Assembly: GCA_017532085.1 (NCBI GenBank)
Contig: JAFXJT010000015.1
Span: forward strand, 1 to 39,355
DNA length: 39,355 bases
Direction: 5' to 3'
Origin: Oscillospiraceae bacterium
Lineage (GTDB): Bacteria > Bacillota > Clostridia > Oscillospirales > Ruminococcaceae
How positions within the stretch are numbered: position 1 is the first letter of the stretch; every line of letters starts with the position of its first letter. Positions 1-39,355 of this stretch are shown one piece after another. A model generated the notes under the pieces. It had not been told where the DNA came from and made no database searches. It saw only the letters and a program-made list of their open reading frames with translations. Made by a program: the position numbers and the translations under genes.

Positions 1-12
1 AGCTCTTTTTGT

Positions 13-36
13 CCACCGGCTTAGCCGGTGGTTTTC
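13..36 (+). terminator. Rho-independent terminator, plus strand
   Basis: A perfect 8-bp inverted repeat (CCACCGGC at 13-20, GCCGGTGG at 24-31) with a 3-nt loop is followed on the plus strand by TTTTC. It probably ends a plus-strand gene lying left of the window, facing the tRNA operon. On the minus strand the run after the stem is poor in T. Confidence 0.7.
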
Positions 37-41
37 TTGCC

Positions 42-75
42 AACGAAAACGGACATCACCTTTCGATGATGTCCG
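42..75 (-). terminator. Terminator of the tRNA operon
   Basis: Inverted repeat 50-58 / 67-75 (TGATGTCCG on the minus strand) followed on the minus strand by TTTTCG. A second 6-bp hairpin (84-100) sits directly behind the CCA end of tRNA-Cys, so the operon ends in two tandem hairpins. Confidence 0.75.
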
Positions 76-99
76 TAAACAGAAGCAGGCAATGCCTGC

Positions 100-173
100 T
101 GGAGGCGCGAACCAGATTTGAACTGGTGATCACGGTGTTGCAGACCATTGCCTTACCACTTGGCTATCGCGCC
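100..173 (-). tRNA. tRNA-Cys (anticodon GCA)
   Basis: Full cloverleaf on the minus strand: acceptor GGCGCGA paired with its 3' partner, anticodon loop CTGCAAC, T-loop TTCAAAT, and an encoded 3' CCA (TCCA end). It is the last gene of a four-tRNA operon. Confidence 0.95.
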
Positions 174-177
174 GATA

Positions 178-253
178 TGGAGCGGATTACGAGGCTCGAA
201 CTCGCTACCTCCACCTTGGCAAGGTGGCGCTCTACCAGATGAGCTAAATCCGC
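178..253 (-). tRNA. tRNA-Gly (anticodon GCC)
   Basis: Minus-strand cloverleaf beginning GCGGATT, with anticodon loop TTGCCAA, T-loop TTCGAGC and an encoded CCA (TCCA end). It lies 4 nt upstream of tRNA-Cys in the same transcript. Confidence 0.95.
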
Positions 254-256
254 ATT

Positions 257-333
257 TGGCGACCTGGATGGGACTCGAACCCACGACCTCCGCCGTGACA
301 GGGCGGCGTTCTAACCAACTGAACTACCAGGCC
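257..333 (-). tRNA. tRNA-Asp (anticodon GTC)
   Basis: Minus-strand cloverleaf beginning GGCCTGG, with anticodon loop CTGTCAC, T-loop TTCGAGT, discriminator G and an encoded CCA. The 5'G-3'G discriminator arrangement fits tRNA-Asp. Confidence 0.95.
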
Positions 334-338
334 ATGAA

Positions 339-411
339 TGGGAACAACAGGGCTCGAACCTGTGACCCTCTGCTTGTAAGGCAGATGCTCTCCCAGCTGA
401 GCTATGCTCCC
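339..411 (-). tRNA. tRNA-Val (anticodon TAC)
   Basis: First gene of the minus-strand tRNA operon. The acceptor GGGAGCA pairs with TGTTCCC, the anticodon loop is CTTACAA and the T-loop TTCGAGC. After discriminator A the DNA reads TTC, so CCA is not encoded and must be added by the CCA enzyme, unlike the other three tRNAs here. Confidence 0.95.
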
Positions 412-444
412 ATATCAAGCACCCGTATTTCCGAGTGCTTAATT

Positions 445-473
445 ATTATACTACATCCATTTGAGTTTGTCAA
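445..473 (-). promoter_or_regulatory. Consensus sigma-A promoter of the tRNA operon
   Basis: TTGACA (468-473), 17-nt spacer, TATAAT (445-450) on the minus strand: both hexamers match the consensus exactly, as expected for a stable-RNA promoter. A leader hairpin (AAGCAC/GTGCTT, 418-441) lies between the promoter and tRNA-Val. Confidence 0.9.
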
Positions 474-517
474 GGGGTTTTTCAAAAAAATTTCCTAAAA
501 ATATATTTTTTAATATT

Positions 518-1411
518 TTAACAAGGATTTTCCTCTTGATGCTTGCACATAGCACGAATCTCATCCGGCGTAAACAGGTATTTTCCATTGCAAAAATGGC
601 AGCAAACCTCAATTTCCGGCATCTCATCTGCCATCTCACGCAATGCCTTATCATCCAAGGCGGAAAGCATTCTGGCAGTGCGTTCTCTGGAACAATCACA
701 TTGATAGGCAGGTGTTGCTTCATCCAAAAGATTTGGAGAAAGCCCATCCATCAATTGCATTGCAATCTGCTCGGCATCCATACCTTGCTCCAGCATCGCG
801 GTAATGCTTGTAATTTTCGAAAGATTTTGTTCGAGCTTTGCAATCACAGCCTCATCCGCAAAGGGCAGAAGCTGAATGAGATAACCGCCTGCCGATTTCA
901 CTGTCAGATCGGTATCTACCAGCACGCCCAGTCCACAAGCCGTAGGAATCTGTTCACTCACAGCAAAATATTGTGTAATATCTTCCGCAATCTCACCGGA
1001 TACCAACTGAATCTGACCAACATACGGCTCCTTCAGACCCATATCCTTAATCACATAAATCGTACCTTCGGTTCCCACTGCGGCTGCAACATCCAGCTTT
1101 CCTTGCGCATTCAGCGGCAGCTCCACCACCGTATGATCAACATAGCTCTTGACTGTACCGTTTTCTTTGGCAACCGCAACCAGAACACCGGCAGGTCCGC
1201 CGCCATCGATACGAATGGTTACGGTATCCTCTTTGCTTTTCAGTCCATAGCCGATCATCGATGCCGCCATGGAAAGTCTGCCCAGTGCTGCAGTGACCAC
1301 CGCAGAGGTCTGATGAATCCGTTCCATTTCCGCAATCATAGCCGTACCATCCAGCACAGTACAAACCACCGAACCATCATCCGAAAGATAACGCTTCAAT
1401 ATGCCATTCAT
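518..1411 (-). CDS. hslO: Hsp33 redox-regulated chaperonin
   Basis: 297 aa, normal length for Hsp33, a cytosolic holdase activated by oxidative unfolding. The C-terminal zinc centre is visible as C238-x-C240 and C271-x-x-C274; oxidation of these four cysteines into disulfides releases zinc and exposes the chaperone surface (family knowledge). The N-terminal part begins MNGILKRYLSDDG, typical of the family. I chose this ATG over a longer frame because it lies 4 nt after the stop of the methyltransferase gene and matches the family N-terminus; an AAGGG sits about 11 nt upstream. It is the last gene of a three-gene operon. No clear terminator lies between its stop and the tRNA promoter, so some read-through into the tRNAs is possible. 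Confidence 0.93.
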   Translation of the reverse strand: MNGILKRYLSDDGSVVCTVLDGTAMIAEMERIHQTSAVVTAALGRLSMAASMIGYGLKSKEDTVTIRIDGGGPAGVLVAVAKENGTVKSYVDHTVVELPLNAQGKLDVAAAVGTEGTIYVIKDMGLKEPYVGQIQLVSGEIAEDITQYFAVSEQIPTACGLGVLVDTDLTVKSAGGYLIQLLPFADEAVIAKLEQNLSKITSITAMLEQGMDAEQIAMQLMDGLSPNLLDEATPAYQCDCSRERTARMLSALDDKALREMADEMPEIEVCCHFCNGKYLFTPDEIRAMCKHQEENPC

Positions 1412-1415
1412 TGTC

Positions 1416-2204
1416 TCATACACCCTTTCGCAAAATATACAAAAGCCGCTGCGTCTGCTGAGTGGGGGCAGTAAAAGTATCGCCATCCAACAGCTCCAGC
1501 AAAGAAAAATCTGCAGCGTTCAGCATTTCCATCAGCAATGCATGGGGATAGATTTGCTCCGTAAAGCGTTCCGTCATACGGCTATATTGTTCCTTACCGA
1601 TCGCTTCAAAAAAATCCAACTGAATGGTAACAGGATAGTGAGGCGCATGGTTCTCCAGCCGATTCTGCCACGTACAAAAAGCATCGGGCAGTTCATACAC
1701 AAAGCATTGCTCCGCAAGAATCTGACGATGCTTATATTCCGTATTCACATCGAACAGCAGCAATCCACCCGGATTGGTAAACAAGCTGATGCGTGAAAAA
1801 ACCCGCCGCACATCCGATGCGGTGGGTAAATGATTCAAGCTATCCAGCATACAAAGCGTCACGCTGACGGTACCGTAAAGATCCAGCTGCCGCATATCCT
1901 GGCAGAGATACTGAAGCCGCTCTCCACAAGGCGAATCGTAACGCTTATCCAGTGCCCGCATCAGCATATCCTCAGAGCGATCTACGCCGATGACATCCCA
2001 ATCCAAAGCTGCCATAGCCTCAGAAAACGAGCCCGTGCCGCACGCCAGATCCAACAGCAATGCCCGATCCTCGGCACAAGCCTGTAAATCAGCAGACCAA
2101 TGCTTGCGAATCAGTGCATCCAGCCTAGCAGCACGTGCCGGATAATCCACATTCTGTGTCAGCGCATCATAATACAAAGCAAAAGCGCCATAGCTTTCAG
2201 CCAT
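1416..2204 (-). CDS. Class I SAM-dependent methyltransferase
   Basis: 262 aa. The glycine-rich SAM-binding loop DLACGTG (residues 52-58) follows a hydrophobic strand, and an acidic residue follows strand 2 (VIGVDRSEDML), as in Rossmann-fold methyltransferases. The N-terminus (YGAFALYYDALT) resembles the Methyltransf_25 group of small-molecule or tRNA-linked enzymes; the substrate cannot be told. The start is the ATG inside ATGGCTGA, which also contains the stop of the YerC-like gene (8-nt overlap), so translation is probably coupled. Its position between a regulator and hslO suggests a housekeeping or stress role, but that is inference. Confidence 0.85.
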   Translation of the reverse strand: MAESYGAFALYYDALTQNVDYPARAARLDALIRKHWSADLQACAEDRALLLDLACGTGSFSEAMAALDWDVIGVDRSEDMLMRALDKRYDSPCGERLQYLCQDMRQLDLYGTVSVTLCMLDSLNHLPTASDVRRVFSRISLFTNPGGLLLFDVNTEYKHRQILAEQCFVYELPDAFCTWQNRLENHAPHYPVTIQLDFFEAIGKEQYSRMTERFTEQIYPHALLMEMLNAADFSLLELLDGDTFTAPTQQTQRLLYILRKGV

Positions 2205-2511
2205 TTTTGTTCTCCGAAGCCTCACCGAACAATCGTTGGAACACGATATCATAACCGCCTGCCCCATCCATACCCAGGGAACGGTTCACACGACTGATCG
2301 TTGCGGTACTTGCACCGGTTTTTTCTACAATCTCTGCATATCTGCACTGCTCATGCAGCAGCTTTGCCACCTGATAACGCTGAGAAATCGCTTTCAATTC
2401 CTGCAGCGTGCAAAGATCACGCAAAAACCGAGCGGCTTCTTCCTTGGTTTCCAAAGAAAGAATTGCGGCATACAAATCATCCATACCGGAAGCATCCAAA
2501 TGATTCAGCAT
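2197..2511 (-). CDS. YerC/YecD-type TrpR-like DNA-binding protein
   Basis: 104 aa, the usual size for the YerC/YecD family, which has a TrpR-like helix-turn-helix. Seen: a helical N-terminal half, then QRYQVAKLL and the recognition segment TGASTATISRVNRSL near residues 65-80, a motif shared by the family and TrpR. The start is set by GGAGGATATC directly before ATG; a longer frame upstream lacks a site. It is the first gene of the yerC-methyltransferase-hslO operon, behind its own promoter. The family is conserved in Firmicutes but its ligand and targets are poorly known. Confidence 0.88.
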   Translation of the reverse strand: MLNHLDASGMDDLYAAILSLETKEEAARFLRDLCTLQELKAISQRYQVAKLLHEQCRYAEIVEKTGASTATISRVNRSLGMDGAGGYDIVFQRLFGEASENKNG

Positions 2512-2583
2512 GATATCCTCCTGTCTGTGCCATATCAGCACAAGGCATTTGTTTTCACTTGAAACGACCAAGCTCTATTTCAT

Positions 2584-2612
2584 ATTTTAACACATTAGTC
2601 TATAAAAGTAAA
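2584..2612 (-). promoter_or_regulatory. Promoter of the yerC-like/methyltransferase/hslO operon
   Basis: TTTACT (2607-2612), 17-nt spacer, TAAAAT (2584-2589) on the minus strand, about 75 nt upstream of the yerC-like start codon. Matches are 4/6 and 5/6 to the sigma-A consensus. Confidence 0.6.
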
Positions 2613-2659
2613 GAGGATTTTTATATTTTTCAAATTTATAACCAATTCAGACAGGACAA

Positions 2660-2690
2660 CACGGAAAGACAGAGGTGCTGTCTTTCCGTG
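2660..2690 (-). terminator. Strong stem-loop behind the pectate lyase gene
   Basis: Perfect 13-bp inverted repeat (2660-2672 / 2678-2690, CACGGAAAGACAG) with a 5-nt loop, 60 nt after the pectate lyase stop. The following minus-strand sequence (TTGTCCTG) is only weakly T-rich, so it may act as a terminator or as a 3'-end stabiliser of the mRNA. Confidence 0.55.
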
Positions 2691-2750
2691 ACCTGAAAGG
2701 GGTTTTTCTATGAAGAAAGGGTAGAAAGCAGAATTCGGATTGCAGATTGC

Positions 2751-5129
2751 TCAAAGAGAATTGGGCAGTCCTGCAAGATAAAGCAAGATTTGTGAGCTGT
2801 CGCCTGCACTCAAGCCATCGACACCATCACATTCACTATTGGCGATGCCCTGTGCAGAGATCTTCACAGAAGTATCTTCACCAACCAGACGACTCAGCAG
2901 CACCACATCATCAATCTTGATTACGCCATCACAATTGACATCACCGCGGCAATTTGCAGCAGGCGTTGTGGACGTTGTTGTTGTGGTGGTCGTTGTAGTG
3001 GTCGTTGTAGTAGTCGTAGTGGTTGTGGTAGTCGTTGTCGTTTCAATGGGCGTTATGATCACATCATTTCCGGAATAGGCAGTCTCATCCATACAGCCGC
3101 CAAATGTCTCGAACCCGGACTTCAAAGAGGAAGTGTCGGTAGAAAGCACATAGCTATTGGAAGGAATATAAGACAGCGAAGCATCGGTATCAAATGCACC
3201 GTACTTGTTGTTGTTGGAAACTGTCTGTGTTTTACTGCTGACTTTAACGCTCTGCTGATTGCCCTTACAGTTGACAATTGTATCGTTGAAGCTCTTTACA
3301 ACGCCGCCTTCTTCGACTTCCACAATATCCTTGGAATTTTCGAATAGATTATATTCAGAGAATATATAGGCATTGGCTCTGGGATTCATGCAATAGCCTG
3401 TCTGACCTTCGAACACATTGTTATACATATGAATATTCGCCTGACGAGCAAGAGGACCTCTGGATTGACAATTTTTCCAATAGTTATGATGGAACGTGAT
3501 ATGATATTGCAGATTGGTTCCCGATGCGCCAACCAGATTCGTCTTATGATAGCCCTCATAGTAGCAATAGCTGTTGGTATAATACATGCCGCGCTTAAAA
3601 TCACAGGCACCATCTCCGCCATTTTTATCTGATTCCGCAGGATTTGCCACCTTCGGTGCATAGAATTCACAGTTGTGGATCCAGCAGCGTTCCACCGGTG
3701 CGCTCAAGGTAGCATCCGACTGCACGCCCTCCATGCCAAGACAATCTTCCGGCACATTACGGAATGCAATATTTCTGACCTCAAAGCTCTCACCGCAATC
3801 GAGATTGGCGGATTCTGCAATAAAATGAATTCCCCAGCCATTGATGCAAGCATCCGTACCAATACCTTCAATGGTAATGTCTTTACCGGACTGCATTCTT
3901 GCCATATAACCATTATCGCCAACGGTACCGCCATAGTTGAGAGAATTATACTCTGTCAACCCCTGAGGCGCAGTCACATTGCCGATGATACGAATCACAA
4001 GCGGTGTGCCATCTTTTGCAATTCTTTCAATGATATCCTTATTACTGTTTGCTTTGCCACCCTTGGAGGTCGTACCGGAACCTTTATCCTGTCCCGAAGA
4101 ATTCAGGATATTGCCGATGCCGCTGACCTTGGTGCCATCTTTGGATGTTACGGTAACGGAATCTTTGTTGTCGTCCGTAACATACAATACGATCGCATTG
4201 CTCTTCAGCGTACCGTTATCATGATAGGCACCAACACCCTTGGTATAATTGAAATGTGCATAGCCGGAACGATCCTGAGCCCCAACGGCAATACCGCCTT
4301 TGGTCACAGTGCCTTTTGCAGTCTCCATGGTGATGGTGTAGGTACCGGCGCTCAATCCGGGAATATCTACGCGAACACCGCCATTGACATCTCGTACCAG
4401 ATAAGTAAAATCGTCACCGCTGAGCGTGCCGCTGACAGGACCGCTGTAGGAAACGCTCTTGACACCTGCATCGTTGATGCCGCCAACCACCATATACGCC
4501 ATTTCATTCCATCCGCCGATGCTCTTGAGAGAAAGATCACCGGGAATCGTATCGCCCGGTACAGAAGGTGTAGCTGTTGTGCCGGTAGACACTGTAGTCT
4601 GCACGCCGGGATCGGTGGTGGTCACAGTTGTAACGACGCCGCTGCCGCCGCCGATATCAATATAGAACAAATTGGAGCTGCCCGATCCCTTTTTGATCGT
4701 GTGCGCACCTGCCGAAAGAGAAATCACAGTCTGCCCACTGGGATCAATCGAGTACTTGGTATCATCCACATACAGTGTATCGCCGTCTTTGATCACCAGC
4801 GTCATGGTGCAAGCACTGCCGGTAGTAAAACGGATACTGGTAGCTGTTTCCATTTTCAGGCACTGCGTCAATGTCATACCCTGATAGTTCATGGAGCCCT
4901 TTCCGGTAGAAAGATTGCCGGAAATCTCAAAATAATCGCTGGTCATACCCTGTGTTGTAAAGTTATGCGCCGCCGATTGTCCGATGGTAGCAGCAGCAAG
5001 ACCGACAATCGCATTGGATGCCTTGCATACAGCAGCTGCCGAAACAGGTGTCAGATTGGCAGCCGATGACAGCATCAGCGCAGCAGCCGTATACAGGCTG
5101 ACTTTACGCAATACAGATGTTTTTGCCAT
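2751..5129 (-). CDS. Secreted dockerin-bearing pectate lyase (PL1 type)
   Basis: 792 aa extracellular enzyme predicted to cleave polygalacturonate by beta-elimination. Order of parts: signal peptide (1-32, cleavage near VSAAA); a beta-rich N-terminal module (about 40-165) of the kind often seen before PL1 domains; a Thr/Gly-rich spacer; a PL1/Amb_all parallel beta-helix (about 200-690) with the hallmark RGPLAR (about 557-562) followed by HMYNN; 23 consecutive Thr (697-719); and a type I dockerin (about 728-792) with two calcium-loop repeats beginning GDVNCDG and NSECDG. The dockerin implies binding to a cohesin scaffoldin, i.e. a cellulosome component. The start is fixed by GGAGGGAAG before ATG. 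It stands alone with its own promoter and long leader. All four Thr codons occur in the run, so it is held at protein level. PL1 assignment is firm; exact polysaccharide and metal use are inferred. Confidence 0.93.
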   Translation of the reverse strand: MAKTSVLRKVSLYTAAALMLSSAANLTPVSAAAVCKASNAIVGLAAATIGQSAAHNFTTQGMTSDYFEISGNLSTGKGSMNYQGMTLTQCLKMETATSIRFTTGSACTMTLVIKDGDTLYVDDTKYSIDPSGQTVISLSAGAHTIKKGSGSSNLFYIDIGGGSGVVTTVTTTDPGVQTTVSTGTTATPSVPGDTIPGDLSLKSIGGWNEMAYMVVGGINDAGVKSVSYSGPVSGTLSGDDFTYLVRDVNGGVRVDIPGLSAGTYTITMETAKGTVTKGGIAVGAQDRSGYAHFNYTKGVGAYHDNGTLKSNAIVLYVTDDNKDSVTVTSKDGTKVSGIGNILNSSGQDKGSGTTSKGGKANSNKDIIERIAKDGTPLVIRIIGNVTAPQGLTEYNSLNYGGTVGDNGYMARMQSGKDITIEGIGTDACINGWGIHFIAESANLDCGESFEVRNIAFRNVPEDCLGMEGVQSDATLSAPVERCWIHNCEFYAPKVANPAESDKNGGDGACDFKRGMYYTNSYCYYEGYHKTNLVGASGTNLQYHITFHHNYWKNCQSRGPLARQANIHMYNNVFEGQTGYCMNPRANAYIFSEYNLFENSKDIVEVEEGGVVKSFNDTIVNCKGNQQSVKVSSKTQTVSNNNKYGAFDTDASLSYIPSNSYVLSTDTSSLKSGFETFGGCMDETAYSGNDVIITPIETTTTTTTTTTTTTTTTTTTTTTTSTTPAANCRGDVNCDGVIKIDDVVLLSRLVGEDTSVKISAQGIANSECDGVDGLSAGDSSQILLYLAGLPNSL

Positions 5130-5163
5130 ATAAACTTCCCTCCAAAGTCAAATGAAACATAAA

Positions 5164-5299
5164 GCGAATCGATTTTCTATGTATGCAGTTTTCGATTCGC
5201 AGTCGGTACATGAAAACCAAAACGATGGATCTTCCTGCTGCGGCACTCTTGGGGGTGAGCATCCGCAGCAGAGACAGATCCGGTGAATCCGGTTTCCAT
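5164..5299 (-). promoter_or_regulatory. Structured 5' leader of the pectate lyase mRNA
   Basis: About 165 nt of untranslated RNA lie between the predicted transcription start (about 5297) and the ATG. It holds a CCGG/CCGG hairpin (5280-5292), a 9-bp stem (5235-5243 / 5263-5271) extended by GGATC/GATCC (5227-5231 / 5277-5281), and a second 9-bp stem (5164-5172 / 5192-5200). GATCC overlaps the CCGG hairpin, and ATGG/CCAT (5225-5228 / 5296-5299) could close a junction instead, so alternative folds exist. It resembles a riboswitch or attenuator layout but matches no riboswitch consensus I know. Confidence 0.5.
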
Positions 5300-5303
5300 T
5301 TTT

Positions 5304-5332
5304 ATCATACACGAATGCGCCGAAGCTTTCAA
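5304..5332 (-). promoter_or_regulatory. Promoter of the pectate lyase gene
   Basis: TTGAAA (5327-5332), 17-nt spacer, TATGAT (5304-5309) on the minus strand, 5/6 matches each. It predicts a start near 5297 and thus a long leader. Confidence 0.8.
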
Positions 5333-5337
5333 TGACA

Positions 5338-5367
5338 GATCATATGGTATTACTGACATATGATCTG
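5338..5367 (-). promoter_or_regulatory. Palindromic operator candidate upstream of the pectate lyase promoter
   Basis: Perfect 10-bp inverted repeat AGATCATATG-N10-CATATGATCT, ending 5 nt upstream of the -35 box. The position fits an activator or repressor site. It lacks the T run and GC content of a terminator. Confidence 0.55.
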
Positions 5368-5420
5368 AGAGCAAGCCCGCTGCTATACAATCATCCTTTA
5401 CACTGCATCATGAAAAACAA

Positions 5421-5454
5421 CAAAAACGCAGGAAAGTATCCCTTCCTGCGTTTT
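5421..5454 (-). terminator. Terminator of the sortase operon
   Basis: 12-bp inverted repeat (AAAACGCAGGAA / TTCCTGCGTTTT; 5423-5434 and 5443-5454) followed on the minus strand by TTTTTGTTG. The plus strand also has TTTTC after it, so it may be bidirectional. Confidence 0.8.
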
Positions 5455-5472
5455 CTCAATGCAATCCATCCT

Positions 5473-6357
5473 TTAAGCAGATTGCTTCTGCAGCATATGC
5501 CGATGCAACAGCGCAAACACAATCCAAAGCGCCGCTGCAATCACCACGCCAAGGATGCCGATCATCAGCACCATGCCGGTATTGCCATACAGATATCCGG
5601 TTACAGCCGTAAAAATCTGGTCGGATTTCACTGCAAAGCGATCAAACCAACGCGTCCCGTTAATCCAGGTCATAGGCAGAATCATCAGCACAGAAGCTGC
5701 AAACATTGCTGCAGCAGCCCAATACAGCATCTGATAGATTCGTTTGCGATGGATCCATGCCAGCAGACCCAGCAATACAGCTGTTAATACGATGCCGGCC
5801 GCAAGCGCTTTCGGCACCAGTGGTGTCACAGCTCTCGCCTTATCCAGCACCTTGGCATCATACAGCGTATAAAACCGGAAGACATCTGCAGTTGTCATAA
5901 TGTTCCGTTTGGCATTTGCAACAGCCGTATCCACTGTTTTCTCGAATGCAGCATCCTTTTCATATCCGTTTTCTTCCGCATAGGTACGGAAAAATGAAAT
6001 CAGATTCTCCTCAAGCTTTGAAAAATCCGTTTCTACCTGCTCCATCGTATCGGCGCCATGCAGATATGCAAATGCATTGACAACCGAAGCATGAATGATC
6101 TCCGAAATCTGCTCTTTGCTGATGCTGTCCATATAAACAGAAGCCGGAATGCCGGAAGTGTTCGCTTGCTCGTGATAATAGGAATCCAGATTGTCATAGA
6201 CACGATCGGCAAGCTGATGCTTTCCCAGCAGAGCAATACAGGTATCGGCACGCAGCGAATAGCATTGGATTACCGAAAGCACTGCGGTGGCTGCCAGCGA
6301 AAAGATCAGCAGCAGCGTCACGATCACATTACAAAGATAGGTTATGGGTCGATTCAC
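5473..6357 (-). CDS. Unknown membrane protein of the sortase operon
   Basis: 294 aa; I do not recognise the family. Seen: an N-terminal membrane helix (about 8-30), a long hydrophilic, mostly acidic and helical segment (about 35-175) that would face outward, then three membrane helices (about 180-200, 215-235, 255-285). The start codon is GTG with AAAGGAGTAGAAT before it; an ATG one base upstream is out of frame. It lies 13 nt behind the sortase gene and ahead of a strong terminator, so it is the third gene of a substrate-sortase-membrane protein transcript. It may help assemble or export the anchored protein; that is inference from position only. Confidence 0.75.
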   Translation of the reverse strand: MNRPITYLCNVIVTLLLIFSLAATAVLSVIQCYSLRADTCIALLGKHQLADRVYDNLDSYYHEQANTSGIPASVYMDSISKEQISEIIHASVVNAFAYLHGADTMEQVETDFSKLEENLISFFRTYAEENGYEKDAAFEKTVDTAVANAKRNIMTTADVFRFYTLYDAKVLDKARAVTPLVPKALAAGIVLTAVLLGLLAWIHRKRIYQMLYWAAAAMFAASVLMILPMTWINGTRWFDRFAVKSDQIFTAVTGYLYGNTGMVLMIGILGVVIAAALWIVFALLHRHMLQKQSA

Positions 6358-6370
6358 ATTCTACTCCTTT

Positions 6371-7060
6371 TCACTCATCGGCAGGCACAAAGTATTCCTT
6401 GGAAACCAGATCGCAAATCACGCCAACCCGATTATCGGAATCGCCCAGCACATCGCCCTCACAGGTATACAGTGTCAGCCGATCTGTACCGGTGGGAACA
6501 ATATAACGCTTATCGGTTTTCGGGAACCGAATCTGTTCTTTCACACGATACGTAAATTTGCCGTATTCCGTATAGAGCACAACAATATCCCCTGTTTCCA
6601 TTTCATCCAGATCGGCAAAATAGGTATTCACATGTGCACTGATCACCACATTGTCTTTGTTGCCCAGCACTGCTGATTGCGTACTCTGACAAGCGCCCAG
6701 TGCCAGCAGCTCCTTGGTGGTGCCAAAATACACACTCACAGTCAGCGCTATGTCATCACAGACAAGCTTTGCATATTGCTCTCCGAATTTGGGAGTAATA
6801 ATCTTGCCTGTATCCGTGGTCGGCCTCTGATCACCAGTATCAATATCCTTATTCACAATATTCAGACCGGCAGTGGTAGATGTAACCTTCAGCGAATCCA
6901 TAAACGCAAGATTGAGATAACTTTGCAGCTTATGGGAAGGCATCAGCAAATACACCATCATCACCAGTCCGATGCTCAAAATCAGCAGAAGAACAGGCGT
7001 AAGGATCCAAGGCAAAGCCTTTTGGGGCGATCTGTGCACAGCAGTTGCTGCATTAGCCAT
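6371..7060 (-). CDS. Sortase (LPXTG-type transpeptidase family)
   Basis: 229 aa membrane-bound cysteine transpeptidase that attaches surface proteins to the wall or to one another. One N-terminal membrane helix (about 15-41) precedes the sortase fold. The catalytic triad is visible: His143 (VVISAHVNT), Cys200 (LTLYTC) and Arg211 (DNRVGVIC). A single N-terminal anchor and the TLxTC motif suggest class D or E rather than A or B; the class is uncertain. The start was set at the ATG 7 nt after GGAGG; longer frames begin at TTG or put the site directly against the codon. The ATG sits in ATGGCTAA, overlapping the stop of the preceding secreted protein by 8 nt, which argues for coupled synthesis of the enzyme and its likely substrate. 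Confidence 0.9.
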   Translation of the reverse strand: MANAATAVHRSPQKALPWILTPVLLLILSIGLVMMVYLLMPSHKLQSYLNLAFMDSLKVTSTTAGLNIVNKDIDTGDQRPTTDTGKIITPKFGEQYAKLVCDDIALTVSVYFGTTKELLALGACQSTQSAVLGNKDNVVISAHVNTYFADLDEMETGDIVVLYTEYGKFTYRVKEQIRFPKTDKRYIVPTGTDRLTLYTCEGDVLGDSDNRVGVICDLVSKEYFVPADE

Positions 7061-7919
7061 TGACATCCTCCTCTGTCTCCTTGCCGGCGCGATACATCGT
7101 AAAAGCAATACCGCCGATTGCCGCCAAAATCATTGCCATAGCAATTGCGAGGGGTCCTGTCAGATTCCAGCCGGTATCCGCCACAATGACGCCAATGGAA
7201 CCGTTATCAATCAAATTGCCTTCCCCATCACGAATTGAGACATCGATCTTATCATCTTCAATGTCATTGACCGTGATATGCATACCCATCTGCTGACCGA
7301 TTTGCACAAACTGATCGGCAATATTTGCCTTGGCATCTGCACTCAGTTCCTTGATAATGCTGTTGCGCTCGGCAGTAGAAAGACTTGCCAGGAAGGATGC
7401 ACGTTCCGATTCCGGCAGACTCAGCACATAGGCTTTTTTCTCTGCAAGCGTCATATTGATGAACAGCTTGCCCGTATTGGGATCCGCAACAAGAGCTTGT
7501 GTGGTTGTTGTGGTCGTTGTGGTGGAGCTTCCGCTGTCGGAGCCGGTATTGGTTGTTGTAGTCGAGGTCATGTCCGCATTCAATGCATCTACGAAAATTT
7601 TAACATCCTCTACGGGCACGCCGAAATACTTAGCAACCTCTCCCCAGATCATAAAATCGCAGTATTCCACATTGGCAATCAGCGTTTCATATGTATAGAA
7701 ATTGCCGTTTCCATCATAAACGCCTTCCTCATTATGCTCAGACTGTTCAAATTGTGTTTTGCACATCTGGATGAGATATTCATTAAAACCGATTCCGCGA
7801 AGCGCATCATAGACATCTTCGATCGTTTTGCCGGCTGCAGAAGCAGACATGGCAAACGCAGAAGCACCCAGAAGCATCGCTGTGGCAAAGGCTGCGATCC
7901 ATTTCATCATTTTTTTCAT
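7053..7919 (-). CDS. Secreted Thr-linker protein with sortase-type sorting signal
   Basis: 288 aa, unknown family. Signal peptide (1-29, cleavage near SASAA); an N-terminal domain (30-116) with Tyr/Glu-rich helices; a Ser/Thr linker (118-140); a second helical domain (150-205) with a repeated 'SLPESERASFLASL / STAERNSIIK' pattern; a beta-type stretch (212-245); then VADTG (246-250), a membrane helix (256-276) and a charged tail. The last three elements in this order form a cell-wall sorting signal, though VADTG departs from LPXTG and is nearer the LAxTG motif used by class E sortases. The adjoining sortase is the obvious processing enzyme. Start: AAAGGA before ATG. First gene of the module, with a promoter about 75 nt upstream. 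Confidence 0.8.
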   Translation of the reverse strand: MKKMMKWIAAFATAMLLGASAFAMSASAAGKTIEDVYDALRGIGFNEYLIQMCKTQFEQSEHNEEGVYDGNGNFYTYETLIANVEYCDFMIWGEVAKYFGVPVEDVKIFVDALNADMTSTTTTNTGSDSGSSTTTTTTTTQALVADPNTGKLFINMTLAEKKAYVLSLPESERASFLASLSTAERNSIIKELSADAKANIADQFVQIGQQMGMHITVNDIEDDKIDVSIRDGEGNLIDNGSIGVIVADTGWNLTGPLAIAMAMILAAIGGIAFTMYRAGKETEEDVNG

Positions 7920-7993
7920 GGCAAAAAATCCTTTCTGGCTTTGAAATACATCCGGATTTTGTCTTGCCGGACAACAAAAACGTGTTCTTAGTC

Positions 7994-8022
7994 AGTATAC
8001 CATACTTACACAAAAAAAGCAA
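7994..8022 (-). promoter_or_regulatory. Promoter of the sortase module
   Basis: TTGCTT (8017-8022), 17-nt spacer, TATACT (7994-7999) on the minus strand. The -10 is good and the -35 weak (3/6). Confidence 0.55.
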
Positions 8023-8051
8023 GCATATCAGCCTAAAAAGCAGACTTTACC

Positions 8052-8099
8052 AAAACAGAAACTGCCCCGCTGCCTTTTTTTCGGCAGATGGACAGTTTC
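8052..8099 (-). terminator. Terminator of metK
   Basis: Long imperfect hairpin 8058-8099 (GAAACTG...CAGTTTC with inner CTGCC/GGCAG) just after the metK stop, followed on the minus strand by TGTTTTGG. Confidence 0.75.
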
Positions 8100-8111
8100 C
8101 GGTTGCACAGT

Positions 8112-9302
8112 TTATTTCTGCAATGCCTGTACCGCATTCAGCAATGCCTCCGCACGATCGGTACGCTCCCAAGCGGGACGCAGATCCTCACGGCCCATAT
8201 GGCCATAGGCAGCAAGCTTGCGATACTGCGGCTTACGCAGTTCCAGCGTATCAATAATGGCAGCAGGACGCAGGTCAAAGCACTGTGCTACCGCCTTGGC
8301 AAGCAGCTCATCGTTGACTACACCCGTACCAAAGGATTCTACAAACACCGAGACAGGACGTGCCACGCCAATTGCATAGGCAAGCTGTACTTCGCAGCGC
8401 TTGGCCAGACCAGCCGCCACCAGATTCTTGGCAATATAACGGGTCATATATGCCGCGGAACGATCCACCTTCGTCGGATCCTTACCGGAAAACGCACCGC
8501 CGCCATGGCGCGAATACCCACCATAGGTATCCACAATGATCTTTCTGCCGGTCAGACCGCTATCCCCCTGCGGTCCGCCCACAACGAAACGTCCGGTCGG
8601 ATTGATAAAGATCTTGGTGTTTTCATCCATCCATTCAGCAGGAATTGTGGGCTGCACCACCAGCTCCACCAAATCGGCGCGAATCTGCTCCAGCTCCACA
8701 GATGCAGAATGCTGCGCGGAAATTACAATGGTATCCACACGTACGGGAACATCGTTTTCATATTCCACAGTCACCTGTGTTTTTCCGTCAGGCCGCAGAT
8801 AGGAAAGCGTATTATCCTTACGCAGAGCAGAAAGCTTTAATGCAAGCTTATGTGCAAGTGCAATCGGCAGCGGCATCTTTTCCGGAGTCTCATCACAGGC
8901 ATAACCAAACATCATACCCTGATCTCCGGCACCGATCTTATCATAGGCATCCTCGCTGTCAGGCGCACTGTCAGTTGCATCATCCACACCCAATGCAATA
9001 TCGCAGGACTGCTTGTCTATGGTCGTAAGCACCGCACAGGTATAGCCATCAAAGCCATATTTTGCACGGTCATAGCCGATATCGACGATCACCTCACGAG
9101 CAATGCGTGCAATATCCACACTGGCAGAGGTGGTAATCTCACCCATGCACATGACCATACCCGTTGTACAACAGGTTTCACAGGCAACTCTGCCGTTGGG
9201 ATCCTGCTCCAGAATGGCATCCAGAACCGCATCCGAGATCTGATCACAAATCTTATCCGGATGACCTTCTGTTACAGATTCAGAAGTAAAAAATCTTCTC
9301 AT
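8112..9302 (-). CDS. metK: S-adenosylmethionine synthetase
   Basis: 396 aa, full length. Makes S-adenosylmethionine from ATP and methionine in the cytosol. Family signatures are present: GHPDK near residue 13 in the N-terminal domain, GAGDQG (124-129) and the glycine-rich P-loop-like [14 protein letters not shown] (267-280). The start ATG is preceded by AAGGAGGATGTTGA. It is a single-gene unit with a consensus promoter, a SAM-I riboswitch, a leader terminator and a downstream terminator, so the product SAM represses its own synthesis at transcription level. Nothing in the protein is unusual. Confidence 0.98.
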
Positions 9303-9328
9303 TCAACATCCTCCTTGAAATATCCATC

Positions 9329-9363
9329 AAAAACGGCATTCATTCCGATCGGAACGAATGCCG
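9329..9363 (-). terminator. Leader terminator of the metK SAM riboswitch
   Basis: 13-bp hairpin (9334-9346 / 9351-9363, one G-T wobble, loop GATC) followed by TTTTT on the minus strand, 27 nt before the metK start. This is the expression platform: with SAM bound it forms and stops transcription. Confidence 0.9.
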
Positions 9364-9386
9364 TAGCTCACAAAACCGCAGACGTT

Positions 9387-9506
9387 CCTCATCTTTCGAC
9401 GCTGTTGCTGCGTCGTGGGATTTGGCACCGTACAGGATGCACTTCGGATGCATCTTGTGGTTGCCGTGGCTTCTCAGGACCCGTTCCTCCGCCACTCTTG
9501 ATAAGG
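9387..9506 (-). promoter_or_regulatory. SAM-I (S-box) riboswitch aptamer
   Basis: Minus-strand sequence carries the S-box blocks in order: CTTATCAAGAG, GGCGGAGGAACGGG, CCTGAGAAGCC, CGGCAACC, GGTGCCAAATCC and GAAAGATGAGG. P1 forms between CCTTATC (9500-9506) and GATGAGG (9387-9393). It binds SAM and represses metK. Confidence 0.96.
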
Positions 9507-9515
9507 CACTATATT

Positions 9516-9544
9516 ATTATACCCAAATTTCTGCGTTTTGTCAA
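9516..9544 (-). promoter_or_regulatory. Consensus promoter of metK
   Basis: TTGACA (9539-9544), 17-nt spacer, TATAAT (9516-9521) on the minus strand, both exact. It places the riboswitch at the very 5' end of the transcript. Confidence 0.92.
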
Positions 9545-9581
9545 TGGGTTGGTGTGTTTTTTGCAAAAAAACAGAGAAGAT

Positions 9582-10094
9582 TCATTCTTCCTGCCGATAA
9601 GCCTCCAGCACTGAGCCGATATACAGCCGATGCATCGCATCTGTGCCATAGAATTTTTCGGCAATGGCAGCCGGAAGCTGCTCTTTCGGCATATCGGCGG
9701 CGAATTGCTTACGGCAAACAAGCACTGTTTTTGCCTGTGCAAAGCCTACGCCCTCACCCAATGCAATCGGAGTCAAGCCTGTTTTTTCTGCCTTATCGCA
9801 GTCTCTGCCGGAGTTTGCTCCGCAAAACTGCAATGCTTTTCTCTGCTCGCCGCCAAAAAAGGAAAGCGTAAAGATTTCCTGCTTCTCCATAAAACCAAAG
9901 GTATGGCGAGAATGGCGCACATAACAGGTCACAGATGGCTGATTCCAAAGAATACCCATCTGTCCCCACGAAGCGGTCATAAAATTGAACCCACTCTCCA
10001 TGGTGCCGGCAGTCAGCAAAAACCAATCGCTGCCAATGGCGCTAAAGGGATTTACATTCCAATCTGTAAGCTGCATCCGTTCAAATGACATCAT
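9582..10094 (-). CDS. Flavin reductase-like (flavoredoxin family) protein
   Basis: 170 aa with the split-barrel FMN-binding fold of flavin reductase-like proteins: N-terminal strand with 'FLLTAG', then 'FMTASWGQMGILWNQPSVTCYVR' (read in two overlapping motifs, ASWGQMG and PSVTCYVR), the phosphate-binding region typical of flavoredoxins, and HTFGFMEK further on. It probably binds FMN and moves electrons in the cytosol; partner and substrate are unknown. The start is the first of two adjacent ATGs, 7 nt after GGAGG. It lies 54 nt behind spo0A with no obvious promoter between, so it may be the distal gene of the spo0A transcript, an unusual companion for that regulator. Confidence 0.82.
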   Translation of the reverse strand: MMSFERMQLTDWNVNPFSAIGSDWFLLTAGTMESGFNFMTASWGQMGILWNQPSVTCYVRHSRHTFGFMEKQEIFTLSFFGGEQRKALQFCGANSGRDCDKAEKTGLTPIALGEGVGFAQAKTVLVCRKQFAADMPKEQLPAAIAEKFYGTDAMHRLYIGSVLEAYRQEE

Positions 10095-10148
10095 AGCAAT
10101 ACCTCCGTGAATTGAATATATTTGCCGATATGCAGCACACATGTATTC

Positions 10149-10910
10149 TCAGCTTGCCTGCTGATGCTGCAATCGGAGCTTATCCGTAATCAGAGCAATG
10201 AATTCGGAATTGGTAGGTTTTCCCTTGCAGGTATTTACCGTATATCCGAAAAAGGCATTGAGCGTATCCAGATTTCCGCGATCCCACGCAATCTCAATGG
10301 CATGGCGGATCGCACGCTCAACACGAGAAGGTGTCGTGCCGTATTGATCCGCAACCTTGGGATACAGCTGCTTGGTGACACTATCCAGCAGCAGCGGATC
10401 ATGATAGGAACTGACAATGGCAGTACGCAGATAATGATAGCCCTTAATATGAGCCGGGACACCCAACTGATGAATGATGTCCGTAACGGTAATGGCAAGA
10501 TCCTGATGTGCACGGGTCTGGATGGCGCCCAATGGCTGTTTATCGGTCAACAGAGCAATGCGCTCTCCCAACACCGAAAGATCAAAAGGCTTGAGCATGA
10601 AATAGGCGGCACCGTTCTGCATCACCTGCTGCTCCACAAAACTGTTGTCATACGCAGAGGTGACAATGAATGCCGGACGCTTTCCGTTACCGGCACCTGC
10701 TTTTTTCATCAGCTCAATGGCATCCATATGAGGCAATACCGCATCGATGACCACCACATCGGGGGTATCGCTGCGAATCGACTCCAGCAATGTGTTGCCG
10801 TTTTTCGGGCGGGTATAGGCATACATCCCCTGTGAGCGCAGCACACTTGCGCAGGAAACACCGTATTCCGCTGTATCGTCTCCAATCAGAACCTTGACTT
10901 GTTTTTGCAT
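10149..10910 (-). CDS. spo0A: Spo0A, master response regulator of sporulation
   Basis: 253 aa. The receiver domain shows the acidic pocket D11-D12, phospho-acceptor D56 (VVVIDAVLP) and K107 (LKPFD). The C-terminal effector domain has HIKGYHYLR (154-162) and the DNA-recognition segment [15 protein letters not shown] (195-209), then KPTNSEF (231-237), all diagnostic of Spo0A. Phosphorylated Spo0A binds TGTCGAA boxes and switches on early sporulation genes (family knowledge). Start: AAGGAGG and 7 nt before ATG. Upstream are a vegetative promoter and two exact plus two near 0A boxes, suggesting autoregulation. In Bacillus spo0A follows spoIVB on one strand; here the two genes point away from each other with an unknown gene between. 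Confidence 0.97.
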
Positions 10911-10939
10911 GGTTTGACCTCCTTCTTAATTGTATTCTC

Positions 10940-10968
10940 ATTTTATCATTCCTGCTGACAAAAGGCAA
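10940..10968 (-). promoter_or_regulatory. Promoter of spo0A
   Basis: TTGCCT (10963-10968), 17-nt spacer, TAAAAT (10940-10945) on the minus strand, about 30 nt before the start codon. A second TATAAT lies further up at about 11043-11048 with no good -35. No convincing sigma-H site was seen. Confidence 0.55.
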
Positions 10969-10998
10969 GAGCGAATGTCATCGAATACAAACTCTTTT

Positions 10999-11134
10999 TG
11001 TCGAAAGAGGTAATTTCAACGAATATGCGTCGAAATCATACGATTATACCGTATCTGCGCGCGTTTTGACTCAACCGAAGCGTCGCTCCCTGTATAAAAG
11101 ATAAATAAATTGTCGAATTCAAAATGGATCGACA
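10999..11134. promoter_or_regulatory. Cluster of Spo0A-binding (0A) boxes upstream of spo0A
   Basis: Exact TGTCGAA at 10999-11005 and 11111-11117 on the plus strand, with one-mismatch copies at 11028-11034 (CGTCGAA) and 11128-11134 (ATCGACA, inverted). Such a density in 140 bp of non-coding DNA next to spo0A fits autoregulation, and the distal boxes lie just behind the stop of the neighbouring membrane protein gene. Confidence 0.65.
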
Positions 11135-11148
11135 AGTTCCGAATATGT

Positions 11149-11700
11149 TTATTCTGTTTCTTCTCCCAAAATGCCGGGAGCATTTTGCTGCTCGGCATGC
11201 AGTTTCGCCTCTTTGCGCTGTTTGCGGCGCACCACCGATTCATAGGAAAGATATCGGGTAATTGCCAATATCAGCAGCAGCATCACAGGAATCGCATTCC
11301 CTAACAAACCATCCCGCCAGACAGCAGACGCATTCTGCCCGAAGTTTGCTGCGGTTTGTCCTGTCCATCCCTGTTCTTGTGCAAGCTCCACAGCACGCAT
11401 TGTAATATAGAGCATGGGCAGATAGGCGCCACTGCCGAGCACTGCTGCCGCCAGATCCAGCTTGCAAAAATACAGGATCACCGCCACAGTCAGCAAACCC
11501 TCGCAGATCAGCATCCAGATTCCAAACGATTGAAAGGGAGCACCATAGTGATCTGCATGCATAAGCCATCCGGAAGCAATCAATGATGACAAAAACAAAG
11601 GAAAAACCAGCAAACTGATCACCAATAATACATTGCCGATCCGACGCAGCACCAATGACAATCGGGAATTCCCGCCGGATTCCTTAGAGACTCGCTGCAT
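11149..11700 (-). CDS. Unknown four-helix membrane protein between spoIVB and spo0A
   Basis: 183 aa, family not recognised. Four hydrophobic segments (about 17-40, 55-75, 78-98 and 135-152) with a hydrophilic Gln/Ala/Asn-rich loop (about 105-130) between the third and fourth, and a basic then acidic C-terminal tail (about 160-183). The start is the ATG 8 nt after GGAAGGAG; the longer frame has no site. It is on the spo0A strand, 238 nt upstream of it, and diverges from spoIVB. A role in sporulation is possible from position but nothing in the sequence proves it. Confidence 0.72.
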   Translation of the reverse strand: MQRVSKESGGNSRLSLVLRRIGNVLLVISLLVFPLFLSSLIASGWLMHADHYGAPFQSFGIWMLICEGLLTVAVILYFCKLDLAAAVLGSGAYLPMLYITMRAVELAQEQGWTGQTAANFGQNASAVWRDGLLGNAIPVMLLLILAITRYLSYESVVRRKQRKEAKLHAEQQNAPGILGEETE

Positions 11701-11936
11701 AATCAGAACTCCTTCCCTTTGATCGCAGCCTCCACACAAGCAGACAGAGCGACTTTTCGTTAATATTTGGAAGACATTTGTACAAAATATGAGAAATATT
11801 CATTTGCAATCCTGCAATATCGCAGATTTCCGTATCATAACAAAAAAACTGTATACATTCTGTGATGGTATTTTTGCAGGAACGGTCAATGCTAACACAA
11901 GCGGAAGAAAACCGCAATCAGAAAGGAGTCAAAACA

Positions 11937-13178
11937 ATGGAACAACGTCAAAAATCAACATCTGATTGCAAACAAAACCGTTTTCGAAAAGCCATCACTG
12001 CACTGATCGCGGCATTTGCACTGCTGGGCAGCAGTATGGGGTATTATGCAGGTACCCTGCCCGATCATTTCTACACCGAAGTCAACACGCCGCTTGAGCT
12101 GGAGACCGTTTTGCCGGTCACCGCAAGCACAAGCATTGCATCCAGCCATACTGCACAGGAAACTACCCTGCGGTTATTCGGACTGTTTCCGTTCAAAACG
12201 GTTGCATTAACCTCCGTGCAGCGTGCCGAGCTGTATCCCGGCGGAGAACCCTTTGGCATACGTATGCTGATGGCAGGTGTCATGGTAGTTTCCACCGGTG
12301 AAATCAGCACCGATTCCGGAAGCTGCTGCCCCGCCGAAGATGCCGGCATCCGTGTGGGCGATGTGATCCAGAGCATCAACGGAAAATCTGTGCACAGCAA
12401 TCAGGACATCCAAAAAGCCATTGCCGCTTCAGAGGGATCCCCTGTTTCTGTCACACTTCTGCGGGATCACGCACGATATACGTTTACGGTACACCCTGTT
12501 TTTTCCCGGCTGCATTGCCGCTGGCAGACCGGTATGTGGGTCAGAGACAGCACTGCCGGCATCGGTACGGTAACGTATTATATGGCAGCAGAAAATCAAT
12601 CAGCATATTTTGCCGGATTAGGGCATGCCGTCTGTGATGTCGATACAGGAGAACAAATTCCTCTCGCCAGCGGAGAAGTGGCAGCGGTACGCATCACGGA
12701 TGTACAAGCCGGACAACCCGGTATACCCGGCGAGCTTCATGGACAATTCGCCGGCACTGCAGATACAGGTGTATTGTTTTCCAATACCGAATGCGGTCTG
12801 TTCGGCAGCATGCATAAGCTGCCTCCAAACAAACAAGCCGTCGAGCTGGCATTTAAGCAGGAGGTCACCACCGGCGAGGCAATGATCTACACAACCATCG
12901 AGGGCGAATCTCCTGCTGCTTATACCATCGAAATCGAAGAAGTGCACAGTGCCGATACCGGTACCCGCAATATGGTGATTCATATTACCGATCCTGCACT
13001 GTTGGCGCTGACCGGTGGAATTGTACAAGGTATGAGCGGCAGTCCGATCCTGCAAAACGGCAGATTGATCGGGGCTGTTACGCATGTATTTGTGAAAGAT
13101 CCAACCAGAGGCTATGCCATTTTCGCTGAAAATATGTATGCACAAACCACAGCACAGCGCATCATGGAAACGGAATAG
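11937..13178 (+). CDS. spoIVB: SpoIVB, sporulation signalling serine peptidase
   Basis: 413 aa. SpoIVB is secreted from the forespore into the intermembrane space and triggers pro-sigma-K processing (family knowledge, S55 peptidases). Seen: an N-terminal membrane anchor (about 18-40), a PDZ domain (about 110-185) with AGIRVGDVIQSING, and the peptidase domain with His230 (GLGHAV) and nucleophile Ser367 in GMSGSP (365-370), followed by LIGAVTHVFV and DPTRGY, highly conserved in the family. The start is the ATG behind AGAAAGGAG; an in-frame extension of 25 codons lacks a site. Single-gene unit ending in a strong terminator. I saw no clear sigma-G promoter. Confidence 0.95.
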   Translation: MEQRQKSTSDCKQNRFRKAITALIAAFALLGSSMGYYAGTLPDHFYTEVNTPLELETVLPVTASTSIASSHTAQETTLRLFGLFPFKTVALTSVQRAELYPGGEPFGIRMLMAGVMVVSTGEISTDSGSCCPAEDAGIRVGDVIQSINGKSVHSNQDIQKAIAASEGSPVSVTLLRDHARYTFTVHPVFSRLHCRWQTGMWVRDSTAGIGTVTYYMAAENQSAYFAGLGHAVCDVDTGEQIPLASGEVAAVRITDVQAGQPGIPGELHGQFAGTADTGVLFSNTECGLFGSMHKLPPNKQAVELAFKQEVTTGEAMIYTTIEGESPAAYTIEIEEVHSADTGTRNMVIHITDPALLALTGGIVQGMSGSPILQNGRLIGAVTHVFVKDPTRGYAIFAENMYAQTTAQRIMETE

Positions 13179-13182
13179 GAAA

Positions 13183-13218
13183 AAAGGGCGTTTCTACCCG
13201 TGCAGAAACGCCCTTTCT
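13183..13218 (+). terminator. Bidirectional terminator between spoIVB and the HPr gene
   Basis: 13-bp perfect inverted repeat (AAAGGGCGTTTCT, 13183-13195 / 13204-13216) with an 8-nt loop. TTTC follows on the plus strand and TTTTTTCC on the minus strand, so it can end both spoIVB and the convergent HPr gene. Confidence 0.85.
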
Positions 13219-13316
13219 CATTGTTCAGAACAAAATGCGGCAATCATCTGCCAATCATTGGTCAGTGATTTCTGTTGCAGCAGAACACGCCGCTCTTTCA
13301 ATCATGAAGCAATTGC

Positions 13317-13589
13317 TCAGCGGCTCTCGTCGCTGAAACCGCTGTCAACAAGCTCAACCAGAGAAGCAACTGCCTGCTCCTCATCAGTACCGTCAGCGAT
13401 GATGCGGATGGCGGTGCCGCCCACGATGCCGAGGGAAAGGATGCCCAGCAGACTCTTGGCATTGACACGACGCTCTTCCTTCTCAATCCAGATTGCAGAA
13501 CGGAACTCGTTCGCCTTCTGAATGAAAAATGTTGCAGGACGTGCATGCAGACCAACCTGATTCTGAACCATGACATCTTTGATACACAT
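13317..13589 (-). CDS. ptsH: HPr phosphocarrier protein
   Basis: 90 aa, standard HPr size. His15 sits in GLHARPA, the site phosphorylated by enzyme I, and Ser46 sits in NAKSLLGILSLGI, the site of HPr kinase that signals catabolite repression with CcpA. The active histidine shows it is HPr rather than Crh. Start: AAAGGAGAGAAAGTTT before ATG. It is a single gene, not linked to enzyme I. A promoter about 70 nt upstream and a structured RNA with its own promoter further up (13682-13788) suggest layered control. Confidence 0.93.
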   Translation of the reverse strand: MCIKDVMVQNQVGLHARPATFFIQKANEFRSAIWIEKEERRVNAKSLLGILSLGIVGGTAIRIIADGTDEEQAVASLVELVDSGFSDESR

Positions 13590-13655
13590 AAACTTTCTCT
13601 CCTTTATGATTTCATATATTACTTATGGACAAAGCAAACGGCTCTGCTGTATGAG

Positions 13656-13683
13656 ATCATAACAAACACCGGAAGCCAGACAA
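13656..13683 (-). promoter_or_regulatory. Proximal promoter of the HPr gene
   Basis: TTGTCT (13678-13683), 16-nt spacer, TATGAT (13656-13661) on the minus strand. It overlaps the T run of the upstream RNA's terminator. Confidence 0.55.
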
Positions 13684-13788
13684 AAAATCCGCTGTCCATT
13701 GCCTGACAAAAGACAGCAACGATTCTCATTCTTCCGATTGCGGACAATCCATTTGCAGCACACTGCAAAGGCTTCTCCGCGAGCCTAT
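13682..13788 (-). ncRNA. Probable structured small RNA or attenuator upstream of the HPr gene
   Basis: No convincing reading frame lies here, but a strong promoter starts it and a terminator-like hairpin ends it. In order on the minus strand: hairpin AGGCT/AGCCT (about 13768-13785), hairpin TTTGCAG/CTGCAAA with a 4-nt loop (about 13752-13769), hairpin GATTG/CAATC with loop TCCG (about 13735-13748), then GCTGTC/GACAGC (13712-13717 / 13691-13696) followed by GGATTTTTTG. Predicted length is about 107 nt. It matches no 6S, SRP, tmRNA or RNase P signature that I know. It could be a free small RNA or the leader attenuator of HPr. Confidence 0.6.
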
Positions 13789-13794
13789 GCTACC

Positions 13795-13823
13795 ATTATA
13801 CAGATTAAACTGCATCTCGTCAA
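13795..13823 (-). promoter_or_regulatory. Strong promoter of the small-RNA candidate
   Basis: TTGACG (13818-13823), 17-nt spacer, TATAAT (13795-13800) on the minus strand: 11 of 12 consensus positions. The predicted start is near 13788. Confidence 0.8.
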
Positions 13824-13927
13824 CGTGTTTTATCCACAAAACCGTCATATTTGCCAAAAATTCTACGCAATGCCATATTACAAGGAGCTTTCTGCGCTTC
13901 TGTTTGGGCATATTCACGAATCGAAAC

Positions 13928-13965
13928 TGTTGAAAACCGTTGTTGAAAGCGCACAGTTTTCAACA
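13928..13965. repeat. Triple TGTTGAAA repeat forming a perfect inverted repeat
   Basis: TGTTGAAAAC (13928-13937) and GTTTTCAACA (13956-13965) form a perfect 10-bp inverted repeat, and a third direct copy TGTTGAAA (13941-13948) lies in the loop. It sits just downstream of trmD. There is no T run after it, so a protein-binding site or mRNA 3' structure is as likely as a terminator. A TTATCCACA (DnaA-box consensus) lies about 100 bp away at 13830-13838. Confidence 0.6.
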
Positions 13966-13982
13966 ATTGATTTTGTAGAAAA

Positions 13983-14696
13983 TCACAGCTTAGGATCTTT
14001 CTTTTGACAATTTACCCATTGCTCCCACAAATCCGGTCTTCGTTCCCGGGTAATATTCTGACTTTGCTCCTGCCGCCATGCCGCAATATTCTTATGATGA
14101 CCGCTGAGGAGCACAGGCGGAACCGTATCTCCTTCCCAGCATTCGGGACGGGTATACTGCGGATATTCCAGCAGACCGGAAAAATGGCTTTCTTCCTCAT
14201 AGCATTCGGGAGAAGGCAGCACATCCTCACACATTCTTGCCACAGCATCGGTCAGAATCAGTGCCGGCAGTTCACCGCCGGTCACCACATAATCTCCCAC
14301 CGAGATCTCCTCATCCACAATCCGATCCAGCACGCGCTGATCTACGCCCTCATAATGGCCGCAGAGCAAAAACAGCACGGGCTTCTGCGAAAGCTCGATC
14401 ACCTTTTTCTGCGTCAGCACGGTTCCCTTCGGTGACAGATATATCGTATGCGGTTTTTCATCATATTGTGCACAGACCGCTTTCCAGCAGTCATAGATCG
14501 GCTGTGCCTGCATCACCATGCCCATACCGCCGCCAAAAGGTGAATCATCCACACGACGATGGCGATCGGCAGTATACTCACGGATCTGATGACAATTCAC
14601 CTGCAAGGCACCTTTCGCTCTGGCTCTGCCCAAAATACTGGATGACAGTACCGCCTCGCACATTTCGGGGAACAGCGTAGCGATTTCGATTTTCAT
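13983..14696 (-). CDS. trmD: tRNA (guanine-37-N1)-methyltransferase TrmD
   Basis: 237 aa. Methylates G37 next to the anticodon, preventing frameshifting. Seen: N-terminal MKIEIATLFPEMC, DDSPFGGGMGMVM (SAM and substrate loop), the trefoil-knot motifs LLCGHYEGVDQRV and ISVGDYVVTGGELPA, and the C-terminal RPDLW. Length is normal. It starts 3 nt after the stop of an unknown gene, so it is translated as part of the rimM operon. Ribosomal protein genes rpsP and rplS, often in such operons, are absent. Confidence 0.97.
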   Translation of the reverse strand: MKIEIATLFPEMCEAVLSSSILGRARAKGALQVNCHQIREYTADRHRRVDDSPFGGGMGMVMQAQPIYDCWKAVCAQYDEKPHTIYLSPKGTVLTQKKVIELSQKPVLFLLCGHYEGVDQRVLDRIVDEEISVGDYVVTGGELPALILTDAVARMCEDVLPSPECYEEESHFSGLLEYPQYTRPECWEGDTVPPVLLSGHHKNIAAWRQEQSQNITRERRPDLWEQWVNCQKKDPKL

Positions 14697-14699
14697 GAA

Positions 14700-15437
14700 T
14701 TACGATGCCTCCGAAGAAGCCGCAGATTCCAATGTAATGCTATCCGCAATCTGCAGAATCGATTCCGTATTGAGGGCTTCGAAGAAAACAGAAATCCGCT
14801 GATTGGGGTTCCGATCGGGATAAATCATAGCAACAGCAGAAATATTATCTACAAACTCTGTGTTGATACGCAAAAATCCACGATATCCCTTACCATCCAA
14901 CCGATAAATGGTATCAAAGCGCTCATAGGTATCGTTTTTATAATCCGCAAGCTGATAAAACGTCTTGGCGACACTCGCATTGTTCATGGTAAAATATTCT
15001 TTGGTGATAGAATATTGCAGTTGGTCGATCTCATATTCGTTCTGCGGAACAGAAAGCGAATTGACATCACAGAATTCCTTCAATGCATCCGCAGAAATTT
15101 CCTCCGAATCATAGTAGGGAATTCCTGCAAAGAGAAACGGCGGACTGAAGGTAATCGTCAAATCCTGTCCGGACAGCTTAATGCGATTGGCAGATTCCGT
15201 GACCTGCAGATCCTTGGAGGCCTTCATGGTCATACCAAAGCCGCTGTATTCCTTTGCATCTTCAGGCAAGGAAGAAATGGAGGTAGGGAACTCCTTCACC
15301 TGCTCTTGCAAATGCGAATATTCCTTTTCCACCTTAAGATACCACGGCAAACCCGGGAATGCAAAAGCCCAGATCAATCCACCGGCAATTACCGCGCCGC
15401 CCACGGCACCCAAAGCGATTTTCCATGTTTTTTTCAT
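14700..15437 (-). CDS. Unknown membrane-anchored protein between rimM and trmD
   Basis: 245 aa, not recognised. An N-terminal MKK and hydrophobic helix (about 6-27, rich in Gly/Ala/Ile) suggests a signal anchor; no lipobox cysteine is present. The rest (about 35-245) is a soluble domain with alternating polar and hydrophobic strands, probably extracytoplasmic. The start has a GGAGAATC-like site 5 nt before ATG and lies 20 nt behind rimM. Its place inside the rimM-trmD unit is odd, as those genes act on ribosomes and tRNA. It may simply share the transcript. Confidence 0.75.
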   Translation of the reverse strand: MKKTWKIALGAVGGAVIAGGLIWAFAFPGLPWYLKVEKEYSHLQEQVKEFPTSISSLPEDAKEYSGFGMTMKASKDLQVTESANRIKLSGQDLTITFSPPFLFAGIPYYDSEEISADALKEFCDVNSLSVPQNEYEIDQLQYSITKEYFTMNNASVAKTFYQLADYKNDTYERFDTIYRLDGKGYRGFLRINTEFVDNISAVAMIYPDRNPNQRISVFFEALNTESILQIADSITLESAASSEAS

Positions 15438-15457
15438 ATGATTCTCCTTCTCTTTTC

Positions 15458-15973
15458 TCAGTCAAACAAACCCGGAAGCGGTCGGATCACAACCACGCCC
15501 TCATCAACGGAAACAGAACAGACAACGTCAGGGATCACCGGTACCAAGCGTTCCTTTCCTGCTTCATCCCGAATTACATAAACATCATTGGCACCGGTCT
15601 GGAGCACATCGCTGATCGTACCATAGCAGACATCCGTATCAGCATCCAGCACGGAAAGTCCCAGCAGATCCTGGATAAAATACGTATCCTCATCCAAATC
15701 CGCATCATCACGATTCATATATAATATCGTATTGCGCAGCGCCTGCGCCTGCTCGACAGTATCCACACCGGCAAGCTTCATCAATACCATATTTTTTTGT
15801 ACCTTTGCTTGTTCTATGGATACGGCTATGGCATTCTCACCGTTGGGATTGCGATAAAGCGTATCGAATTGACAAAGGATCTCCGGGCTGTCACACCACG
15901 GCTGCACCTTCACGGTACCATTCAGGCCATGAACCGTAACGATCTTACCGATTTCAAGATATTGTTTTTTCAT
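15458..15973 (-). CDS. rimM: 16S rRNA processing/30S maturation factor RimM
   Basis: 171 aa. Binds S19 and helps maturation of the 30S head. The N-terminal beta-barrel begins YLEIGKIVTVHGLNGTVKV, the family signature, and the C-terminal PRC-barrel carries LGLSVLD, TGANDVYVI and LVPVIPDVV. Start: AAAAGGAGCC about 9 nt before ATG. First gene of rimM-unknown-trmD, behind a near-consensus promoter. Confidence 0.95.
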   Translation of the reverse strand: MKKQYLEIGKIVTVHGLNGTVKVQPWCDSPEILCQFDTLYRNPNGENAIAVSIEQAKVQKNMVLMKLAGVDTVEQAQALRNTILYMNRDDADLDEDTYFIQDLLGLSVLDADTDVCYGTISDVLQTGANDVYVIRDEAGKERLVPVIPDVVCSVSVDEGVVVIRPLPGLFD

Positions 15974-16016
15974 TGAGACACGGCTCCTTTTTTCAAGGTA
16001 AAATGCTTACTTGGTG

Positions 16017-16045
16017 ATTATAGCACATTTCACGCATTCCGTCAA
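16017..16045 (-). promoter_or_regulatory. Promoter of the rimM-trmD operon
   Basis: TTGACG (16040-16045), 17-nt spacer, TATAAT (16017-16022) on the minus strand, about 45 nt before rimM. Confidence 0.85.
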
Positions 16046-16075
16046 GGCAATATGCAACCATGAAGAAGCAAAAGC

Positions 16076-16112
16076 AATCTCCTCAAAAAGCATACGGCTC
16101 TTTGAGGAGATC
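16076..16112 (-). terminator. Terminator behind the unknown membrane protein gene
   Basis: Inverted repeat ATCTCCTCAAA / TTTGAGGAGAT (16078-16088 region and 16101-16111) followed by TGCTTTTGC on the minus strand, just after the stop at 16124. Confidence 0.65.
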
Positions 16113-16123
16113 ATGCATTTCAT

Positions 16124-16768
16124 TCAGGCTTCCGGCAGCGGCTTCACATTTGCCTTTGCCCAATTCAAGTTTTCTGTGGTATATCCAAAGCGGCATCCCG
16201 ATGCACGTTTTCCGATTTCGCCTGCTGCATATTCCAGATCGCCGGCATATTTCTGACCCATACGAAACGGATATTCATAGCTATCCCCGTAGCAATCATG
16301 TATCACCAGATAAATCCCATCCAGCACGCCATTGGTACGATGCTCTTTCCGATATATCAGCAAAATATGGTCATAAGGAATAAAGCTTTCAAAGCACTTG
16401 CGTTTCATGATAAACTGCTCTGTAACCATCACCTGCGGATGATCCAGTATCATTTCTTCTTCTCCCTGCAAAATCTGTGCAGCGAGATCATCGGGGGAAC
16501 CATATTTCCGGAACAAGCGATGCTTCTCGGTTCGAAACACAGTCTTGATTGCAGAAAACAACCGTTTTCCTGCATATACCATCAGCAAAATACCCATCAC
16601 CACAGCTGCCAGCGCAGGAAACGGACGCCCATCATTCAGCAAAAACGGACCGGCTATCAGCATAAGAACCGCAAATAAAGCAAAGAAACAATAACCCACA
16701 GCAGCCCAACCATTTCGACGTCTCATAAGCCGCACGATCTTATCACCGGTCAGCAATGAACCTGCCAT
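16124..16768 (-). CDS. Unknown two-helix membrane protein
   Basis: 214 aa, not recognised. Two membrane helices near the N-terminus (about 20-43 and 48-68), then a cytosolic domain (about 70-214) with 'ITVTE-F'-like strands (HPQVMVTEQFIM, PYDHILLIYRKE) that recall PH-like or YcxB-type domains, but the match is too weak to name. Start: GGAAGGAGG, 10 nt, ATG. It follows an unknown gene by 40 nt and ends in a terminator, so the two likely form one transcript. Confidence 0.7.
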   Translation of the reverse strand: MAGSLLTGDKIVRLMRRRNGWAAVGYCFFALFAVLMLIAGPFLLNDGRPFPALAAVVMGILLMVYAGKRLFSAIKTVFRTEKHRLFRKYGSPDDLAAQILQGEEEMILDHPQVMVTEQFIMKRKCFESFIPYDHILLIYRKEHRTNGVLDGIYLVIHDCYGDSYEYPFRMGQKYAGDLEYAAGEIGKRASGCRFGYTTENLNWAKANVKPLPEA

Positions 16769-16808
16769 ATGTCAAATGCCTCCTTCCGACAAAACAGTGC
16801 GGATATGA

Positions 16809-17684
16809 TCAATGAAACTCTGTGCCCGGATTCAATGTGGCCGGAGATTTCCATTGGATACCGTAATCACTGCGAAGGATCAGCTTTTTGACCATCCAGT
16901 ATTCCTTACAATAGTCATAATAGCCGCGCTGATGTTCCAATGCCTCATCAATCTTCTCTTCCAGTTCATAACGAATCGAAAGATATTCGGGTGTCAGCTC
17001 CACAGGATCCGTCACAGTATCACCGATCGTTTCATGCGCTTCCTTGGTTACAACAGCATATTCCTCAGCACCCAGATCCGCAAGAAGCATTTCGGACAGT
17101 GCTGCCGTCATGCCGTCCGCAGTCTGTGAAGCATACAGGCAAATGGCACATGCGCTGTCTCGCAGATCCAGCAAAGCACCGTTTTCCAGCAATGTTACAC
17201 CCTTTGCCATCAGACGCTTGGCTGCTTCATGCATTTGGATTGTATAATGCAGCGCTTCGGGCCACCAGCGTGCTTCGGCATAGGTCTCGGCTGTGGCCTG
17301 ACAAAACCGCAGATAATCGGAATCCTTGCCATCCGCAGCAATCGCCTTCAGAGCATCCTGACAATCCGCAATATACGGATGGGCACGCCACGGCGCAAAA
17401 TCCATAGCATGAAATTGCTGAAGCAGCAGACAGGCATACAGCAAATCTACAGCAAGCTCAGAGGTCGGATGGGCACGAAATGCAGCAGAAACACGATCAA
17501 ATAACCGATTGCTGAACCAAACCCCCACAGAAGTTGCACGTTCATTGTTCAGTAAAGCAAGATATTCCATCAAAGCGGTTTGCTTCTGTTGCTCGCTGCT
17601 TTCGGTACTTTGCAGCAGATGTTCCAACGCTTCGCCTTTTGCACGAAGCTCATCCTCGCTGGCGTGATGCATTGTATGGTACAT
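16809..17684 (-). CDS. Unknown soluble helical protein
   Basis: 291 aa, not recognised. The sequence is helical throughout and rich in Ala/Leu/Glu, with repeated 'LLYACLLLQQF', 'YAEARWWPEALHYTIQMHEAAKRLM' (two halves of a TPR-like hairpin) and a C-terminal E/K/Y-rich segment. No signal peptide or membrane helix. It may be a tetratricopeptide-like scaffold. Start: GGAGG, 7 nt, ATG; a longer frame has no site. First gene of a two-gene unit with a TTGACA-type promoter. Confidence 0.7.
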   Translation of the reverse strand: MYHTMHHASEDELRAKGEALEHLLQSTESSEQQKQTALMEYLALLNNERATSVGVWFSNRLFDRVSAAFRAHPTSELAVDLLYACLLLQQFHAMDFAPWRAHPYIADCQDALKAIAADGKDSDYLRFCQATAETYAEARWWPEALHYTIQMHEAAKRLMAKGVTLLENGALLDLRDSACAICLYASQTADGMTAALSEMLLADLGAEEYAVVTKEAHETIGDTVTDPVELTPEYLSIRYELEEKIDEALEHQRGYYDYCKEYWMVKKLILRSDYGIQWKSPATLNPGTEFH

Positions 17685-17758
17685 AACAAAGCCTCCTCTC
17701 CATAAATCAAACCGTTCTCTCATAAATTTCTGTCTGAAATGCCAAAACTCTTATTGTT

Positions 17759-17787
17759 ATAATATCATATATTTGTCATATTGTCAA
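17759..17787 (-). promoter_or_regulatory. Promoter of the unknown helical protein gene
   Basis: TTGACA (17782-17787), 17-nt spacer, TATTAT (17759-17764) on the minus strand. Confidence 0.7.
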
Positions 17788-17854
17788 GCTAATTTTCAAC
17801 GTATTCACAACCCTGCAGCCCGCACAACTGCAGAAAATATCCCCCAAAAAACAC

Positions 17855-17883
17855 TTTACACAGAGGAAAAAATATGCTATACT
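17855..17883 (+). promoter_or_regulatory. Promoter of the CNNM/CorC-type gene
   Basis: TTTACA (17855-17860), 17-nt spacer, TATACT (17878-17883), about 60 nt before the start codon. Confidence 0.75.
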
Positions 17884-17942
17884 ATATGCCGATGCATCTC
17901 GGCATCAGCACTCAGAAAACGATATACGGAGGAATGCATATT

Positions 17943-19268
17943 ATGTTTGGGCAGATTCTGCTGCAATTACTGTTGATCGGATTGAATGCAATCTTTGCCT
18001 GCGCAGAGATCGCTATTATTTCCATTCACGATACAAAGCTTCAGCATATGGCAGCAGGCGGTGACAAACGTGCAGCCCGATTGGTAAAACTGACCTCGCA
18101 ACCGGCACGGTTTCTGGCAACCATACAGGTAGCCATTACGCTTTCCGGTTTTCTGGGCAGTGCCTTTGCTGCGGATAATTTTTCGGCAACACTCACAAAC
18201 TGGCTGCTTTCTCTGGGCGTGCCTCTTCAGGAAGAAACGCTGGATACCCTCTCGGTACTGCTGATTACCATTCTGCTGTCCTATCTGACACTGGTGTTCG
18301 GAGAACTGGTGCCGAAACGAATCGGCATGAAAAATGCGGAAAAACTGGGGCTTGCACTTTCCACTATGATTTCCGTGATTTCCAAGCTGTTCAGACCGTT
18401 GGTCTCTGTACTGACTGCTTCTACCAACGGAATTCTGCGCCTGTTCGGAATGGATCCCAACGCCGAAACGGAATCTGTTACCGAAGAAGAAATCCGCATG
18501 ATGGTAGATGCCGGCAGCGAAAAAGGTGCCATCGACGATATTGAGCGCGAATTGATCCAAAATGTATTTGCTTTTGATGATATTACAGCAGAGGATATCT
18601 GCACGCATCGAACGGATACGGTATTTCTTTCCCGTGAAGATACCCCAGAACAATGGCATAGGCAAATCTTTGAAACCTGCCATAGCTATTATCCCGTTTG
18701 CGGCGCCAGCAGCGATCAGATTATAGGCGTGCTTTCTGCAGTGGATTATTACCGTCTGGAAAACAAAACGCGTGATGCAATCTTAGCTGCAATACGTCCT
18801 GCCTATTTTGTTCCCGCTGCCATGACAGCCGATGTTCTGTTTACGGAAATGAAACGCAATCACGAGCGTTTTGCAGTTGTTTTGGATGAATACGGCGGTA
18901 CTGCCGGTGTGATTACCATGACCGATCTCATTGAAGAGCTGGTCGGAGATCTGGGACATGATACCAACCCCAGTGCCGATGAAGAACTGACCCGCATCAA
19001 CGATACCACCTGGCGCATCGGCGGAGGAGTGCGGCTTTCAGAGGTTTCTGCCGCCATCGGCATAACTCTGACCGGTGATTACGATACGCTCAGCGGTTAT
19101 CTGTTCGGTGCTCTGGGAAGCATTCCCAAAGATGGCAGTCATCTGAAGCTGCAAACCGAGCAAATCAATGCTGAAGTGCTCAATGTACGGGGACACAAAG
19201 CAGAAACAGTTCTGGTGTCACTGCGCTCCGCAAAGTCTGCAGAGACTGCCCCATCCGCACAAGAATAA
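17943..19268 (+). CDS. CNNM/HlyC/CorC-family membrane protein with CBS domains
   Basis: 441 aa. Order: CNNM (DUF21) transmembrane domain (about 1-190) with the conserved 'FACAEIAI', 'SGFLGSAFA' and 'FGELVPKRIG' segments; a CBS pair (about 205-325) where the usual linker EEEIRMMVDAGSEKG and R-T-D-hV motif are visible; and a C-terminal transporter-associated CorC_HlyC domain (about 345-425) with VLDEYGGTAGVITMTDLIEELVG (read as two motifs). Members move or sense Mg2+, Co2+ or Na+; the ion here is unknown. The start was placed at the ATG 10 nt after GGAGG, where the CNNM domain begins. Single gene with promoter and terminator. Confidence 0.9.
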   Translation: MFGQILLQLLLIGLNAIFACAEIAIISIHDTKLQHMAAGGDKRAARLVKLTSQPARFLATIQVAITLSGFLGSAFAADNFSATLTNWLLSLGVPLQEETLDTLSVLLITILLSYLTLVFGELVPKRIGMKNAEKLGLALSTMISVISKLFRPLVSVLTASTNGILRLFGMDPNAETESVTEEEIRMMVDAGSEKGAIDDIERELIQNVFAFDDITAEDICTHRTDTVFLSREDTPEQWHRQIFETCHSYYPVCGASSDQIIGVLSAVDYYRLENKTRDAILAAIRPAYFVPAAMTADVLFTEMKRNHERFAVVLDEYGGTAGVITMTDLIEELVGDLGHDTNPSADEELTRINDTTWRIGGGVRLSEVSAAIGITLTGDYDTLSGYLFGALGSIPKDGSHLKLQTEQINAEVLNVRGHKAETVLVSLRSAKSAETAPSAQE

Positions 19269-19279
19269 ACCCGAATCAC

Positions 19280-19315
19280 AAGGCGCAGTTCCTTTTGCAG
19301 GGATTGCGCCTTCTT
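19280..19315 (+). terminator. Terminator of the CNNM/CorC-type gene
   Basis: AAGGCGCA (19280-19287) pairs with TGCGCCTT (19305-19312), with an inner CC/GG pair, and is followed by CTTTC. Confidence 0.75.
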
Positions 19316-19401
19316 TCTACGAATTCAATGTAGGCATGCTCTTTTGATTTATGCAAAAAGGCAAAAATATGCTCAAACCATGGATTTCCTGTGGAATCCC
19401 C

Positions 19402-19430
19402 TTGCAATTTCAGTTGCGCTGTGCTATAAT
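19402..19430 (+). promoter_or_regulatory. Promoter of the Wzz-like gene
   Basis: TTGCAA (19402-19407), 17-nt spacer, TATAAT (19425-19430). A hairpin ATGGCA/TGCCAT lies in the ~85-nt leader at 19449-19474. Confidence 0.7.
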
Positions 19431-19522
19431 ATCGCTATGTGAGTTTATATGGCATGATTCTGAAATACTGCCATGTAAGCGGAATTGCATTCTATCAAAT
19501 GAGAAAGAATGAGGAATAATCA

Positions 19523-21064
19523 ATGGCTGATGAGAAAAATATTCGTCTGGTGCTGCAGCAGCAGGAAACAGAAGAAAAACCTTTGCTGCGAATCAACACA
19601 TTGTGGAAGCAGGCAAAACGCTTCTTTGTACTCTGGATTGTCGTATCCATTGTTGCCGCCTTGGGCGTTGGCGCTTTCGCCATGGTGAATTACTCCGATA
19701 CCATGGAAACACAAGCAATGGTGGAGTTCAGTTTCAAGGGAATTGAATCCGGCAAAGACCCCTACGGCAATAACTTCGACATCACAAAGCTCAAGTCTCC
19801 TGCTGTGATTGAAGCTGCTTTGACTGCACAAGGCATCTCTAAGGAGGATGTTCCGGTAGATGTCGTGCGCAATGCGCTCACAATCGGCGGTGTTCGTCCT
19901 GAAGATGCCATAGAGAAAATGGTCGGATATCAGAATATTATCGACATGGGCAACACCAATGCGCTCAGCGCTTTGAAGGAATTTCTGAATGTTACTTACT
20001 TCCCTACAAAATTCGTCATTACCCTCCAGCTGGATAATACCGATTTGGAGCCGGAACAGGGCGCTGCATTGCTGGATGCCATTTTGGAATCCTACAAGCA
20101 GTATTTCTTCCAGACCTATGGCTATAACGATGCATTGGGCAGTGCAGTTTTGTCTGTTGATTACAACGATTACGATTACGAGCGTGTCATCGAAGTATTT
20201 GACAGCACCCTGGCCTCCGCGCAGTCCTATCTTAATACACTTGCAGCAGAAGATGACACCGGATTCCGTTCCGCTACCACAGGATACAGCTTCCGTGATC
20301 TTTCTTCCGCAATCAATACACTGCGTACAGAGGATCTGGATTGGATCAATTCCTATGTCACTGTGAATAATGTAACCAAGGATAAGGGATTGCTGCTGAC
20401 CTATTACGATTATCGGATCCAATCCTTAGAGCGCGCCAAAACAGCTGCACAGGAAAAGCTGGTTGCCATCGACGAATCCATTGCTGCATATCAGAAAGAC
20501 ACCATTCTTGTGATGAATAATGAAAACGGCAAAGATATGACCGTTTCTCAGTCTTCCGGCACCTATGACAGCATGATTCAGCAGAAGATCAATATGCAGT
20601 CGCAAATTGCTGAGTACACGCGGGATATCAGCTACTATACTTCTCGTTCCACCTCTCTGCGCACCACAACCACCACCGTAACCAATGCACAGATTAAAAT
20701 GGTGGATGAGCGTATTGCCAATCTCTATACCAAAGTGGAAACCTTGATCGACCAGGTGAATGTGACTGCTGATGAGTATTTTGAAAATGTTGCATATGCC
20801 AATGCGTTTACTGTACTGGTTCCTGCCAATGTTCCGGCGGAAACCGGTCTGATTGCAATTGCCACATCATCTGTTTTTCCGATTGTCATCGTCGAATGCT
20901 TGATTCTGGTTGTTTATGTGATGGTGGTTGTATGCACCGCATTTGCAAAGGATCAGCGCATTTCTTCCGGTATTGCGTCGTCTGCACAGGATACCGGCAG
21001 CTCCGAAGAAACGGAAGCACAGCAGCAGGATACTGCGAAGGATAAGAAAGCACAGAAAAAGTGA
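19523..21064 (+). CDS. Wzz/chain-length-determinant-like membrane protein
   Basis: 513 aa. The topology is that of polysaccharide co-polymerases: a cytosolic N-terminus, one membrane helix (about 34-56), a long extracytoplasmic coiled-coil segment (about 60-445, with predicted helices around 290-340 and 365-440), a second membrane helix (about 450-474) and a Gln/Glu/Lys-rich cytosolic tail (about 475-513). Such proteins set chain length of surface polysaccharides with a Wzy polymerase. There is no tyrosine-kinase domain. Start: a GAGGAATAATCA leader before ATG. The next gene makes UDP-glucuronate, a capsule precursor, which supports the role; no polymerase or glycosyltransferase is in the window. 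Confidence 0.75.
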   Translation: MADEKNIRLVLQQQETEEKPLLRINTLWKQAKRFFVLWIVVSIVAALGVGAFAMVNYSDTMETQAMVEFSFKGIESGKDPYGNNFDITKLKSPAVIEAALTAQGISKEDVPVDVVRNALTIGGVRPEDAIEKMVGYQNIIDMGNTNALSALKEFLNVTYFPTKFVITLQLDNTDLEPEQGAALLDAILESYKQYFFQTYGYNDALGSAVLSVDYNDYDYERVIEVFDSTLASAQSYLNTLAAEDDTGFRSATTGYSFRDLSSAINTLRTEDLDWINSYVTVNNVTKDKGLLLTYYDYRIQSLERAKTAAQEKLVAIDESIAAYQKDTILVMNNENGKDMTVSQSSGTYDSMIQQKINMQSQIAEYTRDISYYTSRSTSLRTTTTTVTNAQIKMVDERIANLYTKVETLIDQVNVTADEYFENVAYANAFTVLVPANVPAETGLIAIATSSVFPIVIVECLILVVYVMVVVCTAFAKDQRISSGIASSAQDTGSSEETEAQQQDTAKDKKAQKK

Positions 21065-21073
21065 ATATGATAT

Positions 21074-21105
21074 CAATTGCCGCTTCTTTCGCAATCCGGC
21101 AATTG
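21074..21105 (+). other. Hairpin between the Wzz-like gene and ugd
   Basis: CAATTGCCG (21074-21082) and CGGCAATTG (21097-21105) form a 9-bp stem with a 14-nt loop. No T run follows; instead TATAAT lies at 21108-21113. It may tune ugd expression or protect the mRNA end. Confidence 0.45.
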
Positions 21106-21138
21106 GATATAATATAATGAAAGCTGAGGATGATTATC

Positions 21139-22377
21139 ATGAAGATTGCAGTTGCCGGTACCGGATATGTAGGCTTATCCATTGCCACATTGCTGTCGCA
21201 GCATCATACTGTTACCGCTGTGGATATTATCCCTGAAAAGGTGGAAATGATCAATCAGCGGAAGTCTCCCATTCAGGATGACTATATTGAAGCTTATTTC
21301 GCAGAAAAAGAATTGGATCTCACCGCGACACTGGATGCAAAAGCAGCGTATACCGATGCGGAATTCGTTGTGATCGCTGCTCCAACCAACTATGACAGCC
21401 AAAAGAATTTCTTTGATACTTCTGCTGTGGAGAAGGTTATTGAACTGGTGATGCAGTACAATCCCAATGCGATTATGGTAATCAAATCCACCATCCCTGT
21501 GGGCTATACCGCTTCGATCCGTGAAAAAACCGGCAGCAAGAATCTGATCTTCAGTCCGGAATTCCTGCGGGAAAGCAAAGCGCTCTATGATAATCTGTAT
21601 CCCAGCCGCATTATTGTCGGCACGGATATGGAAGATGCCCGTCTGGTGGAGGCAGCGAAGCGTTTTGCGGCATTGCTGCAGGAAGGTGCAATCAAAGAGG
21701 ATATCCCCACACTGTTTATGGGCTTTACGGAGGCAGAGGCTGTGAAGCTGTTCGCTAACACCTATCTTGCCCTGCGTGTCAGCTATTTCAACGAGCTGGA
21801 TACCTATGCCGAAATGAAAGGTCTGGATACCCAGCAAATCATTGAAGGTGTTTGTCTGGATCCCCGTATCGGCAGCCACTATAACAATCCCAGTTTTGGT
21901 TACGGCGGCTATTGTCTGCCGAAAGATACCAAACAATTGCTTGCCAATTATGCCGATGTTCCTCAGGATATGATGAGTGCAATTGTCGCATCCAACCGTA
22001 CCCGCAAGGATTTCATTGCAAGCAGAGTATTAGAACTGGCAGGCTATTACAGCTATGATGAAAACAGTCAGTATGATAAATCGCTGGAAAGACCTGTGAC
22101 TATCGGTGTCTATCGTCTGACTATGAAGAGCAATTCCGATAATTTCCGGCAAAGCTCCATTCAAGGCGTTATGAAACGTGTGAAAGCAAAAGGTGCAACT
22201 GTCATTATCTATGAACCGACTCTGCAAGACGGCGACACCTTCTTTGGAAGCCTTGTCGTCAATGATCTGGAACAGTTCAAGGCAAAAAGCGATGCCATTA
22301 TCGCCAACCGTTATGATGACTGTCTGGATGATGTGCAGGATAAGGTTTATACCAGAGATATTTTCAAAAGAGATTGA
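21139..22377 (+). CDS. ugd: UDP-glucose 6-dehydrogenase
   Basis: 412 aa. Oxidises UDP-glucose to UDP-glucuronate with two NAD+, supplying acidic sugar for exopolysaccharide. Seen: Rossmann motif GTGYVG (7-12), PTNYD in the first domain, FSPEFLRE, the central helix [13 protein letters not shown], catalytic Cys259 in [11 protein letters not shown], and a C-terminal UDP-binding domain with [16 protein letters not shown]. Start: GAGG, 9 nt, ATG; an ATG three codons earlier abuts the site. It lies 74 nt behind the Wzz-like gene, with a hairpin between, and ends in a terminator. Confidence 0.94.
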
Positions 22378-22398
22378 TCTCTTTTACATTGTATGCAT

Positions 22399-22440
22399 GA
22401 AAACAGAGCAAAGCGAATTCTCGTTTGGCTCTGTTTTTTT
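22399..22440 (+). terminator. Terminator of ugd
   Basis: AAAACAGAGC pairs with GCTCTGTTTT around an inner stem (22399-22408 / 22428-22437), followed by TTTG. Confidence 0.85.
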
Positions 22441-22501
22441 GTCATAAGCGAAAAAAAGCAGCTTTTCAAACGTCATAGTATCAGGAAAGGAGGTGCGGCA
22501 T

Positions 22502-23029
22502 ATGCCGGAACGCATTTCAAAAGAACTGCGCAAACAATTGCATCAAGGCGATCCTGAAGCCTTTGCTGCTTTGTATCAAATGCTCAAAACGCCCGTATTT
22601 ACCATCGCTTTTCGCATTGTGCGCTCAAAGGAAGAAGCGGAAGATATTATGCAAGAGGTTTTTTTGCGGCTCTGGCGAACCCCACCTGCCCCTTCTGTCC
22701 GGAATCTGCGTGCGTGGATCTTTCAGATGGTGCACAATCTGGCAATCGATACGCTGCGCAGGCATCCGGATACAGCGCAAGCTCTGGAGAATGCCGCATT
22801 GACCGAAGACGATGTCTTTCAGACACTCGCTCTGCGCTTTGATCTGGAGCAGGCAATCCATGCACTGCCCTGTACGGAACGTGAAATCCTGACGCTGCAT
22901 CTGAACGGCGGACTGCGGTTTCATGAGATCGCTGCCATTGTGGAATTATCTGTCTCAGCAACCTATCGAAAATACCGTAAAGCGCTGAATGTGCTCCAAA
23001 CCACATTGAAAGGAGATGGAATTGTATGA
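22502..23029 (+). CDS. ECF-type sigma factor
   Basis: 175 aa, usual length for an extracytoplasmic-function sigma factor. Region 2 (about 20-85) shows the core-binding and -10 recognition helices: DPEAFAALY, FRIVRSKEEAEDIMQEVFLRLW and LRAWIFQMVHNLAIDTLRR (each a family block). Region 4 (about 118-170) shows LPCTEREILTLHLNGGLRF, HEIAAIVELSVSATYRKYRKA. The start is the ATG 8 nt after GGAGG; a GTG abutting the site is less likely. A CGTC sits at 22471-22474, as in ECF -10 elements, but no clear -35 was seen. Its stop overlaps the next start (ATGA), so the following membrane protein is probably its regulator. Confidence 0.93.
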   Translation: MPERISKELRKQLHQGDPEAFAALYQMLKTPVFTIAFRIVRSKEEAEDIMQEVFLRLWRTPPAPSVRNLRAWIFQMVHNLAIDTLRRHPDTAQALENAALTEDDVFQTLALRFDLEQAIHALPCTEREILTLHLNGGLRFHEIAAIVELSVSATYRKYRKALNVLQTTLKGDGIV

Positions 23030-23802
23030 AACAAAACTATCTGTGGTTATTTCTGTTGGTCTGTCTCTTATGTTTCCCCTCTATACGATGTGCCGCTGCC
23101 GACGCTATGTATCCCACTGCCTTGGATCTGCTCAATAGTTGGCAAGATGAATACCCCGATGCTTTTTGCGGCTGTTGGTGTGAGGGCGCTCCAAACATTC
23201 ACCTGACCATTGCCGTTACAAATACTGCAGAGGGCGAAGCGCTCAAGCAGGAGATTCTCTCGCAAGTTGAGGATGACAGCACCGTTTCTTTTGTCTATCA
23301 ACAATATTCCCGCAACGAGCTTCTTGCAGTGCAAACGGAACTCGAATCCTATTTCCAACAGGATATCGGGCTGGTTTTTCTGGCACTCAGAGATGAAGAA
23401 AATCAAATTGAAGCCGCCTTCTATCGTCCCAAGCTGGACTTGCCCGAAACGCAAGCTGTTTTGCAGGCGTGGGAACAACAATTTGGTACTGCAATTGGAA
23501 TACAGGCGGTGGATTATGAGACACTGGAACCCACCATAGGCACCATTGAGCCTGCCAAGGCGCCTCCGTGGCATTTGATTGCAATCTGTGCAGTGTTCTT
23601 TTTGACAATCCTTGCTGCAGCGTTATGGATCGTGCAGCGTAAACATCATACAGCACTGCAAACAACCGAAAACATCCTTACGCAGGATAATGCATCTATC
23701 AGCAAAACAGCATTATGCCGTATGATCAAAGAACAAGTGCCCGCAATACCAAGGCATTGTGATGATGCGATTTTGTCTGTGATGGAAGAAACCCCCCGAT
23801 AA
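23026..23802 (+). CDS. Membrane protein translationally coupled to the ECF sigma factor
   Basis: 258 aa, family not recognised. A signal peptide (1-24), an extracellular domain (about 25-180) rich in Gln/Glu/Leu with Cys-Gly-Cys-Trp-Cys near residue 48, one membrane helix (about 183-204) and a cytosolic tail (205-258). Classical anti-sigma factors have the sigma-binding part at the N-terminus in the cytosol; here the cytosolic part is C-terminal, so the topology is reversed. The ATGA overlap with the sigma gene implies a functional pair, possibly a sensor or an atypical anti-sigma. No zinc-binding HxxxCxxC motif is present. Confidence 0.75.
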   Translation: MKQNYLWLFLLVCLLCFPSIRCAAADAMYPTALDLLNSWQDEYPDAFCGCWCEGAPNIHLTIAVTNTAEGEALKQEILSQVEDDSTVSFVYQQYSRNELLAVQTELESYFQQDIGLVFLALRDEENQIEAAFYRPKLDLPETQAVLQAWEQQFGTAIGIQAVDYETLEPTIGTIEPAKAPPWHLIAICAVFFLTILAAALWIVQRKHHTALQTTENILTQDNASISKTALCRMIKEQVPAIPRHCDDAILSVMEETPR

Positions 23803-23808
23803 TATCAA

Positions 23809-23847
23809 AAAATCGCCTTTGATCCGTTGGTGATCAAAGGCGATTTT
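23809..23847 (+). terminator. Bidirectional terminator between the sigma-factor operon and the large membrane protein gene
   Basis: 16-bp stem AAAATCGCCTTTGATC (23809-23824) / GATCAAAGGCGATTTT (23832-23847). TTTT ends the plus side and TTTTTTG follows on the minus strand, serving both convergent units. Confidence 0.88.
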
Positions 23848-23879
23848 GATTTGTATGATATCAGTGCATCACAACATAT

Positions 23880-26800
23880 TTACCATTCCCAGTCTTCCCA
23901 GAACCGGCCAACACGCTGCTTTAAGGATTCTCCTTTTTGCTTAGCCGTTTCATTGATTGCCGCAATGGCAATGAGCAATACACCTGCCAGCAGCAGGTAA
24001 ACCCACCACTGCAATCCGGGTGACAATCGGATGGCAACTCCGCAAAGAGAAATACCTCCCAGCAGGAACCATTTCTTCTGTTTGAAATAATAGGCAGTAA
24101 TGAAGATGACCAATGCGCAAATCAATACTGTGAGCAGATCTGCTTCCTCATTGGAAATCAATGCACCCGATGCCAGTGCAATCATGGAGTAGGTGCCGAT
24201 GGCAAACAGACACCAGCCGCCGGTTTGTTTGCCATATAGCTTACGCAGCACAATACCAAAGCACAGCAAAGGCAGCAAATGGTATTTTCCATCCAGATAG
24301 GTATCATTGAAATCAAAGATCGGCTGCATCCAGAGCGCAAGCATCATCAATGCCGCAGAAGCCGTTATAATACCCTTTCGGTTAAAAGGCTCTTCTTTCT
24401 GTGTCAGCGTAATAAAATGCAGTGTATACAAGCTGAATAACACAGGCACAAAGAAACGAAGCCAATCGGTCATAGATTCGGTATACATCCAAAAACCGGA
24501 AGCGTCCCACAGCAGCAGCGGTATGATACCGCCTGTCACAGTCAGCGTAATGCTGCGCTTTTGCTGCATGAGATACAACACTCGGCCAAGATAACAGAAC
24601 ACCGCAGTCAGCAGCGAAACCACCAGTACCATGCCCACTACGATCAGCACTTCAGATCCTGCAAGGGCCGACTCTGCAGGACTTGTCGTATTGCTGAGAT
24701 TCCACTCAAACTGCTTCAAGATGATGTGGAAAATCAATACGGCACTGAGACATACGGAAGATGGCAACAGATATTGCTGCGGCTTTGTCATAAACCATGC
24801 CGCAATTGTCAAGACAATGCTAAACAGCAGGAATACAGTATCAAATCTTGAACCCGGACACTGTACCAGCAGAATATTATACAACAATGCATAAGCAGGA
24901 GCGATCCACTGCATAACCTCAGTGAAGGCATAATCGCCCACAAAACGCAATGGCATCCGACGAATGGTAAAGACAAAACCACTCAGCAGCAGAATGACTG
25001 CGCCCGAAAGCATCGCAGACGCATAGCTTCTGCCTCCTTGAGCATAGGCAAATGCAAATTGATCACCGATATAATAAACGGTCTCCGTTACCAGCAAGAC
25101 CATCGTAATGAAACTTGCATAAGTCAAAGGACGAAATCCTCTGTTTGCAAAAATCCGATAAAGTATTCCTGCGCCCAACGCATTGAGCAGCATAATACAA
25201 ATCGGGAACACTGTACCCATCCCAAAAGCATATCCGAATGTGCCCAGCAAAAGGGAAGGAACAATCGTCAGGGCAAACAGCAAGCGCCGTACAGCATGGA
25301 ACCGCTTGACGGTGGTAAAATAGGTGAAAAATCCCACTGCCATGGAAAGCATTGACCAGATCAATACGCCAACATGATCCGCTGCCCGGATCGGCAGCAA
25401 GCTGCTCACTGTACCGCAAAGGAAGATCAGTGCAATCGGCACCAAGCAAGCAAAAAACTTTTGTCTTTCATATTGCGTATCTTTTTCCAAAGCCAGATAA
25501 AGATATGCCACGAACGCTGCGGCAAGCAGCAATGTGTCAATCAGAATCTGCCAATTGAAGGATTCCGAAAAGGATGCAATGCTGGCCAGGGCAGAAAGTG
25601 CCATGGCTGTCGGGAACAGAAAATCCGAGAAGGGTGTCCGCAGCAAACGGCACAGCAGATAGAGTGCTCCGAAAAACAGACAAAGCACTGCAGCCAGCAG
25701 ATAGGCATTGCCGGCATCAAACAGGAATGTATTGCCGATGCCGAACAGCAGCACCAGCGTTTCTGCTGCAAGATAGGAGCGCAGCCAAATGCTCTTGGTG
25801 CGCAAGGCAGGCAGTAAGGTCGCAGCCAGCAGAAAGGCAGCCGCTACCAGAGAAATCCATGTCCACGATGCTCCACTGACAGCATAGCCAAGCATAATCA
25901 CCAGCGAAAACCCTGCAATCAATCGGAACATCCATTGATAACCCTCGATCACCGGCAACGGCAAGCTGTCTGTCATTTCTAAGATCAAGAAAAGGATACT
26001 GGAAATAATACAGATCAGCGCAAAATACATCCAGCCGTTGATGTTCAGAGAATGGTTCTCCAGCAACGGATGCAATACCCGTGCGAAGCCATACAGCGTC
26101 AGCGCACCCATAGGCACCGCAGAAGCAGAACGCATCCGTGTTGTCAGGGTCGGTGTCAGAAATGCAGCAGCAACCGCAAAAGCCGCAAAACCATACCACG
26201 AAGGATTGCCGTTGATACGAATCAGAACCGGCAAAACGGATAAGGCGGTAAATATCAACGCAAAAGGCTCAATTGCCTTTCCGATGGCTTGTGGCAGACG
26301 CTTAGCAAGCAGCGGTGCCAATACGGTCAGCACCAAAGCATACAGCGCAATCGCGAGTGTCCATGGCGCATAGGCTGGCAGCACAGCTGCCATAAGACAT
26401 AAATATGTAAGAGAACCGCCTATGAGCGTGAAGATTCCCCAGCCCAGCTGTTGATAAATCCGTACAGCAATGGCGGAGATCATTGTAAAGGCTCCAAAAA
26501 CAAGCGTATACAGCCATGGGTTATCGGATCCTGAGAGCCCTTTTCCCAGCAAGGAAAAATAACCCGCAGCCCAGATAGAAATCGGGAAATAGGCTGTGCC
26601 CAGAGAGAAAAATGCCATACCGGTACGTTTCAGATGCCACATACGATGTGCCAATGCCGAAACGCCGAAGAATAATGCGCTGCCTGCTGCCAGCACACCG
26701 AGCTTGCCAAAGCCGGGCAGCGTATTCCATTGGGTACGAACAAACAGCAATCCCGCAAGAATCACCAGAATCACACCCACACCCAGCATAACAGTAATGG

Positions 26801-27458
26801 CAGATATCGTTTGAGCGCTCTTTGCAGGCTCCGATACCGTATAGGAATAGCCGGGTGCAGACTTTCGTGTGGGACGTACAGAGACAGGATTCTGCATCAC
26901 CGATCCTTGGAATTCGGATTCGGATTCCGACTCCGGCTTCTTCTCCTGTATCTCGGAGGATTCCTCTTCTGTTATGGAGGCAGTTTCCTCCGGCTGCAAC
27001 TCTTGCGGCTCTGTCTCCTCAATGACCGCTGCAGAGGCCGCTTCCTTGGATAATGCCGGAGGCTTGGCAACAGCCAGCAGCTTTTCTTTTTGCTGCTGCA
27101 GCTCATTGGCAGTCAGTGCACCCTCAGCATACAATTGATCCAGCTTTTTGAGTTCCTCCTGCACAAGCCTCTCTCCATCGGGTTCGATTGGTCTGACAGG
27201 CGGCTGGGTCATCGGAACAGGACGCTGTTCCATCGGCGCTGCTATACCGGACTTTCCGGACTTCTGCCAGTTTGGCGGCATAACCAGCTTGATGCCCCAT
27301 CGAGCAATCTCATAAGGCGTTGTTCTTCCCTGCATGATCAGATTTTTCAAAAAATCTTCCGTTTGCTTTTTTTTCTGACGTTCCAGAAAATACAGCACTA
27401 ACAAGACAATCGGTGAAATGAGCCATAAAACGATGAATAATACAGCATAAATCTCCAA
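23880..27458 (-). CDS. Very large SHOCT-containing polytopic membrane protein (DUF2157-like)
   Basis: 1192 aa. Order: one N-terminal membrane helix (about 4-24) and a basic stretch; a SHOCT-like segment (about 98-132) with LDQLYAEGALTANELQQQKEKLL; a Glu/Pro-rich acidic linker (about 140-205); then a huge membrane region (about 218-1175) of roughly 30 hydrophobic helices, whose first part (SAITVMLGVGVILVILAGLLF) resembles DUF2157/SCO7613-type proteins. Function unknown. The start codon is TTG, preceded by AAGGAGTG 9-12 nt away; a TGA lies just upstream in frame. It follows the DtxR-type gene by 57 nt with no promoter seen, so it may be metal-controlled, but that is inference. Probably in the cytoplasmic membrane. 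Confidence 0.8.
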   Translation of the reverse strand: MEIYAVLFIVLWLISPIVLLVLYFLERQKKKQTEDFLKNLIMQGRTTPYEIARWGIKLVMPPNWQKSGKSGIAAPMEQRPVPMTQPPVRPIEPDGERLVQEELKKLDQLYAEGALTANELQQQKEKLLAVAKPPALSKEAASAAVIEETEPQELQPEETASITEEESSEIQEKKPESESESEFQGSVMQNPVSVRPTRKSAPGYSYTVSEPAKSAQTISAITVMLGVGVILVILAGLLFVRTQWNTLPGFGKLGVLAAGSALFFGVSALAHRMWHLKRTGMAFFSLGTAYFPISIWAAGYFSLLGKGLSGSDNPWLYTLVFGAFTMISAIAVRIYQQLGWGIFTLIGGSLTYLCLMAAVLPAYAPWTLAIALYALVLTVLAPLLAKRLPQAIGKAIEPFALIFTALSVLPVLIRINGNPSWYGFAAFAVAAAFLTPTLTTRMRSASAVPMGALTLYGFARVLHPLLENHSLNINGWMYFALICIISSILFLILEMTDSLPLPVIEGYQWMFRLIAGFSLVIMLGYAVSGASWTWISLVAAAFLLAATLLPALRTKSIWLRSYLAAETLVLLFGIGNTFLFDAGNAYLLAAVLCLFFGALYLLCRLLRTPFSDFLFPTAMALSALASIASFSESFNWQILIDTLLLAAAFVAYLYLALEKDTQYERQKFFACLVPIALIFLCGTVSSLLPIRAADHVGVLIWSMLSMAVGFFTYFTTVKRFHAVRRLLFALTIVPSLLLGTFGYAFGMGTVFPICIMLLNALGAGILYRIFANRGFRPLTYASFITMVLLVTETVYYIGDQFAFAYAQGGRSYASAMLSGAVILLLSGFVFTIRRMPLRFVGDYAFTEVMQWIAPAYALLYNILLVQCPGSRFDTVFLLFSIVLTIAAWFMTKPQQYLLPSSVCLSAVLIFHIILKQFEWNLSNTTSPAESALAGSEVLIVVGMVLVVSLLTAVFCYLGRVLYLMQQKRSITLTVTGGIIPLLLWDASGFWMYTESMTDWLRFFVPVLFSLYTLHFITLTQKEEPFNRKGIITASAALMMLALWMQPIFDFNDTYLDGKYHLLPLLCFGIVLRKLYGKQTGGWCLFAIGTYSMIALASGALISNEEADLLTVLICALVIFITAYYFKQKKWFLLGGISLCGVAIRLSPGLQWWVYLLLAGVLLIAIAAINETAKQKGESLKQRVGRFWEDWEW

Positions 27459-27515
27459 ATCTCTTTTTCACTCCTTCCGCAAGCTAGAATTCGCAATTGC
27501 TTTGTGCATAAAACT

Positions 27516-27899
27516 TCATTGCAGTTGATTATGAAAGCTGAGGATATGCTGTTTCAGACAAGCAAAGGATTCTTCGCTGATATCATGCTCCAGTTTACAT
27601 GCATCCTCAGCAGCTGTTTCAGGCGTCACGCCTAATCCAATAAGCCAATCGGTTAATACCCGATGACGTTCATAGATCCGTTCTGCGACTTGCTTTCCCA
27701 ATTGTGTCAGTGTAATGCATCCATCTTCCTCCACCAGAATGAAGCCGCCATCCCGCAGGATTCCCATAGCTCGGCTGACACTGGGTTTTGAAACCCCCAT
27801 CTCATGGGCAATATCAATCGAGCGCACAGATTGCCCCTTTAATTGCAGCATCAGAATCGTTTCCAGATAGTTTTCTCCGGATTCATACAGCTTTGTCAC
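27516..27899 (-). CDS. DtxR/MntR-family metal-dependent repressor
   Basis: 127 aa. The N-terminal winged helix (1-70) shows YLETILML, VRSIDIAHEMGVSKPSVSRAM (recognition helix) and the wing; the dimer/metal domain (70-127) has ERHRVLTDWL and DACKLEHDIS, carrying the metal-ligand residues typical of MntR/IdeR (Glu, His, Cys/His). The short form without a C-terminal SH3-like domain is like MntR. Start: GTG, 9 nt after AAAGGAGG. A TTGACA/TATACT promoter overlaps the end of trmO. Metal (Mn or Fe) and targets are not evident; no transporter is adjacent. Confidence 0.88.
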   Translation of the reverse strand: MTKLYESGENYLETILMLQLKGQSVRSIDIAHEMGVSKPSVSRAMGILRDGGFILVEEDGCITLTQLGKQVAERIYERHRVLTDWLIGLGVTPETAAEDACKLEHDISEESFACLKQHILSFHNQLQ

Positions 27900-27944
27900 A
27901 GGCAGCAGCCTCCTTTCTGATCAAAGCGAACAAATACATAGTAA

Positions 27945-27973
27945 AGTATAGCAGAGTATTGGTTGGTTGTCAA
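27945..27973 (-). promoter_or_regulatory. Promoter of the DtxR-type gene
   Basis: TTGACA (27968-27973), 17-nt spacer, TATACT (27945-27950) on the minus strand. The -35 box abuts the trmO stop, so it was kept separate from the upstream gene. Confidence 0.82.
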
Positions 27974-27974
27974 G

Positions 27975-28661
27975 TCAAAGTACATCCGGTGGGACGATCT
28001 CGCAAACCGTCAACGTATCCTCAATCACCCGAAAACGAACATCAAAGCCCGAATATACAATCCCATAGATTCGATCGGCATCTTCACTATAACCGGGACG
28101 GGGATCCTGCGCAAGCAGAGCAATCACAGCCTCCTGCCCGGCAGGTGGGATCTGCTGCAGCAAATCAGAAGGAAACTCTACTTGCAGCAGATGCTGCTTC
28201 GTTTGCGCCGTATAGCCCTCCGAAGCTTCGGGATGACAATCTGCAAAAGGCAAATATGGCTTGATATCGTAAATCGGTGTCCCATTCATCAGATCAATAC
28301 CGGAAACATCCAGCAGGATACGATGATTTTCTTCCCGAATGGCTTCCAGCTTCACACAGGACAGTCCGATGCTGTTAGGACGAAAGGGAGAACGGGACGC
28401 AAACACACCCACACGGCGATTGCCTCCCAGACGAGGCGGACGCACCGTTGCAGACCAACCCTTGCCCTCCTTCTTGCCGGCTTCGGAAAAATCCCAGAGC
28501 AGCCAGATATGAGAAAAGGATTCCAATTCGCGAAATGCAGCAGGCTGACTGTATTCCGGCTCCATTACAATGGTGCCGCAAAGAGCAGGCACAAGACCGC
28601 TCTGTCTGGGAATGCCGAATTTTGTGTGCAGATCCATATGCATATAGGCAATTGGCTTCAT
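27975..28661 (-). CDS. trmO: tRNA (N6-threonylcarbamoyladenosine-N6)-methyltransferase, TsaA/YaeB family
   Basis: 228 aa. TrmO adds a methyl group to t6A37 of some tRNAs using SAM. Signature segments are present: KFGIPRQSGLVP near the N-terminus, RPPRLGGNRRVGVFASRSPFRPNSIGLS (read as RLGGNRRVGVF and SPFRPNSIGLS) and DLMNGTPIYDIKPYLP. The C-terminal half (about 140-228) is longer than the minimal domain, as in the two-domain members. Start: AAGGAG, 10 nt, ATG. Confidence 0.9.
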   Translation of the reverse strand: MKPIAYMHMDLHTKFGIPRQSGLVPALCGTIVMEPEYSQPAAFRELESFSHIWLLWDFSEAGKKEGKGWSATVRPPRLGGNRRVGVFASRSPFRPNSIGLSCVKLEAIREENHRILLDVSGIDLMNGTPIYDIKPYLPFADCHPEASEGYTAQTKQHLLQVEFPSDLLQQIPPAGQEAVIALLAQDPRPGYSEDADRIYGIVYSGFDVRFRVIEDTLTVCEIVPPDVL

Positions 28662-28734
28662 AGCAAGAGGACTCCTTTGCAATCTGATATCCATACATCG
28701 TATGTCATATTGTGGCAATGTACCCGATCAAACG

Positions 28735-28765
28735 AAAATAGGGGGCAGCACTCCCCGCCCCCATT
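28735..28765 (-). terminator. Terminator of the MBOAT/DHHW cluster
   Basis: GGGGGC (28741-28746) pairs with GCCCCC (28757-28762) across a C-rich loop; on the minus strand TATTTTCG follows. It closes the three-gene cluster. Confidence 0.78.
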
Positions 28766-28782
28766 TCACGTATTGTCTTTGT

Positions 28783-29922
28783 TTAGGATACGCCCAACAA
28801 ACCGGGGACTGCGGATAAATTGCCATCCTGGCAAAAATTACTCATCTCATATAGAATCAGAACATCTTCCGGCGCAGTCGCCAGCAGTTCTGTCCAGCTT
28901 CCGTCATCATATCGCAGGTCAATCATAATGATCTTATCATAATGCGTCAGCAAAAACGGTACAAAACAATTCGCATAGGAATCCTTAAACAGCAGCAGCG
29001 ATTTTCCTGCATCGGCTTGGGTTGTGATTTCGACTCTGCCATAATTGCCGCCGAAAAATACTCGGTACTGATCCTTGTCATACAGCTTTGCATAATCCAT
29101 GACCATACCGGGGCGGCCATCCACTGTTACCGTAACCTCCGGCAAATCAAACAGCACTTCCACCGTATCAAAAGGACCATCGGCATCCAGCACCTTAGAA
29201 TCCAGCGTACCTCGGAAGGTTTCGCTGACTGTCTGAATATTCCACTGCGCCTTTGGAATGGAAGAAAAGCCCGCCTGTGCCGCAAACGCTTCATATGCAT
29301 GAAGTGCACCATTGGTATTCCAATGATGATCCGTGCGATAATAGAGCTGTTCCCCTTGATCGGAAAGCATCGTAAAACTGCCGCGCAGATCAATCATGGT
29401 GCAGCCAAACTCCGCAAGATACGCCTTTGCCTGCTCAAACCGAACATCTTCTGCATAATACGGTGCATAGCGAGGCAGGCGTTCCGGCATGATCGCTGCG
29501 GCAGCCGGAGCAGGCATAAAATATACATTGCTCCCTGCCAACTGCTCTGTGAGCACCGAAACAGCCTGCAAATTGGCTACGAATCGGGAACGTGTCAGAT
29601 GTGTATCCGTAATTTTTTCAAAATAATAATCATCCTTGCCGAGATATACCTCGGCAATTTCTTTTTTGCCAAGCCATTGCTGTACCTTGGACTGCATCGC
29701 TGTCCAGGTATCTCTCAGCGGAACCTGATCACTCATATATTCCGTGATATCTTCTTGAAAATCACCTTCCGCAACAGCCTCCCACGAAAACTGCGGTCTT
29801 TTCGCAAGATATCGGTTTTCGTTTTCCGAATACGCACGAGGCGTTTTCAACAGAATCAGCAAGCCGGTAACAGTCAATGCCGCCATCACGCTCACCGAAA
29901 ACAAGGCTTCTGTTTTTTTCAT
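28783..29922 (-). CDS. DHHW-family protein (AlgJ/AlgX-like SGNH fold) of the O-acetylation cluster
   Basis: About 379 aa, extracytoplasmic. N-terminal signal anchor (about 5-25), then a SGNH-like domain. The name-giving Asp198-His199-His200-Trp201 (YYRTDHHW) and the downstream Ser in FKDSYANCF (catalytic-type serine block) are visible. Such proteins accompany MBOAT acyltransferases and add or handle acetyl groups on surface polysaccharides (alginate system as model). The start is uncertain: GTG at 29928 and ATG at 29922 are both near GAGG; ATG was preferred. It lies 15-21 nt behind the MBOAT gene. Confidence 0.86.
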   Translation of the reverse strand: MKKTEALFSVSVMAALTVTGLLILLKTPRAYSENENRYLAKRPQFSWEAVAEGDFQEDITEYMSDQVPLRDTWTAMQSKVQQWLGKKEIAEVYLGKDDYYFEKITDTHLTRSRFVANLQAVSVLTEQLAGSNVYFMPAPAAAAIMPERLPRYAPYYAEDVRFEQAKAYLAEFGCTMIDLRGSFTMLSDQGEQLYYRTDHHWNTNGALHAYEAFAAQAGFSSIPKAQWNIQTVSETFRGTLDSKVLDADGPFDTVEVLFDLPEVTVTVDGRPGMVMDYAKLYDKDQYRVFFGGNYGRVEITTQADAGKSLLLFKDSYANCFVPFLLTHYDKIIMIDLRYDDGSWTELLATAPEDVLILYEMSNFCQDGNLSAVPGLLGVS

Positions 29923-29943
29923 ATGCACAAACGCCTCACTTTC

Positions 29944-31380
29944 TTAGAATCGGAAATACAAAAATGGATTATAGCTGTCGGCAACCACAGCAGAAAAACT
30001 CAGTACCAACAGCGCTGTGCACCAGATTCCCTGCAAAACCACTGCGGCAGAATCTGAACACTTGGCAAGAAATTTCCTTGCAAGCTTTGCGGGCAGCTCT
30101 GTGGAAGCAATTGCCATGATCACAAAAAGGATCCCGTAATTGCTCAGGTGATAAAGAGCGGTTGCTTCATAAAAACCATTTGCGCCAAATAATGCCCTGC
30201 AATATTGCTGCAGTATCGTGAAATCCTCGGCTGCAAAAATCACCCAGCCGAATACGATCATCAGCAGCGCATAACCATGCTTGATCAAAGCCGGTGTTTT
30301 GGTCAAAATCTTTCGCAGCAAGGTTTTTTCCAGCACCAGCAACGCAAAGAAATAGAGTCCCCAAAGTAAAAAATTCCATCCGGCACCATGCCACAGACCC
30401 GTCAAAGACCATACAATCAACAGATTCACAATCTGTCGTGCCATGCCTTTTCGATTGCCTCCCAACGGAATATATACATATTCCCTGAACCACGTGCTCA
30501 GCGTAATATGCCACCGACGCCAGAAATCTGTGATGCTGTCTGCCTGATAAGGATAACGGAAGTTCTCAACAAACGTAAAGCCGAACATCTTTCCCAGACC
30601 GATTGCCATATCCGAATAGCCCGAAAAATCGAAATAGATCTGGAAGGTGAAAGCAATTGCACCAATCCATGCCGATGCGGCAGAGATGCTCTCGGACTGA
30701 GCTGCAATGGCTTCCCACAGTCTGCCTGCCTGATTGGCAAGCAATGCTTTTTTTCCCAATCCGATGCCGAAACGAAACAATCCCATACAAAACTGATGCA
30801 TACTGTCATCACGCTTCTGAAGCTGAGCTTCCACATCAGCATAACGCACAATCGGACCTGCAATCAGCTGCGGGAACAGTGTGACATACATGGCGAAATC
30901 AATGAGATTCTTCTGTACTTTTACATCGCCCCGATACACATCAATCACATAAGAAAGCGCCTGGAAGGTATAAAACGATATTCCGATCGGCAATGCAATC
31001 TTCAGCAAAGCAATCCCTGCATCGCTTACACTATTGATGGTTCGGATGAAGAAATCCGTATATTTGAAAAAGCCCAGCAAAGAAAGATTCACAATCAGCG
31101 TAAAAAGCAATGCTGCTTTTGCACCGCCCTGCCGTTTCTTTTCCTGCGCAGAATGCACCAGCAGACCGCCGATATAGTTCAACAGGATGGACGAAAGCAT
31201 CAGCAAAATATAAACAGGCTCGCCCCACGCATAAAACAACAGACTCATCAGCAGCAAAAAGAAATTGCGTGCACTGAATACCGTATTGCGTATGGTAATG
31301 GTTTTGGATGGCAATATCCGATAGATCAAAACCGTAAAGGGCAGAAAGCCACACAGAAAAATCAGGCTGCTGAATACCAT
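29944..31380 (-). CDS. MBOAT-family O-acyltransferase (AlgI/DltB-like)
   Basis: 478 aa integral membrane protein with about 10-12 helices. The invariant MBOAT histidine is His331 in LWHGAGWNF, preceded by FWRRWHITLSTWFREYVYIPLGGNR, the AlgI/PatA signature region (seen as FWRRWHITLS and YIPLGGNR). It passes an acyl group, usually acetyl, across the membrane to an extracellular partner. DHHW proteins on both sides are the likely partners. It lies about 43 nt behind the DUF4358-DHHW gene in one operon. Confidence 0.93.
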   Translation of the reverse strand: MVFSSLIFLCGFLPFTVLIYRILPSKTITIRNTVFSARNFFLLLMSLLFYAWGEPVYILLMLSSILLNYIGGLLVHSAQEKKRQGGAKAALLFTLIVNLSLLGFFKYTDFFIRTINSVSDAGIALLKIALPIGISFYTFQALSYVIDVYRGDVKVQKNLIDFAMYVTLFPQLIAGPIVRYADVEAQLQKRDDSMHQFCMGLFRFGIGLGKKALLANQAGRLWEAIAAQSESISAASAWIGAIAFTFQIYFDFSGYSDMAIGLGKMFGFTFVENFRYPYQADSITDFWRRWHITLSTWFREYVYIPLGGNRKGMARQIVNLLIVWSLTGLWHGAGWNFLLWGLYFFALLVLEKTLLRKILTKTPALIKHGYALLMIVFGWVIFAAEDFTILQQYCRALFGANGFYEATALYHLSNYGILFVIMAIASTELPAKLARKFLAKCSDSAAVVLQGIWCTALLVLSFSAVVADSYNPFLYFRF

Positions 31381-31422
31381 GAAGCAATTTGCCTCGCTTT
31401 CTTTTATGTTATGAGCAAAATG

Positions 31423-32973
31423 TCAAGAGAGATATGCTGCCAGTTTACCTACCAAATAGCTGCTCTGGATCATGGAGACATTATTGGCAAAAACCACATC
31501 TGCATTGGGATACTGTGCAGTAAATGCCGCAAGATCACGGGCATCGTGCCGATAATCAAATGCATATACTGTCTCATAGCTGCCTGCAAGGAAAGGAATC
31601 AGCGCATTACCGTAAGATTCCTTGATCAGAATACAAACAGAGCCATCCTGCAAAGCAGAATTTTTGGTAACAACCTTCGCATGATCGCCGCCGGCAAACG
31701 TGCCGTATTTCATTCTTGCGGTATAATCCGTCACATCCGCAAGCAACGGCCAATTATGCGCAGCGCCGTCGGCATCGAAGTATTCCATAGAAATGCTGTC
31801 ATACTGCGGCACATAATAAACATCAACGAAATCCGGATTGGCTGCAAGCTTCGGATGCTCATTCGTATCTCGATAGAAAGTACCCAAAAAGCCCTCGAAG
31901 CGTTTTGTTTCCATATCGCTTAACGCAGGAACCGTTTTGCCGGTTTGCGCACAAAGAGCAGAAAAGGCATAATAGGCACCCAGTGCTGTCCAGTGATGAT
32001 CGGTTCGGAAATAGATGTACTCGCTGCGATGGGCACGCAGGGTATCGTAAAGGAAAACCGGCTGTACTCCATTTTGCAGCTTGGCATTCAGCTTTTCTAT
32101 GGCGACTCGCTGATTGGTCGAAGGCACTTGATTCACATATTCATCGGGCAGTGTAATACCCATGCTGTTCGGAATCATCATGGAATAAACCTGAACGGTA
32201 TCGGGTACGGCGGCTGCAAACTGATTCAATGCATTGGCATATTGCGTGACAAAGTTATCATTATAATAATAGCACTCATAAACCGTATCACCATCACGCA
32301 CTACAACATCATAAAGCTGATAATCCCCTTGCGGCGAAATCACCTGACCGCCATCGGAGGACAACGGCGGAGTGGTAACGGTCGTCGTGGTCTGCTGCGT
32401 GCTGGTAGCAGTCGTGGTGGTAGAGGTCATAGCAGTTGTTGTTTCCTTCGGTGCCGGCTCTCCCAAATTCACAGCGTTGGATTTTCCGGTTGCTAACACT
32501 TCATCCACGATTTTTTTGGCAGCGGCAGGATCCGGTGTCACACAAAGCACGGCATAACTGCCGCCGGTTACAATGATAGCATCCTCCAGCTTATCCACCT
32601 GCTCCGGTGCATAGCGCTCATATTCTCTTGCCATTTCCTGCAAATAGCTTTCCATAGAACCTTGAATGGCTTTGACAGCCGCATCATCCGCTCCACAGAA
32701 CACAGCAATCATATCGGGTACTGTACCTGTTGCCGCATAGCCTGCTGCATCGGAATATCCTGTAATATTCATCAGCAATGCCATGGTTGCGCCGCGATTG
32801 GCTTTCAGTTCGGCATCCAGCGGAATCTTCTGGTAAAGAGTATCTGCAAAATCCTGTGCCGAAATTGTGACGGTTGACGAGTTTTCGGAGCTGTTATCGC
32901 ATCCATTGCAAAAGCAAAAGATACTGATTCCTGCCAGCAATAAGGCAAACCATTTTCCAAACAAGCGTTTCAT
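31423..32973 (-). CDS. Lipoprotein fusing a DUF4358 domain to a DHHW domain
   Basis: 516 aa. Signal peptide with a possible lipobox ending at Cys25 (FCNGC; position -3 is Cys, atypical). Residues about 38-165 match the DUF4358 pattern (FADTLYQKIPL, DKLEDAIIVTGGSYAVLCVTPDP). A Thr-rich linker (about 176-203) leads to a DHHW domain (about 215-516) with Asp325-His-His-Trp (FRTDHHW) and IKESYGNALIPFL. DUF4358 proteins are small lipoproteins of unknown role; here they are fused to the acetylation domain. First gene of the MBOAT cluster, behind a promoter with upstream 0A boxes. Start: AAAGGGA, 7 nt, ATG. Confidence 0.88.
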   Translation of the reverse strand: MKRLFGKWFALLLAGISIFCFCNGCDNSSENSSTVTISAQDFADTLYQKIPLDAELKANRGATMALLMNITGYSDAAGYAATGTVPDMIAVFCGADDAAVKAIQGSMESYLQEMAREYERYAPEQVDKLEDAIIVTGGSYAVLCVTPDPAAAKKIVDEVLATGKSNAVNLGEPAPKETTTAMTSTTTTATSTQQTTTTVTTPPLSSDGGQVISPQGDYQLYDVVVRDGDTVYECYYYNDNFVTQYANALNQFAAAVPDTVQVYSMMIPNSMGITLPDEYVNQVPSTNQRVAIEKLNAKLQNGVQPVFLYDTLRAHRSEYIYFRTDHHWTALGAYYAFSALCAQTGKTVPALSDMETKRFEGFLGTFYRDTNEHPKLAANPDFVDVYYVPQYDSISMEYFDADGAAHNWPLLADVTDYTARMKYGTFAGGDHAKVVTKNSALQDGSVCILIKESYGNALIPFLAGSYETVYAFDYRHDARDLAAFTAQYPNADVVFANNVSMIQSSYLVGKLAAYLS

Positions 32974-33011
32974 GAGTCATTCCCTTTCTGTTTTTGACCA
33001 TATTGAAAATC

Positions 33012-33060
33012 GGTCTCTTATTGATACGGCAATCATGGAAACACCGTCACAAAAGAGACC
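33012..33060 (-). promoter_or_regulatory. Stem-loop in the leader of the MBOAT/DHHW operon
   Basis: GGTCTCTT (33012-33019) pairs with AAGAGACC (33053-33060), enclosing ACGG/CCGT (33026-33029 / 33044-33047). It begins about 10 nt into the predicted transcript, about 40 nt before the ribosome-binding site. Confidence 0.5.
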
Positions 33061-33076
33061 ATAACATTCTGCTTTC

Positions 33077-33105
33077 ATTATACCCCCTATTGCCGCAAAA
33101 ATCAA
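33077..33105 (-). promoter_or_regulatory. Promoter of the MBOAT/DHHW operon
   Basis: TTGATT (33100-33105), 17-nt spacer, TATAAT (33077-33082) on the minus strand. Start near 33070. Confidence 0.78.
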
Positions 33106-33133
33106 GGATTTCTTCTGCTCTGCGATGCCAATT

Positions 33134-33165
33134 TTCGACAGGTTTCCTCGAAGCATTTTGTCGAA
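33134..33165. promoter_or_regulatory. Pair of inverted Spo0A boxes upstream of the MBOAT/DHHW operon
   Basis: TTCGACA (33134-33140) and TGTCGAA (33159-33165) are exact, opposite-facing matches to the 0A box, 18 nt apart, about 64-95 nt upstream of the predicted start. This suggests control by Spo0A; distance and spacing are not proof. Confidence 0.55.
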
Positions 33166-33190
33166 TTTGTTTGAGATGCCATCACGCAGC

Positions 33191-33229
33191 AAAAAGCCGC
33201 TTTCCGGTCAGATCAAACTGGAAAGCGGC
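33191..33229 (-). terminator. Terminator behind the TPR-like gene
   Basis: 10-bp inverted repeat (GCCGCTTTCC, 33196-33205 / 33220-33229) followed by TTTTTGC on the minus strand. Confidence 0.88.
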
Positions 33230-33263
33230 CTCTCGTATCTTGTTTCAGTATTTGCAGATTCAC

Positions 33264-34376
33264 TTAGTCCGCAGAAGCATCCTCAGAGTACTGTGTCATC
33301 GTAATATCGGGATGCACAGTCTCATCTTTTGGCGCGTTTTCAGGCGTTTGAAAGCCCAACTCTTTATCAACTTCCTCAAGAATTTTCTTAAACCGAGGCT
33401 CGTTTGTCAGATCATATGCCACACGATAGAACAGACCCACTAACTGCGGCTGTCTGTGATCTCTTGCAGATTCACCCAGCGTCACTGCCAGATTCACCAG
33501 ATCGTTGTTGGGCGGCACAGACAAGTCATACTTTTCAAAGGTATCCAGAATTTGTCCGTTTGTAGGCTTTTCAAACATTCTTCCCATGGTATGCAGCCGA
33601 CGAGTTACATCAGTCAGCTCCAGTTCCACGGCACGATTGCTTTCGAAGCAAAGGCTTTTGAAATAAAATACCGCAGCGTCATAAAACTCCTGTTTCATCA
33701 CGCAGTAATAGCCCATATTACACAAGGTGCGCGCAATGCGGGAGGGTGTGGTACAGATCCGCAGTGTATCACGATTGATTTGCAGCAGTTTCTCCGGATT
33801 GCCGGCAAACTTATAGATCTCAGCCAGCTCAAAACGCACATCAGCATTCACCGGATTAAATCGGATACCACGCTCGACTGCCTGTGCAGCAGCTCTCACC
33901 TTGTGATTTTCCAGCAATACAAAACCATACATCGTCAGATAATGTGCAAAATCAAAGGGCGCACGATCAAAATCCGTTACTGTCGGATAATACATCCGAT
34001 AGAGATGATATTCAAAGGGATTGCGGAAGCAAAACCACTTTTTATCACCGATTTCAAAATGCTCATGTATCACATCTGCCATCTCAGCCAGCAGTGCCTC
34101 AGCCTCTTGGGTTTTGCCTTCGCTGATGAGCTCCATCGCATTATGAAACGCCAGATCCATTCTTTTGCCGCGGACAAATGTCGTTTTCCGCATATGCTCC
34201 TGTGCATCCTTGGGCATCAGCGAAAAGCCAAGTTCCGCAAGCGCTGCGGTAATCTCAGCAGCATTCTCCTCACGGCGATACTGCTTTGCAAGATCCATCA
34301 GATATTGCAGATCTCTCTGGGGATCGCCGCTCAGCTCGGTACGGGTCTTGGCGATCAGTTCTGTTACATTGACCAT
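33264..34376 (-). CDS. Unknown tetratricopeptide-like cytosolic protein
   Basis: 370 aa, not recognised as a named family. Helical throughout, with TPR-like hairpins in the middle: 'YGFVLLENHKVRAAAQAVERGIRFNP', 'ADVRFELAEIYKFAGNPEKLL', 'IARTLCNMGYYCVMKQEFYDAAVFYFKSL' (each a hairpin of 34-residue spacing; residues about 155-275). No signal or membrane helix; acidic C-terminal tail. Possibly a protein-interaction scaffold. Start: GAGGGG, 9 nt, ATG. It follows aspS by 69 nt, probably co-transcribed; a weak hairpin (34414-34446) lies between. Confidence 0.75.
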   Translation of the reverse strand: MVNVTELIAKTRTELSGDPQRDLQYLMDLAKQYRREENAAEITAALAELGFSLMPKDAQEHMRKTTFVRGKRMDLAFHNAMELISEGKTQEAEALLAEMADVIHEHFEIGDKKWFCFRNPFEYHLYRMYYPTVTDFDRAPFDFAHYLTMYGFVLLENHKVRAAAQAVERGIRFNPVNADVRFELAEIYKFAGNPEKLLQINRDTLRICTTPSRIARTLCNMGYYCVMKQEFYDAAVFYFKSLCFESNRAVELELTDVTRRLHTMGRMFEKPTNGQILDTFEKYDLSVPPNNDLVNLAVTLGESARDHRQPQLVGLFYRVAYDLTNEPRFKKILEEVDKELGFQTPENAPKDETVHPDITMTQYSEDASAD

Positions 34377-34445
34377 TTTACAGTTCCCCTCTGTTTTCAA
34401 TGATTTTTATCCGAAATGGCATTTATCAGCCATATATCTGCCATT

Positions 34446-36230
34446 TTATTGAGCTTCCTTTGCCGCTTCAACAGCAGCAATGCCCAGAATATCCAAGCTT
34501 TCCCGATCCACAGGCGAAGGACAGCCGCTCATCAGCTCTCGTGCATTCTGCACCTTCGGGAAGGCAACCACATCTCGCAGACTATCCGCTTCGGCAAGCA
34601 CCATGGCAAGACGATCCAGACCAATGCCCAATCCGCCGTGAGGCGGTGCACCATATTGATAAGCCTGTACCAGAAAACCGAATTTCGCTTCGATCTCCTC
34701 AGCGGAAAGGCCCAGTGCTTCAAACATTTTCTGCTGCAGCTCATAATCGGTAATACGAATGGAGCCGGAACAAAGCTCTGTACCATTGAGCACTAAATCA
34801 TAAGCTTTGGCAAAGACTTTTTCGGGTGCCGAATCTAAATAAGGCAAGCATTCATCCATAGGCATGGTAAAGGGATGGTGCATTGCCATCCACTCACCGG
34901 TATCCTCGTTCTTCTCAAAGAACGGGAACTGCGTGATCCACAGGAAATTGAACTCCCCTGCCGGAATCAAATCCAATGCTTTACCCAGATGATTTCGCAG
35001 TGCACCCAATACAGGCAGCGTCACAGAAGTCTTATCCGCAACGATCAGCACCACATCACCCTTCTGCGCTCCGGCAGTCTCCAGCAAGGTCTCAAGCTGA
35101 CCTGCCTGCAAGAATTTGCCGAACGAGCAGGCAGGTGCATCCTCCACCCAGCGAACAAATGCAAGGCCTTTCGCACCAATGCCTCTGACCATTTCAGTCA
35201 GCTTATCAATTTCTTTCCGAGTAAGCTTGGAAGCCGCGTTCTTGGCAGTAATGCAGCGCACCGTTCCACCGACAGAAAGTGCATTCTCAAAAACAGGGAA
35301 CGGAATTTGTGCTGCAATCTCGGAAAGATCACAAAGCTCCATGCCAAAACGCAGATCCGGCTTATCGGATCCAAATCGGTTCATTGCTTCGGTATAGGTA
35401 AGACGAGGCAGCGGTGTCTTTAAGCTCTTGCCCATGACCTTTTCAAACAATGTAATCAGGAAGCCCTCTGTCAGATCCAAAATATCATCCACATCAACAA
35501 AAGACATTTCCAAATCAATCTGTGTAAATTCCGGCTGACGATCCGCGCGCAAATCCTCATCACGGAAGCAGCGGGCAAGCTGAATATAACGGTCATAGCC
35601 GGAAACCATCAGCAGCTGCTTATAGATCTGAGGCGATTGCGGCAGCGCATAAAACTCGCCATGATGCACACGAGAGGGCACCAGATAATCTCTTGCACCT
35701 TCCGGCGTTGATTTCATCATCATAGGCGTTTCAATTTCAAGAAAGCCGTTTGCATAAAAATACTCTCTTGCGCATTGTGCAATCCGATGACGCAGAATGA
35801 GATTCTGCTGCAATGGTGCACGGCGCAGATCCAGATAGCGATATTTCAGACGCAATTCCTCATTGACCTTGGTTTCTGCCGTAATCTCAAAAGGCGGTGT
35901 TTTTGACTTAGCAAGAATACGCAGATCTGTGACATAAATCTCCACATGACCTGTAGGGATCTTGTCGTTCTTGCTTTCACGTTCCCGCACCTCGCCCTTT
36001 GCCATTACCACATATTCACTGTGACAGGAAGCAGCTTTTTCAAAGAGCACCTTGTCTGTTGTGTCATCAAAAGTAAGCTGCACCACTCCGGTACGGTCAC
36101 GCAGTACAATGAAAATAATACCGCCCTTATTTCTGACGGTATCGCAGAAGCCGCCTACCGTAACAGTTTGTCCGGCTTCCAACACCTCACCGCAATAGTG
36201 GGTGCGCTTAAGTCCTTGCATATTGTCCAT
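34446..36230 (-). CDS. aspS: Aspartyl-tRNA synthetase
   Basis: 594 aa, normal for the bacterial class IIb enzyme. N-terminal OB-fold anticodon-binding domain (about 1-105); catalytic domain with motif 2 (FRDEDLRADRQPEFTQID, seen near residue 220); bacterial GAD-type insertion (about 295-420); motif 3 GLGIGLDRL (533-541). Start: AAGGAG, 9 nt, ATG. No gatCAB genes are seen here, so whether it is discriminating cannot be judged. Upstream is a weak TTGCGC/TATGAT promoter and a GC hairpin (36278-36305) behind the preceding gene. Confidence 0.97.
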   Translation of the reverse strand: MDNMQGLKRTHYCGEVLEAGQTVTVGGFCDTVRNKGGIIFIVLRDRTGVVQLTFDDTTDKVLFEKAASCHSEYVVMAKGEVRERESKNDKIPTGHVEIYVTDLRILAKSKTPPFEITAETKVNEELRLKYRYLDLRRAPLQQNLILRHRIAQCAREYFYANGFLEIETPMMMKSTPEGARDYLVPSRVHHGEFYALPQSPQIYKQLLMVSGYDRYIQLARCFRDEDLRADRQPEFTQIDLEMSFVDVDDILDLTEGFLITLFEKVMGKSLKTPLPRLTYTEAMNRFGSDKPDLRFGMELCDLSEIAAQIPFPVFENALSVGGTVRCITAKNAASKLTRKEIDKLTEMVRGIGAKGLAFVRWVEDAPACSFGKFLQAGQLETLLETAGAQKGDVVLIVADKTSVTLPVLGALRNHLGKALDLIPAGEFNFLWITQFPFFEKNEDTGEWMAMHHPFTMPMDECLPYLDSAPEKVFAKAYDLVLNGTELCSGSIRITDYELQQKMFEALGLSAEEIEAKFGFLVQAYQYGAPPHGGLGIGLDRLAMVLAEADSLRDVVAFPKVQNARELMSGCPSPVDRESLDILGIAAVEAAKEAQ

Positions 36231-36277
36231 GATTCAAAACTCCTTCTTTCCATGATTCATCATATCATAAGCCATAT

Positions 36278-36305
36278 GCGGCGCAATACATCCATATATC
36301 GCCGC
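36278..36305 (-). terminator. GC hairpin behind the membrane protein gene
   Basis: GCGGCG (36278-36283) pairs with CGCCGC (36300-36305); no T run follows on the minus strand, so it may be a weak terminator. It overlaps a possible aspS promoter (-10 TATGAT about 36260). Confidence 0.4.
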
Positions 36306-36309
36306 AGTA

Positions 36310-36855
36310 TCATCGCATCAATCGTCGTCGTATCACATGATAGTAAAAATCGGTCAACCCGCTCAGGGAAGCTTCATAGATCAAAAACACAATCACCGCA
36401 CCCACATCCAATACCGGCAGCAGCCATCCGGCAAGCTCATCAAAGGTAGGCAATCCCAGCACATAGATCGTCAGAAGATAATCCACTACAAGAAACAGCT
36501 GGAACAGAATCAGCTTAGCAAGCAGCTGCAGCGGCCTGAATGAAATCCGATTCATCCAAGGACGCAGCAACGGATAATATCCAAAAAACAAAGTAAACAT
36601 CAATGTGGCTTCCTTATCATAGGTCACCACCATGGAAAGCAGACTCACTGCCACATAGGTCAGCAAAGCCCAGCTTGTCCCTACCTCAGCAACCAAAATG
36701 AGCAGCAGCACACCTGCAACCATAGGTGCTGCAATATACAGCATCGGCGCTATTCCTGTCAAGAACATTGTCACCAGACAAAGCGCTGCTACGATTCCTC
36801 CTAATGCCACACGATAGCTGATGCGCATGGCATGACGTTTTTTCTCACTGCTCAT
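36310..36855 (-). CDS. Unknown membrane protein coupled to an SGNH lipoprotein
   Basis: 181 aa with five or six membrane helices (about 12-32, 36-56, 58-78, 80-95, 110-132, 145-165). The layout and basic C-terminus recall ECF-transporter S-components or DUF2232-type proteins, but no diagnostic motif is seen. Its ATG overlaps the stop of the SGNH gene (ATGA), so the two are co-translated. Substrate unknown. Confidence 0.7.
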   Translation of the reverse strand: MSSEKKRHAMRISYRVALGGIVAALCLVTMFLTGIAPMLYIAAPMVAGVLLLILVAEVGTSWALLTYVAVSLLSMVVTYDKEATLMFTLFFGYYPLLRPWMNRISFRPLQLLAKLILFQLFLVVDYLLTIYVLGLPTFDELAGWLLPVLDVGAVIVFLIYEASLSGLTDFYYHVIRRRLMR

Positions 36856-38066
36856 GATCCCGTTACACCGATCGCCAAGATTTCAAACTGCTTTTCGGTA
36901 TGATCCTCAAGCATTTTCAGTTCCACCTGCAATTCCTGTACCGTATCACTTTCATATACCAAATCCACTGCAGGTCCGCCCCATGCATTCGAGCCAAAAC
37001 CATTCACAATTCCCTCAAGCTTACCATTGACATACACGCCCAGCATACCGTAATCGGTACTGCTCGCTTTTTGATATACAATAAACAGCTCTTTGGTTTT
37101 TACGGTAAAGGCAAGCGGGGCATTTTCCATATCCCTCTGATAGGTAAAGCCTGCCGGAAAATGACTGTTGGTTGTGCGCACAGCCCAGGCACCATCTTTG
37201 AATTTCAGATTGGATGCATCCAAAAGCGCTGCATTTTCATACAGCTTCGGCTCCAATGTTTCGGCAGGGATTGTGTAGGATGTTTCAGCCTTTTTTGCTG
37301 ATGCTTTTTCAAAATAACGAGCAATGTACTCTGCCAGTAATGCATGACCGGCTATATTCGGATGCACATCATCATCGGAATACGTATCCCATGTCATTCT
37401 GCCGCTTTCCAGCTCCGGCACAAGAGCATCCCGAACACTGATCATGCCAAGATCATAATGCTCACCGATTTTCTGTTGATTCTCTTGGCAGGTATGTCCG
37501 TTTTCCATATAGGTGAACAGCAAAATAACAGCCGGTTGATTCTCCTGTGCAAGACAGGCTCGTACCAAGCTTTCATAGGCAACGATATATTGATAGTCAC
37601 CGCCGTCATTCACAGCAAACTCAATCAAAATAATATCCGGATCGGTCGCCAGCAGCTCTGTGGATGCTCGCAGATTTCCCAAGACAGAGGGCGTTCCGGA
37701 AAGGCCGTTGTTCTGACAGGTTACCGTGCCGCCCTTGAGATAGGTTGTCTGAAACGCTGCAGCAGATAATGAAGCATAGCAATCAGGAGATTGCGCCCCG
37801 GCAGAATAGCCTTCGGTAATAGAGCCGCCAATATAGCCGATGGTAATATCCTCGCCCTGTTCCGCACGATCCATGATGGCATTGAGGCGACAGGTATTGC
37901 CCAATTGCACTACGGAGCGATCTACCATAGCAGCATGAAATTCCTCCGGCGTTTCGGGCGCTTTGGAGGATGCTTCACATCCGGTCAGCAGAGCGCCGTT
38001 CATGGCAAGAGCAGCCGACATCATCCATGCAATATGCTTTTGTCCTGCCGAAAACTGCCGCTTCAT
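36852..38066 (-). CDS. SGNH/GDSL-type esterase lipoprotein
   Basis: 404 aa. Signal peptide with lipobox LTGC (lipidated Cys30). Block I of the SGNH fold is GYIGGSITEGYS with nucleophile Ser82; a Gly/Asn block is FAVNDGG; the catalytic Asp-x-x-His is D232-H235 in DDDVHPN. The C-terminal third (about 260-404) is a beta-rich domain that may bind sugar. It probably removes acetyl or acyl groups from a polysaccharide outside the cell. Start: AGAGGTGAGACC before ATG. First gene of a two-gene unit. Confidence 0.88.
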   Translation of the reverse strand: MKRQFSAGQKHIAWMMSAALAMNGALLTGCEASSKAPETPEEFHAAMVDRSVVQLGNTCRLNAIMDRAEQGEDITIGYIGGSITEGYSAGAQSPDCYASLSAAAFQTTYLKGGTVTCQNNGLSGTPSVLGNLRASTELLATDPDIILIEFAVNDGGDYQYIVAYESLVRACLAQENQPAVILLFTYMENGHTCQENQQKIGEHYDLGMISVRDALVPELESGRMTWDTYSDDDVHPNIAGHALLAEYIARYFEKASAKKAETSYTIPAETLEPKLYENAALLDASNLKFKDGAWAVRTTNSHFPAGFTYQRDMENAPLAFTVKTKELFIVYQKASSTDYGMLGVYVNGKLEGIVNGFGSNAWGGPAVDLVYESDTVQELQVELKMLEDHTEKQFEILAIGVTGS

Positions 38067-38142
38067 GGTCTCACCTCTTTATGTTCAGCGGAAAGCAGAT
38101 GAAAAAAGATTCACACGTTCCATCATAACTCATATCTTATTT

Positions 38143-38170
38143 ATTATACCATATTTTCACCATCTGTCAA
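38143..38170 (-). promoter_or_regulatory. Promoter of the SGNH lipoprotein gene
   Basis: TTGACA (38165-38170), 16-nt spacer, TATAAT (38143-38148) on the minus strand. Confidence 0.82.
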
Positions 38171-38260
38171 GGGATAAACACAAGGGGAAAGCGCTGTGTG
38201 CATTTTTACTGCGGCGCTGCTTTGGGATGCTGTTTGGATAAGATACAAAGTACTGATATC

Positions 38261-38295
38261 AAAAAAGAAGATCACGTTGAGCGTGATCTTCTTTT
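38261..38295 (-). terminator. Terminator of the mutY-GNAT unit
   Basis: AAAAGAAGATCACG (38263-38276) pairs with CGTGATCTTCTTTT (38282-38295); TTTTTTG follows on the minus strand. Bidirectional in form. Confidence 0.85.
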
Positions 38296-38308
38296 CAAAA
38301 GACGGATC

Positions 38309-38770
38309 TTATTCTCCGGTCAGCATCAACCGACGGAAATTAGGGTGTTCCTTAAAGCCAATGCTTTCATAAAACGGCACTCCCATATCCGATGCTGTAA
38401 CATACAGCTCACCACAGTCCCGTTGACGTGCAAGCTTTGTCAACTTTTGCAAAATTGCGGTACCCACACCCATTCTGCGGAACTCCGGCTCTGTATACAT
38501 GGCAAAAATCACGCCGATCTTTCCGGTAGGATTGGCATAATACGGCGCTTTATTGACATAACTGATACCGCCGTTAGCAATCACACGATCCTCGCAGACA
38601 GCAACCAGCATGGTTTGGGCGCCGGTTGTCAGAACCTCCCGATAGTAAGCGAATAACGGCTCTGATAAATCACAGGTAGCAACAGCACCTTCACTGGCAA
38701 GCTGCTTCAGACGCAGTTCTACCAATGCGCCGATATCAGATGCTACCGCCGGACGAATCATCCACTCCAT
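38309..38770 (-). CDS. GNAT-family N-acetyltransferase
   Basis: 153 aa if started at the ATG 7 nt after GGAGGGG. Seen: IRPAVASDIGALVELR at the N-terminus, the acetyl-CoA loop RRMGVGTAILQKL (motif A, near residue 105) and the C-terminal PFYESIGF. It acetylates an amine substrate that cannot be told. The start and ribosome-binding site lie inside the mutY reading frame, which runs through without a stop, so it can also be made as the C-terminal half of a fusion. Confidence 0.88.
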   Translation of the reverse strand: MEWMIRPAVASDIGALVELRLKQLASEGAVATCDLSEPLFAYYREVLTTGAQTMLVAVCEDRVIANGGISYVNKAPYYANPTGKIGVIFAMYTEPEFRRMGVGTAILQKLTKLARQRDCGELYVTASDMGVPFYESIGFKEHPNFRRLMLTGE

Positions 38771-39355
38771 ATGTATTCCCCTCCGATCACATTGAAAAAT
38801 TGATACTGTTTCCGATGAAAAATCGGGCAGTGCAATACGAAATGCTGTTGGCAACGCAGTTTCTGCCGCAAGAGCCGCAATCGGAACCCATGTGAATTCC
38901 TCAGGGCATGCCTTGCAGCGCAGATACACACAAGTCATATGCCATTCGATATGTGTAAAGATATGCACACGTCGTGCCACTGATACCAATTCCGAGGGCA
39001 TACAATTCCAAGAGGCCGCTGCATTGAGCGCTTCTTGAGGTGCCAGCTTTCCATCGACGTGCGGAAGTTCCCACATACCGGCAAGCAGCCCTCGGCTAGG
39101 TCGTTTTCGCAATGCGATTTGGTCATCGCAGCGCAAAATATAAACGGTATGATACTCGATTCTTCTTGATTTTTTCTTTTTTCTTACCGGATACTGCATC
39201 ACCGTATTCGCACACTTTGCAGCACAAAACGCCTTGCAGGGACACTGTTCACAATGCGGCATGCCATTGGGAATACAAATTGTCGCACCCAGTTCCATCA
39301 GTGCCTGTGTCAGAATCCCACAATGCCCATGCTGCTGATATACAATGCATAACTG
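38309..39355 (-). CDS. mutY: A/G-specific adenine glycosylase MutY, 3' part, in frame with a GNAT domain
   Basis: The open frame begins beyond the right edge of the window (5' part missing). First visible residues (TQALMELGATIC) are the MutY C-lobe, followed by the [4Fe-4S] cluster cysteines C-x6-C-x2-C-x5-C. Then comes the Nudix-like C-terminal domain that recognises 8-oxoG (about residues 60-160 of the visible part). MutY removes A opposite 8-oxoG. After a normal-looking end (PTAFRIAL) the frame continues into the GNAT domain, so the gene is either a fusion or lacks its own stop. The GNAT start signal at 38770 lets both forms exist. Confidence 0.85.
   Translation of the reverse strand, partial: QLCIVYQQHGHCGILTQALMELGATICIPNGMPHCEQCPCKAFCAAKCANTVMQYPVRKKKKSRRIEYHTVYILRCDDQIALRKRPSRGLLAGMWELPHVDGKLAPQEALNAAASWNCMPSELVSVARRVHIFTHIEWHMTCVYLRCKACPEEFTWVPIAALAAETALPTAFRIALPDFSSETVSIFQCDRRGIHMEWMIRPAVASDIGALVELRLKQLASEGAVATCDLSEPLFAYYREVLTTGAQTMLVAVCEDRVIANGGISYVNKAPYYANPTGKIGVIFAMYTEPEFRRMGVGTAILQKLTKLARQRDCGELYVTASDMGVPFYESIGFKEHPNFRRLMLTGE

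Follow-up and report, generated by a model that had tools for sequence, protein, structure and literature searches.

A likely cis-acting leader RNA, limited to one genus, on the ptsH mRNA of Ruminococcaceae

HPr connects sugar uptake with gene regulation in Firmicutes. In a 39,355-nt stretch of contig JAFXJT010000015.1 from an Oscillospiraceae bacterium (hereafter the window), the HPr gene ptsH is preceded by a compact structured region below a strong promoter, which raises the question of whether this region is a free small RNA, a conditional attenuator of ptsH, or a part of the ptsH mRNA with some other role. A preliminary description, made from the sequence alone, had proposed one of the first two. 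Comparison with the ptsH leaders of the same genus indicates that the region is more likely the 5′ part of the ptsH mRNA than a separate small RNA, and it is likely a real, undescribed and genus-limited leader RNA that acts in cis.

The locus, its promoter and its leader

The feature is encoded on the minus strand, in the gap that separates trmD from ptsH (Table 1). An inverted repeat with a T-rich tail follows ptsH, so that the transcript begun at TTGACG-17-TATAAT appears to have ptsH as its last gene, or its only one. Another inverted repeat, TTGTTGAAAGC...TTTTCAACAA (13939-13967), stands between trmD and the ptsH promoter, has counterparts in relatives, and is perhaps the trmD terminator. 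Elsewhere, the window contains a SAM riboswitch (9386-9507, minus strand, 87.6 bits in the Rfam scan) and four consecutive tRNA genes (103-411, minus strand). Three unannotated records filed as "Bacteriophage sp." (MT835581.1, MT837709.1 and MT836518.1) match the ptsH coding region at 70-76%, and are perhaps bacterial contigs filed as phage.

Table 1. Features of the ptsH locus (positions of the window)
Feature	Position	Strand	Remark
SpoIVB-type peptidase gene	11862-13178	+	faces ptsH
Inverted repeat with T-rich tail	13183-13216		between ptsH and peptidase gene
ptsH (HPr, 90 aa)	13317..13589	-	PF00381, E 3.5e-29
ptsH 5′ leader, 205 nt	13590..13794	-	base after TATAAT to base before ATG
Shine-Dalgarno region AAAGGAGAG	13597..13605	-	mean unpaired probability 0.65 in window
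P1 3′ arm GCAGAGCC	13640..13647	-	at -58 from ATG
Outer P3 stem, 3′ arm CTTCCGGT	13668..13675	-	past T run; predicted fold
T run TTTTTT after P3	13682..13687	-	sequence
P3 hairpin GCTGTC...GACAGC	13691..13717	-	preliminary description's terminator stem; half-swap test, 22 leaders
Apical motif GTCAGG	13702..13707	-	[GA]TCAGG in hairpin apex, 22/28 leaders
Outer P3 stem, 5′ arm ATCGGAAG	13731..13738	-	predicted fold
First long hairpin GCGGA...TCCGC	13740..13780	-	minimum-energy and centroid folds
P1 5′ arm GGCTC	13781..13785	-	P1 supported across 28 leaders
ptsH promoter TTGACG-17-TATAAT	13795..13823	-	11/12 consensus bases
trmD	13983-14696	-	upstream neighbour
Gene for 245-aa protein	14700-15437	-	no Pfam match; between rimM and trmD
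rimM	15458-15973	-	upstream neighbour

The genus was represented by 30 genomes, 29 of which carry HPr at E 1e-30 or better, and 28 ptsH leaders are complete; G016 (no HPr match), G021 (its locus L021 is cut by a contig edge) and a second copy in G025 were left out. The two ptsH copies of the G025 assembly, on contigs C18 and C32, have leaders of equal score and are perhaps an assembly duplicate. The locus L005 serves below as the nearest relative of the window: in a nucleotide tree L003 and L005 group together with a support of 0.906, the branch of L003 being inflated, and TrmD protein identity confirms L005 as nearest, at 84.3% against 81.5% for the next among 26 relatives compared (L007 has no TrmD).

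In the window, TTGACG occupies 13823-13818 of the minus strand and is followed by a 17-nt spacer and by TATAAT ending at 13795. Both hexamers and the 17-nt spacer are identical in all 28 complete leaders of the genus, hence this is the promoter of ptsH and the region below it is the ptsH leader. The promoter of the preliminary description is thereby upheld, and its closed unit of ~107 nt becomes the first part of a 205-nt leader, whose transcript is predicted from the position of the -10 box to start near 13788. Leader length within the genus ranges from 146 to 281 nt. Outside it, in the 33 loci where a script located both promoter and gene start, 32 leaders have 78-152 nt and one has 201 nt, counted to a methionine that may be as much as 18 nt into the gene. 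A second HPr promoter had been placed in the T run (TTGTCT-16-TATGAT); it matches 9 of 12 consensus bases, sites of its quality number seven in 3 kb against 3.8 (sd 2.2) in shuffled sequence, and no counterpart was seen by eye in L005, so that we have rejected it as chance-level. The 28 genus loci have in common a conserved block 5′ of the -35 box, AATGTaGCATag.GgAGAAaTTT followed by TTTTGTGtAgAAAa (13824-13880 of the minus strand in the window), and GTAGAAATTT-like pieces are also present in some loci of other genera; the block has the look of a UP element or factor-binding site for ptsH.

The leader had been described as having no plausible reading frame. This holds only loosely, since the window leader does contain a TTG frame of 49 codons whose start is purine-rich. 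Close relatives L015, L017, L019 and L024 have in common a short ATG frame of 18-19 codons, and L027 and L028 a TTG frame of 54 codons; a leader peptide was rejected, no frame recurring genus-wide among the 28 leaders. Masking of the ribosome-binding site was likewise rejected, its unpaired probability running from 0.05 to 0.94 over the 28 leaders with no common masking.

Helices P1, P2 and P3 and the conserved loop

The 110-nt stretch below the promoter folds better than its dinucleotide shuffles (z -3.26, 0/200 as good), as does the window leader from its predicted start (z -3.75, 1/200 as good). Over the 28 leaders, z averages just -1.44 and runs from -3.78 to +1.15 (60 shuffles per leader). 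That there is a structured RNA upstream of HPr was thus a sound observation, borne out also by covariation in the genus, and its outline has changed. Instead of three short hairpins, the predicted fold has a single long hairpin that merges them, beside P3, and this long hairpin could not be aligned by eye with L005. The GCTGTC hairpin is in turn enclosed by a longer predicted outer stem, so that the structure would extend past the T run where it had been thought to end. In L005 a different stem is possible at the same place, CAGTGCGC/GTGCGCCTG; the two outer stems have -9.4 and -8.8 kcal/mol (n = 2). A hairpin just 5′ of the ribosome site, "P4", was dropped (mean z 0.03 over 28 leaders).

Covariation within the genus supports three helices, P1, P2 and P3. 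In most species P1 closes a domain of ~70-190 nt by pairing the first ~10 bases of the transcript with a segment that lies 56-84 nt 5′ of the start codon, within a search for its 3′ arm confined to 45-115 nt from the ATG. When the pairing energy of each species' own arms was compared with that of arms taken from different species, the own-arm sum over the 28 leaders was -350.4 against -289.1 (sd 9.3), and over 17 representatives -208.4 against -173.4 (sd 7.4), with 0/20,000 permutations as low in either set. These representatives, as well as the 13 of 22 used for P3, were chosen by eye so as to thin near-duplicates, and the segments for the 17 were set after the outcome was known of a first, looser test that was confounded and uninformative (own mean -18.3, cross mean -16.3). 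A control segment also has an excess of ~2 sd (449/20,000 permutations as low for the 28 leaders, 773/20,000 for the representatives), hence relatedness and composition account for part of the P1 signal. In 22 of the 28 leaders the best P1 duplex begins no later than predicted base +2. Among the other six is the window, in which P1 consists only of GGCTC/GAGCC with a bulged extension, starts from predicted base +4, and is absent from the minimum-energy fold begun at predicted +1, reappearing when six more 5′ bases are included; in these folds the P1 of the window is predicted to be weak.

P3 is a hairpin with [GA]UCAGG at its apex, and the preliminary description had suggested that its hairpins be looked for in relatives. 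Homologues of P3 are present in 22 of the 28 leaders, six being without the motif, and their arms covary: with half-hairpins swapped among the 22, own pairs sum to -204.5 against -145.7 (sd 9.5), and in 13 representatives to -126.7 against -76.3 (sd 8.3), 0/20,000 permutations being as good in both. The arms of the window pair best of the 22 (-12.4, with row and column means of -6.2). For this count L008 (GTCAGGAG) was manually excluded, and the first ATCAGGAAG match in L027 and L029, which falls in the P2 loop, was skipped. For P2 and P3 together, an alignment of the 18 cores with a common P2-P3 layout, the window excluded, has 10 of 20 pairs changed on both sides against 5.7 in shuffled controls (3/500 as high), and 80.9% of its cells are paired, compared with 75.7% after shuffling and 19.9-49.6% after sliding. 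DNA operators (TAC-N5-GTA repeats) were rejected, partly by eye, as the source of P2; an RNA helix is favoured because one repeat's first inner base is compatible with the other's last. An alternative helix in relatives, CGGCTG/CAGCCG, was also rejected, being 87.5% paired with no pair changed on both sides.

The loop of P3 is retained on a changing stem. Its last five bases would pair in Watson-Crick fashion with CCTGA, a word absent from all 22 leaders and from the ptsH stretch that follows. If G-U pairs are allowed, 18 of the 22 have six-base partners, which share no position in the leader, and a loop pseudoknot was accordingly rejected; the recurrent partners of this kind lie inside the coding region, at ptsH +227 (9) and +236 (3). 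Since it is conserved on a rewritten stem and has no Watson-Crick partner in the leader, the loop looks, from the sequences, like a contact site. The window leader is tied to its relatives by promoter, position, a loop carried on a covarying hairpin and, possibly, P1.

End protection, contact or termination

We tentatively prefer, at somewhat under an even chance, to read this region as a ptsH leader with an RNA domain found only in the genus, acting in cis through protection of the 5′ end and contact at the P3 loop. P1 would keep the 5′ end of the ptsH mRNA double-stranded, which would slow decay from that end and so stabilise the message, while the [GA]UCAGG loop of P3 would serve as the contact point for a putative protein or RNA partner. 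Passages of PMC3997798 state that B. subtilis RppH requires a minimum of two unpaired bases at the 5′ end, with a preference for three or more. Taken with this requirement, a P1 that begins by predicted base +2 in 22 of the 28 leaders suggests protection from 5′-end decay. Such shielding would be weakest in the window, because P1 there is short, starts at +4 and is lost in the +1 fold. The loop could also be the whole point of the leader, with HPr output set by a protein or small RNA that recognises the hairpin, P1 being a mere scaffold. That the loop is kept while both arms are rewritten, and has no Watson-Crick partner in any of the 22 leaders, would fit this; on the other hand, six leaders lack the motif, and among the sites inspected no second [GA]UCAGG site was recognised at another gene, for which reason a dedicated partner would be needed, and we give this reading a small chance. 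A further version combines both, in that the [GA]UCAGG hairpin, set in a domain that closes the 5′ end, would read a cellular signal through a putative protein or RNA and thereby set HPr, the branch of the window and L005 having made it into a terminator; it would amount to an undescribed class of cis-regulatory RNA confined to one genus, and we consider it distinctly doubtful. The leader could also be a drifting spacer under loose constraint, whose folding would be a by-product of base composition. Its variable length, its modest mean folding z, the ~2 sd excess of the control segment and the shorter leaders that suffice in other genera all agree with drift, but the covariation of P1, P2 and P3 makes it quite improbable.

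The preliminary description took the P3 stem with its T run for a terminator. Stem and TTTTTT are indeed there, and no hairpin-plus-T-tract among the 28 leaders is stronger than that of P3 with GGATTTTTT (-12.3 kcal/mol, 1/30 shuffles as strong), which has a counterpart at the same place in L005 (-9.9 kcal/mol, 2/30 shuffles as strong). The stem is nevertheless the homologue of P3, and a T tract 12-40 nt after the loop start follows only two of the 22 P3 hairpins, those of the window and L005. Termination in this lineage is therefore possible, as modelled from hairpin energies, and as a function shared by the genus it is unlikely. An attenuator of ptsH, in which P3 and the T run would stop transcription unless some cue blocks or remodels P3, accordingly survives for the window and L005 and not genus-wide. 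A modest excess of hairpin-plus-T-tract sites at -8 or lower (9 of 28 leaders against 3.3 expected) speaks for it, yet these sites stand at differing places and 11 leaders are without any, while in both the window and L005 the predicted outer stems pair across the T run. The switch proposed to break the terminator, TCCGC with GCGGA, has both words in 11 of 28 leaders including the window and neither in L005, which leaves no conserved competing antiterminator, and the CAT_RBD antiterminator was not found in the 83%-complete genome of the window; even in this lineage attenuation is a rather unlikely account. The strong promoter, the compact fold and the T run would be explained by a free ~107-nt small RNA that has a promoter and a terminator to itself. 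This reading is poorly supported, because the terminator of its own that such a gene should conserve is found in two of 22 leaders and because P1, supported across the genus, pairs with sequence beyond the T run and nearer the gene; moreover, the same promoter precedes ptsH in all 28 leaders, and we hold this explanation to be highly improbable.

Known leaders and other places

mRNA stabilisers formed by 5′-terminal stem-loops include those of E. coli ompA and papA and the B. subtilis aprE leader. Like them, the ptsH leader has a paired transcript start 5′ of the ribosome-binding site. It differs in that its helix is long-range, encloses ~70-190 nt and holds a conserved loop; moreover, the helix of the window leaves ~3 5′ bases free, and the stabilising role is here a prediction only. 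In B. subtilis, ptsGHI is controlled by GlcT/RAT antitermination, which likewise places a structure before a pts gene. Here ptsH is without an adjacent ptsG, no RAT element was recognised by eye or with Rfam, and GlcT/RAT is a misfit since CAT_RBD (PF03123), found in 4 of 14 control genomes, has no match in the window's genome. ANTAR dual-hexaloop RNAs resemble P3 in having a small stem with a six-base loop, and passages of PMC8934654 place A at position 1 and G at position 4 of the target hexaloop. P3 does not fit because position 4 of [GA]UCAGG is A, and a single such loop was recognised; the ANTAR protein domain PF03861 has no match in the genome, nor in any of the 14 control genomes. With the riboswitch and leader families of Rfam the domain has in common that it is a covarying leader RNA in cis, and it matches none of them; in our judgement the aligned interiors appear too variable in sequence for a ligand pocket. 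A covarying RNA domain on the HPr mRNA would place HPr under post-transcriptional control in rumen and gut bacteria, and the leader offers a clean test of whether long-range pairing of the 5′ end protects mRNA in this genus.

No family of Rfam release 15 matches the region at gathering score; at E up to 5 there are two chance matches on the plus strand, to one snoRNA and one microRNA family. Across 18 loci, the window and 17 relatives, three sub-threshold matches include no bacterial leader family. Among the literature matches listed for ptsH or HPr leaders with structured RNA or attenuation there is no description of such a leader, and the main text of PMC8040213 does not contain ptsH, HPr or Ruminococc. 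A covariance model built from the relatives does not match the window leader. Searched through the genus with at most the best 139 first-look candidates scored per genome, it gives 19 strong matches in 18 genomes, all of them the ptsH leaders from which it was built plus the one G025 repeat, so that no new copy is added; of the weaker matches (E 0.03 and up), the best six (E 0.03 to 0.21) have no HPr motif. In 247 genomes of the family, with the best 16 candidates scored per genome, there are 12 matches at E <=0.01, one of them in the genus. The other 11 (L149-L159, E 9e-5 to 0.0095) have no HPr motif and add no further ptsH leader; eight look by eye like AT-rich hairpins, and L152, L153 and L158 have a TCAGG-type word near the match.

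The word TTGTCAGGCAA of the window occurs once in its genome, at the P3 loop. Within the genus, 23 of the 30 genomes contain the relatives' version of the motif, GCTGRTCAGGCAG, at a total of 39 places, of which 16 are at ptsH and 23 elsewhere; a reversed control pattern has 10. Thirty of the 39 loci were inspected: 11 are at ptsH and 19 lie in stop-to-stop frames of at least 231 aa, an argument against the non-ptsH sites that is weak because the ptsH leader sites themselves sit in frames of 54-272 aa; five of the remaining nine are ptsH by coordinates. Finally, ptsH leaders of the Ruminococcus flavefaciens type (L075, L077, L085, L090, L092 and L103) start with ATCAGCAA, and several have by eye a short hairpin with species-variable arms before GAGAATAGGAGAG, seemingly a second leader hairpin that is unrelated to the domain of the genus.
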